Shown here: one piece after another, positions 1 through 33,674 of the stretch
Layout: each line of letters begins with the position of its first letter
Position numbering within the stretch: the stretch's first letter is position 1
Origin: a virus
DNA length: 33,674 bases
Virus record (IMG/VR): IMGVR_UViG_3300047552_000153
Span: 1 to 33,674 of that record
Reading direction: 5' to 3' (one strand)
Notes under the pieces: generated by a model
The model's database searches: none
What the model saw: the letters and a program-made list of their open reading frames with translations, nothing else
What the model was told of the DNA's origin: nothing
Made by a program: the position numbers and the translations under genes

Positions 1-127
1 GGACTCGCCCAGGCGGCCTTCTTGCAGGGCATCGCGCAGTTCGAGGGAGGTCATTTCCCAAGGCACGGTCTTGCTGAAGCCCAGGGTCGCAGGCACGGCC
101 AGCTGCGTCATGCCCTGGTAGCCGGGA
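1..127. repeat. Left copy of 127-bp end repeat (assembly overlap)
   Basis: These bases are identical to positions 33548-33674. The coat gene reads through both copies in the same frame, so joining them gives one uninterrupted gene. The length of exactly 127 matches a common maximum assembler k-mer, so this is best read as the overlap left by a circular or circularly permuted genome, not a packaged terminal repeat. Confidence 0.95.
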
Positions 128-324
128 ATCGGCGTGCCAGGAGTGCTGCTGATCGACTGAGCGATGTAGGGCTGGGGACGCCAGATCGTGTTGTTGGCGC
201 GTTCCATCATCGTCTGATCGGTTTGGTAGATCGAGACGTTGCGGGACAGCACCAGGGCGTCCTGGAAACCTTCGAGGAGGTCTTCGAACGCTACGCGTTC
301 TTCTTTGGAAAAACTATTGGCCAT
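1..324 (-). CDS. Major capsid (coat) protein, P22 type, N-terminal part, cut by contig end
   Basis: This is the first part of the coat gene; the rest lies at 32585-33674. The ATG is at 324-322, with an AGGAG ribosome site (331-335) six bases upstream. The N-terminus reads MANSFSKEERVAFEDLLEGF and soon contains ANNTIWRPQ, which resembles the SNTIWMPVEQ stretch near the N-terminus of the P22 coat protein. Joining across the 127-bp overlap gives a protein of 428 residues, close to the 430 of P22 gp5. The coat forms the procapsid shell on the scaffold encoded just upstream (349-1236). The break is an artefact of where the circular contig was opened, not a biological truncation. Confidence 0.93.
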   Translation of the reverse strand, partial: MANSFSKEERVAFEDLLEGFQDALVLSRNVSIYQTDQTMMERANNTIWRPQPYIAQSISSTPGTPIPGYQGMTQLAVPATLGFSKTVPWEMTSLELRDALQEGRLGES

Positions 325-348
325 GATGGGCTCCTATTTCAAAAAATG

Positions 349-1236
349 TCAGTTTTTAGCTGCTTTCTGTCGCTTGTACTGGAGCACCTTGGTGTAGTTT
401 CCAGTCTTTTCAGCTTCAGCACGCAGCCGTTCGAGGGTTGAGTCCACAGCGCCAGAAACTCGGCCAGTTGAGCTGACCATCCTTTCGGGTGCAGGGGCTG
501 CCTTACGGTTCGTAACTTTCAATTCCTTCTCCAGTTTCGCTACCGCAAAGGCAAACTTTACGGGGTCTTCAATTTTGGCCAGCTCTGCCGCCTTCTTTGG
601 GTTCTTGCCGAGTGCGTAAATCACCAGTGCCGGATTGTCCGCGCCTTGCAGCACGACGCCCTGTTGCGTGACGTTGAAGAGTTCCTGGGCCACAGCCTCG
701 GCGTCCTCAAAGTCTCGCACGCGCAGCTCAGCTTTCGCCTTGCCGTACCCTTCGAGCTTTTCCTGCCAGGCTCGTTGTTGCGCTTGCTCGGCCTGGCGAG
801 ATTTTTCAACCTCGGCGTCGGCTTGGCGCTTGCGCTCGAACCAGTCTGCCAGTGCAGTCTCGAATCGGTCTGCGTCGTATTCGTAGTCCTCCAGCTTCGG
901 CTTTGCACCAAGTGCGACCGGCTTTTTCTCAGTCGTTTGGTTCAGCTTCGCTTCGAGTTCTCGAATGCGTTTTTCCTTCTCACGGTTTGCCTTACGCAGC
1001 TCTTTCACCCAACCAGGTGCCTGAGCGTGCTCATCGGGAGGTGGCGCTTCCTCACCAATGGAAACGATCACTTCGTCGTCGTCGCCTTCGTTGTCGTCAG
1101 TGTTGGATTCGTCCTGGTCGCCGGTGGAATCTTGCTCACCAGCCACTTGCTCAGTCTCGATTTCCTCTTCCTGATCTTCGACCACTACGGTTTCGTCGTC
1201 GTTGCTCTCATCTCCAAATTCTGCCTTTTTGTTCAT
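349..1236 (-). CDS. Scaffolding protein, P22 gp8-like
   Basis: This 295-residue protein lies between portal and coat, the usual place for a P22-type scaffold. It guides coat assembly into the procapsid and leaves before DNA packaging. The first 65 residues are strongly acidic (long runs of D and E). A charged, probably coiled-coil middle follows (about residues 80-160, rich in K, R, E and Q), and the C-terminus is basic (ending KVLQYKRQKAAKN). In P22 the basic helix-turn-helix at the C-terminus binds coat, and the tail here could do the same. The call rests on position, size and composition, because scaffold sequences diverge quickly. The gene ends 24 bp before the coat ATG. Confidence 0.85.
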   Translation of the reverse strand: MNKKAEFGDESNDDETVVVEDQEEEIETEQVAGEQDSTGDQDESNTDDNEGDDDEVIVSIGEEAPPPDEHAQAPGWVKELRKANREKEKRIRELEAKLNQTTEKKPVALGAKPKLEDYEYDADRFETALADWFERKRQADAEVEKSRQAEQAQQRAWQEKLEGYGKAKAELRVRDFEDAEAVAQELFNVTQQGVVLQGADNPALVIYALGKNPKKAAELAKIEDPVKFAFAVAKLEKELKVTNRKAAPAPERMVSSTGRVSGAVDSTLERLRAEAEKTGNYTKVLQYKRQKAAKN

Positions 1237-1314
1237 TCAAATACCCCATTTAACTCACCCATTTGAAACGGCTGGGTGGGATTCCGTATAACCACATTCT
1301 CCACTAAAACGCTG

Positions 1315-3381
1315 TCATCTGACAACGGGTTGCACTTGTTCACCAAGCGCAGCCTGCTGAATCGCCTCTGTGGCGGTCAGCGCCATGTTCTGATCGATCT
1401 CGCCAGTCTTGGCCAAGGTCTCGGCCGTCTTGGCTCGGGACAGCTCTGCGTCTGCCACGGTCTTGATGGTGTTGGCGCGTGCCTGGGCAGCCTTGGCCAC
1501 GGCCTCTTCGGCTGCAGCCTGCAGGAAGATGGCGTTCGGGTCTTGCTGCTGGCCCTTGGCTTCTGCCTCGGCCATGAGTGCCTCGATCTCCTGCTCGGTC
1601 GGCTTGACCACGCCCATGCGGATCAGGCGCTGGCGGAAGAAGTCGCGCACCTCACTGATGCCTTCGCCTTCCATGTTCATCATGGCCATAGCACCGAGCA
1701 CCTGCAGGGTTTCTGGGTCTTGCGTGATCTGCATCATGCCGGTCAGGGCGCGAACGGTCGCGGCACGCTTGGAGCTGCTGGACGGGCCGACCTCGACGTT
1801 CACATCGAACTTGGCCATGCTCAGATCGTTGGCCATCTTCACCTCGCCAGTCTCTTGGTCGATGGTTGGCTGCATCAGCGTGACGGTTCCAGTGCTCTCG
1901 TCCTCGTTGATGATCTTCATCGTGCGGCCTTCTTCGATGTAGATGTCCTTGGCCATCGACAGCCAGACCTCACCGCAGCGCTTCATGGCCTTGGCAAAGT
2001 TGCTCATGTAGATAAAGGTCTGCATGTCCAGGCGCTGCTGGATCATCTCCACGGCTTTGCCGCTGATGTTCGACACCAGCTTGTCCGCGCCTTGCGGGTT
2101 GCCCAGAATGTCCTGCATGTCCTGCTCGGTCACCTGCAGCAGGGCTGCCATGGCCGGAGGCACGTTCGGGGCGCGGGTGTACGCCACGGGGCCGCTGACG
2201 GTCTGGCTGCCATCCGGGCCGGTGATCGGGTTGATCAGCAGGTAAGGGTAGTCCTTGAGGTTGTCCTCTGCCCACATGACCTGGTGGCCAGCGACCTGCT
2301 CAGGCGTGAGGATGGGCTTCTCGACGCTGGACAGGGCGCTGATCTCGCCCAGCTTGGACAGCTGCATGTTCTTCAGGCGCTGCGCATCCTTGGCCAGGCG
2401 CACATGGCCCATGCAGCGCTCGACGTTGTCCACGAACCAGCGCTTGCCATAGACCGGGATGATCGGGATGCACTTGCCTGCGATGTAGCCAGCGTCCTCA
2501 AGGATGCGGCCACCGGACATGATGTACTTGTGCACCTTGCGCGACTTGATCTTGCGCTGGCGCACCTCTTGGCTGCCAATGGCGGCCAGGGTGTTTTCCA
2601 GCTCTGGATCGTCTTCGAAGTCCTTGGAGCGGTATCGTTCCTCTGTGCCGTCGATGTTGCGGAAGATGCGGATGGTCTCGGTGACGTCCTCGACCTTGTA
2701 GTATTCCGCGATGTAGACCACATCAGGCGTGCACCAGTCGAACTCGTACTGGTGGATGATCTTGGGCCAGCTGGTCGGGTCGTCGTTCCACTCTTCCTTG
2801 TAGGACTCATAGGTCATCGAGTAAATGACGTAGCAGAAACGGGCGTCGGCCTTGTCCTGGCGCTTGGCGTTCAGGTCGAAGAACACGGAGCTGTCGGCAT
2901 CAAAGATCGGCTCGATCTGGATGCGCTGGCGCTCGTTGTCCTCGTCCTCGTCATCCTCGTATGAGGTGCGCAGACGCCAGGCACCAAAGCCACCACCGAC
3001 AGCTTCCTCGAAGGCGTTGTCGTAGGCTTCATCGGCCACGCTGTCCTGCTCATCGGCGCGATACAGGCCATCACAGGTCTCGGCCAGCTTGTCGGCCTTG
3101 CTGCCGTCCTTGGCCACAAAGTCCACGGTGATGCGGTTGTTGCGGTATTCGTTGATGATGCGAATGACCGACAGCATGATCTTATTGACCTCGAACTTCG
3201 GCTTGTTCTCGTAGATGTCCCACAGTGGGCCTTCCCACTGCGCACCGGACAAGCTGTAGAAGCGTCGGTCTTGAAGGCATTGCAGCCTTTCGTCCCGCAG
3301 CGCTGACTGAACGTTGTCGAACTGCGCGAGCGCTTCGGCGTGTACGTTAGCCAGTCGCTGATCTCTTGAAATGCGTGCCAT
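1315..3381 (-). CDS. Portal protein, P22 gp1-like
   Basis: The 688-residue product (P22 portal: 725) is the dodecameric ring at the single packaging vertex, through which DNA enters and leaves. The N-terminal third fits the P22 portal family: a helical start (ISRDQRLANVHAEALAQFDN), then WEGPLWDIYENKPKFEVNKI and a stretch RNNRITVDFVAKDG. A negatively charged patch (YEDDEDEDNE) lies near residue 145. The C-terminal 120 residues are rich in A, Q, E and K and probably form the helical barrel typical of P22-type portals. The ATG at 3381 has GAGGG (3389-3393) upstream. It sits 27 bp after the large terminase stop and 78 bp before the scaffold start, the normal packaging order. Confidence 0.95.
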   Translation of the reverse strand: MARISRDQRLANVHAEALAQFDNVQSALRDERLQCLQDRRFYSLSGAQWEGPLWDIYENKPKFEVNKIMLSVIRIINEYRNNRITVDFVAKDGSKADKLAETCDGLYRADEQDSVADEAYDNAFEEAVGGGFGAWRLRTSYEDDEDEDNERQRIQIEPIFDADSSVFFDLNAKRQDKADARFCYVIYSMTYESYKEEWNDDPTSWPKIIHQYEFDWCTPDVVYIAEYYKVEDVTETIRIFRNIDGTEERYRSKDFEDDPELENTLAAIGSQEVRQRKIKSRKVHKYIMSGGRILEDAGYIAGKCIPIIPVYGKRWFVDNVERCMGHVRLAKDAQRLKNMQLSKLGEISALSSVEKPILTPEQVAGHQVMWAEDNLKDYPYLLINPITGPDGSQTVSGPVAYTRAPNVPPAMAALLQVTEQDMQDILGNPQGADKLVSNISGKAVEMIQQRLDMQTFIYMSNFAKAMKRCGEVWLSMAKDIYIEEGRTMKIINEDESTGTVTLMQPTIDQETGEVKMANDLSMAKFDVNVEVGPSSSSKRAATVRALTGMMQITQDPETLQVLGAMAMMNMEGEGISEVRDFFRQRLIRMGVVKPTEQEIEALMAEAEAKGQQQDPNAIFLQAAAEEAVAKAAQARANTIKTVADAELSRAKTAETLAKTGEIDQNMALTATEAIQQAALGEQVQPVVR

Positions 3382-3408
3382 ATTTTTGCCCTCGTTTCAA
3401 GTATTTTC

Positions 3409-4875
3409 TCACCATTTGTTCACAGTAGGCAATGGTTTGACCGTTGCCGTCCGGTTGGCCGGGAGACGCTGCACCAGGTTGATGGCGTCGAACATCGGGT
3501 CGAGCTGGTCATCATGAGCGCCAGCCGGGAAAGCTGCAACCTCGCTCAGGAAGTCGGAAAGCCATGGCGCATCCTGCGGCAGCACCACGTTGCCCGAGGC
3601 GATGAACGGGGCCGCGTCGTAGCCTCGGCTGATCTTGTCCTTGCTGCGTTGCACGGCCACCACAGGGATGCCCTCGCGCCGCAAGGTCTGGATCAGGCCG
3701 GTGCCGGACACCTTGTCTTCCACGTACATGCCGCGCAGGGCAGAGCCTTGGGCCACAGGGCGCATGTCGTTCAGGTGCTTGAGCCAGAAGGCCCTGGCGT
3801 TGATCAGCAGCTCGGGGGCCTCCCACTTGCCGCGCACCTGGTCGATCTTGACTGCCTGGCCAACGGTCGAACGCGCCCAGCACTGCAGCACAGACCAGTC
3901 GTTGTGGTCGGCGGTCTTTTGGGCCGTGTCCACGGTGATGAAGCGAAATTCCAGCTGCGGGACGCTGGCCCAATACTTGAACCACTCGGTGTTGATGATG
4001 CCGCCGCCACGGGGCGCAGGCCGCTGCTGGAGCTGGCCAGCCGTGCCGTAGGGGCCGAGGGTTTTCTCCAGCTCGGACACCTGGGCTTCACCAAAGCGCT
4101 CGGGGAACATGAGCTCGCCTTCCTTGGTGCGCGGGTCAGTCCAGCCGATGCTGGTGGTGCAGCGGTGCTCAGGCTCGAAGCGCATCGGGATGCACAGGTG
4201 CACGTAAGGCAGGCCCATGTCCTTGATGACGCCGGAGATGTCCTTCTCGTTCAGGCGCTGCATGATGACCACGATGGCCGACTTGTCGGAGTTGACGCGG
4301 GTTGGCAGCGTCTCGGTGAAGGCGATCTTGGCCGCCTCCAGCTTGGCCTGGCTGTTGGCATTGTCGGCGCTGATCGGGTCGTCCAGGATGACGCGGTCGC
4401 CACGCACGCCGGTCATGCTGGTGAAGGCACGGGCTTGGCGCACGCCTTTGCGGGTATTCCCGAACTCGCGCTTGCCGTCCAAATCGGCCAGCAGCTCAAT
4501 CGGCCAGAGTTTCTGGAACCAGTCGGACTTGATCAGGTCGCGGCAGCGTCGGCTGTCTCGGATGGCCAGCTGCTCTTCGTGGGCCGTGCCGACAAATCGC
4601 ATCTCGGGCATCTCCCGAGGGCCCCACTCCCAAGCTGGCCAGATGACGCCGGTCAGCAGGGACTTCATGGAGCCGGGTGGCACGTTCATCAGCAGGCGAT
4701 TGATCTCGCCCTTGGTCACGGCCTCAAGGTGCAGGCAGATGGCGTCCAGCGCCCAGCCCCACTTCAGCTCGGCAGCCGGTTCAAGCACGCGCCATGCACG
4801 CTTGGCAAACTCGGCCAGCGACCTGCGGCACAGCTCGCGCTCGACAGCCAGCAGGTCAGCTTCCGTCAGTTGCAT
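3409..4875 (-). CDS. Terminase large subunit
   Basis: This is the packaging motor: an N-terminal ATPase followed by an RNase H-like nuclease that cuts the DNA concatemer. The start chosen is the ATG at 4875 (product 488 residues, beginning MQLTEADLLAVERELCRRSL). The frame stays open 81 bp further upstream, but that extra stretch (rich in W and P) is the antisense of the small-subunit gene and lacks a ribosome site. Walker A is NVPPGSMKS at about residue 65-72 and Walker B is RVILDDP at about 161-167. Nuclease acidic residues are FITVDTAQ (about 315), MYVEDK (about 385) and AGAHDDQLD near the end. The gene overlaps the small subunit by 20 bp. Confidence 0.97.
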   Translation of the reverse strand: MQLTEADLLAVERELCRRSLAEFAKRAWRVLEPAAELKWGWALDAICLHLEAVTKGEINRLLMNVPPGSMKSLLTGVIWPAWEWGPREMPEMRFVGTAHEEQLAIRDSRRCRDLIKSDWFQKLWPIELLADLDGKREFGNTRKGVRQARAFTSMTGVRGDRVILDDPISADNANSQAKLEAAKIAFTETLPTRVNSDKSAIVVIMQRLNEKDISGVIKDMGLPYVHLCIPMRFEPEHRCTTSIGWTDPRTKEGELMFPERFGEAQVSELEKTLGPYGTAGQLQQRPAPRGGGIINTEWFKYWASVPQLEFRFITVDTAQKTADHNDWSVLQCWARSTVGQAVKIDQVRGKWEAPELLINARAFWLKHLNDMRPVAQGSALRGMYVEDKVSGTGLIQTLRREGIPVVAVQRSKDKISRGYDAAPFIASGNVVLPQDAPWLSDFLSEVAAFPAGAHDDQLDPMFDAINLVQRLPANRTATVKPLPTVNKW

Positions 4876-5338
4876 CTTTTGCGGCCATGATCTGAGCCAG
4901 CACCTCAGTGCCCAGCTTGGAAACGTCCAGGGTGGCCACGGCAATCGGTGCGCCATCCTTGCCGGTCACCTCGTGGCGCTGCACATCCTTCCAGCCCATC
5001 TGGCACTTCGACCACCAGATTTGCGCCGTCGTGTCGCCTGCCATGGCTTTCTGGAAAATGCCCTTGCCAACCTGGGCATTCGCTTTGGCCTTGCCATTCA
5101 CCAGCTCGGTCGAGAACTTTTCCCGGAGCGTGTCCACATGGATGCCGTCCCGGACAAGCGCCGCGATCTGCTCAAACGGCACGCCGTAGCCGGACAGCGC
5201 CTCCACTTGTTTGCGCTCGGCATCGGTCGGTTCAAAGGGTTTGCGGCCAGCGCCAGGACGTGCGCCGCCGTTCTTTTTGGGTTCGACTGCCTCTTTTTTA
5301 GGCAGCCGGGTCGATTTTTCAGCTGTTTGCTTTGCCAT
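4856..5338 (-). CDS. Terminase small subunit
   Basis: This 160-residue protein lies directly upstream of the large subunit. It is expected to recognise the packaging start on phage DNA and load the motor. The N-terminus is lysine-rich and carries GGARPGAGRKPFEPT, a motif common at the start of phage small terminases. A helical DNA-binding segment follows (AERKQVEALSGYGVPFEQIA), where the spacing suggests a helix-turn-helix, then an oligomerisation region with QIWWSKCQMGWKD. A packaging (pac) site often lies within this gene in P22-like phages, but none can be recognised by eye. It overlaps the methyltransferase gene by 20 bp upstream and TerL by 20 bp downstream. Confidence 0.9.
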   Translation of the reverse strand: MAKQTAEKSTRLPKKEAVEPKKNGGARPGAGRKPFEPTDAERKQVEALSGYGVPFEQIAALVRDGIHVDTLREKFSTELVNGKAKANAQVGKGIFQKAMAGDTTAQIWWSKCQMGWKDVQRHEVTGKDGAPIAVATLDVSKLGTEVLAQIMAAKDATDGS

Positions 5339-6566
5339 TTGTAACCTCCGCGAAAGGTTCGCCAGTTTCTGCGTGAGTTGCTATTTTGCCTGTGAAATCC
5401 TGCCAACGCTTCACAATCACATCGCAATACTTCGGATCGAGCTCCATCAGTCTGGCATGGCGTCCTGTTTTCTCACAGGCGATCAATGTTGATCCACTGC
5501 CACCGAACAGATCGAGGATTTCATCTCCCTGCTTGCTGCTATTGCGGATGGCTCGCTCTGGCAGCTCAACGGGCTTTTGTGTCGGGTGGAAATCGTTGCG
5601 CGGCTCCTTTTTCAGCTCCCAGACCGTCTTCTCGTTGCTGGGGCCATACCAGGCAGGAGAGCATCCAGTCTTGTGCAGGTACATGCACGGCTCGCAGTTG
5701 GGGATATATTGGGCCATGAAAGCCCCAAGGCCGGATTTGACTTTGTACCACTGGATGACCGCCCGCAAAGTAAGAGGCAACTGCGCCAATGACGCAAATG
5801 TCTCAATGCTCTTGCCAGAGGCGTACCAGACATAAAAAGCCGCACCATCTTTAGTGCATGGGATTGCTGCAGCCAGCGCACCATAGAACAGGCCCGTCAG
5901 ATCTTTTCCTTCCAATGTGTCGGCAATGATTCCTTGGCGCTTTTTCTTGTTGTGGCCGCCTTCATACGCGACACCATAAGGTGGATCGGTAAAAACCATG
6001 TCAGCCTTGCGGTTCTCAAGCAAACGATCGACTTCTGACAACACGGTGCTATCCCCGCACATTAGTCGGTGATTTCCCAATACCCAGACATCACCGCGCA
6101 CGGTAATCGGATCGACAGGGACATCCGGCACGGCGTCCTCATCGGTCAGGCCTTCCTCGACCTGCACAGGCGTCAGTGCGTCGATCTCGTCTGCCGTGAA
6201 TCCGGTCAAGTCCAAATCAAAGCCCATGTCGGTCAGCTCTGCGAACTCCAGCGCCAGCAGGTCGTTGTCCCATTCGGCAAACTCGGCCATGCGGTTGACG
6301 CTAATGCGAAACGCCTTGATTTGCGCTTCTGTCATGTCATCAGCCAGAATCACTGGCACTTCGGCCATGCCGAGCTTTTTGGCTGCCTTCAGTCTCAAGT
6401 GGCCATCGACCACCAGTCCATCCGACTTGGCCACCACGGGAACACGGAATCCGAACTCCTTGATGGCTGCAGCGATCTTGTCCACAGCGTGGTCGTTCTT
6501 GCGCGGGTTGCGTGCGTACTCTGTCAGCCGTTCTATCGGCCATGTTTCAAAGGTAAGCGGGATCAT
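5319..6566 (-). CDS. DNA methyltransferase with N-terminal ParB-like domain
   Basis: The product has 415 residues. Residues 1-95 form a ParB/sulfiredoxin-type nuclease-like domain (ARNPRKNDHAVDKI, then VVDGHLRLKAAKKLG). A methyltransferase follows, with motif IV TDPPYG at about 193-198, HPTQKPVEL at about 327-335 and the SAM-binding DLFGGSGST at about 352-360. DPPY before the FGGSGS motif gives the beta order, and DPPY usually means N6-adenine (or N4-cytosine) modification. No restriction enzyme gene is nearby, so it probably modifies phage DNA to escape host restriction or affects packaging or replication timing. The target sequence cannot be deduced. Its ATG overlaps the RusA stop (ATGA), and its end overlaps the small terminase gene. 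Confidence 0.93.
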   Translation of the reverse strand: MIPLTFETWPIERLTEYARNPRKNDHAVDKIAAAIKEFGFRVPVVAKSDGLVVDGHLRLKAAKKLGMAEVPVILADDMTEAQIKAFRISVNRMAEFAEWDNDLLALEFAELTDMGFDLDLTGFTADEIDALTPVQVEEGLTDEDAVPDVPVDPITVRGDVWVLGNHRLMCGDSTVLSEVDRLLENRKADMVFTDPPYGVAYEGGHNKKKRQGIIADTLEGKDLTGLFYGALAAAIPCTKDGAAFYVWYASGKSIETFASLAQLPLTLRAVIQWYKVKSGLGAFMAQYIPNCEPCMYLHKTGCSPAWYGPSNEKTVWELKKEPRNDFHPTQKPVELPERAIRNSSKQGDEILDLFGGSGSTLIACEKTGRHARLMELDPKYCDVIVKRWQDFTGKIATHAETGEPFAEVTNGKANS

Positions 6567-6910
6567 TCTGTGGGCCTTTCGATGTGAACTTCTACGAATC
6601 CGCCGACCGTCTCGCCCTTGCGGATGGTCAGCGTCCAGTGTTTGTCGTCTACCTTGAGCACGTCGGCCAGGCCATCGAGACCGGCTTTCATGCGTGCCAG
6701 GGCGTTGTCCAGGTCGTACTGCCTGCGGGTTGGCGGGTAGAACGTCAGGGTCAGGTGCAGGCTGGCGGACTGGATCGGGCGTGCGCCTTGCTCCATGGCC
6801 TGCCAGAAACAGAGCTCTCGGTATTGCTTTTTGAGCTTGGCGGTCTTGGCCCAGTGGTTTCTTGCGTTTGGGGACAGGCCGGTGGGTGGCCAGGGAAGGA
6901 TGATTTTCAT
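6563..6910 (-). CDS. rusA: RusA-family Holliday junction resolvase
   Basis: The ATG at 6910 gives 115 residues beginning MKIILPWPPTGLSPNARNHW, the usual RusA start (hydrophobic strand, PP, N-x-x-x-HW). The metal-binding core is YDLDNALARMKAGLDGL, with aspartates at 66 and 68 and a further acidic pair at 88-89, corresponding to the three catalytic aspartates of E. coli RusA. It cuts four-way junctions made during replication and recombination, before packaging. An upstream in-frame extension of 31 residues is ignored because it runs through the small membrane protein gene. The start overlaps that gene's stop, and its own stop overlaps the methyltransferase start, both as ATGA. Confidence 0.92.
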   Translation of the reverse strand: MKIILPWPPTGLSPNARNHWAKTAKLKKQYRELCFWQAMEQGARPIQSASLHLTLTFYPPTRRQYDLDNALARMKAGLDGLADVLKVDDKHWTLTIRKGETVGGFVEVHIERPTE

Positions 6911-7023
6911 CTCCACCTCGTCCAGATCAGCCAAGCGTACAGCGCCAGGACAGCCCACCACTGGCCAAGTGCAACAAGTGCAATGGTCAGCAGGACGGGC
7001 CACAGGGTTTCAAGCTGCTCCAT
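6907..7023 (-). CDS. Small hydrophobic membrane protein (38 aa), hypothetical
   Basis: The ATG at 7023 gives 38 residues: a short N-terminus (MEQLETLWP), one hydrophobic stretch of about 25 residues (VLLTIALVALGQWWAVLALYAW region) and a positive end (TRWR). This suggests a single membrane segment with a cytoplasmic C-terminus. It overlaps the upstream DUF6378 gene by 14 bp, and its stop overlaps the RusA ATG, matching the tight packing of the operon. Function is unknown. It could be a spacer ORF that couples translation, but the clean hydrophobic composition argues for a real peptide. Confidence 0.5.
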   Translation of the reverse strand: MEQLETLWPVLLTIALVALGQWWAVLALYAWLIWTRWR

Positions 7024-7291
7024 TGTCGCCTTCCAGCCGGTCGGCCACCAGGGTGGCGTAGCCTGCGATGTCGATCCAGTTGTCGGCATAGTTCGGGTTG
7101 CCGTTGATGATCCTGGCGATCTTGTGGGCAATCATGTCCAAGGCCTCAAGCTGGTCGTGATCGAGCTCCTTGCCGCGAGCTTTGGCGGCCGAGTGAATCA
7201 CCTGCTTAAGCACCTGGCTGATTTCGGCATGGCCTTTGAAGCTGCCGTAGCGCTCCTGGCGTCCAGCCAGCATTTCGTTGATGTCGGTCAT
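7010..7291 (-). CDS. DUF6378-like phage protein
   Basis: The chosen ATG at 7291 gives 93 residues (MTDINEMLAGRQERYGSFKG...). It overlaps the upstream HNH gene's stop as ATGA; the longer frame upstream is antisense-like. The pattern R-x-x-x-YG-x-F near the start, then QLEALDMIAHKIARIINGNP, and a closing D-N-W-I-D-I-A-GYA-L is typical of a small helical phage family annotated as DUF6378. The family has no settled biochemical role. The all-helical layout, with conserved acidic residues and a final DIAGYA stretch, is reminiscent of MazG-like nucleotide hydrolases, which is only a speculation. Confidence 0.7.
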   Translation of the reverse strand: MTDINEMLAGRQERYGSFKGHAEISQVLKQVIHSAAKARGKELDHDQLEALDMIAHKIARIINGNPNYADNWIDIAGYATLVADRLEGDNGAA

Positions 7292-7575
7292 TTCAGTCGC
7301 TCCAGTGTTTCGGCCAGCAGGTCGGCCTCGGTGAATCCGTAGTGCTTGGCAAAGCCCTTGGTGCCCAGGCCGTGCACGCCAAGGTTTCCCCTGTGGTGTG
7401 GCACGCAAAGGCCGATCACGTCCATGTGCTTGGCACGCTGGCCCATGCCAGTGCCGTGCCGAGGATGGTGTAGCTCCACAGGGCCTGGCTCATGTGGGCC
7501 GTGTATGCGCCAGCATACAGCGCAGCCAAGTTCGGCCACCTTGTTCATGTGTTTACGTTCAGCGTTTGTGGTCAT
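7288..7575 (-). CDS. HNH-type nuclease, Ref-like (recombination enhancement) family
   Basis: The ATG at 7575 gives 95 residues. Cysteines C18-x-x-C21 (GCAVC), the ELHH pair (H36, H37), and C57-x-x-H60-H61 (GLCVPHHRG) form a zinc-stabilised HNH/beta-beta-alpha metal fold. The pattern GC-x-x-C ... E-x-HH ... L-C-x-x-HH-x-G, with VHGLGTKGFAKHYG following, matches phage Ref-type proteins (P1 Ref is a RecA-dependent nuclease) and related DUF968-like proteins of nin regions. A role in recombination or DNA processing fits its neighbours NinB and RusA. Substrate and RecA dependence are not visible from sequence. Start and stop both overlap neighbouring genes as ATGA. Confidence 0.75.
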   Translation of the reverse strand: MTTNAERKHMNKVAELGCAVCWRIHGPHEPGPVELHHPRHGTGMGQRAKHMDVIGLCVPHHRGNLGVHGLGTKGFAKHYGFTEADLLAETLERLK

Positions 7576-7949
7576 TCCGCATTGCTCCTTGCTCGGATGG
7601 CGGCGCGGACGGCGGCGGCACCTTCCTTCCATCCCATTTCAAAACAGTGCTGCTGCTCACCATGCAAAATGCCCATGCCCCGCCGTGGAAGTTGTCGCGG
7701 CTTACCGGCACGCACTTTACTGTTAGCCTCGCGCTCTGCTGCAACCATCTTTTCGCACATCAACGACCAGCTTGCGTTGGCACGGCGGTTGGCTTCCTCT
7801 GTGGCTGCTGCTGCTCCTGCGGCGTAGGCGGCTTGGAAGAAGCGTTCAAGGTCGGATACCGTATTGATTCCGTACCCAGCGCCGTTCAGCCCGTCTACCC
7901 AAGCAAGCCCAGCCTCCCGCGCCATGCGGATGATGTCTTCGCGGTTCAT
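7572..7949 (-). CDS. Hypothetical phage protein (125 aa)
   Basis: The ATG at 7949 (MNREDIIRMAREAGLAWVDG) overlaps the NinB stop as ATGA. The opening NREDIIRMAREAG is a common N-terminus among small phage proteins of unknown function. The middle is alanine-rich (QAAYAAGAAAATEEANRRA) and likely helical. The C-terminus has a short Gly-Trp element (EMGWKEGAAAVRAAIRARS). No catalytic motif or membrane segment is visible. The position within the recombination/nin-like block hints at an accessory DNA-metabolism role, but nothing in the sequence proves it. Confidence 0.75.
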   Translation of the reverse strand: MNREDIIRMAREAGLAWVDGLNGAGYGINTVSDLERFFQAAYAAGAAAATEEANRRANASWSLMCEKMVAAEREANSKVRAGKPRQLPRRGMGILHGEQQHCFEMGWKEGAAAVRAAIRARSNAE

Positions 7950-8383
7950 GTGATTTCTCCAGTCTCTGGGTCTACATATTCTGGCGCGGTGAAGCGCACG
8001 CCCTGCTGCGCACCAAAGGCCTCGATCAAGTCCTGCAGCTCGCTCATTTCGGGCTTGGTCATTTTGCTGGTGGACTTGCCGAGCACCACAAAGCCGCCAT
8101 CGATGCCAGGCACGACGTCCTGCTTGGTCATCGAGGCGGTCATCACGTGCTTCCATTCCTCGGCGCTCAGCTTGCGGCCGTACCAGTCGACCTGCTTGGC
8201 CACATCGGTCAGCATCGCCCACAAACGCGCATTTTGTGCGAGTGTGCGGGTTTCTGGCTTGATCTCCACCACCATGCGATGGCCAGCCATCAGCAGCGAC
8301 TTGAGCAGCGGCCAGATCTGCTGCGTCAGAACTTTGTGGGCCTGCACAGGCTCCCAGAGGGTGAATCTTTGGCGTTCGGTCAT
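7946..8383 (-). CDS. ninB: NinB-like recombination protein
   Basis: The ATG at 8383 gives 145 residues. The sequence QNARLWAMLTDVAKQVDWYGRKLSAEEWKHVMTASM is characteristic of lambda NinB (Orf), a single-strand DNA-binding dimer that helps load recombinase in Red-type recombination in place of RecFOR. The C-terminal half has the STSKMTKPEMSELQDLIEAF helix and ends in DPETGEIT, as in family members. The ORF can be extended ten residues upstream to 8413, but that overlaps the preceding gene and has no better start. Together with ERF, exonuclease and SSB on the other strand, this gives the phage its own recombination set. Confidence 0.92.
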   Translation of the reverse strand: MTERQRFTLWEPVQAHKVLTQQIWPLLKSLLMAGHRMVVEIKPETRTLAQNARLWAMLTDVAKQVDWYGRKLSAEEWKHVMTASMTKQDVVPGIDGGFVVLGKSTSKMTKPEMSELQDLIEAFGAQQGVRFTAPEYVDPETGEIT

Positions 8384-8384
8384 G

Positions 8385-8639
8385 TCAAGCACTCCCGGAC
8401 TGCGATCCAGCACTCGTCGAGGCTGAGGGGTGTTTCGTCAATGCCTGGCGGACGGATTCCAAGATGCGCTCCCGGCCAGGGTTCTGCGGGAACCTGTCGA
8501 TGGCCGCCAGCATCCCGGCTGCCGCCTGTTTGTTCGGCCGGGCGCTCAGCACCAGCCGTGTGCAGCACTCCAGGCACCCAAAGTGATACTGGCCGGACAG
8601 CGGGTTCGTGGAGTGGGCTTGGCAGGCTGTGCATGTCAT
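8385..8639 (-). CDS. Conserved phage protein with Cys pairs (84 aa)
   Basis: The ATG at 8639 overlaps the stop of the replication P-like gene (ATGA), and the stop lies one base before NinB. The N-terminus MTCTACQAHSTNPLSGQYHF is followed by GCLECCTRLVLSARPNK. The two cysteine groups (C-x-x-C and C-x-x-C-C) could bind one zinc ion. The C-terminal half is helical (LAAIDRFPQNPGRERILESV). Similar short proteins are frequent near phage replication genes, but no function is established. It may be a DNA-binding or adaptor protein. Confidence 0.75.
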   Translation of the reverse strand: MTCTACQAHSTNPLSGQYHFGCLECCTRLVLSARPNKQAAAGMLAAIDRFPQNPGRERILESVRQALTKHPSASTSAGSQSGSA

Positions 8640-9166
8640 TCGCCCTCCTGAATTCTGAGCGCCTTCTTTGCGCACTCGATGCTGCCCAGGCTCACGCGGT
8701 CACCAGCTGCCTGTCTGGCCAGCAGCTTGCGTGCCCAGTCCTTGCCGTCGTTCATGGCCTGAAACTCGATCGGGCCGATCGGCTTGGCTTCTGGCGGTGG
8801 CAGTCGCCGCGGCTGGTCGTCGCTGAAGGTTTGCCGCGGCATCACCGCCCGGCAGATCGACTCGAACTGCGGCAGGTTTGGCGGGAAGTCCGGGCACTCG
8901 TCGGCCAGTCGCTTGGCGGCCGTCTCGATCGTGTCCGGTGAATACTTGGCCAGGGCAGATTCCCAGACCAGCATCGCAGCCCGGATGCCCTTGTCCTTTC
9001 CGTTGGCGTCGCGCTCGCCTGTGGAAAACTTGGTGGTGAACAGGCTGCCGTAAGACCCATGCAAGATCAGAAACAGCTTGCGGATCGTCGGGTTGTCGCC
9101 TTTAGGTGCGGGTTGTTGGCCAGCGTGCTGGATGGCCTGCTGTGCAAGGGTGGCGAGGTTATTCAT
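8636..9166 (-). CDS. Replication protein P-like (helicase-loader type)
   Basis: The ATG at 9166 gives 176 residues (MNNLATLAQQAIQHAG...). It overlaps the upstream DUF1376 gene by eight bases. The central region, GIRAAMLVWESALAKYSPDTIETAAKRL, then CPDFPPNLPQFESICRA, matches the lambda P-like replication family in phages: a helical module with the P-N-L-P-Q-F element. Lambda P brings the host DnaB helicase to the origin. With the O-like partner upstream, this pair is likely to start phage DNA replication. It is weaker as a call than NinB because the family diverges strongly. Confidence 0.75.
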   Translation of the reverse strand: MNNLATLAQQAIQHAGQQPAPKGDNPTIRKLFLILHGSYGSLFTTKFSTGERDANGKDKGIRAAMLVWESALAKYSPDTIETAAKRLADECPDFPPNLPQFESICRAVMPRQTFSDDQPRRLPPPEAKPIGPIEFQAMNDGKDWARKLLARQAAGDRVSLGSIECAKKALRIQEGE

Positions 9167-9848
9167 TGTCGAACACCCCATCAAAGATTGCCCGAGCTGC
9201 TGCAGCGTGCTTGTGCTCAGTGCGGCCAGCCGTCCGGGCCTGGTTCTGCCTTCTCACCCAGTTGCGCCAGGTGGCGTCCCAATCGGTCTTGACGCCCTTC
9301 TGGCCAGGCTGGGAAATCCAATAGTCCCTGAACTCGTCGAACACCTGCCGGGGCACAAGGTCTGGCCGTTCCTGTTTGCAAAACTCAAACCAGTCTGATG
9401 GCAGAAGGCAGTCTGCTGGCAAGCGCGTGCCGCGCTGCATCTTCTTTACTGGTTCTTGGTTTATGGTTATTGGTTCTTGGTTAGGTGGCGCTTCGTCTAC
9501 GACTGGTGTACGCTTCGTGCTTTTTTCTCTACGCTTCGTTTCACGATCCAATGCGATCTGTTTGTTCTTGTCGGCTTTGGCGTGGTAGTCCAGCAGCTCG
9601 GCCAGGATGCGCTCCTGCACGTACTGGCCATCCTCGTCGAGCCTGAAAAACCGGCTGAGCACGAACTTGACCGCCTCGATCTCAGCCTCGGTGCTGGCCC
9701 AAGTCCACTCGATGGCCTCTTCAAGCGTTGGGAACTTCTCACGGTCGTAGCACGAATCGATCAGAAGCGTGTACGCACCGTGCTGCAACATGGACAGCCG
9801 TCCGCATTTTTTGGCGTAGTCGCCTAGGTTTCTTTTGTAATAGTGCAT
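9159..9848 (-). CDS. DUF1376-family replication initiator-like protein
   Basis: The ATG at 9848 gives 229 residues starting MHYYKRNLGDYAKKCGRLSM. The N-terminal 100 residues (GDYAKKCGRLSMLQHGAYTL, ERILAEL, then a basic KNKQIALDRETKRREKS stretch) are typical of DUF1376, found at the start of phage replication initiators and likely a winged-helix fold. A low-complexity linker (NQEPITINQEP) follows. The C-terminal part (LPSDWFEFCKQERPDLVPRQ, then DWDATWRNWVRRQ) is a second module usual in lambda O-like proteins. It probably binds the origin, which may lie inside this gene as in lambda O. It is the first large gene after the Cro-like gene on the leftward transcript. Confidence 0.82.
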   Translation of the reverse strand: MHYYKRNLGDYAKKCGRLSMLQHGAYTLLIDSCYDREKFPTLEEAIEWTWASTEAEIEAVKFVLSRFFRLDEDGQYVQERILAELLDYHAKADKNKQIALDRETKRREKSTKRTPVVDEAPPNQEPITINQEPVKKMQRGTRLPADCLLPSDWFEFCKQERPDLVPRQVFDEFRDYWISQPGQKGVKTDWDATWRNWVRRQNQARTAGRTEHKHAAAARAIFDGVFDNE

Positions 9849-9908
9849 CGCACTTCCTCGCAAACCCTCCTGAAAGAAGACTGACGGCAGGCGGGAGGTT
9901 CGCTTTTC

Positions 9909-9930
9909 GGGTGGGTAGCTACTCCCACCC
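9909..9930. other. Imperfect inverted repeat between replication gene and Cro-like gene
   Basis: GGGTGGG and CCCACCC arms (7 bp each) flank an eight-base centre that contains part of the palindrome GTAGCTAC. It lies in the only sizeable gap of the left early operon (9849-9955), just after the Cro-like gene in the direction of transcription. There is no T-run on either side, so it is not an ordinary intrinsic terminator. It could be an antitermination/attenuation structure, a Rho-related stem or a replication element. Nothing else recognisable lies in this 107-base gap. Confidence 0.45.
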
Positions 9931-9955
9931 TAGCCGGGTCTTGCATCACTCTACC

Positions 9956-10168
9956 TCAGACCAAAAGGCCATTCAAGGATTTTCTGAAGCCTGGGCCGAA
10001 CTTCTTGTCCAGCACCGGCCGCCATTTGTGCGCCACGCCATTGCGCGTCCAAGCCTCTACGGCCTGGCCACTGGTGGCTCCCAAGGCCTGCGCCACTGCC
10101 TTGTAGGAGCCGAGGCTCTCACGGGCAAAGGCCAGCACCTGTGCGAAATATTGGTCGTCTTTCTTCAT
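9956..10168 (-). CDS. Cro-like repressor (helix-turn-helix, 70 aa)
   Basis: The 70-residue protein starts MKKDDQYFAQVLAFARESLG. Its core SYKAVAQALGATSGQAVEAW is a helix-turn-helix, followed by HKWRPVLDKKFG, the WRPVL-x-K-x-FG ending shared with Cro/YdaS-type phage regulators. It is the first gene of the leftward transcript and faces the control region, as Cro does in lambdoid phages. It would bind the palindromic sites at 10188-10208 and nearby to limit early transcription in both directions. The GAGG element is only one base from the ATG, which is unusually close and predicts weak translation. No divergent CI gene is present. Confidence 0.8.
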   Translation of the reverse strand: MKKDDQYFAQVLAFARESLGSYKAVAQALGATSGQAVEAWTRNGVAHKWRPVLDKKFGPGFRKSLNGLLV

Positions 10169-10291
10169 GCCTCAAACTTTACCACGATTTTGCATGATTC
10201 GTGCAAAAATATTTTTTGCCGATCGCACAAAATCCTCTTGCACTATGCTATGATTCGTTTCACCAACAACCAACCACGAAAGGTGAACTCG
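10169..10291. promoter_or_regulatory. Divergent early control region
   Basis: These 123 bp separate the leftward Cro-like gene from the rightward operon and are much richer in A and T than the flanking coding DNA (for example AAAAATATTTTTTGC at 10205-10219). Both operons must start transcription here or close by. It holds one 21-bp palindrome (10188-10208), a shorter related site (10214-10232: TTTTG and CAAAA arms), and a direct repeat of ATGATTCGT at 10194-10202 and 10250-10258. Possible -10 boxes TATGCT (10244) and TATGAT (10249) point rightward, but no -35 with a good 16-18 bp spacing is obvious. AAAGG (10279-10283) is the ribosome site for the first plus-strand gene. Confidence 0.7.
10188..10208. 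promoter_or_regulatory. Candidate Cro operator palindrome
   Basis: TTTTGCA and TGCAAAA form perfect 7-bp arms around a 7-base centre (TGATTCG). A 21-bp length with AT-rich ends is a plausible size for a dimeric HTH repressor. A weaker copy (10214-10232) and the repeated ATGATTCGT word at 10250 suggest two or three operators. The site sits 20 bp from the Cro-like ATG. Binding is inferred. Confidence 0.6.
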
Positions 10292-10477
10292 ATGCAAGAC
10301 GACTTTTACATCACGGTGAACGACGGCAACGCCGTCATCATCAGCCCTAACGAGGAATACATCTCGATGGGCGTGCACATCCGAGGCGGCAGCGTTCGGA
10401 TCGACATGACACCCCAGCAGGCCCAGGAACTGATCGAGGCCATCGCAAACAGCATGAAAACCAAGGAGACAGCATGA
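10292..10477 (+). CDS. Hypothetical protein (61 aa), first gene of rightward operon
   Basis: The ATG at 10292 follows an AAAGG ribosome site with about eight bases of spacing; the open frame further upstream runs through the operator region and is rejected. The small acidic protein has beta-like stretches (FYITVNDGNAVIISPNEEY, then MGVHIRGGSVRIDM) and ends in a helix (PQQAQELIEAIANSM). Its place ahead of the recombination genes and behind the control region suggests an early protein. No motif is recognised. Its stop overlaps the ERF gene start (ATGA). Confidence 0.75.
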   Translation: MQDDFYITVNDGNAVIISPNEEYISMGVHIRGGSVRIDMTPQQAQELIEAIANSMKTKETA

Positions 10478-11052
10478 AAGAGATCGCAGCAGCATTGGTC
10501 AAGGCCCAGCGAGCATTCGGGCCTGCGCTCAAGACAAAGACCAATCCACACCTGAAGGCCAAGTATGCAGACCTGGGTGACTGCATTGAGGCCGTCATCG
10601 ATGGGCTGAACAACAACGGCATCGCCTTGATGCAGCAAACCCATGAATGTGAATCTGGAATCCTGGTAGAGACGATCTTCATTCACGAATCTGGCGAGGT
10701 GTTTTCAGCAGGCAAACTGCATGTGCCTGCGGTCAAGCATGACGCCCAGGGATACGGCAGTGCCCTGACCTATGCACGCCGCTACAGCCTGATGGCCGCC
10801 TGCGGTATTGCGCCAGAGGACGACGACGGCCAAGCCACCAGCAAGAAAACACCAAAGCAGCTGGACGGTTATCCAGAATACGAAGCAGAGACGCTGCCAG
10901 CCATGCGTGAGGCTGCATTGCAAGGAAACGAGGCACTTGTCTCAGCATTCCAGGCCCTGCCCAAGTCGGCGCACAAGGCCGCGTTCTGGCAAGCCCAAGG
11001 CCCAGCCCTCAAGAAAGCGGCAAAAGCCGCTGACGAGCAGGAGGCAGCATGA
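10474..11052 (+). CDS. erf: ERF-family single-strand annealing protein
   Basis: The 192-residue product starts MKEIAAALVKAQRAFGPALK and continues with KYADLGDCIEAVIDGLNNNG and GYGSALTYARRYSLMAACGI, the signature core of the ERF superfamily (P22 Erf, and related phage recombinases). It anneals complementary single strands during phage recombination and genome circularisation. A linker rich in D, K and Q (about residues 118-140) joins it to a C-terminal helical part. It is followed immediately by the exonuclease and SSB, forming a two-component recombination system. Start and stop both overlap neighbours as ATGA. Confidence 0.95.
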   Translation: MKEIAAALVKAQRAFGPALKTKTNPHLKAKYADLGDCIEAVIDGLNNNGIALMQQTHECESGILVETIFIHESGEVFSAGKLHVPAVKHDAQGYGSALTYARRYSLMAACGIAPEDDDGQATSKKTPKQLDGYPEYEAETLPAMREAALQGNEALVSAFQALPKSAHKAAFWQAQGPALKKAAKAADEQEAA

Positions 11053-11675
11053 GAATCATCACAGCCGACCAAGGGACAGAGGAATGGAAGCAGGCGCGTG
11101 TTGGCGTGCCGTCCGGCTCCAAGTTCAGCGACATCATGGCCAAGGGTGGTGGAGCAACCCGCGCCACCTATCTGACGGCCTTGGCCTTGGAGCGCATCAC
11201 CGGAGTGCGTGACGAGTTCAAGACCACGTTTGCAATGGAGCAGGGCACAGAGCGCGAGCCTTTGGCCAGGCTGGCGTATGAAGCCAGCACAGGCCAGCTG
11301 GTCGAGGAAATTGGATTCTGCATGCACGACACTCTGCAGGTCGGTGTCAGCCCTGACGGTCTTGTCGGCAATAACGGCATGACCGAATACAAGTGCCCGA
11401 TGCCAAAGACGCACCTGGAGTATCTACGCCTGGAGGCAGGCAAGTGCCCGACAGCCTACCGCTGGCAGGTGCAAGGCCAGCTTTGGATTGCCGAGCGCGA
11501 GTGGTGCGACTTCGTGTCCTACAACCCAGACTTTCCAGAAAACGCGCAGATGGTCATTCGCCGGGTGGTGCGTGACGACAAGGCCATCAAGGAGCTGGAG
11601 ACCGAGGTGGTGAAGTTCCTGGAAGACATCGAGCGCGAGGTCGAGTTCATCAAATCTTACAAGGACGCATCATGA
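11049..11675 (+). CDS. YqaJ/lambda-type 5'-3' exonuclease
   Basis: The 208-residue protein has the PD-(D/E)XK fold of the lambda exonuclease/YqaJ family: the N-terminal QGTEEWKQARVGVPSGSKFS, the GTEREPLARLAYE helix, the catalytic GVSPDGLV and EYKCP strand pair (aspartate about 100, E and K about 114-116), and YRWQVQGQLWIAE with the conserved glutamines. It degrades one strand of double-stranded ends to make single strands for the ERF annealing protein next to it. Length is close to that of lambda Exo (226). Its stop overlaps the next start. Confidence 0.94.
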   Translation: MRIITADQGTEEWKQARVGVPSGSKFSDIMAKGGGATRATYLTALALERITGVRDEFKTTFAMEQGTEREPLARLAYEASTGQLVEEIGFCMHDTLQVGVSPDGLVGNNGMTEYKCPMPKTHLEYLRLEAGKCPTAYRWQVQGQLWIAEREWCDFVSYNPDFPENAQMVIRRVVRDDKAIKELETEVVKFLEDIEREVEFIKSYKDAS

Positions 11676-11959
11676 ACGGCCGCGACCTTCGAGACGCAGG
11701 CATCGCTCGCGTGTCCATTGGCCGCGAGGAATGGATCGCCAAGGCACGCAGCACAGCGGTGGCAATCGCGCAGCGTGCTGGCCAGGTGACCATCAACGAC
11801 GTTCGGAAGTTCATCGAGCTGCCGGACGACTACCACCACAACACTTGGGGCGCGGTTCTGAGGGGTGACGCCTTCGAGCCGATCGGATTCTGTCAAGCAA
11901 CCCACCCATCAGCCCACGCTCGGGTCGTTCGGGTCTACAAACTGAAGGAGCAAGCATGA
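11672..11959 (+). CDS. Hypothetical protein, possible winged-helix (95 aa)
   Basis: This small protein lies between exonuclease and SSB (MNGRDLRDAGIARVSIGREE). The central stretch GQVTINDVRKFIELPDDYHH, then NTWGAVLRGDAFEPIG, looks like a small winged-helix/beta-hairpin domain that is common among phage accessory proteins. The basic C-terminus ends RVVRVYKLKEQA. Its position between DNA-processing genes suggests binding to DNA or to one of the neighbours. Overlapping ATGA junctions occur at both ends. Function is unknown. Confidence 0.75.
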   Translation: MNGRDLRDAGIARVSIGREEWIAKARSTAVAIAQRAGQVTINDVRKFIELPDDYHHNTWGAVLRGDAFEPIGFCQATHPSAHARVVRVYKLKEQA

Positions 11960-12372
11960 AAGCAAATGGACTGGCACGCATCGGCAAAGACGCCGAGGTG
12001 CGATACACACCAGGTGGTGCAGCGGTGGCCAACGTCTCGCTGGCGTTCACCTATGGCAAGAAAGGCGAAGATGGCAAGCGGCCAACGCAGTGGGTCGATG
12101 CCTCGCTGTGGGGACAGCGTGTGGAATCGCTCGCGCCGTACCTGACCAAAGGCAAGCAGATCGTGGCCTACCTGGAGGACGTGCACATCCAGACCTACAC
12201 CAAAGGCGACGGCACGCAGGCCAGCAAGATGGCAGCACGCATCGCAGACCTGGAGTTTGTGGCCGGTGGTGAGCAGGCAGAAAGCCAACCGAGACAGCAG
12301 CCAAAGCCACAGGCAGCACCACAGTCGCAAGGCTCAGGCTTTGACGACATGGACGACGATATTCCCTTTTGA
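11956..12372 (+). CDS. ssb: Single-stranded DNA-binding protein
   Basis: The 138-residue protein has the OB-fold opening MKANGLARIGKDAEVRYTPG, then VANVSLAFTYGKK, WVDASLWGQRVESLAPYL and GKQIVAYLEDVHIQTY. This is the usual SSB layout in about 105 residues, followed by a Q/P-rich disordered linker and an acidic tip DDMDDDIPF. The DDDIPF end is the peptide by which bacterial SSB recruits host partner enzymes. It coats single strands made by the exonuclease. It is the third member of the recombination module. Confidence 0.96.
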   Translation: MKANGLARIGKDAEVRYTPGGAAVANVSLAFTYGKKGEDGKRPTQWVDASLWGQRVESLAPYLTKGKQIVAYLEDVHIQTYTKGDGTQASKMAARIADLEFVAGGEQAESQPRQQPKPQAAPQSQGSGFDDMDDDIPF

Positions 12373-12386
12373 CAACTGGAGCAACC

Positions 12387-12614
12387 ATGAGCACACGCAT
12401 TTACCTGGTCACCGACGTGGAGACCAACAAACACCGCCTGATTCGCGCAGGCAACCAGGCCCAAGCCATACGGCACGCAGCGCAGACGCGCTTCGACATC
12501 GAGGTGTCTGGCCAGGATGATCTGGTGAGCCTGCTGACCAGTGGCATCCCGGTCGAGCTGGCCGGTGGGCCTGCGACTGCAGATATGTTTGAAGACGTAA
12601 AGGAGACAGCATGA
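12387..12614 (+). CDS. Conserved hypothetical phage protein (75 aa)
   Basis: The ATG at 12387 (CTGGAGC ribosome site upstream) gives MSTRIYLVTDVETNKHRLIR followed by AGNQAQAIRHAAQTRFDIEV and SGQDDLVSLLTSGIPVE. This beta-strand then helix arrangement with a QDDLV motif recurs in many phage accessory regions without known function. An in-frame TTG six codons upstream is possible but lacks spacing. The short 14-bp gap after SSB is one of the few gaps in this operon. No catalytic residues stand out. Confidence 0.75.
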   Translation: MSTRIYLVTDVETNKHRLIRAGNQAQAIRHAAQTRFDIEVSGQDDLVSLLTSGIPVELAGGPATADMFEDVKETA

Positions 12615-13099
12615 AACGCTACATTGGAACCAAACTGATCAACGCCAAGCCAATGACACGGCAGGCCTACAACGACTTCCGAGGGTGGACTTTGCCAGCC
12701 GACGAAAACGGGGCAGACGAAGGATATCTTGTTGAATACGTAGATGGCGGAAAAGGCAACACCGATCATTACGCCGGTTATGTGAGCTGGTCGCCTGCTG
12801 ACGTTTTCGACCGCGCATACCGCCCATGTGAAGGCATGACGTTTGGCCAAGCCATCGAGGCAATGAAGGCTGGCCAGAAGGTCGCTCGCTCTGGCTGGAA
12901 TGGCAAAGGGATGTTCGCATATTACGTCCCAGCCAACAGCTACCCTGTGCAAACAGGTGCAGCCAAGAGCCACTTCGGAGAAGGCGCGATGGTTCCATAC
13001 AACGCTTACATGGCCATCAAGAACGTCAATGAGACAGTCAGCACTTGGGTTCCAAGCGTGAATGATGTGCTGTCCGATGACTGGAGGATTGTCGAATGA
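12611..13099 (+). CDS. DUF2829/Tad2-like protein with extra N-terminal domain (candidate anti-Thoeris)
   Basis: The 162-residue product has two parts. Residues 76-162 (MTFGQAIEAMKAGQKVARSG, WNGKGMFAYYVPANSY, then VPYNAYMAIKNVNETVSTW and VLSDDWRIVE) match DUF2829, the Tad2-like domain. Tad2 proteins of several phages bind and sequester the cyclic ADP-ribose-type signal of the bacterial Thoeris defence. Residues 1-75 form a separate domain (IGTKLINAKPMTRQAYNDFR, DEGYLVEYVDGG, YVSWSPADVFDRAY), a module often found alone or fused in phages. Signal binding here is inferred from the fold; the pocket residues cannot be verified by eye. It sits among small accessory genes, where counter-defence genes often lie. 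Confidence 0.85.
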   Translation: MKRYIGTKLINAKPMTRQAYNDFRGWTLPADENGADEGYLVEYVDGGKGNTDHYAGYVSWSPADVFDRAYRPCEGMTFGQAIEAMKAGQKVARSGWNGKGMFAYYVPANSYPVQTGAAKSHFGEGAMVPYNAYMAIKNVNETVSTWVPSVNDVLSDDWRIVE

Positions 13100-13248
13100 C
13101 CAGCAAGAACAAGACCCAATACGTGACCGTTCGCCTTCCGGACGAGATCATGGCCAAGCTGAAGGCCGAGGCCGAGCGCAACACGCGCAGCCTGTCCGCC
13201 CAGGTGCTGCACTACATCCGGCTGGAGCTGGACAAGGTGAAATCATGA
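13096..13248 (+). CDS. Arc-type ribbon-helix-helix protein (50 aa)
   Basis: The ATG at 13096 overlaps the previous stop (ATGA). The protein begins MTSKNKTQYVTVRLPDEIMA and ends RSLSAQVLHYIRLELDKVKS. It shows the classic Arc/MetJ plan: a strand (QYVTVRLP), helix one (DEIMAKLKAEAERN), a turn, and helix two (SLSAQVLHYIRLEL). Arc-like dimers bind operator DNA through the strand; here the DNA-facing side chains would be Q, V, V and R. P22 also carries an Arc protein, but in its immunity region, whereas this one lies inside a recombination/accessory operon and may regulate its own or late transcription. Confidence 0.85.
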   Translation: MTSKNKTQYVTVRLPDEIMAKLKAEAERNTRSLSAQVLHYIRLELDKVKS

Positions 13249-13373
13249 GGCGCGGCTGGCAATTCGACGTGGAGTGGTTCAAGCGCCGCTGGCCACTGTT
13301 CGCCGTCGGCATCGAGGACAATGAATTCATCCTGCGTTTGTGGGTGGTCGAGATCACTGTCTGGAGATACTGA
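13245..13373 (+). CDS. Small aromatic-rich hypothetical protein (42 aa)
   Basis: The ATG at 13245 overlaps the RHH stop as ATGA, and its own stop overlaps the next start as TGATG. The short protein (MRRGWQFDVEWFKRRWPLFA, then GIEDNEFILRLWVVEITVWRY) contains five tryptophans and alternating hydrophobic positions that suggest beta-strands, not a membrane helix. The precise coupling on both sides argues that it is translated. Function is unknown. Confidence 0.65.
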   Translation: MRRGWQFDVEWFKRRWPLFAVGIEDNEFILRLWVVEITVWRY

Positions 13374-13528
13374 TGGACAAAAACAGGCACATGCTCATGG
13401 CGTACCTCAAGCCATCGAAAATGCACCTGGCCGTCTGCAAGGCCACTGGCTGCGGGTGCCGTCCCGCGCTGGCGGTCTTTTTCGACCGAGTGGAAAAAAC
13501 ATTCAGCATTTTGGAGTTCAAGCCATGA
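13373..13528 (+). CDS. Hypothetical protein (51 aa)
   Basis: The ATG at 13373 shares a base with the previous stop. The sequence MDKNRHMLMAYLKPSKMHLA, then CKATGCGCRPALAVFFDRVE, contains three cysteines in a C-x5-C-x-C spacing that might bind a metal but are not a complete zinc site. The C-terminus (KTFSILEFKP) looks like a beta-strand. The stop overlaps the next ATG. No relatives are recognised. Confidence 0.6.
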   Translation: MDKNRHMLMAYLKPSKMHLAVCKATGCGCRPALAVFFDRVEKTFSILEFKP

Positions 13529-13791
13529 CCTACGCATCCGAAGATGACACCGAAGAACTGCTGCGCATTGGAAAGATGCCAAAGCCTCTACGCATTGCCT
13601 TAATGCTAGAAAAGACAATGCAGTGGCCTTTGCATGGCAAGGCTGCAGACTGCTTGCGTGAGATGTATGACTTGCTGAGTGGCTGCGAAACCGAGATGCG
13701 CTACGCAGGATGGGATAAGCGGGAAGCCGACAACCCTGCAAGAAATGATGTGTACGAGGAAGTCAAAAGCCTTTTGGAGAAAAACACATGA
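13525..13791 (+). CDS. Hypothetical protein (88 aa)
   Basis: The ATG at 13525 overlaps the previous stop (ATGA). The acidic protein (MTYASEDDTEELLRIGKMPK) is mostly helical (LREMYDLLSGCETEMRYAGW), with a C-terminal charged helix ending VKSLLEKNT. No domain is recognised. Its own stop overlaps the next gene's ATG. It may work with the MazG-like neighbour, but this is only positional. Confidence 0.65.
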   Translation: MTYASEDDTEELLRIGKMPKPLRIALMLEKTMQWPLHGKAADCLREMYDLLSGCETEMRYAGWDKREADNPARNDVYEEVKSLLEKNT

Positions 13792-14339
13792 CCGAAGACG
13801 AGATGAATCTGGACTTGCTCGTTGGCGAACTGGAGCAGGAAAACCGCCTGCTACGGGCCAGAAACGAGCGCCTGATGGCAGAGGCCGAGGCGACCAACTT
13901 CGACCGCACAGCGGCCTGGCTGAAGGCCTGCGGAAAGGAGAAGCTGAATCCTGCGCATCTGTCCGTCCAGATCGGCGTGCACTTTGAGGAAATCGTCGAG
14001 CTGCTGGAGTGCATCGAGACCGACTGCGTGGAGGACAACCACTCGTTGGATTGCATTGCTGATGACCTGCGCCTGATCGCCACCAGCCTCAAGAAGAACA
14101 TCACCCAGGCCTTCATCAAGACCGGCAAGGAAGTGGCCGCGCTGGACGCCTTGTGCGACACAGAAGTGACCGGCAACGGCATCGCCTACCTGGCGGACTT
14201 CGACAAGAACGGGGCCGACAAGGAGGTGCTGGCCAGCAACGAGTCCAAACTGGTGGACGGCAAGCCAGTGCTGATGCCAGGCGGAAAGATCGGCAAAGGC
14301 CCGAACTACAAAGCGCCAGAGCTGGAGAAGTTCGTGTGA
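13788..14339 (+). CDS. MazG-like / PRA-PH-like nucleotide pyrophosphohydrolase
   Basis: The 183-residue protein has a coiled-coil-like N-terminus (LVGELEQENRLLRARNERLM), then a helical hydrolase-like core: LSVQIGVHFEEIVELLECIE carries an E-E-x-x-E-type metal motif, and KEVAALDALCDTEVTGNGIA supplies the second acidic helix seen in all-alpha NTP pyrophosphatases. The C-terminal part (NESKLVDGKPVLMPGGKIGK, then ELEKFV) recurs in phage proteins annotated as phosphoribosyl-ATP pyrophosphohydrolase-like. The true substrate is unknown. In phages this class may lower alarmone or modify nucleotide pools. Its stop shares bases with the next GTG start. Confidence 0.65.
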   Translation: MTEDEMNLDLLVGELEQENRLLRARNERLMAEAEATNFDRTAAWLKACGKEKLNPAHLSVQIGVHFEEIVELLECIETDCVEDNHSLDCIADDLRLIATSLKKNITQAFIKTGKEVAALDALCDTEVTGNGIAYLADFDKNGADKEVLASNESKLVDGKPVLMPGGKIGKGPNYKAPELEKFV

Positions 14340-14812
14340 AGCGCAAGTGGCACAAGCGGTACACCATGATGGACGAGCTGCTGGCCAGTCCGACCGAGCC
14401 TTTGCCGCAGGCTTGGCGGACGCACCAGCTCACCAAGATGTACGAAGGCCTGCACCAGCTCGAGCAAGGCGACGATCCGCAGCCGGACGACTGGCGTCTG
14501 GTGTCTGATGCCGTGAACTTGGTCGAGACGCTGGTGGTCGAGATGAAGGTCTGCGAGGACGCCAACGGCCTGCTGATGGACGCCATCACGGCCTTGGCCA
14601 AGGCAGGAAAGCGCAGCAAGTCCGGACAGACCCTACGCCTGGACGGTGAAGGCATCGTGGCCGTGCGCTCGATCCTGCGCGACTACGCCGAGCTGATCGA
14701 CGTGCTGCCAGCCAGGACGATGGTGCGCTGCCACCGGCTGACCGAGAAACGCATCCAGGACATGCTCGACGGCAAGCGCAGGCCGCATGATGTGGAAATC
14801 TGCAACTTATAG
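14336..14812 (+). CDS. Hypothetical protein with GTG start (158 aa)
   Basis: The start chosen is a GTG at 14336 that overlaps the previous stop as GTGA; the first in-frame ATG is ten codons further on (14366). The helical protein contains QAWRTHQLTKMYEGLHQLEQ, DWRLVSDAVNLVETLVVEMK and LRDYAELIDVLPARTMVRCH. The ending (LTEKRIQDMLDGKRRPHDVE) is basic. The fold looks like a helical bundle. No known family is recognised; it may be a DNA-binding or antiterminator-type protein, but this is a guess. It ends the first continuous block of the operon. Confidence 0.7.
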   Translation: MKRKWHKRYTMMDELLASPTEPLPQAWRTHQLTKMYEGLHQLEQGDDPQPDDWRLVSDAVNLVETLVVEMKVCEDANGLLMDAITALAKAGKRSKSGQTLRLDGEGIVAVRSILRDYAELIDVLPARTMVRCHRLTEKRIQDMLDGKRRPHDVEICNL

Positions 14813-14834
14813 GGATAACCTTTACAAAATAATC

Positions 14835-14865
14835 TTGCATTACTTGTGGGTGTTCGTGGTAAGAT
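14835..14865 (+). promoter_or_regulatory. Candidate internal promoter
   Basis: The 79-bp gap 14813-14891 is the largest inside the rightward operon. It is AT-rich and holds TTGCAT (14835-14840) and TAAGAT (14860-14865) separated by 19 bp, a loose sigma-70 match, followed by the strong AAGGAG ribosome site at 14881-14886. The site could allow separate expression of the small genes that follow. The matches are too weak to be sure. Confidence 0.3.
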
Positions 14866-14891
14866 GCGGTCATCGCAACCAAGGAGCCAAC

Positions 14892-15041
14892 ATGAACAAG
14901 CTGATCGAAACCTTCCGCAAGTGCCCAACACCTTCCAACCGCGCCAAGCTGCAGACCTACCTGCAAAAGCACATGATGGCCCTGTGCCTGGCAACGCCGG
15001 AAGAGATCGCCTTCCTCAAGGCCCACGAGTTCAAGATTTAA
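14892..15041 (+). CDS. Small basic hypothetical protein (49 aa)
   Basis: The ATG at 14892 follows a near-perfect AAGGAG ribosome site (14881-14886), the best in the operon. The protein (MNKLIETFRKCPTPSNRAKL, then LQKHMMALCLATPEEIAFLK) looks like two or three helices and is slightly basic. Reinitiation after the 79-bp gap suggests it is meant to be made in quantity. No family is recognised. Confidence 0.65.
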   Translation: MNKLIETFRKCPTPSNRAKLQTYLQKHMMALCLATPEEIAFLKAHEFKI

Positions 15042-15051
15042 GGAAACCACC

Positions 15052-15243
15052 ATGCAGATCAAACGCTACCACGTCATCCTGGCTGCCATCGGCCTCATCA
15101 TCGCCATGGGCATCGTCGGCCAGTCCGACTTTGAGGAAGAGCAGCGCCAGGCCGAGCAATACTGCGAGATGGTCAAGCTCTGGAAGCAGACAAAAGGCCA
15201 GGCCGGTTGGCCAGCCTACAACGGTGAATGGATGTGCAAATGA
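15052..15243 (+). CDS. Small membrane-anchored protein (63 aa)
   Basis: The start MQIKRYHVILAAIGLIIAMG shows a short basic end and one hydrophobic helix (residues 8-23), then a soluble acidic part (SDFEEEQRQAEQYCEMVKLW) and a C-terminal GWPAYNGEWMCK with a second cysteine. An N-in/C-out inner-membrane topology is likely, and the two cysteines could form a periplasmic disulfide. Proteins of this plan occur in many phage accessory regions and have no assigned role. Its stop overlaps the next ATG. Confidence 0.75.
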   Translation: MQIKRYHVILAAIGLIIAMGIVGQSDFEEEQRQAEQYCEMVKLWKQTKGQAGWPAYNGEWMCK

Positions 15244-15491
15244 CTGAGATCGAAAGCCGCGTGGCAGGCATTCCCTGCATCATCCGGGTGACCCACTTCG
15301 AGAGCGTGCGCGGGTCGTACAGCTACAACGCGCCCAGCGACATGGACTATTACGGCTACAGCGAGTGCGAGTGGGAAGTGCTCGACCGCAATGGCCGCCC
15401 AGCTGCCTGGCTGGAGCGCAAGCTCACGGATGCCGACCGCAGTCGAATCGATCAGGAGATCGAGGAAGCCATGACCGAGGATGCGTACTGA
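15240..15491 (+). CDS. Hypothetical protein (83 aa)
   Basis: The ATG at 15240 overlaps the previous stop (ATGA); an in-frame ATG four codons upstream lies inside the membrane protein gene. The product (MTEIESRVAGIPCIIRVTHF, with YGYSECEWEVLDRNGRPAAW) resembles a small beta-rich phage protein whose tail is an acidic helix (DRSRIDQEIEEAMTEDAY). The WEVLDRNGRPA-W element recurs in short phage accessory proteins. No function is recognised. Its stop shares a base with the next ATG. Confidence 0.7.
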   Translation: MTEIESRVAGIPCIIRVTHFESVRGSYSYNAPSDMDYYGYSECEWEVLDRNGRPAAWLERKLTDADRSRIDQEIEEAMTEDAY

Positions 15492-15715
15492 TGGACGCGC
15501 TCGGACACTACGACAAGCTGTATGGCGACCTTGGCCTGTCTCCAAAGGACGCCGCGCAATGGGTGTTCGTCTCAGGTTGGAACAGCGCCATGCAGGAGGC
15601 TCTGGAGCGCATCCAGGCCATGCCACTGCAGCCGGACACCAAGGCATCGTTTGCGGTCTATTTTCAGCAGATGATGCACATCGACCCATCTACCATTCAA
15701 GCGAGGATGCAATGA
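15491..15715 (+). CDS. Hypothetical protein (74 aa)
   Basis: The ATG at 15491 forms TGATG with the previous stop. The protein starts MDALGHYDKLYGDLGLSPKD and continues with QWVFVSGWNSAMQEALERIQ. It is mostly helical, with no known motif. It ends four bases into the exported Rap1a-like gene. It is compact, soluble and acidic. Confidence 0.65.
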   Translation: MDALGHYDKLYGDLGLSPKDAAQWVFVSGWNSAMQEALERIQAMPLQPDTKASFAVYFQQMMHIDPSTIQARMQ

Positions 15716-16038
15716 AAAAACAGATTTTGTCCATGATTGCCTGCATTGCTTGTGCAAGTGCTCAGGCAGAGTTCAAGGATGGAAACAGGTTACTGTCTGA
15801 AATGAATGGCGATTTCGGCAAGCAGATGAACTCAATCGGGTATGTCACAGGAGTTGCCGATGCTCTGTCTGGCGCGACGTTCTGCGGGCCGCAAAACATC
15901 ACGGCAGGACAAATATACGACATGACCAAGCAGTTCTTGGAAAACAACCCGGCAGTGCGGCACATCTCGGCAGATGTGATCATCAATCGGCTACTCAAGA
16001 ATGCGTGGCCTTGTGCACAGAAAGGACAGAACCTATGA
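15712..16038 (+). CDS. Exported Rap1a/Tai-like protein
   Basis: The 108-residue protein starts with a signal peptide (MKKQILSMIACIACASAQA, then mature AEFKDGNRLLS). The rest matches the Rap1a/Tai family plan: a DGNRLLSEMNG start, SIGYVTGVADALSG, one cysteine in TFCGPQNITAGQIYD, FLENNPAVRHISADVIINRL, and a final AWPC cysteine. Family members neutralise type VI secretion peptidoglycan amidases in the periplasm, and more divergent relatives are widespread. Two conserved cysteines likely form a disulfide. A phage-borne, periplasm-directed member is unusual and could protect against amidases, block superinfection or tune lysis. The gene is coupled to both neighbours by ATGA. Confidence 0.75.
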   Translation: MKKQILSMIACIACASAQAEFKDGNRLLSEMNGDFGKQMNSIGYVTGVADALSGATFCGPQNITAGQIYDMTKQFLENNPAVRHISADVIINRLLKNAWPCAQKGQNL

Positions 16039-16622
16039 GCATCGAAGCAATGAAGCAGGCGCTGGAGGCGTTGGAATATCACACAGCACAGACGCGCCCA
16101 ATAACGCAGACACAAGACGCCATCACCGCCCTCCGCACCGCCATCGAGCAAGCAGAGAAGCAGGAGCCGGAGGATGTGACCGAGCTTGCTTTTGAAGCAT
16201 GGTGGCTGCGAAGCGGTCAATTTCTTCGTGCTGGTGGCGGGGACTACGAAAAGACCTTTGCCTATCACGCATGGTTGGAGTCTCTTGCTTGCACCACCCC
16301 ACCCGCAGCGCCTGTGCAGGAGCCGGTGACACTGAATCGTGCTGGAGTTCAAAAACTTCTGGAGCAGTCTGGTTACGACAATGCAAACCCAGAAGAGATG
16401 GCTGCTTTTATCAGCGGCATCAGGCATCGTGAGGCGGAAATGCTGGACACCCCACCCGCAGCACAGCGGCAATGGGTTGGGCTGACGGATGAGGAAGCTA
16501 TTCAAGTTGCCATCGAAATCGACATCGAGTTCAAAGACGAAGGCAGAGAGCAACAAGAGGACGACATTCAAACCTTTGCCCACGCCATCGAAGCCAAGCT
16601 GCGCGAGAAGAACTCCGCCTAA
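16035..16622 (+). CDS. Hypothetical modular phage protein (195 aa)
   Basis: The ATG at 16035 (MSIEAMKQALEALEYHTAQT) follows the previous stop with overlap. The N-terminus is the common phage module IEAMKQALEALE-x-H...ITALRTAIEQAEKQEPED. A second part (AFEAWWLRSGQFL, YHAWLES) is followed by two short repeats of TPPAAPVQEPV / TPPAAQRQWVG type (about residues 88 and 142), and an acidic C-terminus (EEAIQVAIEIDIEF). The repeat linkers suggest shuffling of small modules between phages. It is the last plus-strand gene, and its stop overlaps the stop of the convergent zinc-ribbon gene by four bases. Confidence 0.75.
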   Translation: MSIEAMKQALEALEYHTAQTRPITQTQDAITALRTAIEQAEKQEPEDVTELAFEAWWLRSGQFLRAGGGDYEKTFAYHAWLESLACTTPPAAPVQEPVTLNRAGVQKLLEQSGYDNANPEEMAAFISGIRHREAEMLDTPPAAQRQWVGLTDEEAIQVAIEIDIEFKDEGREQQEDDIQTFAHAIEAKLREKNSA

Positions 16623-16834
16623 CGCTTTCCAGCCCTCTGTCTGGCATTGGCATCAGCCTGCCACTGATCTCGGCACTCAGGGCCGCAAAAGCGCCTATCA
16701 GCGGCCACAGGCTCTTCACAGTAGTGGCACAGGCCAGTCGGCTCAAGTCGCTGATGTGGCTGCCTGGCGGAGGTCAGGCAGGCCTCGCGCTCTTGCTCTT
16801 CTCGGATGGTGGCTTGGTCGGAAACGTCGGTCAT
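16619..16834 (-). CDS. Zinc-ribbon-like small protein (71 aa)
   Basis: The ATG at 16834 is the first after the terminator; a longer frame reaching back to 17035 runs antisense and through the holin gene. The protein has a charged helical start (TDVSDQATIREEQEREACL) and one zinc knuckle, LCHYCEEPVAADRRFCGPEC followed by RDQW. The four cysteines in C-x2-C...C-x3-C spacing can bind one zinc. Such proteins recur near phage lysis genes without an assigned function. Its ATG is fused to the T-run of the terminator (TTTTTTATG), so it is expressed only by read-through. Confidence 0.75.
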   Translation of the reverse strand: MTDVSDQATIREEQEREACLTSARQPHQRLEPTGLCHYCEEPVAADRRFCGPECRDQWQADANARQRAGKR

Positions 16835-16860
16835 AAAAAAGACCCGGCACAAAGGCCGGG
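16835..16860 (-). terminator. Intrinsic terminator after lysis block
   Basis: On the minus strand the stem CCCGGC / GCCGGG (16855-16860 with 16843-16848, six perfect GC pairs, loop of six) is followed within two bases by six T residues (16840-16835). This is a textbook intrinsic terminator for the long leftward transcript. Unusually, the T-run touches the ATG of the next gene (16834). Confidence 0.88.
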
Positions 16861-16890
16861 CAAGGCGGCCGAAGCCGCTGGAGACAACTG

Positions 16891-17280
16891 CTATCGCTTC
16901 ATGGCTGCTGCAATGGATGGGGCCACCTTCTCGACGCTGCGGCCGACAACATAACCTCCCAGGCCAAACTCGACGATGCTCCAGAGCTTTAGGTATTCGG
17001 CCTCTTGCAGCCCAGGAGCAGCCCAGCCAAACCACCTGGCCACGATCAGGCCTACAAACACAAGCATGGTAAGTGGTCGCCAGTTGGCCGCCAGCCAGTG
17101 GGTGCTGGCCGCCTCTGTGTTAATGATCTTGGCTGCGGCCGATTCGATCTCAGCCTGGTGGCTCAGCAGCTGGCGCATGGCCTCTGCCTCAGCCCTGGCC
17201 TTCTCGGTCGGGTCAGGAAACAGGTTTCCAACGATCTGTCCAATGATCGGGGCCAGCGCCGGGACGAGTGCTTGAATCAT
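16891..17280 (-). CDS. Holin, three-TM type (GTA-like holin family)
   Basis: The 129-residue product is likely the lysis holin. The N-terminus ALVPALAPIIGQIVGNLFPD is a hydrophobic, amphipathic segment, followed by a charged helical loop (TEKARAEAEAMRQLLSHQAE). Two membrane segments are clear: WRPLTMLVFVGLIVARWFGW and IVEFGLGGYVVGRSVEKVAP, giving the 3TM family plan used for gene-transfer release. It would collect in the inner membrane and open pores that let the M15 endolysin reach peptidoglycan. The ATG overlaps the endolysin stop, and the terminator lies 30 bp downstream. Confidence 0.85.
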   Translation of the reverse strand: MIQALVPALAPIIGQIVGNLFPDPTEKARAEAEAMRQLLSHQAEIESAAAKIINTEAASTHWLAANWRPLTMLVFVGLIVARWFGWAAPGLQEAEYLKLWSIVEFGLGGYVVGRSVEKVAPSIAAAMKR

Positions 17281-17657
17281 GGGTATTTCCTCCGGTCGAG
17301 CTCAAAGTGTGGGCCGTCCTTGAACGTGCGCCAGTCACCACCCCAGACAATGGCCACATCGAGCTGCTTGGCCGCCTCTTTCATGGCCGCAGCGATCTTG
17401 TGATACAGCGGCCAGTCCCAGCGCACCTCACCATCCACCCAGGCCCCAAGATCGACCGCGTGGCCGGTGATGTGGCGCGAGTTGAGGGTCTGGCTTGCGC
17501 CTGCCTCCATGAGCGTTTTCTGGCGCTCAGGAGTGCGCAGGCCTTCCAGCACGGTGAAGTCGATCGTCGTGATCTCGATGGCACGCTCGACGACTTTCAC
17601 CAGGTCTTCGTGCACGCCTTTGAGCCGCTGCACAGATCGAGGCCCGAGCTTATACAT
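17277..17657 (-). CDS. Endolysin, M15 peptidase (L-Ala-D-Glu / D-Ala-D-Ala endopeptidase type)
   Basis: The 126-residue enzyme carries the M15 motif SRHITGHAVDL (S60, H62, D69 in the S-x-H-x2-G-x-A-x-D pattern) and GDWRTFKDGPHFEL with H117. These give the zinc ligands H62, D69 and H117. The start LEGLRTPERQK is typical of the compact phage M15C group, such as the T5 endolysin. It would cut peptide stems of peptidoglycan at the end of infection. It has no signal peptide, so it relies on the holin next to it. No spanin pair (Rz/Rz1) is recognisable in the block. Confidence 0.93.
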   Translation of the reverse strand: MYKLGPRSVQRLKGVHEDLVKVVERAIEITTIDFTVLEGLRTPERQKTLMEAGASQTLNSRHITGHAVDLGAWVDGEVRWDWPLYHKIAAAMKEAAKQLDVAIVWGGDWRTFKDGPHFELDRRKYP

Positions 17658-17659
17658 GG

Positions 17660-17881
17660 TCAGTGACCTTTCCAGTGGCTGGCCATGAAGCCAACCAGCA
17701 CAGAAAATCCTGATGCGATACTCATTCCAAGCCAGAGGCCGCCCTTGGACTTGTTGGCCAGGGCCACAAGTTCCTCAAGCTGGCGCTCCATCTTGTCCAT
17801 CTTCTTGTCCATGTCCTGCACGCGCTGCCACAGAACTCCATACTTCACGAGGTCAATGCCGCCATCCTTCTCTTCCGCCAT
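17660..17881 (-). CDS. XhlA-like small membrane protein
   Basis: The ATG at 17881 gives 73 residues: a polar start (MAEEKDGGIDLVKYGVLWQR), a short coiled coil (VQDMDKKMDKMERQLEELVA) and one C-terminal membrane segment (GGLWLGMSIASGFSVLVGFM). This is the plan of haemolysin XhlA-like proteins, which sit beside holins. It could be a holin partner, an antiholin or part of a spanin-like function. It lies two bases upstream of the endolysin ATG. Confidence 0.7.
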   Translation of the reverse strand: MAEEKDGGIDLVKYGVLWQRVQDMDKKMDKMERQLEELVALANKSKGGLWLGMSIASGFSVLVGFMASHWKGH

Positions 17882-17899
17882 GTCAGGACACTCCATCGA

Positions 17900-18253
17900 T
17901 TACAAGCCCTGGCCGGGCGTGACGTAGACGGTGGTCGCGCCAGCTGCGAGACCGCTGAAGTAGGTGTCCTTGTTGAAGCGGATGATCTCCACGGCACCAG
18001 GCACCAGCACGATGGCTGGAGACGGGTTGCCAGCAACAGGAGCCACGGCATTGGCCTGGGCCGCTGCAGCAGTCGGGCCAGTGCCCAAAAACACCGTGTC
18101 GCTGCCTGCGTTCACGAATCGGTACTGGCCAGCGTTTTGTGGATTGAACTTCTCATAAACCGGTGCCTGAACTCCAGCAGGAGCAACGGCCGCAGCTGCA
18201 ACGACGACGGTCTCGCCTTGCGGGTTGAATGCAATTTGGGAATTAGTGGACAT
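17900..18253 (-). CDS. Small virion-type protein, beta-rich (117 aa)
   Basis: The start MSTNSQIAFNPQGETVVVAA follows a strong AAGGAG site. The product is rich in A, V and G (VAAAAVAPAGVQAPVYEKFN) and ends GLAAGATTVYVTPGQGL. The alternating hydrophobic strands (GQYRFVNAGSDTVFLGTG, EIIRFNKDTYFSGL) look like a small beta-sandwich of a capsid or tail decoration protein. It has general likeness in plan to the pair at 27585-28262, but no clear sequence match. It lies between the fibre and lysis genes. Confidence 0.65.
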   Translation of the reverse strand: MSTNSQIAFNPQGETVVVAAAAVAPAGVQAPVYEKFNPQNAGQYRFVNAGSDTVFLGTGPTAAAAQANAVAPVAGNPSPAIVLVPGAVEIIRFNKDTYFSGLAAGATTVYVTPGQGL

Positions 18254-18254
18254 T

Positions 18255-19367
18255 TCATGCTCCTTTCAGTTCGGCAATTTGTGCCTTGAGTGAATCGATT
18301 TGCGCTTGTTGCTCTTGGACTGCCTTGACCAGAGGAGCAATGAATTGGTCATACCGCAGCGACTGCTGGCTTTCTGGATTCTCTGGATCAGACAGAATCC
18401 ATCCTCCAAAGTCTACGCCAGCGGCATCAACTACAGACTTGACCTCTTGTGCCAAGAAGCCCCAGTGTGTGCGTTTTCCAGGCACAGGAGTGACGACAGG
18501 CTCTACATGCTCATTGCCGTCTTCGTCAACAACCACCTTTGAGTCGACCTTGTTGCCCCCGACATTCCACTTGTAGGAAACAGGACGCAGCGCTTTGATG
18601 AAGTCCAAGCCAAGGGCAGATTCTTGGACAGAGTTCTTCTCTCGCATGTCTGAGGTCTGGATCGTGCCGTTGGCAGCCCAGATCGCAGACCACTTTCCAC
18701 CGTTGGCACCCCAGGAGTAGGCGTTATCTGTGGCAGCAGAAGTCTCTCCACCAAAACCATTTGTATACCACCGAAGAATTGGGGCAATGCCAGAGCCTGT
18801 TGGTGTAAACATGCCAGCACCTGGGCCAACACCACCAACCGCAGTTTCATATCCATTACCACCAGAGAATGTATTGAATGAATATGCTGGCCTTCCACTA
18901 TTCGGATAAGTTCCGTCAGACAGCAAAACCATTGGGTTGTATGTATTTGCTGTTCCATTCTGTTGAATAATTGCCTTTCCCGTCAATGTTGGGGATGCAG
19001 AAAGAACGTTGTTTCCAGTACCAGTGTTGGTAACGCTGACGACTTCTTTGTTGGCATTCAGCGCAAGTGCTGTTGAGGCCGTCAGAGCCGACAGTGTGCT
19101 TGTCCCAGAGACAGACAGGTTGACACCATTCAGGTCAGCACCGCCTTCAATGCGTTGCCATGTTGTGCCATTGAAGGCAGCCACATCACCGACACCCCAG
19201 TTGGAGATGCCATCCAGTGATGTAGCGCCTGCGACACTGACCTGGTAGTAGTCTCCCTTGGTGCCAACACCAGAAGCCAACGTTGGCGTGTTGGTGCTGG
19301 CGTTCCATGTGCCCTTGTAGTTCAGTGCGCCGATGGCGTTTGTAATTGAAGAAACTGTTTTCAACAT
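18255..19367 (-). CDS. Tail fibre with S74 intramolecular chaperone domain
   Basis: The product has 370 residues. The N-terminal part (GALNYKGTWNASTNTPTLAS, then SNWGVGDVAAFNGTTWQRIE) resembles the carbohydrate-binding/attachment domains of many tail fibres. A stretch with GTYPNSGRPAYSF and GGNGYETA (about 152-176) follows. From about 235 comes the S74 peptidase/chaperone domain: QTSDMREKNSV with catalytic Ser239 and Lys244, ALRPVSYKWN, THWGFLAQEV and a C-terminal trimeric coiled coil (LVKAVQEQQAQIDSLKAQIA). The domain folds the trimer and then cuts itself off, probably at Ser239-Asp240. This gene and the tailspike beside it have lower GC than their neighbours. Confidence 0.88.
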   Translation of the reverse strand: MLKTVSSITNAIGALNYKGTWNASTNTPTLASGVGTKGDYYQVSVAGATSLDGISNWGVGDVAAFNGTTWQRIEGGADLNGVNLSVSGTSTLSALTASTALALNANKEVVSVTNTGTGNNVLSASPTLTGKAIIQQNGTANTYNPMVLLSDGTYPNSGRPAYSFNTFSGGNGYETAVGGVGPGAGMFTPTGSGIAPILRWYTNGFGGETSAATDNAYSWGANGGKWSAIWAANGTIQTSDMREKNSVQESALGLDFIKALRPVSYKWNVGGNKVDSKVVVDEDGNEHVEPVVTPVPGKRTHWGFLAQEVKSVVDAAGVDFGGWILSDPENPESQQSLRYDQFIAPLVKAVQEQQAQIDSLKAQIAELKGA

Positions 19368-19387
19368 GATCGATCTCCAGTAATTAT

Positions 19388-21520
19388 TTACAAAACCGCA
19401 ATCACGAATGAGAGCAGTTCTTCATATCGAACACCAAGGCGAGTTTTGGAAATGGTATCGAACTTTTCAACATGCTCGACTGCACCTTCTGGCAACTTGC
19501 CATCCTTATCAGGACGAACATCCTCACCATCAAGCGTGTAGGTGGTGACCACAAATTTCCCATCTGCATCAACAGGAACTTTTCTGCCGTTGTACTCGTT
19601 CCAAGTGTCTTCGCAAAATAAACCATATTTAGATGCATCAAGCCCGTTCGACGCAAATGCTTGTTGAACATCTTGAGCGATCACGCCAAAGTGAATACGG
19701 GCATCGTCACCTTTTTCAGCGACTGCGTTGTTGAATTTGAATGAACGAATCAGACCTTTAATGGCAACAGCAGTTGCACGCTCAGCATCTGTCAGTTCAT
19801 TTACCTGTTGTTTTTCGCTGGCATCAGATGTGTTGATCGCACCAGTAACTGCATAGACCGTATCCCAGCGAAGAGATGCGTCACCAAGATTCGGGCCACC
19901 ATCATCTTCTGGTGCGAAATAGCCACTTCCTGCGGGAGCAAAGCCACCACCACCTTGGAACAAGATGTTGTTGAAGCTGGCCTTCAGCTTCGGTGAGTAC
20001 CCATTACCTGCACCCCAATTGCTAAATGCAATCGTCGGAAGACCACTGTTCGGATAGGCATCATTCAAAAGTTCAAGGTTAATGATGTCGTCTGTACTGT
20101 TGACCTGCAAATTCAAAAGACCATCTTCACCAGGCGTCACAGACGATCCATCAGTCGGATTGAAGTTCCAAAGCTGAATGTTGCTCGGGTAATTTGTGTT
20201 GCGAACTTGTGCTTTGGAAACCGCATCAAATGCCTGCACCTGAGCAACTGTAGTGAAGTTGTCTACACCATCATGTGCTTCAATGTACAGATAACCTGAA
20301 GAAAATGCTCCACCGCTGGCAACTGCCCTTGTTTTAGGAAGACCACCCCAGCCGCCTGTGTAAATAAAGGTCGGCTGCCCAGAAGTGAATCTGCAGTTTG
20401 TGAAAGTCACCAAAGAGTCAGTGAACTCCATATCTCCACTTGGGTTTCCTTCACACCAGACTGCATCCATCGTCATGTTTGCGATGCCGTTGAACAGGCC
20501 ACCATAAGTGGTGTTGTACTCAGACACAACGTTGGTCATGGTGCAAGAGAACCAAGTCTGGCCCTTGATACCAACATTGCAGCCAGACACCCAGCTGTTG
20601 GTGATGTTGATCAGATTCATGAAGCTGGAGCCAGTTGTCTCAACACCATGAATACCAAACTCACAGCCAGTCACGATCACACGATTCATGTAGGCCATGA
20701 TCGTGTTGTCAATGTTGATGCCCTTATAGTAATTCTTGAACTGGCAATACTCAATGGAGCCTTGAGTCAGGCTTCCAATGAAACCAGTGGAAGAAGTAGC
20801 TGTCTTGCCAGGGCCGTCGAATTGCAAGCCACGCAGTTGCCAATTCTGACTTGGATTGCCGTTGATGGCGGCGCCATCGTGCGTTGACTTGATGATCGAG
20901 TCACCAGACCCTTGCACAATAAACGGAACCCAGGACGGGCTGCTAGGCATGCTGATCACGGCACTTGTTCGATACGTGCCACTCGGGAAAAATACAGATC
21001 CGCCATTATTCCCAGCATGATCAAATGCATCTTGAATTGCAGCTGTCACATCAGAAAGAGCTGTATTTGCTTGAACATCTGCAATTTGTGCAGCTGTCAT
21101 AAAATCAAAAACACTGGTCTGTTGACGCAATCTCTGCTGAACATTTGTTTGAACAGCACCGACTCCTGCTGGGTCGTAGATGACGTTTGCAGCATTAATC
21201 CCAGTAATCACTGCATCGTTATATCGCTCAGTCGCCTGCGGTGCGCTGTACACCACGCTGCCGTTCTTGTTCATCACGCGGATGCTGTAATCGCTGTTGA
21301 CGTACAGGCGTGCAGGCGTACCACTGTTGGACGGGTAGCCGCCAAGCGTGCGGATTGGCTGGCCTGCCGGGATGGTCAGTGCAGCGTCCCAAAAAACGTT
21401 GATGGGATTGACCTGCGGGTCTAAGTTGGCCTGGCCGATCCAGACAAAACCATCCTCAAGAGGCTGGCCATCAATGTCCGTGAAGATCGGATAGGTGGGT
21501 TGAATCGAGAGTGCGGACAT
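19388..21520 (-). CDS. Tailspike: head-binding domain, beta-helix, S74 domain
   Basis: The product has 710 residues. Residues 1-115 resemble the P22 tailspike head-binding domain (YPIFTDIDGQPLEDGFVWIG, DPQVNPINVFWD, RTLGGYPSNSGTPARLYVNS). Residues 140-450 are a right-handed parallel beta-helix: QDAFDHAGNNGGSVFFPSGT is the usual pectate-lyase-like entry, and later turns contain FMNLINITNSW and WFSCTMTNVVSEYN. About residue 485 a module (AYPNSGLPTIAFS, GAGNGYSP) shared with the neighbouring fibre begins. The S74 chaperone domain starts at NTSDASEKQQV (Ser565, Lys570). It probably binds or cleaves host O-antigen/capsule. GC is about 42% in one hand-counted 60-base line inside the gene. Confidence 0.88.
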   Translation of the reverse strand: MSALSIQPTYPIFTDIDGQPLEDGFVWIGQANLDPQVNPINVFWDAALTIPAGQPIRTLGGYPSNSGTPARLYVNSDYSIRVMNKNGSVVYSAPQATERYNDAVITGINAANVIYDPAGVGAVQTNVQQRLRQQTSVFDFMTAAQIADVQANTALSDVTAAIQDAFDHAGNNGGSVFFPSGTYRTSAVISMPSSPSWVPFIVQGSGDSIIKSTHDGAAINGNPSQNWQLRGLQFDGPGKTATSSTGFIGSLTQGSIEYCQFKNYYKGINIDNTIMAYMNRVIVTGCEFGIHGVETTGSSFMNLINITNSWVSGCNVGIKGQTWFSCTMTNVVSEYNTTYGGLFNGIANMTMDAVWCEGNPSGDMEFTDSLVTFTNCRFTSGQPTFIYTGGWGGLPKTRAVASGGAFSSGYLYIEAHDGVDNFTTVAQVQAFDAVSKAQVRNTNYPSNIQLWNFNPTDGSSVTPGEDGLLNLQVNSTDDIINLELLNDAYPNSGLPTIAFSNWGAGNGYSPKLKASFNNILFQGGGGFAPAGSGYFAPEDDGGPNLGDASLRWDTVYAVTGAINTSDASEKQQVNELTDAERATAVAIKGLIRSFKFNNAVAEKGDDARIHFGVIAQDVQQAFASNGLDASKYGLFCEDTWNEYNGRKVPVDADGKFVVTTYTLDGEDVRPDKDGKLPEGAVEHVEKFDTISKTRLGVRYEELLSFVIAVL

Positions 21521-24500
21521 TACTGGTTCTCCTGGTCGAATTGCTCCTGGGCCTGCAGCGATTGAACGATGAACTTCTCACGCGCACTCATTTCGCGTGG
21601 GAGTTTCACCGCGTCGGCAAACTTCTGGAAAGATTGTGACATCAAGACAGCCTTTACGGTAGCCTTGGACGGTTGGTTGCCTGTGGAAACTGTCTCGACA
21701 GCCAAGCGCTGGAATTCAGGCGACGAGATCAGCTCATCAGCTGCTTTCAGTGCGCCAGGCTTAGTCTTGGTCAGCGCAGCGGCCAGGCCTGACGCAATGC
21801 CAGCACCAGGCAAACCGACGGCCGATGTGGCTGCCTCGATTGGCAGACCGACTGCAGCACGCTTGGCCACGCCGTAGATGTTGGTCAGCAGGTTGTCAGC
21901 GCCTTGCAGCTCCTGCTGGACGGCCTGGATGCGGCCGGTGGTGATGCGCTCGCGGGTGGCCTTGCTCACGTTGTTGGCCACACGGTACAGGTCGGACAGC
22001 TGCTTGCGTGCAGGCTGTGGCAGGTTGGCCATCAGCGCGGCATAGGCTTGCTTGTTGGCCAGCAGGCCTTCGTACCACTTGGCGTAGGTGTTGAAGTTCA
22101 GAGCGCCGTTCTGGGTGGCCTTGCCGAAGGCGGTATTCAGAGCCGAGGCCGTGACCATCTGGCGCATGTCCTTCGGGATGGCGGTCAGAATCTTGGCCAG
22201 CTTGTCGGCATCGCCCTTGGTCAACGACATGGTGGCCGATTCCAGCTTACCCACCAGGCTCTGGTCGAGCTGGCGGCCGAACAGGGACACCATGTCATCC
22301 TCAAAGCCCTTGCGCATCTGCACCAGGCTCTTGGCCAGGCGGTAGCTTTCACCTTGGCCAGCGCCATGGGCCAGTGCGAACTGGTCATCGTCAATCAGGC
22401 GGTAGAGCTGCTTTGCAAGGCCAGTGTCAGCATCAGCGAACGGGCCAGCCTGGCGTGCGGCAGCGCCAACATCGCGCCGGACGTCATCGATCAGAGCGTA
22501 GGTCGGGGCACGGGTGCCGATCACGTTGCCAGCCTCGTCCTTGATGGGCTTGGGCGTCAGCTTGCTGCGCACCATCTTCTCCAAGGCCGACAGGTTTTCA
22601 GCGCCGTCCAGGTCGTCGGCGCGACGCTGCACGAATTCCAGAACATTGGTGGCCTCGCCACGGGTCTGCGACGGAATCTGCGTGCGCAGCGCCTTGTAGG
22701 CGTCATCAGCCTGATTGGACAGGTTGGTCACAGTCTGGTCGAGCTGCGTGCGCACGGCCTGGTTGAGCTTGCTCAGGTCAGTCGTGCCGCCGATCTCGTT
22801 GATCAGGCGGTCGGCACGCAGGCCAACTTGCTCAAGGCCCTGAATCTCGGCTGCACGGGTCTGGCTGCCAGGGATGGACTTCACGGCCTGTGCCAGCTCG
22901 CGGTAAGCCTGGTTTGAGGTCAGGTGGTCGGGCTGCAGGTATTCGTCGATGCCAAGGCGTCGGGCAGCCTCCAGCACCTTCGGGTCGGGCGCGGCCTGGC
23001 CAGCCAGCACGGAAGTGGCGCGGGTTGCGCCCATGCCACCCTCGGCGGCCGTGCGTGCGGTCGTAGCCAGCTCCTGCGGGGTCATGGCAGCAGCCGGAGC
23101 AGCTGGTGGCGTGACTTGCATGGCAGAAGGTTGGACTTCAGGCGCGGCAGCGGCAGCACGGACAGGCGCAGCTGGTGCAGCCGGAGCCATTGCCGTTCCC
23201 ATAGGAGCGCCAGCAGGGGCCGTGGGGCCAGCAGCAGGGGCAACAGGCGCACGGGCAGCACGGACGGCCTGCACGCCGCGCACAGCGGCCGGGAGGACGG
23301 GAGCTAGCGCAGCGGTGGTAGCCACCTCGCCAGCGTCGAATCGGCCGCCAGTGGCAGCCTGTGTGGCCTCGATGGCAGCCTGTGTTCCACCAGCGGCAGC
23401 GGCCATGCCAGGCAGCGTGGTAGCGCGGCCAGCCGGGGTGAAGGCGGCCAAAGCGCCAGCAGCACGGGGAATGTCGCTCACCTGGAAGCCGGGCTTGATG
23501 GCATACAGCTGGCCATCAATCGACGACTGCAGCACGAAGTTGCCCTTCTCATCCTGGCTGACTTGCACGCCGGGGAAGTTGGACTGGATGACCTGCACAG
23601 TTTCCTGTGGGTTGGTCATCATCGTGCCCAGGGCCGACTTGAAGCTAGCCATGCTGAAGGTGTTGAGCTCCGGCATCGATGCCCAATCAGGCAGCGCCTG
23701 AGTTGTGGGCGTTTCGCGCTCGGTGCCAGTGATGGCCTCACGGATGCCGCCAAGCACGCCCAGAGCCTCGGTGCCTTTGAGCTGCATGCCAGCCGGTGCA
23801 CGCACCATTCCGTTCTTGACGTCGGCCTCCAAGTCCATCATTTCCTGACGGGTCATGCGGCCGGTGTTGTAGGCCTCGACAACGGCAGGCGGCAGCTCAG
23901 CGACTTGCGTGCTGGGCTTGGTGCCTTGGGCTGGCGCAGGCTGTTGGCCACGCAGGGCAGCGCCACGGGGCAGCATGATCGCGCCGGACTGGACGTCGGC
24001 CTCGAACTCTGCCGCCTCTTCAGGCGTCATCTGGCCGGAGCTGTAGGCGTTGAAGATGTTTTGAATCGAGCCAGGGGCCATAGCAGGGCCACCAGCAGCA
24101 GCGCCAGCACCACCTCGGGCTGCCATGACGCGTTGAAACGTGCTCTCCCCACCTCCAGGGAGCGTGGCTTGTTGTTCCTGGCCGACACCAGCAGTCACGC
24201 GCTCGATGTAGGACTTCGTGCGAGGCCCCCAGTTTTTCGGGTCGGTGCCGCCGTGGTATTCGGCAGCGGCCAGCTTGATGTCGCCTTTGTTGCGCTGCAG
24301 GGATTCCTTGAGCAGCAGGCCAGCAGCCTCGGCAGCGTTCTGTGGGCTCAGGTAGGCGTCCACGCCGTACTTGTCCAGCACAGCCTTGCGGGTGGCCGGG
24401 ATGATCTGGAATGGCGTCTTGGCGTTGGCCTCGGACACCTGGTCGGCATTGCTGCGCTCGCCATAAAGCAGCACCGACTTGAGCAGACCAGACGGCAGGC

Positions 24501-24576
24501 CGAGCTTTTGCTCGGTGCTGGACGCCAGGTCAGACCAGAATGGGTCTTTGTAGCTGTTTGGGGCTTGTGTCGCCAT
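21520..24576 (-). CDS. Large ejection protein with N-terminal lytic transglycosylase
   Basis: The 1018-residue protein occupies the position of P22 gp16 and is ejected with the DNA. Residues 25-130 form an SLT-type transglycosylase: LPSGLLKSVLLYGERSNADQ with the candidate catalytic Glu40, then KTPFQIIPATRKAV and the closing AAAEYHGG. It would open the peptidoglycan at infection. The middle (about 140-560) is repetitive and rich in A, P and T (PAAPAAPVRAAAAAPEVQPS region), a flexible linker suited to passing through the portal. The C-terminal part is helical (about 600-1000) with ISSPEF and REMSAREKFIVQSLQAQ. It is larger than P22 gp16 (609). Confidence 0.88.
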   Translation of the reverse strand: MATQAPNSYKDPFWSDLASSTEQKLGLPSGLLKSVLLYGERSNADQVSEANAKTPFQIIPATRKAVLDKYGVDAYLSPQNAAEAAGLLLKESLQRNKGDIKLAAAEYHGGTDPKNWGPRTKSYIERVTAGVGQEQQATLPGGGESTFQRVMAARGGAGAAAGGPAMAPGSIQNIFNAYSSGQMTPEEAAEFEADVQSGAIMLPRGAALRGQQPAPAQGTKPSTQVAELPPAVVEAYNTGRMTRQEMMDLEADVKNGMVRAPAGMQLKGTEALGVLGGIREAITGTERETPTTQALPDWASMPELNTFSMASFKSALGTMMTNPQETVQVIQSNFPGVQVSQDEKGNFVLQSSIDGQLYAIKPGFQVSDIPRAAGALAAFTPAGRATTLPGMAAAAGGTQAAIEATQAATGGRFDAGEVATTAALAPVLPAAVRGVQAVRAARAPVAPAAGPTAPAGAPMGTAMAPAAPAAPVRAAAAAPEVQPSAMQVTPPAAPAAAMTPQELATTARTAAEGGMGATRATSVLAGQAAPDPKVLEAARRLGIDEYLQPDHLTSNQAYRELAQAVKSIPGSQTRAAEIQGLEQVGLRADRLINEIGGTTDLSKLNQAVRTQLDQTVTNLSNQADDAYKALRTQIPSQTRGEATNVLEFVQRRADDLDGAENLSALEKMVRSKLTPKPIKDEAGNVIGTRAPTYALIDDVRRDVGAAARQAGPFADADTGLAKQLYRLIDDDQFALAHGAGQGESYRLAKSLVQMRKGFEDDMVSLFGRQLDQSLVGKLESATMSLTKGDADKLAKILTAIPKDMRQMVTASALNTAFGKATQNGALNFNTYAKWYEGLLANKQAYAALMANLPQPARKQLSDLYRVANNVSKATRERITTGRIQAVQQELQGADNLLTNIYGVAKRAAVGLPIEAATSAVGLPGAGIASGLAAALTKTKPGALKAADELISSPEFQRLAVETVSTGNQPSKATVKAVLMSQSFQKFADAVKLPREMSAREKFIVQSLQAQEQFDQENQ

Positions 24577-24585
24577 CTGTTGTCC

Positions 24586-25986
24586 TTATTGGCCAGGCAC
24601 CTGGAAAGTGCCGCTGCCCATGGTGCCGGGTGCAGGAACTTGGCCAGTTTGCGGGTTGGCCCAGCGCATGTAGCCACGCTGGCCGGTGACCACGTTGGCC
24701 TGCTGTGCAGCCAAGCCCTGGGCGCGTTGCTCGCCGTACTGGCGCATGAAGTCCACGAAGGTCGTGCCAGCAGGCACCTGGATGCCGCCAATGTTGATGT
24801 CGGTCTTGGCGCGGCCGAGCGAGCCGGTCGAGTTGACCCACTCAGCCTCGGCAGATTTTGCCGCTGCGTCGAACTGCTGCATCTTGGCCATGCCGCGCAA
24901 GAACGAGGCGATGGTGGCCGCGTTGGCGGTTTCCTCGGGAAAACCCTTAAGCGCCAGCTGAATGTCCTTGTCGGTTGCCGGGCCAGGCGGCAGCATCTTG
25001 ATCGCCTGGGTGTTGCGCAGGCGGGTGTATTCCTGGCGCATCTGCGTCCACTCGTCCTGACGTCCGGTTGCTCCTGCGAACCACTCGCTGGCCTTGGTCA
25101 GTGCGCCCTTGCCGCCTTGTGCAGATTCGATGCGGCCAGCCAGGTCAAGCATGCGGCCTGCTGCCTGCTCGTTGCCGACTGCTGCGATGGTGGCGTCGTT
25201 GACGATCTTGCGTGCATCGTTGTCCAGCTTGGTGCCGGACTGATTCAGCTCAAACAGCTTCATCTCCACATCGGTCTGCAGCTTGTCGCGGTCGAGCGCC
25301 AGGCGGCCAGAACGGTCTGCGATCTGGCTGTCGATGTTGCGAATCTGTGCGCCTGTGTTGGCGTTTTCCAAGGCCAAGCGGGTCGGTGTGTTGGCCGTGA
25401 CCAGCTCTTTCTCGGTCGCGCCAGCCTCGCCAGTGCGAATCTCAGCCGGGGCCTTAAGCGCCTTGATCGAGGATTCCAGCACCTTGTCGCCACCAGGAAC
25501 ACCAGCCAGCATGATGCCGATGGTCTTCTGTGCAGCGCCGGGGTTGGTCTCGGCCAGCTGGGCATAGGTCTCGTAGGCCTTGGCGCGATCTTCGCGGCCA
25601 GAGTTGCGCTCTGCATCGGCCTTTTGGCGAAGCAGGCTCACGCCGATCTGCGGTGCGCCAGAGCTGAATGCCGACATGACCTGGCCGCTGAAGCGCAGCT
25701 CGTTGTCCTGCTGGTCTTTGTTCAGCGTGTCCCAGTTGGCACGCATGCTGGCCGCCTCTTTTTCAGGCAGCAGCATGGCGATGTTGGTGAAGTCGCGTGC
25801 AGTCGGGTTCGGGTTGTTGATCAGCGCCTGCATGCCTTTGGTGAGCATGTTCTGGCGTTCTGCAGCCTTAGCGGCAGCTTCCTGCTGCGTGCGAATGTCT
25901 GCGATGGTCGCGCCCAGCTTCAGGCCGCTGACGGCAGCCTCGAAAGGGCTCTGGACATTGATGGAGTAGTCGTAGGGTGCTGGCAT
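24586..25986 (-). CDS. Ejection (DNA transfer) protein, P22 gp20-like
   Basis: The ATG at 25986 gives 466 residues starting MPAPYDYSINVQSPFEAAVS. The protein has a hydrophobic, Gly/Ala-containing N-terminus, long amphipathic helices (LRQKADAERNSGREDRAKAY, LALDRDKLQTDVEMKLFELN) and a C-terminal low-complexity part (QPGQVPAPGTMGSGTF-like). The order gp7-like, gp20-like, gp16-like upstream of the tailspike is the P22 ejection cassette. In P22 these three leave the capsid to form a channel across the envelope. Sequence likeness to gp20 is limited, and the call rests mainly on synteny, size and composition. Confidence 0.75.
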   Translation of the reverse strand: MPAPYDYSINVQSPFEAAVSGLKLGATIADIRTQQEAAAKAAERQNMLTKGMQALINNPNPTARDFTNIAMLLPEKEAASMRANWDTLNKDQQDNELRFSGQVMSAFSSGAPQIGVSLLRQKADAERNSGREDRAKAYETYAQLAETNPGAAQKTIGIMLAGVPGGDKVLESSIKALKAPAEIRTGEAGATEKELVTANTPTRLALENANTGAQIRNIDSQIADRSGRLALDRDKLQTDVEMKLFELNQSGTKLDNDARKIVNDATIAAVGNEQAAGRMLDLAGRIESAQGGKGALTKASEWFAGATGRQDEWTQMRQEYTRLRNTQAIKMLPPGPATDKDIQLALKGFPEETANAATIASFLRGMAKMQQFDAAAKSAEAEWVNSTGSLGRAKTDINIGGIQVPAGTTFVDFMRQYGEQRAQGLAAQQANVVTGQRGYMRWANPQTGQVPAPGTMGSGTFQVPGQ

Positions 25987-25996
25987 GTTCTTGTCC

Positions 25997-26653
25997 TCAG
26001 AATAGGCTGCCGAAGCCAAGGCCAAGTTTGCCGCCTGCGCCATACTGTGCGCCAAGCACCTTGGCCGGTAGGTTCAGCAGGCCGCTGAAGGCTTTGGCCT
26101 GGCCAAGCTCGCCACCAGCCAGGGCTGCGCCGCGTTCTGCTTGCAGTCGAGCGATGGCAGATCCGGTTTCCATGCCAGCCGTTCCGACACCGGCAGCGGA
26201 TTGCTGGCCAAGTGCGGTCAGGCCACCAAGGCGGCTATATCGGTTCTCAAGCTCCTGCGCCAGCAGCTGCGGCCGGAACTGAGCCAGGGCAGCCTGGACG
26301 TTGCCGCCACGCAGGCCACCAGTGGCCGATGCACGCTGCAGCAAGGCTTCCTCTCCGGTGCGAAGCATGGCCTGGAATGTTGGGGAGCGCTCAGCGGCCG
26401 CAATCTGGGCAGCCTCGGCTTCTGGGGTTCCAAGGCCAAGCATGGCCTGCTGCGCTGCAAGTGCCGGAGCGCCAGCTTCGACGTATGGTTTCAGCAGCTC
26501 GCGCACCATGTCGAACTGGCGACGTTGCTCTTCGATGCCAGCTTGACTGGCAGCAGCTTGAATGCCAGCAGCTTCACCTGCTGCGTCGGCTTGCATCAGG
26601 CCGCCGACGAGCTGTGTGCCGCCGACGATTAGGCCGGTAATTGGATCAGGCAT
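25997..26653 (-). CDS. Ejection (DNA transfer) protein, P22 gp7-like
   Basis: The ATG at 26653 gives 218 residues starting MPDPITGLIVGGTQLVGGLM. The N-terminal Gly/Ala-rich hydrophobic stretch suits membrane insertion. The body is highly helical and alanine-rich (QRRQFDMVRELLKPYVEAGA, then RTGEEALLQRASATGGLRGG), and the C-terminus ends KLGLGFGSLF. The small, alanine-rich, N-terminally hydrophobic form matches gp7-type proteins. It sits first in the ejection cassette and overlaps the preceding gene by eight bases. The longer start (TTG) two codons upstream is unlikely. Confidence 0.75.
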   Translation of the reverse strand: MPDPITGLIVGGTQLVGGLMQADAAGEAAGIQAAASQAGIEEQRRQFDMVRELLKPYVEAGAPALAAQQAMLGLGTPEAEAAQIAAAERSPTFQAMLRTGEEALLQRASATGGLRGGNVQAALAQFRPQLLAQELENRYSRLGGLTALGQQSAAGVGTAGMETGSAIARLQAERGAALAGGELGQAKAFSGLLNLPAKVLGAQYGAGGKLGLGFGSLF

Positions 26654-27095
26654 GGCCAAACTCCTTCATGTATTCTTCAAACGTCTCGCCATACAGCTCC
26701 ATGACCAAGTGGGCATTTTCGTTGGCAAACTTCGCGCCATGGCAAAGCTGCATGGCCATCAAGACCACGTCATAGTACCCAGCACGCCACATGTAGGAGC
26801 GTGCATCGGCAAGCCCGGCACGCTCAGCGCGGTCGGATGCTTGCCACTTCAAGACCATGGATGCCACGCATGGCACCAGGACAGGGGAATTCTGCAGGAA
26901 GAAGGTGTTTTGATTCATCGCCACCAGGGTGTTCCAGATGGCGGCATTCAGATCGCTGCGCTCGACTGGATCGCCGTCTGCCACGTCGTCAAAGACCTGG
27001 ATCGCGTTCCACAGCATCAGCAGCCACTCAATGGCCGGTGCAGGCAGCGCCAGAACCTGTTGCAGGTTCTGTTTGAGGCTATCCGTACCAGTCAT
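26646..27095 (-). CDS. Hypothetical helical protein ahead of ejection cassette (149 aa)
   Basis: The ATG at 27095 follows a GGAGGG site. The protein is nearly all helical: IEWLLMLWNAIQVFDDVADG, ERSDLNAAIWNTLVAMNQNT and SYMWRAGYYDVVLMAMQLCH. Tryptophans and acidic residues recur through the middle. It has neither a membrane helix nor a catalytic motif that can be recognised. The place ahead of the gp7-like gene suggests a virion assembly or ejection chaperone, such as the gp14-type proteins of P22. That link is positional only. Confidence 0.6.
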   Translation of the reverse strand: MTGTDSLKQNLQQVLALPAPAIEWLLMLWNAIQVFDDVADGDPVERSDLNAAIWNTLVAMNQNTFFLQNSPVLVPCVASMVLKWQASDRAERAGLADARSYMWRAGYYDVVLMAMQLCHGAKFANENAHLVMELYGETFEEYMKEFGHA

Positions 27096-27149
27096 GCTCT
27101 ACCCTCCAAGTGGCGATGAGCTGCTGGCGGCTCGATAGGCTCAGCACCT

Positions 27150-27179
27150 GTATTTTCCCACATTTGCACTGCCTGTCAA
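27150..27179 (-). promoter_or_regulatory. Candidate promoter for ejection cassette
   Basis: The gap 27096-27175 (80 bp) lies just upstream of the ejection genes. On the minus strand it starts with a perfect TTGACA (27179-27174), which overlaps the previous stop codon, and has AT-rich AAAATAC about 17-18 bp downstream. The -35 is good, but the -10 is poor. It could be a late promoter that keeps virion genes transcribed far from the early start. The rest of the gap shows nothing else recognisable. Confidence 0.3.
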
Positions 27180-27574
27180 TCCATCTCAAAGTCGCGCTCT
27201 TCCCAGGCTTGGCAGGAACGCAGGTCGTGACAGATGAAATCGAACTTGCGGCAGAAGCCACGGAAACCAGCGTCGGTGTCCCAATCGTTGCGCGGGATGC
27301 GCTCCATCAAGGCCTGCTTGTAGGTGCTGTTGTCGTAATACTCGCAGTTGGAGCAGCGACGACGACGGGCCTCTTTCTCGTCCACCTGCATGGCCTTGCC
27401 AAGTGCAACCCAGTAGACCTTGTTGGCCGTTGGCTCGTTGCTTGGTTTCTCTGGGCCGAGCATCCAGTCGTCGATCACCACCTGGGTGTTCTTCTTGTTC
27501 TCTGCTGCCGTGATGAACGGCATGGATTCAGGCAGGCCGGTGAAGCCAGCTACCATGATCTTTGGCATTTCCAT
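27176..27574 (-). CDS. Hypothetical protein with Cys cluster (132 aa)
   Basis: The ATG at 27574 has GGAGAG upstream and gives MEMPKIMVAGFTGLPESMPF. The N-terminal part is beta-rich (TQVVIDDWMLGP, NKVYWVALGKAMQ). The C-terminal half has cysteines in RRRRCSNCEYYDN and then FRGFCRKFDFICHDLRSCQAW: one C-x2-C and three later cysteines that could hold a zinc ion. Proteins of this form lie among virion genes in other P22-like phages, without assigned function. It may be a head-completion or tail-assembly factor. Confidence 0.65.
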   Translation of the reverse strand: MEMPKIMVAGFTGLPESMPFITAAENKKNTQVVIDDWMLGPEKPSNEPTANKVYWVALGKAMQVDEKEARRRRCSNCEYYDNSTYKQALMERIPRNDWDTDAGFRGFCRKFDFICHDLRSCQAWEERDFEMD

Positions 27575-27584
27575 TGTGCTCTCC

Positions 27585-27917
27585 TTAAGTGATTTCACGG
27601 CCAGAGGCGCGGATGGTTAGGGCTGTGGCCGTGCCAGTGGTCGAGATGAACCCACCATTGGCCAGCACCTGGCCAACCAACTCGGGGAAGGTGTAGGTCT
27701 CGTCCGGTGCAATGGCGCGGCTGTCAACGATCAGGTTGGTCGGGCCTGCGCTGCCGCCGCTGCTCACCAGGTTGACGCTGATCACAGCGTTGGCCGCACT
27801 GGTGTTGGTGGCGGTGAATTTGTCGATGATGGCCGTGCAGTTGGTGGCGGTGTATTGCGTGGTCTGCGCCGCCTCCATCTGCTTGGAGCCAATGAGTGGT
27901 TTTGCTGTGACTGCCAT
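27585..27917 (-). CDS. Small beta-rich virion-type protein, copy 2 (110 aa)
   Basis: This 110-residue protein (MAVTAKPLIGSKQMEAAQTT) looks like a duplicated relative of the next gene upstream. Both share the run K-x-F-x-x-x-N-T-S/T-x-A-A...GSAG, then a loop, and an ending of the form L-T-I-x-A-S-G-x-E. Such short beta-sandwich proteins (KFTATNTSAANAVISVNLVS) commonly decorate capsids or complete tail structures. No enzymatic site is visible. It lies ten bases upstream of the Cys-cluster gene. Confidence 0.65.
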   Translation of the reverse strand: MAVTAKPLIGSKQMEAAQTTQYTATNCTAIIDKFTATNTSAANAVISVNLVSSGGSAGPTNLIVDSRAIAPDETYTFPELVGQVLANGGFISTTGTATALTIRASGREIT

Positions 27918-27926
27918 GGTTTCTCC

Positions 27927-28262
27927 TTAGACGGCCTCTGCGCCGCTTGCTGTGATTGTCAGGCCTGCGGACGCTGCCTGCACCTGGATTGTTTCGCCTG
28001 CGTTCATGACCTGCACGCCGTTGTACTGCAGGGCGTTGTTTGCCGGGACAGACACGTCGTACAGGAAAGCGTTACCAGTGCCAGCAGAGCCAGCTGAAGG
28101 CACCAGGAACACACGCACATTGATGGCAGCGCCTGTGGTGTTGGCAATGCTGAATTCCTTAAGCAGCGTGCGAGTGCTGGCCGGGACGGTGTAGAGCGTG
28201 GTCACGCCAGTGGTGATGGCGGCCTGGCCGAGCTTTATTGGTGTGATGTTCTGAAAGGCCAT
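27927..28262 (-). CDS. Small beta-rich virion-type protein, copy 1 (111 aa)
   Basis: The chosen ATG at 28262 overlaps the previous stop (ATGTAATG) and gives MAFQNITPIKLGQAAITTGV. Beta-strands are clear in EFSIANTTGAAINVRVFLVP and LQYNGVQVMNAGETIQVQAA. The ending LTITASGAEAV is close to LTIRASGREIT of the following gene, and both contain GSAG in the same place. The two are probably a tandem duplication. The likely role is capsid decoration or tail completion, but this is inferred from size, composition and position. Confidence 0.65.
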   Translation of the reverse strand: MAFQNITPIKLGQAAITTGVTTLYTVPASTRTLLKEFSIANTTGAAINVRVFLVPSAGSAGTGNAFLYDVSVPANNALQYNGVQVMNAGETIQVQAASAGLTITASGAEAV

Positions 28263-29269
28263 TACATGCTCATCCATTCAAGCACCTGCACAGCAGATGC
28301 GGGTTTGTTTTCCCAGCGAGTCTGGCTGGCGTCGTAGACCAGAATGTCAAAGTCATTCGGGCCACCGCCATTGAGATAGACGTCCTGCAGGTTGTTCAGC
28401 GATTCGCTCAGCTCCATGCGGACAAAGATCGAGCCAGAACCACCAGAGCCAGCGTTGACAACAACGGCCACAGGGACACTGATGCTTGGAGCAGCTGGCT
28501 GGACGTTTGTCCACGTGCCTGGCGTTGCAGGGTCAAAATACAAAAGGTCGCCATCAGCCCAGACCTCGCCATAAGGTGCGCCGGTGGTGTTGAATCCACG
28601 CACCAGGCCAAAGCTTGTGACGTAGCCGAAGGCATTGTCGTCGATGTCTTGCGTTGCCACGCCCATCATGTACTCAGCAGGCACAGAGCCATCAGCCACT
28701 GCCAGGCCGAACGTCAGCTTACCGGATGCGCCGACAGTGCCAGTGAACATTACTGGCGTGCCGTTAGCGATCAGTGCGCCACTGGTGTTCTTGGCATAGT
28801 ACATCAGCTCCTGGCCGACCTGCAGCACGCTGCCGCCGTATAGGCCAATGTCCATCGTGCCGTCGTCTCGGTTCCATTGCACGCGCCGAGCTTGCGAAAC
28901 GTGTGGGCCAATCTCTGGCAGGTCGATGTAGTCCGTCACCACCGAGTTGTTGTTCTCGATCACTGGCGCAGTGGCCAGCATCTCCAGAGCGTTGGCGATG
29001 CGTCCAAGCGTATCCAGTGCCTGCACGGCCTTCTGGTCTGCGTTGCCTGCGTTGATGGCCACATCTCTGGCCAGGCTCACAATCTGAGCCAGTGCCTCGT
29101 TCGCTGTGGCCTGGCTGTTTCCGGCAAGCACCTCAATGCCAGGCGTGTCCGGTGATGGAGTAATCTGATCTGCCAGAGCAAACAGGCGCTCGAACTGCTT
29201 GACCTGCTCAAAGTTCTTGAGGAACGATGCGAGCTGGTCACGAGTAAGGTTGAGCTTTTGCGTTGCCAT
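28262..29269 (-). CDS. Virion structural protein, probable fibre/appendage (335 aa)
   Basis: The protein starts MATQKLNLTRDQLASFLKNF, with a helical N-terminus (residues 1-110, including SLARDVAINAGNADQKAVQA). A beta-rich part follows (YIDLPEIGPHVSQARRVQWN, GSVLQVGQELMYYAKNTSGA, GYVTSFGLVRGFNT) and the ending is NDFDILVYDASQTRWENKPA. This helical start with beta C-terminus is frequent in phage tail or appendage proteins. It lies between the gp10-like gene and the small beta-proteins. It may attach the fibre. No closer identity is seen. Confidence 0.65.
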   Translation of the reverse strand: MATQKLNLTRDQLASFLKNFEQVKQFERLFALADQITPSPDTPGIEVLAGNSQATANEALAQIVSLARDVAINAGNADQKAVQALDTLGRIANALEMLATAPVIENNNSVVTDYIDLPEIGPHVSQARRVQWNRDDGTMDIGLYGGSVLQVGQELMYYAKNTSGALIANGTPVMFTGTVGASGKLTFGLAVADGSVPAEYMMGVATQDIDDNAFGYVTSFGLVRGFNTTGAPYGEVWADGDLLYFDPATPGTWTNVQPAAPSISVPVAVVVNAGSGGSGSIFVRMELSESLNNLQDVYLNGGGPNDFDILVYDASQTRWENKPASAVQVLEWMSM

Positions 29270-30669
29270 CAGTAGGCCAATGGCTCGATCTGAGCCTCAA
29301 GACGAATGAAGGAAAGGTGCGCTTGGCTGTCGCCACGGAAGCGCTGGATGCGCCAGTTGCGCATGTGGCCCTGCTGAAACCAGGCCAGACGTTTGCGGCT
29401 GCCGGTCGTGCCTGCACGGATGCTGCGGTCTTGACTCCAGGCCTTGCCGTCCACGCTGTAGCTGGTCGAGATCATGGGGTCGACGCCAAGCGCCACGCTG
29501 CCGGTCAAGCTGACCAGCTCCAGCTCGTTGAAGATCGCGCCGTTGCTCTCGTTGTAGACGATCAGCGTGCCAAACTCCCAGCGTACGATCTGGCCCCAGT
29601 GGCTGCTGATGTTGTCCACCAAATAGCCGATGGCGCTGGACTGCGGGTCACCGATCAGCCACTTGTCGTAGGCCCAGACCAGATTCCTTGCGCGATACTG
29701 ACTGAATCCGACCTGGCTGGTGGTCAACGTGAACCAGACTGGCTGGCTCAGCTCTCCAGTGGCAGCAGCATCGAACACCAGCGTGCGGTCTGGTAAATGG
29801 ACGTACAGATGCTGGTGGGCCTTGTCGTTGCGTGCTTCCAGCTTCACGCCAGCCAGCTGCGCCTCGGTGTAGCCGAGCAGAATCTGGTCGATCTCCTGCG
29901 TGCTTATTTTTTGAGCAGTTGCGTTCGCTCCAAGGTAGATGCCTGGTGCTTCATTTCGGCCAGAGCCAAGGAAGGCAATGCTCTCCACGAAGACGCAGCA
30001 GCCGAACGTGCCGATGACGCCCTTCTGAATCTGTGCGCCATCAATTCGCTGGAACGGGAAAAACTCTCCACCAACGTTGTCAAACACCTCGATGGTGTTG
30101 CGGTTCAGCGCATAGACCTCGTTGCGCAGCTTGAGCAGCGCCACCACGGGGTCGGGGTCAACTTCGCTGGAACCGTACTTCAGCGGGTTGACCTGGGTCG
30201 GGTCGGATAGCTCTGTCACCACCAAGAACTCGCCGTCGGTGGTCATGAAGTAGCCATCCACCCAAACAACATCCAGCACCAGGCCAAGATCGGGGTCGGT
30301 CACCTGCGTGAGTGCGCCGTTCCAGTAGTACAGACGCCCACCGGACGCGATCGCAAGACGGTCGAAGCTGTAGTCCATCGTCACCAGGGTGTTGATGGGG
30401 CCGCCAACATCACCCAGCACGGTCACAGCGCCATTGCTGGCCACAGTCACCAGCTTGGTGCCCATGACACGGTAGCAGATGCCGTTCCAGTTGATGCCGC
30501 CACGGTCGATGCCTGGGCCGGTGCCGTTGCCGACGATGCCGTCACCAGGACGCAGAAAACCGGCACTGATGCCGGACTGCTTTGGGACTGGCACCAGGTT
30601 GACCGGGTACGACGTGCGCAGGTCTGGCCCGTTGTCAGCGTAGATGCCGTTGAGGATTGGAATCTGCAT
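29269..30669 (-). CDS. Tail accessory factor, P22 gp10-like (packaged DNA stabilisation)
   Basis: The 466-residue product (P22 gp10: 472) has the start MQIPILNGIYADNGPDLRTS YPVNLVP, and later matching features such as NTIEVFDNVGG, QIQKGVIGTFGCCVFV, IDQILLGYTEAQLAGVKLEA, HQHLYVHLPDRTLVFDAA and the end RNWRIQRFRGDSQAHLSFIR. It forms the hexameric beta-propeller that extends the tail after gp4 and helps seal the packaged genome. In P22 it is followed by the needle gp26, for which no clear candidate is seen here. The gene is next to the gp4-like gene group. Confidence 0.9.
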   Translation of the reverse strand: MQIPILNGIYADNGPDLRTSYPVNLVPVPKQSGISAGFLRPGDGIVGNGTGPGIDRGGINWNGICYRVMGTKLVTVASNGAVTVLGDVGGPINTLVTMDYSFDRLAIASGGRLYYWNGALTQVTDPDLGLVLDVVWVDGYFMTTDGEFLVVTELSDPTQVNPLKYGSSEVDPDPVVALLKLRNEVYALNRNTIEVFDNVGGEFFPFQRIDGAQIQKGVIGTFGCCVFVESIAFLGSGRNEAPGIYLGANATAQKISTQEIDQILLGYTEAQLAGVKLEARNDKAHQHLYVHLPDRTLVFDAAATGELSQPVWFTLTTSQVGFSQYRARNLVWAYDKWLIGDPQSSAIGYLVDNISSHWGQIVRWEFGTLIVYNESNGAIFNELELVSLTGSVALGVDPMISTSYSVDGKAWSQDRSIRAGTTGSRKRLAWFQQGHMRNWRIQRFRGDSQAHLSFIRLEAQIEPLAY

Positions 30670-30672
30670 GGA

Positions 30673-30960
30673 TCACCACTTGACCTTGTTGGCCCAATAC
30701 GCTGCGCTCATCTTGCCCTTGGCGATGTTCTCAGCGTGCCTGGCCTTGAATGATTCGCGCCGGGCTTTGTCCGCCTTGGACTCGCCTTCGCGCTTCGGAG
30801 ACCCGGACACGCCCTGCTGGCCAAAACGGATGGTCTTGACCTGGTCGCCATCCTTGGCCACCACGACATGGGATTTTGTCGGGTGCGACGGTGTGCGCTT
30901 GGGCTTGTTGAAGCCCTCCACACCGACGCGAGCCAGACGCGGGTCTTTTTTTGTGGCCAT
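30673..30960 (-). CDS. Conserved small basic phage protein (95 aa)
   Basis: The lysine-rich protein starts MATKKDPRLARVGVEGFNKP and ends KARHAENIAKGKMSAAYWAN followed by KVKW. The C-terminus (SPKREGESKADKARRESFKA, then the AAYWANKVKW element) recurs in many phages among head/tail genes. It may bind DNA or act as a small internal or head-completion protein. The first ATG fits the gp10-like gene's neighbour order. Function is unknown. Confidence 0.75.
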   Translation of the reverse strand: MATKKDPRLARVGVEGFNKPKRTPSHPTKSHVVVAKDGDQVKTIRFGQQGVSGSPKREGESKADKARRESFKARHAENIAKGKMSAAYWANKVKW

Positions 30961-31415
30961 CAGGCAATCCTGTACCAGCTGTTCAGAGACTGCACGAAGC
31001 GCATGCGGAAAAAGTCCTCGGCAGCCAGCGTGCCAGGATCACCGTAGGCTGCAGATGCGCCGTTCAGCGCCAACGTGAAGGCAGTGATCTGCTGGGTGGT
31101 GGTGATCAGCACCTCAGTGCCATCGGGCGTCTGGGTGTTCAGCGGAAGGGTCACGGTGCCGGAGGCCAACGTGCCAGCAGGCTGGATCAGCATCCACTGC
31201 TGCTGGCTGACAGGGGTCGGCACGGTGATGTTGAAGCCGGTGCCGGGCGTCGAGATGCTGGTGGACAGCGTCGGGGCTGCGAAGGTCTGCTGGAAAAGCG
31301 CCAACAGGGAGCCGATCGGCAGGCGTCGTGCGTCGCCGTTGTTCGGGGTGTAGACGGGAATCTGGTCGCCAGTGGAAGCCTGGAGCAGCAGCGGCAGTTG
31401 GTTGATTTGTGGCAT
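30960..31415 (-). CDS. Virion structural protein, beta-rich (151 aa)
   Basis: The protein starts MPQINQLPLLLQASTGDQIP and is rich in T, P and beta-forming residues (TSISTPGTGFNITVPTPVSQ, TQTPDGTEVLITTTQQITAF), ending FRMRFVQSLNSWYRIA. The short N-terminal segment (QLPLLLQ...GDQIPVYTPNNGDARRLPIG) is a common opening of phage tail or fibre adaptor proteins. It may connect fibre or needle to the tail tube. No close family is recognised. Confidence 0.65.
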   Translation of the reverse strand: MPQINQLPLLLQASTGDQIPVYTPNNGDARRLPIGSLLALFQQTFAAPTLSTSISTPGTGFNITVPTPVSQQQWMLIQPAGTLASGTVTLPLNTQTPDGTEVLITTTQQITAFTLALNGASAAYGDPGTLAAEDFFRMRFVQSLNSWYRIA

Positions 31416-31424
31416 GGTTTGTCC

Positions 31425-31907
31425 TCAGTTGTACTCGATGGGGCCGTCCGGGCCTGCGGTGACAGGATCGACCGGAGGACGCAGGAATGGGTTGTCGTAC
31501 ACGCGCCATGGCTTGTTGCCAGCGCCAGACGGCATGGTGACGGGCATCTGCTGTGGGATGGGTGCAGTCGCACGCTGCAGCAGGGTGTTATAGCTGTCCT
31601 TGGCCACGGCCTTGGTCTCTGGCATCACCACCTTGCCGTAACCGGGTGCAATGCGGATGGCCAGATTTGTGATGATGGCCTCGTTCGCGCTGTCTGGCAC
31701 TTCGGACGGCTCGTCAAGGTCGCTGTACTGTGGGCTGCCTGGCAGTGGGTAGCCCAGCCGGATGCCTTTGCCGTTCCAGTCTGCGATCATTGCATCGAGG
31801 CGACGCAGTGCGGTCTGGAGCTGCTCGGGTTGCAGGTCAAAGACATAGGATGCAAGGCCGATTTCCTCGAATGCGGCTGCAACGAACTGGCGCTTGCTGT
31901 AACCCAT
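31425..31907 (-). CDS. Tail accessory factor, P22 gp4-like
   Basis: The 160-residue product (P22 gp4: 166) starts MGYSKRQFVAAAFEEIGLAS and continues QLQTALRRLDAMIADWNGKG, then PDSANEAIITNLAIRIAPGY. This helical plan with RLD-x-M-I-x-DW and the conserved ALR motif is the P22 gp4/head-completion family. It forms the first ring below the portal; P22 gp4 has also been reported to hydrolyse peptidoglycan. The C-terminus is flexible (MPSGAGNKPWRVYDNPFLRP). The position between capsid and gp10-like genes agrees. Confidence 0.88.
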   Translation of the reverse strand: MGYSKRQFVAAAFEEIGLASYVFDLQPEQLQTALRRLDAMIADWNGKGIRLGYPLPGSPQYSDLDEPSEVPDSANEAIITNLAIRIAPGYGKVVMPETKAVAKDSYNTLLQRATAPIPQQMPVTMPSGAGNKPWRVYDNPFLRPPVDPVTAGPDGPIEYN

Positions 31908-31908
31908 A

Positions 31909-32202
31909 TCAGGCCTCCTGCTTGCTGAGTGCTTCGGTGATCATGGCCAGCAGCTTTTCGTCGCTGGTGCGCTTGGTGAACGTCAGGCCGAGTTCTTTGG
32001 CCTTCTCGATCAGCTCGATGCGGGTGGGCGCTGCGTTGTCATCAGGCACGGCCGAGACTTCGACTGCGACTTCTTGCAGCATCTTGGTGACCTGCTCGGC
32101 CATCAGGCGGTGATTGATGCCATCAATGGGGCGCGATGGCTTACGCACCTTCACGGGCTTTTTCTTCTTGAGGTATTTCGGGGCGAGGATGTTCTCTTCC
32201 AT
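31909..32202 (-). CDS. Small basic-helical protein (97 aa), head-region hypothetical
   Basis: The ATG at 32202 overlaps the stop of the upstream 54-residue gene by one base (TGATG); a GTG one codon earlier is possible. The N-terminus is lysine-rich (LAPKYLKKKKPVKVRKPSRP), followed by a helical part (INHRLMAEQVTKMLQEVAVE) and a C-terminal module RIELIEKAKELGLTFTKRTS that resembles a SAP/HeH-type DNA-binding motif. It may bind DNA in the head. Position between coat and gp4-like genes suggests a head protein. Confidence 0.65.
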   Translation of the reverse strand: MEENILAPKYLKKKKPVKVRKPSRPIDGINHRLMAEQVTKMLQEVAVEVSAVPDDNAAPTRIELIEKAKELGLTFTKRTSDEKLLAMITEALSKQEA

Positions 32203-32366
32203 CACTTGGCCTTCTTTCTGGTCTTGGCTGCGGCCTTGAAAGCGGCAGCGGTTGGCGCACCTTTTGTGCCTGGCTTGCGCATGCGCTCAGGCGTCTTGCC
32301 TGCAGCCTTCTGGCGCTCAATGCGCTCACGCTTGGCGTGAATATTGGCGTACAGGCCGGACTTCAT
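32202..32366 (-). CDS. Tiny basic phage protein (54 aa), conserved
   Basis: The ATG at 32366 overlaps the previous stop (ATGA). The sequence MKSGLYANIHAKRERIERQK followed by AAGKTPERMRKPGTKGAPTA and a lysine-rich end (FKAAAKTRKKAK) matches a recurring short phage protein near head genes. Sixteen residues are K or R, so it could bind DNA or line the capsid interior. It is too short to be found by standard ORF cut-offs but has exact start-stop coupling on both sides. Confidence 0.75.
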   Translation of the reverse strand: MKSGLYANIHAKRERIERQKAAGKTPERMRKPGTKGAPTAAAFKAAAKTRKKAK

Positions 32367-32533
32367 TTCTTGGCCTTCTTGGGCGCTTTGCTGGGTTTGC
32401 CAGCAGCCTTGGCCGCCTTGGTGGCGACGTTCAAAGCGATGGCTACAGCCTGCTTTTGCGGCTTGCCAGACTTCATTTCCTTCGAGATGTTCTTCCCGAT
32501 GGACTTGCTTGAGTAACCTTTGGTCAGTGGCAT
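32363..32533 (-). CDS. Tiny basic protein, DUF6496-like (56 aa)
   Basis: The ATG at 32533 gives MPLTKGYSSKSIGKNISKEM, then KSGKPQKQAVAIALNVATKA and an Ala/Lys tail (GKPSKAPKKAKK). The order KS-x-G-K-x-I-x-x-x-M-K-x-G-x...K-Q-A-V-A-I-A-L is the DUF6496 pattern of short phage proteins. Its Ala/Lys end resembles histone-like tails. GAGCT sits before the ATG, but no strong ribosome site is seen. It follows the coat gene after the hairpin at 32554-32571. Confidence 0.75.
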   Translation of the reverse strand: MPLTKGYSSKSIGKNISKEMKSGKPQKQAVAIALNVATKAAKAAGKPSKAPKKAKK

Positions 32534-32550
32534 TTTGAGCTCCTATGCAG

Positions 32551-32571
32551 AAAGGGGGGCCGGAGCCCCCC
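32551..32571 (-). terminator. Hairpin after coat gene, weak terminator
   Basis: GGGGGGC and GCCCCCC form a perfect 7-bp GC stem around a CGGA/TCCG four-base loop (32554-32571). On the minus strand it is followed by only TTTC, so termination is probably partial. It sits just after the coat stop (32585), where partial termination would keep coat mRNA high and lower downstream expression. Confidence 0.65.
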
Positions 32572-32584
32572 AGTCTTTCCCGGT

Positions 32585-33674
32585 TTACTGGTTGAACAAC
32601 AAGATGCCGGACATCTCGGGGTTCTTGTTCACAACACCGAACAGCGTGTCCATGCGGTACTTGATGGTCATGCTGTCAATGTCGTAGAACTTCTGCATCA
32701 CCAGCTCAATGCCCTGGTCGGTGGTGGCACGCATCACTGCGACGCCAGCATCGGAAGGCACGGCATAACGGCCAGGCAGAATTTCCAGAGCATCACGCTG
32801 CCAGAACACGTTGACCTGTGCGGTGTTCACGTTCAGGAAGGTGATGGCTGCAGTGTCCGACGGGGTTTCCACCTCGACGTTCTTGTACTGCAGCTGGGCA
32901 TCGGTCGGGGCAACGCCCTGAGCGCCGATGATGGGAGGCGTGATCACCAGGGTGGTGCCGCCAGCAGGCACGCTCACGACGCGGAAGGTCTTGAGCTGGC
33001 CAGTGGACTGCTTGGTGATGTGATGCACAGCGTACACGCCATCGATCTGGAACGCATCGCCAGCAGCAACGCCAGCAGAAGAGCTGACAGTCACGGTCTG
33101 GAAACGGTTGTCCACGTTGATCTGGCCGCCGACCGAAGTCGAGGTGGCCTGGGGCGTGTAGTTGGCTTGAGTGCCTGCGCCATCGGTGTCGATGGTGATC
33201 GCGCCGCCGCCAGCAGCAGCTGTCAGACGGTTTGCGTAGTCCATCTTGTAGGTCTCGAAACCAGCGACCATGCCGACGTAAGAGCGCTCATAAGCCTTGT
33301 CAGACTTCTGATTGCCAAACGAACGGGCAGAGCCAACCAGATTGCCAGCCAGGCCGTTGTAGTCGCGGCTGGACAGAGCCATGAAGCGCTCGTAGTCGGG
33401 CACGCCTTGCTCGTTCATGATGGCGTCGCACAGGGCCACGTCGTCATAGTCACCGGCAGCAGCAGCGATCGGCACAACCAGCGAACCCAGGCTTGCGGCC
33501 GAGTTCATGATGGCGATGTTGATGTCGCTGGCCAGCTTCTGCTTGGCGGACTCGCCCAGGCGGCCTTCTTGCAGGGCATCGCGCAGTTCGAGGGAGGTCA
33601 TTTCCCAAGGCACGGTCTTGCTGAAGCCCAGGGTCGCAGGCACGGCCAGCTGCGTCATGCCCTGGTAGCCGGGA
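32585..33674 (-). CDS. Major capsid (coat) protein, P22 type, C-terminal part
   Basis: This is the larger piece of the coat gene; the N-terminal 324 bp are at 1-324. The gene reads through the contig end and continues into the left end in frame. The protein (428 residues joined) shows INVDNRFQTVTVSSSAGVAA followed by GDAFQIDGVYAVHHITKQST, which parallels [20 protein letters not shown] of P22 coat (the I-domain region). Later, NTAQVNVFWQRDALEILPGR parallels P22 NVFWADDAI. Residues 1-100 provide the HK97-type N-arm and E-loop (VPWEMTSLELRDALQ). It forms the shell with scaffold and portal. An internal ATG at 33658 is not the true start. Confidence 0.95.
   Translation of the reverse strand, partial: PGYQGMTQLAVPATLGFSKTVPWEMTSLELRDALQEGRLGESAKQKLASDINIAIMNSAASLGSLVVPIAAAAGDYDDVALCDAIMNEQGVPDYERFMALSSRDYNGLAGNLVGSARSFGNQKSDKAYERSYVGMVAGFETYKMDYANRLTAAAGGGAITIDTDGAGTQANYTPQATSTSVGGQINVDNRFQTVTVSSSAGVAAGDAFQIDGVYAVHHITKQSTGQLKTFRVVSVPAGGTTLVITPPIIGAQGVAPTDAQLQYKNVEVETPSDTAAITFLNVNTAQVNVFWQRDALEILPGRYAVPSDAGVAVMRATTDQGIELVMQKFYDIDSMTIKYRMDTLFGVVNKNPEMSGILLFNQ
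33548..33674. repeat. Right copy of 127-bp end repeat (assembly overlap)
   Basis: These bases are identical to positions 1-127 and lie inside the coat gene. Removing one copy gives a circular sequence of 33,547 bp with an intact coat gene. Confidence 0.95.

Follow-up and report, generated by a model that had tools for sequence, protein, structure and literature searches.

The locus raises the question of what a phage protein does in which a Tad2-like domain stands behind a second domain, and which part each of the two plays. The window, i.e. the whole stretch of 33,674 bases that was analysed and that forms one virus record, holds one Tad2 match in total. It lies in a gene on the plus strand that runs from ATG to TGA and encodes 162 aa according to the ORF listing and its translation. 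This gene, referred to here as the fusion gene, and its surroundings contain the following features:

10474..11052 (+), ERF single-strand annealing recombinase (PF04404, E 1e-20)
11049..11675 (+), YqaJ-type viral exonuclease (PF09588, E 6e-24)
11956..12372 (+), single-strand DNA-binding protein, SSB (PF00436, E 2e-12)
12369..12614 (+), 81-aa ORF whose 3' end overlaps the fusion gene (ORF listing)
12600..12605 (+), ribosome-binding site AAGGAG, 5 nt 5' of the ATG (read from the sequence)
12611..13099 (+), N-domain-Tad2 fusion gene (ORF; PHROG 872 over residues 1-162, E 3e-64)
12611..12829 (+), N-terminal domain, residues 1-73, beta-alpha-beta-beta-alpha
12836..13096 (+), Tad2-like domain PF11195, residues 76-162 (Pfam, AlphaFold, structure matches)
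12893..12913 (+), beta1-beta2 loop GWNGKGM, residues 95-101, at the 5' border of the swapped segment
12915..13067 (+), pocket segment, about residues 102-152, exchanged in L033, a syntenic relative
13046..13096 (+), conserved tail W146-x-x-S149-x-x-D152-x-L-x-x-D157-W with the beta4-alpha3 loop, alpha3 and beta5
13096..13248 (+), 50-aa ribbon-helix-helix ORF overlapping the stop codon of the fusion gene (weak RHH matches)

The fusion gene shares a few bases with both neighbours in an operon-like manner and is preceded, in this order, by the genes for ERF and YqaJ, a 95-aa ORF, SSB and the 81-aa ORF, for which neither Pfam nor PADLOC returned a match. The preliminary description had seen the gene in a row of small accessory genes; small ORFs do adjoin it, but the upstream part is a recombination operon and does not consist only of anonymous genes. 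The ribbon-helix-helix protein (13096-13248) may be a regulator of the operon. On the strand opposite the fusion gene one frame is open, but nothing supports its coding. The fusion protein had zero matches in NCBIfam and PADLOC, and a search of isolated phages with the window DNA found no close relatives.

Residues 76-162 had been assigned to DUF2829/Tad2 from the letters alone, and both profile search and structure prediction bear this out. Pfam places the Tad2-like family PF11195 at residues 76-161 over the full model (1-73 of 73) with an E-value of 2.2e-25 and 89.4 bits, above the curated cut-off of 25. The AlphaFold model of the whole protein, computed as a monomer from an alignment of 33 relatives, has a mean pLDDT of 92 and comprises two well-ordered domains, one of them with a clear Tad2 fold that matches solved Tad2 structures with a Foldseek E-value of 3e-10 and VIA Z-scores of 10-12, while unrelated structures all remained at Z < 5. 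In the family alignment G95, W96, N97, G98, W146, S149 and D152 are invariant. The beta1-beta2 loop, which is a pocket element in SPO1 Tad2 (PMC12043709), the beta4-alpha3 loop and alpha3 are all present, a correspondence at the level of elements and not of ligand contacts. Family membership and fold together make the protein a candidate anti-Thoeris sponge, as had been suggested. An anti-Thoeris function is likely on these grounds; the Tad2 half would very probably be the signal sponge and, by analogy with the solved Tad2s, is probably tetrameric.

The signal itself is most likely a different one from the cyclic ADP-ribose named in the preliminary description. A sequence search of solved structures gave ModTad2 (9eib, 8v3e) as best match (E 4e-29), with AcrIIA7/HgmTad2, SPO1 Tad2 and SptTad2 far behind (E 8e-15 to 4e-11), and the model aligns with 8v3e at Z 11.4 and 55% identity in the structural alignment. 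This protein from a Myroides odoratus prophage, also called MoTad2, reportedly inhibits type II Thoeris through binding of His-ADPR (PMC13299392), and PDB entry 9eib is titled as its complex with hisADPR. The motifs KGMFAYYVP, QT, FGE and V-x-Y-x-x-Y-x-A-x-K-x-V are common to the fusion protein and MoTad2, while SPO1 Tad2, which binds gcADPR, mostly differs at these positions. His-ADPR of type II Thoeris is the predicted ligand, since the nearest solved protein was crystallised with His-ADPR and has the same type of pocket segment. MoTad2, however, has 88 aa in one domain and lacks the N-domain, and for the fusion protein the ligand is only predicted. SPO1 Tad2 (gcADPR) and HgmTad2/SptTad2 (gcADPR and/or CDNs) share the Tad2 fold, GWNGK and W-x-x-S-x-x-D with the fusion protein, but have other pocket segments and about 30-43% identity to it in structural alignments. 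Homology to AcrIIA7/HgmTad2, where AcrIIA7 is an anti-CRISPR label, is confined to the Tad2 domain.

The fusion as such has precedents: PHROG 872 spans it completely (residues 1-162 on 13-172 of 172, E 3.1e-64), and the protein joins this existing phage family as a new member. IMG/VR holds at least 599 relatives, of which the best 80 were kept, and isolated phages contribute 378 matching records, with 90 reaching a query coverage of 80% or more. Escherichia phage N4 gp49 has the same N-domain-Tad2 layout along its whole length, but its pocket segment is of class L162, unlike that of the fusion protein. Neither a reported function for PHROG 872 or N4 gp49 nor experimental work on any N-domain-Tad2 fusion was found in the literature searched.

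Comparison of relatives revealed that within this family the pocket of Tad2 is swapped next to a constant N-domain. Between the window and L033, positions 12013-12914 are homologous (87%), 12915-13067 are unrelated, and homology resumes from 13068 (93%). Syntenic relatives repeat this pattern: high similarity extends through the flanking genes and the N-domain into Tad2 as far as GWNGK, is lost in an unrelated stretch and then returns. L159 and L161 are 98.6% identical over the N-domain and the head of Tad2 and 89% over the tail, against 34% (aa) for the pocket; their 300-base flanks agree at 95% and 92%. Among 77 syntenic pairs, defined by at least 75% identity in both 300-base flanks and not independent, as they come from only 40 genes, the pocket fell below 65% nucleotide identity in 27, which is the level of shuffled sequences (mean 51, maximum 60). 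The N-domain did so in none of the 77, its minimum being 76%. With pocket classes drawn at an arbitrary cut-off of 45%, one N-domain cluster (23 genes) holds 6 of them and another (22 genes) 5; some members resemble MoTad2 (up to 51%), some SPO1 Tad2 (46-50%) and some neither.

Assembly chimeras as the source of these swaps can be rejected. The N-part occurs in 43 of 5,426 complete E. coli genomes, where at least the first 252 nt are common at 94-99% identity, but at least 80% of the gene is common in only 8 of the 43, and most match the first 252 nt only. Pocket swapping is thus also seen in complete genomes and is therefore not an assembly artefact. An ERF-type recombinase encoded nearby could help such exchanges. 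The most natural reading of the sequences is that pocket exchange would retarget the sponge to another signal, although the swapped segment could also be neutral mosaicism. Pocket exchange appears to be undescribed: the literature searched held no description of it, but included few subscription papers, and this absence is weak evidence.

What, then, is the constant partner? The extra domain of about 75 residues that had been noted ahead of Tad2 is a separate N-terminal domain of 73 aa without detectable homology to the Tad2 part. A second, decayed Tad2 that arose by tandem duplication was considered and rejected, as hhalign gave a probability of 1.3% between both parts. Modelled alone or as part of the whole protein, residues 1-73 reach high confidence, and G6, K8, G38, V41, Y43, D45, S59-W-S-P62 and Y70 are invariant in the family alignment. 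The N-terminal part matches phrog_9467, 32732 and 18865, whereas residues 1-74 had zero matches in Pfam and the N-domain had none in a sequence-profile search of the PDB. Comparison with solved structures returned no clear relative, only chromo/Tudor-like rows at Z 2.0-2.9.

The N-domain is an independent, conserved and portable module. Stand-alone forms of about 70-73 aa exist, and the N-domain therefore probably works by itself. It was also found in other predicted viral structures, including a Yersinia phage TG1 protein annotated as RyR-domain protein, and sequence checks placed it together with RyR (PF02026) in Pectobacterium phage phiA41, Yersinia phage TG1, Escherichia phage 4HA13 and L265. 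Phage Possum, which belongs to the genus of phiA41, has the N-domain alone at the equivalent position behind its primase gene. In L279 RyR is inserted into the N-domain, separating strands one and two, and gp49_66 follows; the ORF of this protein opens at 2787 on the plus strand, with the RyR match near 3001-3291 of the locus. Nearly identical N-domain-RyR proteins were noted in Schitoviridae, Straboviridae and Chaseviridae (L244, L245, L246), and their near-identity across three families suggests recent transfer. Other N-domains are joined to crAss001_48 (L140, L200, Burkholderia phage CSP3 and others), to Phage_gp49_66 (L108, crAssphage) or to both (Axy13, Ab1-TPeters), and longer chains of the types N-Tad2-crAss001_48 and N-Tad2-gp49_66-crAss001_48 occur in L013 and L046. 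The chain at L046:5998-7254 has 419 aa and four phage modules, namely N-domain, Tad2, gp49_66 and crAss001_48. Tad2 with gp49_66 or crAss001_48 is also found without the N-domain (L172, L198, L202). L172 carries another N-terminal domain before Tad2 (KYRKKPVVIEA ... GVKGEIYPCKRDIFEATY), a part without Pfam match, and a pattern of the KYRKKPVVIEA type, judged by eye, lies upstream of Tad2 in L181 and L206. No support was obtained for crAss001_48 as a variant of the Acb2/Vs.4 hairpin sponge; T4 Vs.4 as such matched its own structure, but Acb2 (p26) only weakly.

Recent work showed that phage RyR proteins degrade or sequester cADPR signals, and one homolog, from a Pectobacterium phage and not equated here with the phiA41 protein, is a sponge (PMC13232231). 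RyDEP-family members act on ADP-ribose immune signals (PMC13232231), and some RyR proteins of this family (PF02026) bear the same N-domain before or around RyR. The fusion protein has Tad2 in place of RyR and zero Pfam matches to PF02026, so that only the N-domain is common to both and a hydrolase activity is not expected. Sharing of the N-domain with RyR, gp49_66 and crAss001_48 proteins likewise appears undescribed; for the RyR proteins no mention was found in the searched literature, again weak evidence given the small number of subscription papers.

We propose that the protein is, rather probably, a phage counter-defence sponge for an ADP-ribose signal in which a constant N-domain chassis carries exchangeable signal-binding parts. 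It would be a counter-defence protein encoded in one operon together with recombination genes; its Tad2 domain, probably as a tetramer, would soak up an ADP-ribose alarm molecule made by a TIR protein, most likely His-ADPR, and with the signal removed the type II Thoeris effector of the host would stay off. The N-domain would act as constant partner with one conserved function, while the attached signal-binding part changes, either by recombination of the pocket segment at its GWNGK and W-x-x-S-x-x-D flanks or by exchange of whole domains (Tad2, RyR, gp49_66, crAss001_48). We infer the chassis role from association, and we give it most weight over a second signal pocket or a targeting domain. 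More tentatively, and with some doubt, the N-domain may be a general counter-signalling chassis that takes Tad2, RyR and perhaps gp49_66 and crAss001_48, a locus of this type being retargeted in a single recombination.

An N-domain that binds a second immune signal, giving two sponges in one chain and two blocked defences, in line with the second target or second bound nucleotide of the preliminary description, would agree with its strongly conserved polar and aromatic residues, with its stand-alone forms and with its fusion to both Tad2 and RyR, which are unrelated ADP-ribose-signal domains. We nevertheless hold this to be unlikely: the N-domain barely changes beside an exchanged Tad2 pocket, as would be expected of a constant partner more than of a pocket in an arms race, and its fold matched none of the known nucleotide-binding domains. 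Equally improbable is a chromo/SH3-like N-domain that binds protein or nucleic acid and so places the sponge at, e.g., the Thoeris enzyme, the replisome or ssDNA. A chromodomain-like arrangement is among the weak structure matches (Z 2.0-2.9), and an SSB gene lies close upstream here and in N4, but Z < 3 is no evidence of relationship and the genes adjoining the fusion gene differ between relatives.

Whether the exchanges reflect ordinary phage mosaicism, with a role of Tad2 unrelated to Thoeris such as anti-CRISPR, is a separate matter. Phage genomes are mosaic, some relatives of the fusion are annotated as 'anti-CRISPR protein', and one solved Tad2 was deposited as type II CRISPR-Cas inhibitor, in line with the AcrIIA7 label. 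However, the break points fall on conserved motifs within the Tad2 domain and reappear in at least two separate groups of N-domains, each having 5-6 pocket classes, the flanks stay alignable in pairs with a swapped pocket, and the closest solved relative is a His-ADPR complex. We therefore regard this explanation as doubtful and retain the sponge with exchangeable signal-binding parts.

Phage sponges are usually studied singly, as one protein with one ligand. This locus provides natural near-isogenic sets in which N-domain, flanks and tail are alike and the pocket segments differ, so that the rules of signal specificity in Tad2 should be readable by comparing alleles. The N-domain may further serve as a handle for finding more sponge families; gp49_66 and crAss001_48 become sponge candidates because they occur on the same putative chassis as Tad2 and RyR domains. 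As the laboratory model phage N4 has a member, the idea is directly testable.

PF13876 is called 'N4 Gp49/Sf6 gene 66', yet N4 gp49 (NC_008720; L162:2974-3456) matches the Tad2-like family and not PF13876. The label has also spread to relatives, one example being the 71-aa N-domain protein of phage Possum, which is called a capsid decoration protein.

What the first reader, a model, noticed from the sequence alone, without database searches (positions are those of the whole stretch)
15712..16038. Phage-encoded exported Rap1a/Tai-like protein
A signal peptide and the family plan (DGNRLL, GYVTGVADAL, C in TFCGPQ, terminal AWPC) suggest a periplasmic protein related to immunity proteins against type VI amidases. 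A phage would benefit if it guards infected cells against attackers, or if it blocks host or competitor peptidoglycan hydrolases during infection. This role in phages is not established.
Basis: partly seen in the sequence, partly recalled or inferred. Interest (0 to 1): 0.7.

Follow-up and report, generated by a model that had tools for sequence, protein, structure and literature searches.

The report
Phage periplasmic Rap1a-fold inhibitor cassette
This phage carries a small exported protein with the fold that bacteria use to block wall-cutting toxins; sister phages lack it or carry a different version of its working part, so it is probably a swappable shield for the infected cell, although its target is unknown.

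Summary
The ORF at 15712-16038 (+) encodes a 108-aa protein with a signal peptide. It matches Pfam Rap1a (5e-14) and its AlphaFold model matches only Rap1a/Tai4 crystal structures well (Z 12-13). The coordinates and motifs given are correct. The protein belongs to a phage-only clade, apart from the clade of T6SS immunity proteins. None of 22 carrier records searched encodes a Tae4 amidase. Across 274 gammaproteobacterial genomes the family is no more common where a T6SS is present (9 overlaps, 9.1 expected), so the name 'T6SS immunity' should not be carried over. New findings: (1) the gene is accessory: a 90%-identical sister phage lacks it cleanly, and 0 of 50 relatives have it. (2) A second sister phage (93% identical flanks) keeps the same signal-peptide DNA but has a different mature domain (42% identity), so the domain has been exchanged. 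(3) Phage-specific near-invariant residues fall on the surface with which Rap1a plugs its enzyme. Best reading: an exported, disulphide-locked inhibitor of a peptidoglycan peptidase, carried as interchangeable cargo to protect the infected cell. Fold and family are shown; inhibition and target are inferred. UniProt and PHROGs already list phage members; I found no paper on their function.

The parts
15712..16038 (+). Rap1a-family protein, 108 aa (P0001)
   Evidence: Pfam PF18602 5e-14; phrog_3870 4e-15; AF2 model pLDDT 83, above 90 over most of 21-100; Foldseek/VIA matches to 3zfi, 4bi8, 6ije, 6ijf
15712..15768 (+). signal peptide, residues 1-19 (cleavage AQA|E inferred)
   Evidence: KK n-region, hydrophobic core, A-x-A site; A19 invariant and F21 conserved in relatives; low pLDDT over 1-20
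15769..16035 (+). mature domain, residues 20-108 (about 9.7 kDa); C58 and C101 equivalent to the Rap1a C78-C122 disulphide
   Evidence: alignment with Serratia Rap1a; size and Cys count; structure in PMC3852654
15901..15921 (+). phage signature T64-A-G-Q-x-x-D70, aligned with the Rap1a segment (Q84-E90) that blocks the Ssp1 active site
   Evidence: contacts from PMC3852654
15716..16622 (+). accessory slot: window sequence absent from sister phage L033, where 11 bp lie between the flanks
   Evidence: 15715 at L033 7071, 16623 at L033 7059; sequence; L171 carries another rap1a allele here
16035..16622 (+). second gene of the slot, modular protein of unknown function (195 aa), ATGA-overlapped with rap1a
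   Evidence: similar modular proteins fill the slot in relatives without rap1a; no Pfam or PHROG match
15491..15715 (+). upstream small ORF, overlapped (ATGA) with rap1a; conserved in L033 and L171

Best explanation
It is a phage-borne Rap1a-fold (Tai4a-type) inhibitor. The protein is exported to the periplasm of the infected cell, where a disulphide (C58-C101) locks a small helical bundle, probably a dimer. It works by seating the alpha2-alpha3 loop and the start of alpha3 (TAGQxxD) in the active-site cleft of a peptidoglycan-cleaving cysteine peptidase of the NlpC/P60/CHAP kind. It is made from the early/replication operon as optional cargo. Its mature domain is exchanged between sister phages behind a constant signal peptide, as expected if the choice of target matters. 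The most likely use is to protect the infected cell's wall from enzymes delivered from outside: the wall-piercing hydrolases of superinfecting phages, or T6SS amidases of neighbours. Shown: fold, family, accessory status, domain exchange. Inferred: export, disulphide, dimer, early expression, inhibition and target.
For: Profile and fold match only Rap1a/Tai4 at high confidence, and solved members of this fold neutralise peptidoglycan endopeptidases by steric block (PMC3852654). Both disulphide cysteines are kept in all phage relatives aligned. Six residues are near-invariant in phages but not in bacterial relatives; four of them (T64, G66, Q67, D70) sit at Ssp1-contact positions (p = 0.006, post hoc). 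Clean presence/absence against L033. Window against L171: flanks 93% identical, signal-peptide DNA 80-87% identical, mature domain 42% identical at the protein level and closer to other phages (66% to L169 for the window, 58% to L018 for L171). Strong purifying selection within alleles (dN/dS 0.02-0.14). In enterobacterial temperate phages the gene sits on the opposite strand inside the head-gene cluster, like a moron. T4 Spackle shows that phages do use early, periplasmic, helical hydrolase inhibitors (PMC7677548).
Against: No target has been identified. Carriers share no single virion hydrolase class: SLT in 2 of 20 records, NlpC/P60 in 7 of 22. Most bacterial family members sampled are orphans without a T6SS or a conserved neighbour, so the family's general function may not be inhibition. 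T64 and Q67 could be a helix-capping box, which would make their conservation structural. HdeA/HdeB chaperones are the next fold matches (Z 5.6-7.2). The mature protein is near neutral rather than acidic, although the known T6SS targets are strongly basic (PMC3852654).
Confidence: 0.45

Rival explanations
1. A specific T6SS immunity protein in the strict sense: it neutralises Tae4-type amidases injected by neighbouring bacteria so that the infected cell survives until lysis.
For: Same fold and family as Rap1a and Agrobacterium Tai4, which do this. Exchange of the mature domain fits cognate specificity.
Against: Separate clade from the T6SS-linked members; no Tae4 in carriers; family uncoupled from T6SS in 274 genomes; only 3 of 69 genomic Rap1a places lie next to a Tae4; cognate contact residues differ from Serratia Rap1a.
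Confidence: 0.2
2. It inhibits or retunes the host's own wall hydrolases (for example NlpC/P60 endopeptidases such as MepS), keeping the wall intact or halting growth during infection.
For: Residues near-invariant across phages of very different hosts and dN/dS of 0.02-0.03 in one group suggest a conserved target; NlpC/P60 enzymes are widespread in bacteria (control genomes).
Against: The mature domain is exchanged and the gene is absent from the close relatives searched, which is unusual for an essential host takeover function. No direct evidence.
Confidence: 0.15
3. It is not an enzyme inhibitor but an HdeA-like periplasmic binding protein or chaperone, or another family-wide function that only became immunity in the T6SS clade.
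For: Most family members sampled are stand-alone genes outside T6SS. HdeA/HdeB are the only other periplasmic fold matches (Z 5.6-7.2).
Against: HdeA similarity is at the level of a common arrangement (sequence identity 3-6%), and the tool warns that helical folds reach such Z by chance. Phage-specific conservation on the plug surface has no obvious chaperone meaning.
Confidence: 0.15
4. A neutral passenger: an accidentally acquired host gene without benefit to the phage.
For: Absent from 50 of 50 related phage records; variable slot.
Against: dN/dS well below 1 between homologues in other phages; found in several unrelated phage groups, most of them in one phage-only clade; signal peptide and both Cys always kept; overlapped start and stop in the operon.
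Confidence: 0.05

Closest known systems
Serratia marcescens Rap1a (Tai4a), neutraliser of Ssp1 (PDB 3zfi, 4bi8; PMC3852654)
   Same: Pfam PF18602; fold (Z 12.8, rmsd 1.6 over 86 residues); exported; the two disulphide cysteines; Y/D of the dimer interface (Y64/D70 equal to Y44/D50)
   Different: About 20% identity; encoded by a phage, without a cognate amidase; contact residues differ (Q84 to T64, V86 to G66, T87 to Q67, E90 to D70); different clade
Agrobacterium tumefaciens Tai4 (PDB 6ije, 6ijf)
   Same: Best sequence match in the PDB (2e-5; 3e-8 with the phage profile) and best fold match (Z 13.0)
   Different: T6SS partner of Tae4; 23-26% identity; falls in the T6SS clade
PHROG 3870, UniProt 'Rap1a immunity protein domain-containing protein' of uncultured Caudovirales phages, E. 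coli phages Bp4 and SP5M, and phage DSL-LC04 'Tai4'
   Same: Same family, phage-borne, small; BFVD models of two uncultured-phage members match at 37-40% identity
   Different: Catalogued by annotation only; I found no paper assigning a function. The exchangeable mature domain was found here.
T4 Spackle (PMC7677548)
   Same: Functional analogue: early phage gene, exported, small helical protein that inhibits a wall hydrolase in the periplasm
   Different: No sequence relationship was tested or claimed; Spackle acts on the gp5 lysozyme at a distance from its active site

Membership tests
Rap1a family (Pfam PF18602) | Score above the curated cut-off | tested here: met
   53 bits against 27.7
Rap1a family (Pfam PF18602) | Rap1a five-helix fold | tested here: met
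   AF2 pLDDT 83; VIA Z 12.4-13.0 to Rap1a/Tai4 entries, Foldseek prob 1.0
Rap1a family (Pfam PF18602) | Disulphide cysteines equivalent to C78 and C122 | tested here: met
   C58 and C101, 13/13 phage rows and 26/26 bacterial rows; bond formation itself not tested
Rap1a family (Pfam PF18602) | Periplasmic export by signal peptide | tested here: inconclusive
   Sequence features fit; no predictor or localisation experiment available
T6SS immunity proteins (Rap1a/Tai4a in the functional sense) | Encoded next to a cognate Tae4/Ssp amidase | tested here: not met
   No PF14113 match in the window or in 21 other carrier records
T6SS immunity proteins (Rap1a/Tai4a in the functional sense) | Falls in the T6SS-linked clade | tested here: not met
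   Window in a phage-only clade (97/96); T6SS-linked rows in another clade (99/98)
T6SS immunity proteins (Rap1a/Tai4a in the functional sense) | Neutralises the amidase | not testable with these tools
   Needs binding and protection assays
Spackle-type superinfection exclusion (by function) | Made early and located in the periplasm | tested here: inconclusive
   Last-but-one gene of the + strand replication operon, opposite to the late genes; signal peptide features; no expression data
Spackle-type superinfection exclusion (by function) | Inhibits an incoming virion hydrolase | not testable with these tools
   The window phage has an SLT domain in a virion-like protein, but carriers share no hydrolase class

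The most novel reading that the evidence does not exclude
Unrelated phages use one modular cassette, a constant signal peptide followed by interchangeable Rap1a-fold plugs, as a tunable periplasmic shield against wall-cutting enzymes sent in by rival phages or bacteria. The T6SS immunity proteins of bacteria would then be one specialised branch of an older anti-hydrolase family.
Probability: 0.2. Interest if true: 0.8.

Novelty: new variant of a known kind. Interest (0 to 1): 0.5.

Why it matters
Rap1a-domain proteins are labelled 'immunity protein' wherever they occur. Here the phage branch, and most bacterial members sampled, are uncoupled from T6SS, so the label misleads. If the phage proteins block wall hydrolases, they would be a phage-borne shield of the infected cell's wall, related in function to T4 Spackle but built on another fold, and with exchangeable specificity. 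The test is simple: small soluble proteins, known crystal homologues, and relatives in cultured E. coli and Cronobacter phages.

Tried and rejected
A single-protein scan of viral contigs found no relative; alignments were needed. The one genome-contig scan was too restrictive, finding only an Enterobacter copy already seen as a viral contig; family HMM searches of genomes replaced it. Tae4 in carriers: none. A shared virion hydrolase as common target: not found. A promoter for the moron-like copy in L020, or near the window gene: none found on the coding strand. Mapping Salmonella Tai4 Ser98 (PMC3695027) onto this protein was dropped, because PMC3852654 shows that Salmonella Tai4 has a different fold from Rap1a. 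E. coli genomes held no DNA match to the enterobacterial copy. PADLOC: no match for rap1a or four other early-operon proteins. Papers: none with 'Rap1a immunity protein' or 'Tai family immunity protein', and the DSL-LC04 paper does not mention its copy by amidase, Tai4 or type VI; subscription literature is not covered. Conserved partner of bacterial orphans: none seen by eye in 15 short neighbourhoods.

Full report
What is there. The ORF at 15712-16038 on the + strand is intact and encodes 108 aa. It is joined by ATGA overlaps to the ORF before it (15491-15715) and the ORF after it (16035-16622), at the end of the + strand gene run that holds the replication and recombination genes. Late genes (coat, portal, terminase, tail, holin, endolysin) are on the - strand. 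The record is a 33,674-base virus contig, with terminase kin in Paracoccus and Aeromonas phages. Host unknown.

Family and fold. Pfam Rap1a 5e-14, PHROG 3870 4e-15, PDB Tai4 2e-5, and with a profile of 13 phage proteins Tai4 3e-8 and Rap1a 5e-7. The AlphaFold model (pLDDT 83, above 90 over most of residues 21-100) matches Rap1a and Agrobacterium Tai4 at Z 12.4-13.0, with HdeA next at 7.2.

Relatives. Alignment-based scans gave 23 viral contigs with the gene and five further ones, in addition to DSL-LC04, Microcystis phages, Cronobacter phage ENT47670 and the coliphage Bp4. The phage proteins keep a signal-peptide-like start, two cysteines in the mature part (four in the Microcystis copy), and the signature [NT][IV]T[AR]GQ..D plus R83. 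The tree puts the window inside a phage-only clade (97/96), while Rap1a, Tai4, a gene next to Tae4 (L164) and a double-domain protein (L005) form another (99/98). Most bacterial relatives sampled have four or more cysteines; the phage clade and Serratia Rap1a lack the extra conserved one at position 41.

Is the family tied to T6SS? In 274 genomes of one class, Rap1a (49 genomes) and the T6SS sheath protein VipB (51) overlap in 9, against 9.1 expected (OR 0.98). As a positive control, Tae4 (10 genomes) overlaps with VipB in 7 (OR 11.7, p = 4e-4). Three of 69 Rap1a places lie next to a Tae4. No Tae4 occurs in 22 carrier records. Some genomes may be incomplete, and Tae4 is only one effector family.

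Accessory status and domain exchange. Among phages with the most similar endolysin, none of the loci held and none of 50 whole records carries the gene; the same search rings in the window, so the negative is meaningful, although several records are fragments. Sister L033 (about 90% nt identity) runs through 15715 and resumes at 16623, with 11 bp between. Sister L171 is 92-97% identical in most flanking blocks and has a rap1a gene in the same place, but identity falls at the end of the signal peptide. Codons 1-20 are 80-87% identical in DNA; the rest of the protein is 42% identical. The window's mature part is closer to L169 (66%) and that of L171 to L018 (58%). L171 also lacks the second slot gene. 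Point mutation cannot plausibly produce this beside 93% identical flanks; the mature domain was exchanged. Within alleles, dN/dS is 0.02-0.14. Other relatives fill the slot with modular genes like 16035-16622. In enterobacterial temperate phages the gene sits alone on the strand opposite to the head genes around it, like a moron, though no promoter was seen.

Mechanism. In the Ssp1-Rap1a complex a Rap1a dimer sterically blocks the enzyme; Gln84 contacts the catalytic His, and Ser81, Gln82, Thr85, Val86, Thr87, Glu90 and Glu94 are among the contacts (PMC3852654). Phage-specific near-invariant positions number six; four (T64, G66, Q67, D70) fall on these contact positions (p = 0.006, post hoc, neighbouring positions not independent). 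T64 and Q67 could also cap helix 3. Plug-type inhibition is thus plausible but not shown. The target is open: incoming phage hydrolases, T6SS amidases, or host enzymes. Carriers share no single virion hydrolase class. T4 Spackle is the precedent for an early phage periplasmic hydrolase inhibitor.

Verdict. The specific reading as protection from T6SS amidases is not supported beyond shared fold. The best reading is an interchangeable periplasmic inhibitor that protects the infected cell's wall. Phage members are already catalogued, so the kind is known; the exchangeable domain, the phage-only clade and the missing link to T6SS are what this work adds.

Noticed in passing
window 12611-13099 (+): Tad2-like protein (Pfam PF11195, 2.2e-25), a family named after an inhibitor of Thoeris defence. 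It is also accessory: its place is kept in sister L033 and missing in L035 and L171.
   Followed up: partly
window 16035-16622 and the same slot in L034, L035, L036, L042, L055, L065, L085: A modular protein family with a conserved start (about ALKLALEAL) and end (about WVGLTDEE...AIEAKLKEKN) and interchangeable middles fills this slot in related phages.
   Followed up: partly
L005 (OR845410.1), positions 6-912: A GenBank 'Escherichia phage' fragment carries a double Rap1a-like domain after an OmpA-like C-terminus; it groups with T6SS immunity proteins and looks like bacterial DNA rather than phage.
   Followed up: partly
L004 7899-8225 (Cronobacter phage ENT47670): Unannotated Rap1a-family gene on the opposite strand within the head-gene cluster.
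   Followed up: yes
L009 2059-6615 and L019 6626-8004: Next to rap1a in two phages lie a probable SAM methyltransferase and a glycosyltransferase-like gene; L009 also has a Bug/TctC-like periplasmic solute-binding protein (5632-6615). Identified by eye only.
   Followed up: no
L138-L163 (bacterial relatives): Stand-alone bacterial Rap1a-like genes usually have four or more cysteines, including a conserved one at window position 41 (24 of 26), suggesting a second disulphide that the phage and T6SS clades lack.
   Followed up: partly
window 16841-16861 (-): Terminator-like hairpin with a T run between the convergent early and late gene blocks.
   Followed up: no
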